From a bacterium (GTDB taxonomy: Bacteria > Hydrogenedentota > Hydrogenedentia > Hydrogenedentiales > SLHB01): a stretch of DNA of 10,376 nt. Made by a program: the position numbers and the translations under genes. Shown piece after piece: positions 1 to 10,376 of this stretch (its first letter is position 1; the number at the start of each line of letters is the position of its first letter). Location: NCBI GenBank assembly GCA_024231375.1, contig JAAEQP010001279.1, positions 1-10,376 on the forward strand. The letters run 5' to 3'. Below the pieces are notes generated by a model, which saw only the letters and a program-made list of their open reading frames with translations, searched no databases and had not been told where the DNA came from.

Positions 1-538
1 CGTTCTCCAGCCGCTCGAGCATCACCGGGTCGCGGCTCAGAATGCGTTGCGCAACGGACGCCAAGTGGCCGCCGTGTCCCTTGTGGCTTTCCGCGAGGCT
101 AGCGGCGCGGCCCTGGTCCAAGTAGAACAGCGCGTGCAAGGCATCGCCCCGGAGCAAATCGTTCTCATCCCTATCCTGGATGATGGATTCGAGCAAGGGC
201 ATGGCGTCCGCCGATCCCCCTTCACTGAGTACGAACACCGACGGACGCGTCTCGGCCTCGGAGAGTGTCTTCCGCGCGCGCGTCAACACCTCCCGCACCA
301 TATCGGTCACCCGAACGTCGCTTGTCAGCAGCTCGGCTCCTCCGCCGGGCCCCGTCGAATCAGCCAATCCCGATGTCGCGCCAGGTGTCGCGCCCCGGAC
401 CGGTCTCCGCAGTTCCCTCACGCGAAGGTGGCGCTGCCACGCGACCGCGGACACGACCGCAACGCACACGACTACGCCAAGGATGATGAGCTGCTTGCGC
501 AACAGCGCACGCCGCGATCCGCTTCGATGGAGAGGCAC
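1..538 (-). CDS. Single-pass membrane protein with HEAT-like helices, 3' truncated by window edge
   Basis: Function not recognised. The frame stays open from a GTG at 538 to the window edge (179 codons seen). The GTG is preceded by AAGGA at 545-549 with 6 nt spacing, which decides the start. No ATG lies in frame before residue 80. The N-terminus is basic (residues 1-15), followed by a hydrophobic segment at about 17-33 that should act as an uncleaved signal anchor. Next comes a Gly/Pro/Thr-rich linker (about 48-70), then a helical region (75-179). The part at about 107-150 has the Ala/Leu spacing of HEAT-type repeats, with the motif RGDALHALFYLDQGRAASLAE. The bulk should lie outside the cytoplasmic membrane. 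It sits 40 nt downstream of folD on the same strand, so it is probably the third gene of that operon. I am sure the frame is coding because of the consistent codon pattern and the good start, but not of its role. Confidence 0.75.
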   Translation of the reverse strand, partial: MPLHRSGSRRALLRKQLIILGVVVCVAVVSAVAWQRHLRVRELRRPVRGATPGATSGLADSTGPGGGAELLTSDVRVTDMVREVLTRARKTLSEAETRPSVFVLSEGGSADAMPLLESIIQDRDENDLLRGDALHALFYLDQGRAASLAESHKGHGGHLASVAQRILSRDPVMLERLEN

Positions 539-544
539 GGCTTG

Positions 545-549
545 TCCTT
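545..549 (-). promoter_or_regulatory. Ribosome-binding site for the GTG-started membrane protein
   Basis: AAGGA on the minus strand, 6 nt before the GTG at 538. It lies in the 40-nt gap after the folD stop and is the main evidence for a non-ATG start. Confidence 0.6.
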
Positions 550-578
550 CTTGCCCAAATCCGGCCGGTTGAGGCCGC

Positions 579-1475
579 CTAGGAGCGGCGTTTCCCAATC
601 CCTTCCGCGGCCGTCACCGTGTTGGTGAGCAGCATGGCAACGGTCATGGGACCAACGCCTCCGGGTACGGGCGTAATGGCGCGGGCTTTCTTGCTCACGC
701 CCTTGAACTCGACATCGCCGGTCAATCGGTATCCGCGCTTGCGGGTCTTGTCTTCCACTCTGTTCATGCCCACATCGATGACGACAGCGCCTTCCTTCAC
801 CATCCGGGCGGTGATGAATTCGGACACGCCGATGGCCGCGACGAGGATGTCGGCCTGTTTCGTAATGGAGGCCAGCTTTTTGGTGCGCGAGTGACATACC
901 GTCACCGTCGCGTTGGCGCCGGCGGCTTTCTGGACAAGCATGGCGGCCAACGGTTTGCCTACAATGTTCGACCGACCCACGATGACAACGTGCTTCCCGG
1001 CCGGGTCATAGCCGTAGCGCAGAAGCAGGCGTTGGCAGCCGTGCGGCGTGCAGGGAAGGAAGCCTTCTTCGCCGATGAGGAGTTTGCCTACATTGACGGG
1101 ATGGAATCCGTCGGCGTCTTTGGCGGGATCGATGGCGTTGAGAACCTTCATCTCGTCGATCTGCTTGGGAACCGGCGACTGAACCAGAATACCGTGAACT
1201 TTGGGGTCGTTGTTGAGCCGCTTCACCAGCCCCAATACACGCCGCTCGGTGGCCGTGTCGGGCAACCGATGCGCGAAGGACGCGATGCCCACTTCCGCGC
1301 AGGCGCGTTCTTTGTTCCGCACATAGATGGCGCTGGCGGGATCGTCGCCTACGAGCACGACGGCCAGTCCGGGCGCGATGCCCCGTTTCTTCAGTGCGGC
1401 AACGCGATCCGCGAGGTCGGATCGAATCTCGGCGGCCAGTTTCTTCCCATCGATTAGCTTGGCGGTCTTCGGCAT
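579..1475 (-). CDS. folD: Bifunctional methylenetetrahydrofolate dehydrogenase / methenyltetrahydrofolate cyclohydrolase FolD
   Basis: Cytosolic enzyme of one-carbon metabolism. It oxidises 5,10-methylene-THF with NAD(P)+ and hydrolyses the methenyl form to 10-formyl-THF, the donor for purine and formyl-Met synthesis. The 298-aa length is normal for the family. Visible signatures are YVRNKERAC (51-59), which contains the catalytic Lys55; [10 protein letters not shown] (94-103); [14 protein letters not shown] (119-132) with the substrate-binding Asp122; PCTPHG (141-146); the Rossmann loop GRSNIVGKP (167-175); and [15 protein letters not shown] (from about 268). All expected catalytic positions are intact. 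The usual hydrophobic residue after VQ is Ser here, a mild variation. The ATG is supported by GGAGAG (1483-1488) with 7 nt spacing. It lies 57 nt after the TPR-like gene and 40 nt before the membrane-protein gene, so it probably shares their transcript; neither neighbour is an obvious folate gene. Confidence 0.97.
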
Positions 1476-1532
1476 GCTGGTGCTCTCCCGTAGCGATCGG
1501 CTTCAGGTCAACGTCATCGGTTCGCCGCTAGG

Positions 1533-2657
1533 TCACGCGAAGCGGCTTCTCATGAAGAATACCCCAACGAACACGGCCACGCAAAGTGCCACCAGAATCA
1601 CGACCGCCAGGACCGGTGTCGAAGGAGCCCCGGACTCATTCTCCGATGCGGCCGGAGGCGGACTTTCGCCGGGAGCCTCAACGTTGGCGGTCCCGTTCCC
1701 CCGCCGCTCGTCGAACACGCGCCCTCCCCGTTCGCGGATGGGGCGTGCGGCGCTTGTCTGGTCAGAGCCCCCTGGCACGGATGACTCGACCTCCCCAGCA
1801 GAGACATTCAGGCCGGACTTGGCGCCGTCAGGAAGCTGGCTTTCGATGGCCGTGCGGAACCGCTCTAGAATCTCGGGGTAGCGGTCGGCGATGACGGGAA
1901 GCCGCTTGAGCAGCGCCTCAATCGCCGCAAGCCGCGCCTGGGGCGAGGTTCTGCCTTCAATAGCGGTGGTGAGGAGTCCTGTAACGGCGTTCTGCTGGTG
2001 CGCGGTCGCGGCCGCGTACTGCGGGCCGTCGCCAACCAACGGTTCCGCATCGTATTCCAGCATCTGAAGGTAATGGCGCTCCGCCGACGCGCGATCGCCC
2101 CGGCTGCCCGCTACTTGCCCCAAACCGTACAGGCTCTCCAGTTGCAGGGCCGGGTTGTCGGGATAGTCGTCGACCAAGCCCGAGTACAGACGCTCCGCGG
2201 TATCGGGTTCCACCGTCTGGGCGCGTTTGGCCGCCATCCGTTTCACCGCGACCATGTAGGGATGGTCCGGGTCAAAGGTCTCGACCACGTTAAGGTATGC
2301 GTCCAACGCGCCCTTGGGGTCGGCTGGTTGTCCGTAGTCGCTGAGATCCCATTCCAGAATCTGGCCCATCGTGGCTGCCAGTTCGATGTTCTTACTGAAA
2401 CCGGGGTAGCCGTCGATGATGGCTTGATACTGCTTGATCAGGGCTTCCTTGCCCTGCTCGCGGGCGATGGTTGAGGCCGACCGGCCCAGTTCCTGGATGG
2501 CGGCGAGGTACTCGGGGTACCGGGGCGATTCCTGAGCTGCAAAGGCGCTGCCCGCCACGAAGGTCACGGTCATCACAAGTGTCAGCACAAGACCCAACAA
2601 CGTGCGGAGTCGTTTGCCTTCATCCCACCGAATGCTATGCCTGAGCGTCCGTTTCAT
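1533..2657 (-). CDS. Secreted TPR-like protein with C-terminal membrane anchor
   Basis: Function not recognised. The 374-aa protein starts at the ATG at 2657. The frame opens further upstream (to 2786), but GAGGTG lies 4 nt before 2657, and the signal peptide fits this start. Residues 1-18 are basic, 19-39 are hydrophobic, and a probable signal peptidase I site follows Ala-Phe-Ala at 38-40. Residues 45-270 are helical and TPR-like. They include paired helices around 70-84 (EALIKQYQAIIDGYP), 116-143, 152-166 (TAERLYSGLVDDYPDNP) and 176-203 (GDRASAERHYLQMLEYD). A Pro/Ser/Gly/Glu-rich linker (about 280-346) leads to one transmembrane helix (347-369) with a short basic tail. The predicted layout is therefore an extracytoplasmic TPR-type domain held by a C-terminal anchor. 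Such proteins often scaffold envelope complexes, but nothing here names a partner. It is the first gene of the folD operon. Confidence 0.85.
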   Translation of the reverse strand: MKRTLRHSIRWDEGKRLRTLLGLVLTLVMTVTFVAGSAFAAQESPRYPEYLAAIQELGRSASTIAREQGKEALIKQYQAIIDGYPGFSKNIELAATMGQILEWDLSDYGQPADPKGALDAYLNVVETFDPDHPYMVAVKRMAAKRAQTVEPDTAERLYSGLVDDYPDNPALQLESLYGLGQVAGSRGDRASAERHYLQMLEYDAEPLVGDGPQYAAATAHQQNAVTGLLTTAIEGRTSPQARLAAIEALLKRLPVIADRYPEILERFRTAIESQLPDGAKSGLNVSAGEVESSVPGGSDQTSAARPIRERGGRVFDERRGNGTANVEAPGESPPPAASENESGAPSTPVLAVVILVALCVAVFVGVFFMRSRFA

Positions 2658-2661
2658 ATCC

Positions 2662-2667
2662 CACCTC
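2662..2667 (-). promoter_or_regulatory. Ribosome-binding site selecting the ATG at 2657
   Basis: GAGGTG on the minus strand, 4 nt from the ATG at 2657. An alternative ATG at 2669 has only GGAGG one base away, which is too close. This supports the shorter reading with the N-terminal signal peptide. Confidence 0.55.
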
Positions 2668-2691
2668 ATGCCTCCAGGACCCACAGCCGGT

Positions 2692-2700
2692 ATAGTAGCA
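2692..2700 (-). promoter_or_regulatory. Possible extended -10 promoter of the TPR-folD operon
   Basis: On the minus strand the sequence TGCTACTAT gives a TGN extension followed by TACTAT (4 of 6 to the consensus), about 35 nt before the ATG at 2657. No clear -35 hexamer is visible at 17-18 nt upstream. This is a weak candidate, listed because the operon needs a start in this divergent region. Confidence 0.25.
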
Positions 2701-2803
2701 TGCCCGGTGGTATCGACGCCTTCCAGGGCAACCGCACTAAATGGCAGGGGGGCTTCACGCTCCCGGGATGTAAACCGGAGAAACATTCAAGACGAGGTCC
2801 GAG

Positions 2804-2941
2804 TTTGGAGTGCGCCATCACGATGGCGCTTTGATTTCGGGGCATCACGATGCCCCGGACCGGGACAAGAGCCCCCATCGTCTGATGGGGCCCCATCGTG
2901 ATGCGGGCGGGAAAAGCGGCATCGTGATGCCGCACTCCAAA
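2804..2941. repeat. BIME/REP-like cluster of five small palindromes
   Basis: A 138-bp block bounded by a perfect 10-bp inverted repeat (TTTGGAGTGC at 2804-2813, its complement at 2932-2941). Five hairpins follow in a row: 2812-2829 (8-bp stem), 2838-2857 (9-bp stem), 2873-2890 (7-bp stem, 4-nt loop), 2890-2908 (imperfect, one bulged C) and 2916-2933 (8-bp stem). Four share CATC-AC-GATG or its complement CATC-GT-GATG as the hairpin centre; the middle one has CATC-GTCT-GATG. The left half (hairpin, about 8-nt T-rich linker, second hairpin) is repeated inverted as the right half. This is the architecture of bacterial interspersed mosaic elements built from REP units. It lies between divergent genes, so a role as their terminator is unlikely. 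Confidence 0.75.
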
Positions 2942-2946
2942 TAGTC

Positions 2947-2985
2947 CCCATTTGTGTGGGATGGGCCTAGCTGTCCACAAACGGG
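2947..2985. repeat. Imperfect inverted repeat beside the palindrome cluster
   Basis: CCCATTTGTG (2947-2956) faces CACAAACGGG (2976-2985), which pair at 9 of 10 positions across a 19-nt spacer. It starts 6 nt after the BIME-like block and may be its outer boundary or a separate small hairpin. There is no T-tract on either strand. Confidence 0.35.
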
Positions 2986-3054
2986 AGAGGCGGCACTCAC
3001 GCAATCCTCCGTCTTCCGGGCGATTCTGGTGTGATTGCCCTGCCAACGCTTGCC

Positions 3055-3083
3055 TTGACGCCTATTCAACCCGGTGCTACCGT
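3055..3083 (+). promoter_or_regulatory. Possible promoter of the ceramidase-sialidase operon
   Basis: TTGACG at 3055-3060 (5 of 6 to the -35 consensus), a 17-nt spacer, and TACCGT at 3078-3083 (only 3 of 6 to the -10). If used, transcription would start near 3090 and the leader would contain the whole 3108-3269 palindrome. The weak -10 keeps this tentative. Confidence 0.3.
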
Positions 3084-3107
3084 GGGATGCAACGCATGAT
3101 CCGGGTC

Positions 3108-3269
3108 TAGAGCGCTTCAAGTAATTGTGTGGTCGCAGCTGCGCCAGTTGGGACGAGGCTGGCAAGGAACGAAGATGCAGGCGTGGCAGAGCCACGGCGA
3201 GGCTTCGTGACGCGGTCAGCCGACGCCGCAACCAGCAGATGCGGCTACAGAATTGGTTGAGGTGCTCTA
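3108..3269 (+). repeat. 162-nt imperfect palindrome, giant hairpin in the leader of the ceramidase-like gene
   Basis: Positions 3108-3142 pair with 3235-3269. Of 35 opposed positions 27 are Watson-Crick, 5 are G.U on the plus strand (3114/3263, 3116/3261, 3122/3255, 3131/3246, 3133/3244) and only 3 are true mismatches (3121/3256, 3127/3250, 3138/3239). Pairing continues inside around the same centre (about 3189). GTTG 3147-3150 pairs with 3229-3232, GGCTGGC 3157-3163 with 3215-3221 (one G.U), ACGAAG 3169-3174 with 3203-3208, and CGTGGC 3182-3187 with 3191-3196 around an AGA loop. The ends read TAGAGC...GCTCTA. It finishes 17 nt before the Shine-Dalgarno run of the next gene. It may be a structured leader RNA, a small RNA, or a miniature inverted-repeat (MITE-like) element with TA ends. 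Confidence 0.8.
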
Positions 3270-3285
3270 AACGCAACCCGCACAC

Positions 3286-3293
3286 GGGGGGAG
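3286..3293 (+). promoter_or_regulatory. Ribosome-binding site selecting the ATG at 3299
   Basis: GGGGGGAG, 5 nt before the ATG at 3299. The frame is open back to a TTG at 3125, but that extension would translate the 3108-3269 palindrome. The Shine-Dalgarno run and the family alignment both favour 3299. Confidence 0.6.
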
Positions 3294-3298
3294 TAGCC

Positions 3299-4588
3299 AT
3301 GGCGTTCGCGGCAGCATTCGCGGAGAAGGAAATAGCACCGCCTCTCGGCGTCAGCAAGATCGGTTGGATCAAGGACATTCGTTCCGACACGCTGCTCGAC
3401 CCGCTCTACGTACGAGTGGCGTTGCTTGAATCGGGGACCGGTAGGCTGGCGTTCGTGCAGTTGGACACGCTACGCATCGATTGGGCGGATGTGTGTACCC
3501 TGCGCCAACGCATCGCCGAAACGTATGACTTTCCCGGGGATTGCATCATGGTGTCCGCGACCCACAACCACGCCGGACCCGCTATCGCCAGCGCAGGCGC
3601 CGTGAAACGCGATGATGCCTACGCGGAAGCCACCATGAACACCATGGTCGAGGTCTTTGGGGAGGCCTTGGCGCGGATGCAAGACGCCGAGATCGGGTGT
3701 GGCAGTTGCTTCGAGTTCAACGTGGCCCACAACCGCCGCATCATGATGCGCGACGGGACTGTCCGCACCCACGGCACATTCAAGGACCCCGAAGCATTGT
3801 GTTTTGAGGGACCCATCGACCCGGAGGTGGCTGTGATGGCCGTCCGTGCGAAGGATGGAGGCTGGCTTGGCGCTCTGGTGAATTTCGCCTGCCACCCCAC
3901 GCATCACGCCGGAACCACGGAGCTATCTGGAGGCTATCCCGCCGCGTTGGCGGTTGCCATGAAACAACGCGGCTGCCCGGTCACTCTGTTCCTAAACGGG
4001 GCCTGCGGCAACCTGCATCACGCCAACCCGATGACGAACACCGACACGCCGAAGGAGGACATCGCCCGCATCCTCGCCGAGGACGCGTCACGCCTCATGG
4101 AATCGGTCGAGTTGACCGACGATGTCGCACTAGCCTCGGCGTCGCGGATGCTGGCGCTGCCCTACCGTGACCCGTCCAGCGACGAACAGGCCGGCAAGAT
4201 TCGCGGCGCACAGCGGTTCGTCGATCCGGGTCTCTACGACATGCTCATCCCGGACCTCCTCGAGCGTATCCGGCGCGACAAGATTCTGGAAGTGGAACTC
4301 CAGGCCCACGCCATCGGAAACCACGTCCTGGTGGCTGTGCCCGCCGAGCTGTTCGTTCAGCTGGGATTGCGCATCAAGACCGGCGCCCACCCCTGGCACG
4401 CGTTGGTGGTGGGCTATGCCAACGGAAGCGTCGGGTATGTGCCGCACCGCGAAGCCTTCGCGCGTGGGGGGTATGAGACGACGTTCGGCCCGTCGAGCCA
4501 ACTCGCGCCGGAGGCCGGAGACCTCATCGTCCAAGGTACGCTGGGGCTGATCGGCGAAATCCCGGCCACAGTCAGGGCGGAGGGATAG
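3299..4588 (+). CDS. Neutral/alkaline non-lysosomal ceramidase-like hydrolase
   Basis: A 429-aa protein of the neutral ceramidase N-terminal domain family, whose characterised members are zinc amidases that split ceramide into sphingosine and fatty acid. Motifs in family order are IMVSATHNHAGP (83-94) with probable zinc ligands His89/His91; VNFACHPTHH (194-203) with His199; FLNGACGNLHHANP (231-244); VAVPAELFVQLG (345-356) with Glu350; and GYANGSVGYVPHREAF (372-387), GGYETTFG (390-397), which place Tyr380 and Tyr392 near the expected tyrosine ligand. The C-terminal immunoglobulin-like domain of true ceramidases is absent. No signal peptide is seen (the N-terminus reads MAFAAAFAEKE), so it appears cytoplasmic unless the start is wrong. 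The many bacterial single-domain homologues are mostly uncharacterised, so the substrate may not be ceramide. It is the first gene of an operon with the sialidase-like gene, 3 nt away. Confidence 0.85.
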   Translation: MAFAAAFAEKEIAPPLGVSKIGWIKDIRSDTLLDPLYVRVALLESGTGRLAFVQLDTLRIDWADVCTLRQRIAETYDFPGDCIMVSATHNHAGPAIASAGAVKRDDAYAEATMNTMVEVFGEALARMQDAEIGCGSCFEFNVAHNRRIMMRDGTVRTHGTFKDPEALCFEGPIDPEVAVMAVRAKDGGWLGALVNFACHPTHHAGTTELSGGYPAALAVAMKQRGCPVTLFLNGACGNLHHANPMTNTDTPKEDIARILAEDASRLMESVELTDDVALASASRMLALPYRDPSSDEQAGKIRGAQRFVDPGLYDMLIPDLLERIRRDKILEVELQAHAIGNHVLVAVPAELFVQLGLRIKTGAHPWHALVVGYANGSVGYVPHREAFARGGYETTFGPSSQLAPEAGDLIVQGTLGLIGEIPATVRAEG

Positions 4589-4591
4589 AGA

Positions 4592-5716
4592 ATGTGCCGT
4601 AGTGCGGCAGTTGGGTTGGCCCTTGTCGTCCTAGCCATGACGGCCGCCCACGGCCAGACGTCGGGAGGTGCCGTGGATCCCTATCAGTTCGCCTATCCGA
4701 CGACCGTCATCTTCAAAGGGCAAGAGCCGTTCAAGTACGGCCGCGAACCCATCCTGCGCAGAATGCCCGATGGTTCGTTGGCCTGTCTCATCTACTCGGG
4801 CGGACCCTCGGAACCCCACGACGACAATGTGACCCTCATCACGCGTAGCGCCGACGACGGCACAACATGGACGCCGCCCGAGGTGCTGTTCAGCCACAAG
4901 ACCCGGGGCGTGTGGTCCACCGAGCTGTTCACAGGCGGTCCCGATCCTTGCATCTTCGTGCATACCTTCGATGCCGCCAGCCACTACGCCGAGCTTCGGG
5001 CCTACCGGTCGTTCACGCGGGACAACGGGAAAACGTGGTCCGAACCGGTCTCCGTACCTGGAGGGGTGAACGGCGTGTCCGTGCGGCAGGGCATCGTCCT
5101 ATCGGACGGAACCTGGGTGTTCCCCTGCTACTGGCAGGAAGTCCTGGGCCAATGGGACTGGGAGAAGAAGGGCAAGGAATACGGCGGCCATCACGGGTCG
5201 TGGCGGTTCGTGTCGGGCGTCCTTCGATCCGCGGACCAGGGCAAGAGCTTCACGCTCCACGGCAACCTTCGCGCAGGCACCAATCTCTGGGAACCTGCCG
5301 TTGTCGAGATCGCGCCGAACCGGATCGTCATGCTCCTCCGCGCCGACGGTGCGGGCGCCTTCTATCGCGCCGAAAGCAACGACGGCGGCAGGACATGGTC
5401 CGCACCCGAATTGAGCGACATCCCCGACCCTGGCGCCAAGATGTGTCTGGTCCGCGCCGGCGACGCGGTTGTTCTCCTGCACAACCCCAACCCGAACGCA
5501 GGCTGGCAGAACCGAAACGTTCTTTCCCTGTGGGTCAGCCGCGACGGGTGCAAGACATGGCCCACCAAACTAGACTTGGGCCGCGTTCGCTCCGAAGGCC
5601 GCGTTCTGTGCTACCCCCACGCCTTCGCCGACACCGAGCAACGCCTGCTCTACATAGCCTGCGACGGCGTGTTCGAGCACTACTTGCTGAAGGTTCCCTT
5701 CGACGACTTCTTGTAG
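4592..5716 (+). CDS. Secreted BNR-repeat sialidase-like protein
   Basis: A 374-aa protein predicted to be a six-bladed beta-propeller of the exo-alpha-sialidase / BNR superfamily. Residues 1-21 form a signal peptide (hydrophobic core about 7-18, likely cleavage after Ala-His-Gly at 19-21). Five Asp-box motifs are visible: SADDGTTW (86-93), TRDNGKTW (142-149), SADQGKSF (213-220), SNDGGRTW (262-269) and SRDGCKTW (316-323, with an unusual Cys). Arg51 in GREPILRRMPDGSL fits the first arginine of the sialidase triad, although the classical FRIP motif reads REP here. Arg250 and one of Arg332/334/337 could supply the others. LWEPAVVEI (232-240) is typical of the family. The ATG follows GGAGGG (4579-4584) that overlaps the end of the previous gene, so the two are translationally coupled. 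Sialic acid cleavage is plausible but unproven; many relatives act on other glycans or have no known substrate. Confidence 0.85.
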   Translation: MCRSAAVGLALVVLAMTAAHGQTSGGAVDPYQFAYPTTVIFKGQEPFKYGREPILRRMPDGSLACLIYSGGPSEPHDDNVTLITRSADDGTTWTPPEVLFSHKTRGVWSTELFTGGPDPCIFVHTFDAASHYAELRAYRSFTRDNGKTWSEPVSVPGGVNGVSVRQGIVLSDGTWVFPCYWQEVLGQWDWEKKGKEYGGHHGSWRFVSGVLRSADQGKSFTLHGNLRAGTNLWEPAVVEIAPNRIVMLLRADGAGAFYRAESNDGGRTWSAPELSDIPDPGAKMCLVRAGDAVVLLHNPNPNAGWQNRNVLSLWVSRDGCKTWPTKLDLGRVRSEGRVLCYPHAFADTEQRLLYIACDGVFEHYLLKVPFDDFL

Positions 5717-6153
5717 ATGAACCACGCAGTTCCGTGCCCCTGTGCATGCGGCAGCAAGTGATAGACGCGGATTCCCCATACAGTAAGCGAAGCCTAGACG
5801 AAGGCTCTTCGTCCACCTGTCGAGTAGAGGCAGTTGTAGGAGGGGTCCGCAAGGTGGTTGTGGTTTTCAACAGTCCGATCAGTGAGACGCACAGCGCATG
5901 GCGGACAATTCGGTCAAACTCATCGAAAACGTCTGTTCTGCTCCAGCCGGCTCAGCACCATTCAGCGTGCATTCTCTGAAGGGGACAGGCCCACAGCGCC
6001 GACGTGATGCCCACAACGGGTCCGAGCGGGAAGATAATGCGCTCCACCGGGGATAGCTCGCCTTCAATCAGAGGTATCGAGCAGGAAGCCCGGGTAGTGC
6101 CCCTAGCACACGCCTGCGACCTCTCACGGACCGCAACGTCGGCAGGCGATGGG
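5717..6153. other. Stretch without a convincing gene
   Basis: About 440 bp between the sialidase-like gene and the promoter of the M50-like gene. Base composition drops relative to the flanks. A plus-strand frame from a GTG at 6004 ends at 6264, overlapping the next ATG as ATGA, but it has no ribosome-binding site and its product (86 aa) shows no recognisable pattern. A minus-strand frame (6314 down to 5952) has one hydrophobic stretch (IIFPLGPVVGITSALWACP) and is followed in the same frame, after one TGA, by another open stretch down to about 5535. This could be a decayed gene, but I see no family motif. Confidence 0.4.
5797..5813 (+). terminator. Small hairpin downstream of the sialidase-like gene
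   Basis: GACGAAG (5797-5803) pairs perfectly with CTTCGTC (5807-5813) around a 3-nt loop, about 80 nt after the stop codon. No T-run follows, so it is only a candidate for transcript end or stability. Confidence 0.25.
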
Positions 6154-6182
6154 TTGACGGCACTGACTACCTCGTTCATACT
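6154..6182 (+). promoter_or_regulatory. Predicted sigma70-type promoter of the M50-like gene
   Basis: TTGACG at 6154-6159 (5 of 6), an exact 17-nt spacer, and CATACT at 6177-6182 (4 of 6). Transcription would start near 6189, giving a leader of about 75 nt. The leader contains a 6-bp hairpin (CTGGCG 6195-6200 with CGCCAG 6206-6211, loop GGAGT). Confidence 0.45.
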
Positions 6183-6260
6183 GCAACAAGCCTTCTGGCG
6201 GGAGTCGCCAGCGGGATCATATAGGAATCTCGGCCCGAGTCTCGTGAAACACATGAGGCG

Positions 6261-6908
6261 ATGATGACACTTCTTCTGGTAGTGCTGGCTATCTCCGTGA
6301 ACGTTGTCGTGCACACTCTGTCAATGGCTGCCGCCGCGAGGCTTGCAGGTCAGCCTGTTGAGAAGATCGGAATCTTCACCGGCCCACGCATAAGGAGGAT
6401 CAACGTCGGCAATGTCGTCCTTGACGTCAATTCGATTCCGATAACTGGGTCCGTTCGCTTCGGCGGCGATCTTCAGACGATTCACCCGTTGAAGCTGGCT
6501 CTGATCTCATTTGGCGGCAATTTGACTCTCTTCATCTTGGCAGCAGTTGCCCTCGGACCATCCGAAGCTCTCCATAAGTTTCTAATGGGATTCCCTCAAA
6601 TAGTCTCTGGCGCAATTGCTCCGCACTCATCGGGGACAAGTCTGCTGGTTGCACTCCAAGAATTCGCAAGCGCCAATCCCTTCGCAGCGGTTCTAGGCCT
6701 AGCTGCCAGCAAGATGGCTGCATGGAATCTGCTACCCATTCCGAATCTCAATGGCGGGGTGATCGTCCTTGTGTTCGTGCATTGGCTCAAGCCTATGTCG
6801 CAAAGAGTGAGGGAGCGTCTTCAGTTGGTCGGCTTGGTCCTCATCCTGATGATCATGGTGGGTTGGTTTCTGGCTTCCTGTTTCTTCTTCTGGAGCGCTC
6901 CAGTCTAG
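6261..6908 (+). CDS. M50 site-2-protease-like membrane protein lacking catalytic residues
   Basis: A 215-aa protein from the first ATG. The adjacent ATG at 6264 is better placed (GAGG at 6255-6258, 5 nt away; 2 nt from 6261) and would give 214 aa. The layout is that of the RseP/SpoIVFB clan: a first hydrophobic segment (3-28), a GP-containing beta region ending in SIPITGSVRFGGD (58-70), hydrophobic segments around 78-98 and 110-130, a segment at 141-175 carrying NLLPIPNLNGG (156-166), and a last helix (187-211) preceded by a basic stretch. In active members the first segment has HExxH and the second site has LDG. Here the aligned residues are HTLSM (18-22) and LNG (163-165), so the catalytic Glu, the second His and the Asp ligand are all replaced. 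Neighbouring family landmarks remain, so I infer an inactive homologue rather than a different family. Base composition is clearly lower in GC than the flanks (about half in sampled stretches). Confidence 0.75.
   Translation: MMTLLLVVLAISVNVVVHTLSMAAAARLAGQPVEKIGIFTGPRIRRINVGNVVLDVNSIPITGSVRFGGDLQTIHPLKLALISFGGNLTLFILAAVALGPSEALHKFLMGFPQIVSGAIAPHSSGTSLLVALQEFASANPFAAVLGLAASKMAAWNLLPIPNLNGGVIVLVFVHWLKPMSQRVRERLQLVGLVLILMIMVGWFLASCFFFWSAPV
6890..6903. repeat. 14-bp perfect palindrome at the end of the M50-like gene
   Basis: CTGGAGCGCTCCAG is a perfect self-complementary sequence with no loop, ending 2 nt before the TAG stop codon. No T-tract follows. It could be a protein-binding site or chance in coding sequence. 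Confidence 0.3.
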
Positions 6909-7071
6909 ATCTGCAGCCCTTCGAAGCGACACGGCATCGTCAAGCATGTACAGACCAGTTGCTCCGGTCGAGGTCACGACAAGAACTACGTCCGTTATGG
7001 CGCACACTCCAGCGACACAACCCCGAACAGAAGTCATTGCGTTTGAAAGCGGTGAAGGTATCTGTTGGCTT
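6909..7071. other. Intergenic stretch with no feature seen
   Basis: About 160 bp between the M50-like stop and the next promoter. Overlapping frames on both strands exist but have no ribosome-binding site or recognisable motif. No strong hairpin was found. Confidence 0.4.
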
Positions 7072-7100
7072 TTGACTCTGCCCCCCTCTCCCCCTAGACT
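7072..7100 (+). promoter_or_regulatory. Predicted sigma70-type promoter of the large oxidoreductase gene
   Basis: TTGACT at 7072-7077 (5 of 6), an exact 17-nt spacer, and TAGACT at 7095-7100 (4 of 6). The spacer is almost entirely pyrimidine, with a run of six C (7081-7086) and a run of five C (7090-7094). Transcription should start near 7107, giving a leader of about 70 nt. Confidence 0.5.
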
Positions 7101-7111
7101 ATCCCCAGGGA

Positions 7112-7133
7112 TTCCGCGACTGCGTTCGCGGAA
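7112..7133 (+). promoter_or_regulatory. Leader hairpin before the large oxidoreductase gene
   Basis: TTCCGCGA (7112-7119) pairs perfectly with TCGCGGAA (7126-7133) around a 6-nt loop. It lies about 5 nt after the predicted transcription start, so it may protect the 5' end of the mRNA or act as a weak attenuator. There is no U-run after it. Confidence 0.4.
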
Positions 7134-7163
7134 ATGAGGCAAATCTCCACCAACTCAAGGACG

Positions 7164-7169
7164 AGAGGT
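7164..7169 (+). promoter_or_regulatory. Ribosome-binding site for the GTG-started oxidoreductase
   Basis: AGAGGT, 7 nt before the GTG at 7177. No ATG in this frame lies near the N-terminus, and the GTG places a proper signal peptide at residue 1. Confidence 0.5.
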
Positions 7170-7176
7170 ACTTACC

Positions 7177-10100
7177 GTGCTCTTCCGTATCACGTTCGCA
7201 GCAATCCTTGCCGTCACGTGTGCCCAGACCGCCATCTCAGCCGAAAAGACTGTCGCCGAATCCGCCCGCGACATCCCCGTGGCCTACGATGTGGACGTGG
7301 TGGTGGTTGGTGGATCCTCGGGTGCGGTCGCTGCCGCGGCCGAGGCCGCGAATCAAGGCGCAGACGTGTTTCTCGCCGCACCGCGCACCTATCTTGGCGA
7401 GGACCTGTGCGGCACGTACCGGCTCTGGCTCAACCCCGGCGAAGAACCCGCCAGTGAACTCGAGGAAGCCCTCTTCGAAGAACCGCCCGCGCCCATGTGG
7501 TTGGGCGAAGGGCTGCCCTTCACCTACGAGGCCGACCTTCTCTCAGCGGGCAAGCATCAGGACACGAATCCACCGTCCATGCTCTGCGATGGCAAGTGGC
7601 AGAGCGCCTACAACCAGAGCGTGGAGTATCCCGGCGACGTCAATGTCGTCCTGGATCTTGGCGAACCTCAGGCCCTCGGCGAGATCCACATCCTGGCGTT
7701 TCAGCGGAACCGCGACATCGAAGTGAAATCGCTCGACATCGCACTGAGCACGGACAAACAGACCTGGACCCCCGCCGGGACTATCCAGAACGAAATGCTG
7801 GGCCAGGGCGAGTACATCGACGAGCCCCTCTACCTCGCTACCCCGCTTGAAGGCACGGCCCGGTACGTGCGCGTGATCGCGCACAAATCCGAACGGGTGA
7901 AACGGCTTCTGCTCGCCGAAATCGTGGTGGAGGCTACTGGTGATACCACGACCAGCAAATACAAGACCGACGCCCGAGTCCCTCCGAAGCCCATGCAGGT
8001 CAAGCGCACGCTGGATCAGACCCTTCTCGACGCGGGCGTCACATTCCTCTTCGGCTGCTACCCGACGGACGTACTCCGAGATGCCGACGGCGCGCTCGCG
8101 GGCATCGTCATGGCCAACCGTGCCGGCCGCCAAGCCGTTCGCGCCAAGGTCATCATCGACGCGACGCCACGCGCCGCCGTTGCCCGTATGGCCGGCACCA
8201 GGTTCGCGCGCTATCCAGGCGGCGAGCAGACCTTCACGCGCATCGTCGTGGGCGGAGACGCGCCCGAGGCCGAAGGCGTCGGTGTCCGCACCATGCCAAG
8301 CCCCGTGCAGGTCGCCCGTACCGGCAAACGCGGCACCGGATTCCATTTGGCTTACGAGTGTACGTTGACGTTTCCCATGGGAAATGCCTCATACGCGTCC
8401 TTCGCGCAGGCCGAACTGAAGGCGCGCGACCTGACCTGGACCTCCGGGCAGGTAGGTAGTTCCGAATTCCTGTTCCAGGTGCCGCCCGACGCCATGCGTG
8501 GCGCACAGCGGCTGAAGGGAACCTGGCCCGGTGCGGAGGCCGCCGACCTAGCGGCGTTTCGTCCCGCGAAGACATCTGGACTCTACGTGTTGGGCGGGTG
8601 CGCTGACGTATCGCGCGATGCGGCCGCCGCGCTGTTGCGTCCGCTGCAGTTCCTGCGGTTGGGCACGCGCGTTGGCAGAGCCGCGGCAGAGGATGCCGAA
8701 GTGCATCTCAAGCCTCGCGTGGTGTGTTTCGGCGACAGCATCACGGCTGCGGCGTACCCCACCAAGTTGGCGGGGATGCTGAAAGGGTACCGCGTCATCA
8801 ACGCCGGTATCGGCGGCAACACGTCGGCACAGGGACTAGCGCGCCTCGATGCGGACGTGCTGGAACACAATCCCCAAGCCGTCGTTGTGCTCTTCGGCAC
8901 CAATGACAGCGTGCTCAACGGTCCCGGCAAGTACCGCGTCCCCGTCGGCGAGTACGAGAAGAACCTGCGCGCCATCGCCACCAAGTGCCAGGCCAATGGT
9001 GCCCGCGTGATCTTCATGACGCCGCCCCCCATCATGGACGCGCCCTATTACACGCGCCATCCCAAGGAGTACTACGAGCTCGATGGCGGGTTGCAGATGA
9101 TTCTTACCCGGTATCGCGAGGCTGTGAAGCGGGTCGCCGCCGAGGTGAAGGCCCCCGTCATTGAACTGGAGAAGAGCTTGGCTGCGAACCGGTCCGTGCT
9201 TGCAGAATGCGGTGTCCATCCGAACGCGCAGGGCGAGCGAATCATGGCGGAGTGCGCCGCACGAGCCCTGGATCCTCTCCTTCCCGCCAAAGACAGTCTC
9301 GCGCCTCAGGGCGTTCACGTGGCCTGCGAAACCGGGAAGGCTTCGGTCAAGGGTGACACCCGAGAGATGCTCGTCGGCCTTCGTTCGTTCCAACGCGGAC
9401 TCGCCACCATTCCTGCCGAGGCGTGCACCACACCCGTCATTGCCGAATATGATGTGGTGGTCGTGGGCGGCGGCACGGGCGGCGCGCCCGCGGGCATTGG
9501 CGCGGCACGCGCCGGGGCCAAGACCCTCGTTATCGAGTACCAGTACGGACTCGGCGGCGTCGGCACGCTGGGGCTCATCGGCAAGTACTACTACGGCTAC
9601 CGCGCCGGGTTCACCGGCGAGATCGACATGGGCGTCGCCAACATGGGCGAGATGAAGACTGACGAGCCCGCGCACGGCTGGAACGTGGAATGGAAGATGG
9701 AGTGGCTGCGCCAAGCACTATGTACGGGGGGCGCCGACATCTGGTTCGGAACCCTCGGGTGCGGCGCGGTGATTGACGGCGACAAGGTCGCCGGCGTGGT
9801 CGTTGCAACGCCACATGGCCGCGGTATCGTCCTCGCCAAGACCGTCATCGACTCCACCGGCAACTCCGACATCGCGGCCGCGGCCGGCGCGACCTGCATC
9901 TACACCGACGCGTCGCACGTAGCCGTGCAGGGCACGGGGCTCCCGCCGCGTCAGCCAGGGGCCGGGTATACCAACACCGACTACACGTTGACAGATGACG
10001 GGGACGTGGTCGATGTATGGCGGTCGTTTGTGGCTGCCCGCGTGAAGTACCGCAAGGCCTTTGATCTTGGCCAAGTCATCGACACCCGCGAACGCCGTCG

Positions 10101-10376
10101 GATCGTGGGCGATTTCGTCATCTCGCCGTTGGATATCTTCAACGGCCGCACCTATCCGGACAGCGTCGGCAAATCCCACAGCAACTTCGACACCCATGGG
10201 TTCACCATCCATCCGCTATTCTCTCTCAACGCCCCGGACAAGATCGGGATCGATGCGTTCACGCCATACCGTGCGCTGTTGCCTAAGGGACTGGACGACA
10301 TTCTCGTGACCGGTCTCGGTATCAGCGCCCACCGCGACTCCATGCCCATCTTGCGCATGCAGCCGGATATCCAGAA
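7177..10376 (+). CDS. Secreted multidomain protein: FAD-oxidoreductase-like, discoidin-like, SGNH hydrolase, FAD-oxidoreductase; 3' end outside window
   Basis: The frame is open for 1066 codons from GTG 7177 to the window edge. Residues 1-22 are a signal peptide (probable cleavage after Ile-Ser-Ala). Residues 38-128 begin an FAD-oxidoreductase-like module (DVVVVGGSSGAVAA, 40-53), interrupted at about 129-255 by a discoidin/F5-8 type C-like beta domain (DTNPPSMLCDGKW; RYVRVIAH at 229-236). The module resumes at about 270-505 and ends with GLYVLGGCADVSRDAAAALL (468-487). Residues 512-705 are an SGNH hydrolase with GDSI (519-522, nucleophile Ser521), NAGIGGN (542-548), GTND (574-577) and GVHPNAQG (679-686, His681). 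From 758 a second FAD module has a full GxGxxG (764-769) and ribose-binding Glu787. The first module has GGSSGA and no acidic residue at the end of its second strand. A redox plus ester-hydrolysing role on extracellular glycans is inference. The promoter and hairpin just upstream suggest separate transcription. Confidence 0.9.
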   Translation, partial: MLFRITFAAILAVTCAQTAISAEKTVAESARDIPVAYDVDVVVVGGSSGAVAAAAEAANQGADVFLAAPRTYLGEDLCGTYRLWLNPGEEPASELEEALFEEPPAPMWLGEGLPFTYEADLLSAGKHQDTNPPSMLCDGKWQSAYNQSVEYPGDVNVVLDLGEPQALGEIHILAFQRNRDIEVKSLDIALSTDKQTWTPAGTIQNEMLGQGEYIDEPLYLATPLEGTARYVRVIAHKSERVKRLLLAEIVVEATGDTTTSKYKTDARVPPKPMQVKRTLDQTLLDAGVTFLFGCYPTDVLRDADGALAGIVMANRAGRQAVRAKVIIDATPRAAVARMAGTRFARYPGGEQTFTRIVVGGDAPEAEGVGVRTMPSPVQVARTGKRGTGFHLAYECTLTFPMGNASYASFAQAELKARDLTWTSGQVGSSEFLFQVPPDAMRGAQRLKGTWPGAEAADLAAFRPAKTSGLYVLGGCADVSRDAAAALLRPLQFLRLGTRVGRAAAEDAEVHLKPRVVCFGDSITAAAYPTKLAGMLKGYRVINAGIGGNTSAQGLARLDADVLEHNPQAVVVLFGTNDSVLNGPGKYRVPVGEYEKNLRAIATKCQANGARVIFMTPPPIMDAPYYTRHPKEYYELDGGLQMILTRYREAVKRVAAEVKAPVIELEKSLAANRSVLAECGVHPNAQGERIMAECAARALDPLLPAKDSLAPQGVHVACETGKASVKGDTREMLVGLRSFQRGLATIPAEACTTPVIAEYDVVVVGGGTGGAPAGIGAARAGAKTLVIEYQYGLGGVGTLGLIGKYYYGYRAGFTGEIDMGVANMGEMKTDEPAHGWNVEWKMEWLRQALCTGGADIWFGTLGCGAVIDGDKVAGVVVATPHGRGIVLAKTVIDSTGNSDIAAAAGATCIYTDASHVAVQGTGLPPRQPGAGYTNTDYTLTDDGDVVDVWRSFVAARVKYRKAFDLGQVIDTRERRRIVGDFVISPLDIFNGRTYPDSVGKSHSNFDTHGFTIHPLFSLNAPDKIGIDAFTPYRALLPKGLDDILVTGLGISAHRDSMPILRMQPDIQ

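Follow-up and report, generated by a model that had tools for sequence, protein, structure and literature searches.

A dispersed palindromic element of Hydrogenedentota with changing terminal arms and a structured core common to several phyla

Bacterial MITEs are usually taken to derive by deletion from a single insertion sequence and to have interiors that are dispensable. Several described repeats resemble the hairpin studied here. ERIC/IRU, Correia/NEMIS and RUP share with it a length of 100-200 bp, a terminal TA, target duplication and predicted long stem-loop transcripts, and RUP was proposed to be an IS630/Tc1-mariner MITE (PMC2229807); all of these have been described from one genus or a few related ones. 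REPINs, which are REP doublets that form hairpins, share dispersed palindromic structure, non-autonomous character and compensatory changes (PMC3116915). The MITE of the Thiomargarita dsrA intron forms large hairpins with TATA-type ends and has many intergenic copies (PMC4853749).

The element described here is set apart from ERIC, NEMIS and RUP, by these descriptions and by Rfam scans, in that its arms change wholly while its core is found across phyla. It is unlike REPINs in its apparent TA target duplication, in a conserved part that is central and not terminal, and in that no RAYT was found in two of seven carrier genomes. The preliminary description knew of no named RNA family with this form, which is true for Rfam 15, where the element has no match above gathering threshold; the scans, run with gathering as well as E-value cut-offs, found no family on the window hairpin or on the other copies tested. 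A match to BTH_s1 (E 0.00086, 30.5 bits against a gathering score of 74) was discarded, as it overlaps only the edge of the element at locus L371, on the opposite strand. No publication on the element was found in the open-licence literature searched.

The window hairpin and its relatives

The window is the whole stretch of DNA that was analysed, 10,376 nucleotides from a Hydrogenedentota genome. Two covariance models are referred to in the following list: R1, built from 20 Hydrogenedentota copies, and R2, built on the cross-phylum core alignment and covering the core only.

579-1475, minus strand: FolD homologue
3107-3110, plus strand: left edge CTAG, consisting of target C, terminal TA and first element base G
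3108-3269, plus strand: whole element with both terminal TAs (presumed TA target duplication), from the R1 match and the terminal TA
3108-3142, plus strand: 5' arm of the long outer helix, partner of 3235-3269, from fold, pairing and covariation
3154-3224, plus strand: apical core common to several phyla, from covariation and an R2 score of 82.1 bits, which arises by construction, the window being among the 30 sequences that built R2
3163-3167, plus strand: conserved internal-loop strand CAAGG (alignment A6, columns 10-14, mean top-base frequency 0.94)
3175-3180, plus strand: second loop, 5' strand ATGCAG, consensus nCGCAG (A6 columns 23-28, mean 0.75)
3198-3201, plus strand: second loop, 3' strand CGAG (A6 columns 49-52, mean 0.89)
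3210-3215, plus strand: strand ACGCGG facing CAAGG, consensus ACGCnG (A6 columns 63-68, mean 0.86)
3235-3269, plus strand: 3' arm of the long outer helix, from fold, pairing and covariation
3267-3270, plus strand: right edge CTAA, consisting of last element base C, terminal TA and target A

The FolD homologue is most similar to proteins of Candidatus Hydrogenedentota MAGs, with 74% identity at locus L001. The other genes of the window encode a TPR-like protein without Pfam match, a ceramidase-like protein (PF04734), a BNR/sialidase-like protein (PF13088), an M50 peptidase and an FAD-oxidoreductase/GDSL protein. The last is a long ORF (7177-10376) that unites FAD-oxidoreductase, F5/8-type C and GDSL-lipase domains and runs past the window end. 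A cluster of short palindromes with common CATC..GATG cores (2804-2941; 29-nt inverted arms, 93% complementary) adjoins the element and is separate from it.

The pairing reported in the preliminary description was reproduced: without gaps, the outer arms form 27 Watson-Crick and 5 G.U pairs with 3 other mismatches, which are G.G, G.G and G.A, and no A.C. Scored over the 56 pairs of the family alignment, the window hairpin shows 47 Watson-Crick pairs, 7 G.U, 0 A.C and 2 other. The proposed structure is also borne out by RNA folding of 3108-3269, which gave -94.3 kcal/mol (z -8.87) for the plus strand and -62.7 kcal/mol (z -3.66) for the minus strand, with 0 of 200 shuffles as good in either case. 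R1 matches 3106-3271 on the plus strand with 162.8 bits, against 40.3 on the minus strand. The bases flanking the hairpin, C at 3107 and A at 3270, place it in a YTAR context.

When the window hairpin was used as BLAST query against five genomes, two full-length homologues were obtained, both from one genome (G001) and both 73% identical; read by eye, their flanks carry unrelated genes. Searching with one of these G001 copies gave matches in 8 of 68 Hydrogenedentota genomes; those in G010 and G060 were short, had no R1 support and were set aside. The covariance-model search of relatives that the preliminary description had proposed was productive: R1 found copies in at least 7 of the 68 Hydrogenedentota genomes (42 candidates scored per genome) and in at least 23 of 392 Planctomycetota genomes (E<=0.001; 7 candidates scored per genome). 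One carrier, G034, holds many near-identical copies, and another, G046, holds several subfamilies. Some copies lack one end, have internal deletions or stop at contig ends. Among 20 mixed genomes R1 gave a single weak match (G076, E 0.054), which R2 did not repeat and which was rejected.

R2 matched 10 of 50 mixed genomes (E<=0.01), with 25 matches in Thalassospira mesophila. Since R2 covers only the core, pairing of the sequence outside it is an independent check. The 40-nt flanks were found to pair in 10 of 12 tested hits (<=3 of 300 shuffles as good; the failing hits were L408 and L401) and in nine of the ten matched genomes, and random placements gave 0 of 47 at z<-3. The nine include Thalassospira mesophila, Marinicella gelatinilytica, a betaproteobacterial genome and an alphaproteobacterial MAG; the rest are four deltaproteobacterial MAGs and one Clostridiales MAG. 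For all the MAGs among them, contamination is possible.

Plasmid-borne cores with flank pairing were seen in Caballeronia and Thalassospira marina, the queries L378 and L416 matching one Caballeronia and one Thalassospira plasmid, respectively. The phage and plasmid collections gave no match with the window query or with L369 and L397. In viral contigs, one search pattern matched seven contigs, where R1 found nothing at E<=0.01 and the best R2 match had an E of 0.16; a second pattern matched none. With no match to the window query and one plasmid each for L378 and L416, a reading of the element as phage or plasmid cargo was rejected.

The element is about 160 bp long (about 165-170 nt in Planctomycetota, with the same core), and a two-core form measures 231-267 bp. 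Most of the Thalassospira copies measure 267 bp and have one pair of outer arms enclosing two hairpins with one core on each strand. In a two-core copy, L416, the cores score 44.7 bits on the plus and 38.7 bits on the minus strand; L426 (148 bp) has a single core.

Some further arrangements were observed. A longer TAGAGC-ended family of about 190-240 nt (L251-L254, genome G028) has a partly similar right side and an inserted GGGTGCCACCGCCAAG-type hairpin. The apical core stem of L403 (match 1501-1600, minus strand) carries an extra C/G-rich hairpin of about 35 nt. In L224 the 5' arm gives way to the reverse-complemented 3' side, as though by strand switching. A second short intergenic repeat, of GGGCGCGCCACAATACG type, recurs near G046 copies, in the flanks of L208, L214, L266 and L271.

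A structured core under changing arms

A structured core is kept across phyla while the arms are replaced, and this is well supported. In alignment A2, 28 of 56 pairs have changed on both sides (21 of 33 in the outer helix), and the covarying-pair test proposed earlier came out in favour of the structure, with 94.7% of cells paired compared to 83.8% in shuffled and 29-39% in slid controls. Between subfamilies the terminal arms are wholly different and yet their complementarity is kept. Within the single genome G046 the arms run from TAGAGCAGTTTAAG to TAGAGCGTTTCACG to TAGTGTCGCGTCATG, and the core persists; arm types in Planctomycetota include CTAGAGC, CTAGTGTC, CTAGCAG and TTAGGTTC.

For comparison across phyla, 30 core sequences were aligned, 12 from Hydrogenedentota, including the window, and 18 of 20 Planctomycetota loci. 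L385 was omitted from alignment A5 and L377 additionally from A6, and the pairing structure of the core was written by hand from an earlier consensus. In this core of 71 nt, compensatory change on both sides was found in 19 of 20 pairs, and 87.3% of cells are paired compared to 62.4% when shuffled and 25-40% when slid. By eye, one loop pair appears to be repeated three or four times at a spacing of about 11-12 nt. A conserved peptide encoded in the core was considered and rejected by eye, as lengths vary.

It was suggested in the preliminary description that the mismatches favour pairing of the plus strand as RNA. This holds between subfamilies, where G.U outnumbers A.C in 67 against 23 cells and in 41 against 17 distinct events (p 0.002, uncorrected for ancestry). 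It is unclear for changes private to single copies (33 G.U, 23 A.C and 23 other), and not significant in the cross-phylum core (26 G.U against 16 A.C, p 0.16). The private changes suggest that resident copies decay under little constraint. On the plus strand of the cross-phylum core, purine-purine mismatches number 57 and pyrimidine-pyrimidine mismatches 3. Of 31 diverse elements, 29 fold more stably as plus-strand RNA, the mean difference being 12.3 kcal/mol; the exceptions are L153 and L368. We read these sequence patterns as probable selection, in the propagating lineage, on the plus strand in its folded state, whether RNA or single-stranded DNA. The two-core Thalassospira copies hold one core on each strand, so that a role as DNA would fit as well as one as RNA.

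A passive MITE could acquire part of this appearance if template-switch correction or gene conversion held its arms complementary, and if its core only seemed conserved through recent spread. Such an element would account for the weak pairing constraint in the private changes and for the many truncated and internally deleted copies. However, conservation falls on the internal loops, which are not complementary, with mean top-base frequencies of 0.75-0.94 compared to 0.62 in helix columns, the helices differ between phyla by compensatory changes, and the mismatches have the purine bias given above. None of the three is expected from the perfecting of a palindrome, and we consider a passive element unlikely.

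Insertion sites

Among 47 full-length copies, 43 have TA at both ends in the expected place; the other four were left out of the counts of neighbouring bases. The base before the TA (-1) is C or T in 39 of the 43, and the base after it (+1) is A or G in all 43. These edge bases differ among near-identical copies and therefore belong to the target and not to the element.

Empty sites were sought with the joined flanks of 8 of 21 Thalassospira copies in 29 genomes of the genus, and 11 relative loci could be aligned. Five of these comparisons run through the junction with the element absent (L475, L476, L477, L478 and L483). A single TA is found at the empty site in L478 (GGGGATAGG), L475 and L476; the relatives of L477 and L483 have TC at the site and align without gaps if one TA is assigned to the target. 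The remaining six are one-sided or gapped: L479 passes through the junction with indels, the alignments of L482 and L485 are weak and have gaps, and in L480, L481 and L484 only one flank is aligned. Empty sites with a single TA imply that insertion duplicates the TA, and the Thalassospira alignments thus support a TA duplication.

The target TA often lies in a stop codon. For this comparison the element was removed in silico and ORFs of at least 100 codons were called mechanically; 35 of 50 copies were kept, those with flanks below 600 nt or unclear ends being dropped. The TA is part of a TAA or TAG stop in 12 of 35 Hydrogenedentota copies, the window copy included, and in 9 of 21 Thalassospira copies. 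At other YTAR sites of the same loci the overlap is 21 of 333 (p 7e-6) and 19 of 287 (p 2e-5), and at YTAR sites outside ORFs it is 20 of 97 (p 0.012) and 17 of 97 (p 0.003). In four of the 35 Hydrogenedentota copies one TA ends two convergent ORFs. Sites within a called ORF are 9 of 35 in Hydrogenedentota and 4 of 21 in Thalassospira. An element inserted in a TAA or TAG stop codon restores the stop, and this accounts for the many copies that adjoin gene ends.

Mobilisation, alternatives and significance

The family is short, multi-copy and dispersed, with terminal inverted repeats and, from the empty sites of the Thalassospira copies, TA duplication. Many sites, YTAR targets and TA duplication together point to the behaviour of a non-autonomous transposable element, or MITE. 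One of the readings in the preliminary description was that of a MITE-like element bearing TA at each edge, and the dispersed copies, YTAR sites and empty sites bear this out; the mobile-element reading of the palindrome is well supported. Its dispersal, YTAR targeting, TA duplication and retention of the core while arms change are directly observed or have strong support. With mobilisation in trans included, we regard it as highly probable that the window hairpin is one copy of such an element. Retroposition by target-primed copying was considered, but one-ended copies keep either end and there is hence no case for it.

A host transposase would mobilise the element in trans through its terminal arms. 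For copies with CTAGCAG arms, the mobiliser is probably a transposase of IS5 type. The arm CTAGCAGCCCGTTGAAGAAGT of the Planctomycetota copy L382 resembles ends in 37 plasmid records (best E 0.7, weak alone). Four plasmid loci were inspected, and three (L486, L488 and L491) have a second inverted end at 1.3-1.6 kb. The ORF between the ends of L486 (363 aa) scores 78 bits with DUF772 and 209 bits with the NCBIfam IS5 model (cut-off 140). The three are IS5-type insertion sequences with CTAGCAG ends on rhizobial plasmids, of which L491 seems degraded. In an IS5-type (DUF772) insertion sequence of Sinorhizobium meliloti pSmeSM11c the ends start CTAGCAGgCCGTTGAAGAAGT and match the first 21 bases of L382 at 95%, a likeness that BLAST alone does not find significant (E ~3). 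The insertion sequence differs from the hairpin in that it encodes a transposase and R2 finds no core in it. These similarities suggest an IS5-type partner for the CTAGCAG arm type only. For TAGAGC arms no end pair of insertion-sequence size was apparent in the end-pattern listings of the carriers, which are mostly draft MAGs; several single ends were seen.

Other transposases have to be weighed. TA duplication with a YTAR or CTAG preference is typical of IS630, and the present element would in that case be an IS630/Tc1-mariner MITE, as was proposed for RUP. The target sites fit, but DDE_3 (PF13358) was found in one of seven carrier genomes, with two weak, partial matches, and we think such an origin improbable. 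We are slightly more doubtful of a REPIN-like element that a Y1 (RAYT/IS200-type) transposase would mobilise through its hairpins in single-stranded DNA. Y1_Tnp is common in the phylum (54 of 68 Hydrogenedentota genomes, 5 of 7 carriers), and the strand asymmetry would suit a single-stranded DNA substrate. On the other hand, Y1_Tnp was not found in the carriers G001 and G034, drafts that may be incomplete, although G034 has many near-identical copies; moreover, TA duplication is not expected from IS200/IS605 chemistry.

A leader RNA regulating the ceramidase-sialidase genes in cis, the other reading of the preliminary description together with a small RNA, is very unlikely: the window copy does point in the sense direction, with the ATG at 3299 about 30 nt downstream, but the same core occurs in distant phyla and homologues adjoin unrelated genes in all four orientations (of 39 copies, 12 are convergent, 10 divergent, and 9 and 8 co-directional, with no bias on crude ORF calls), for which reason this reading, and with it a fixed position upstream of particular genes, was dropped. 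No other ceramidase locus carrying the hairpin was seen, in a scan that yielded no such loci for comparison. The hairpin ends about 16 nt before the G run that precedes this ATG, close to the 17 nt first given. Being in sense, very stable and with 7 G.U and 0 A.C pairs, the window copy could have been co-opted. Most simply, its place upstream of the ceramidase-like gene is an insertion, and any effect on the gene would be secondary.

Returning to the mobile element, its folded plus strand, as RNA or single-stranded DNA, may be recognised via the core loops, and such recognition may favour the spread or the toleration of the element. We hold it about as likely as not that the form in which the core is recognised is a folded single strand, and that this serves the propagation of the element itself. 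More tentatively, and with somewhat less than even confidence, we propose a family of selfish structured hairpins extending over several phyla, in which the core would replicate as a unit of its own and exchange arms so as to ride different insertion sequences. A conserved host or transposition factor would bind the folded plus strand, as RNA or single-stranded DNA, whose internal loops, CAAGG facing ACGCAG, recur about one helical turn apart.

In the present element it is the interior that appears to be preserved from phylum to phylum, in the form of a folded single strand, and the ends that vary. Should this be confirmed, it would provide a tractable case, as Thalassospira is cultured, for studying why a small element without genes keeps a structured core. 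It would also offer a way to ask what binds the core and how the element exchanges its mobilising partner, and would explain many unannotated hairpins near gene ends.
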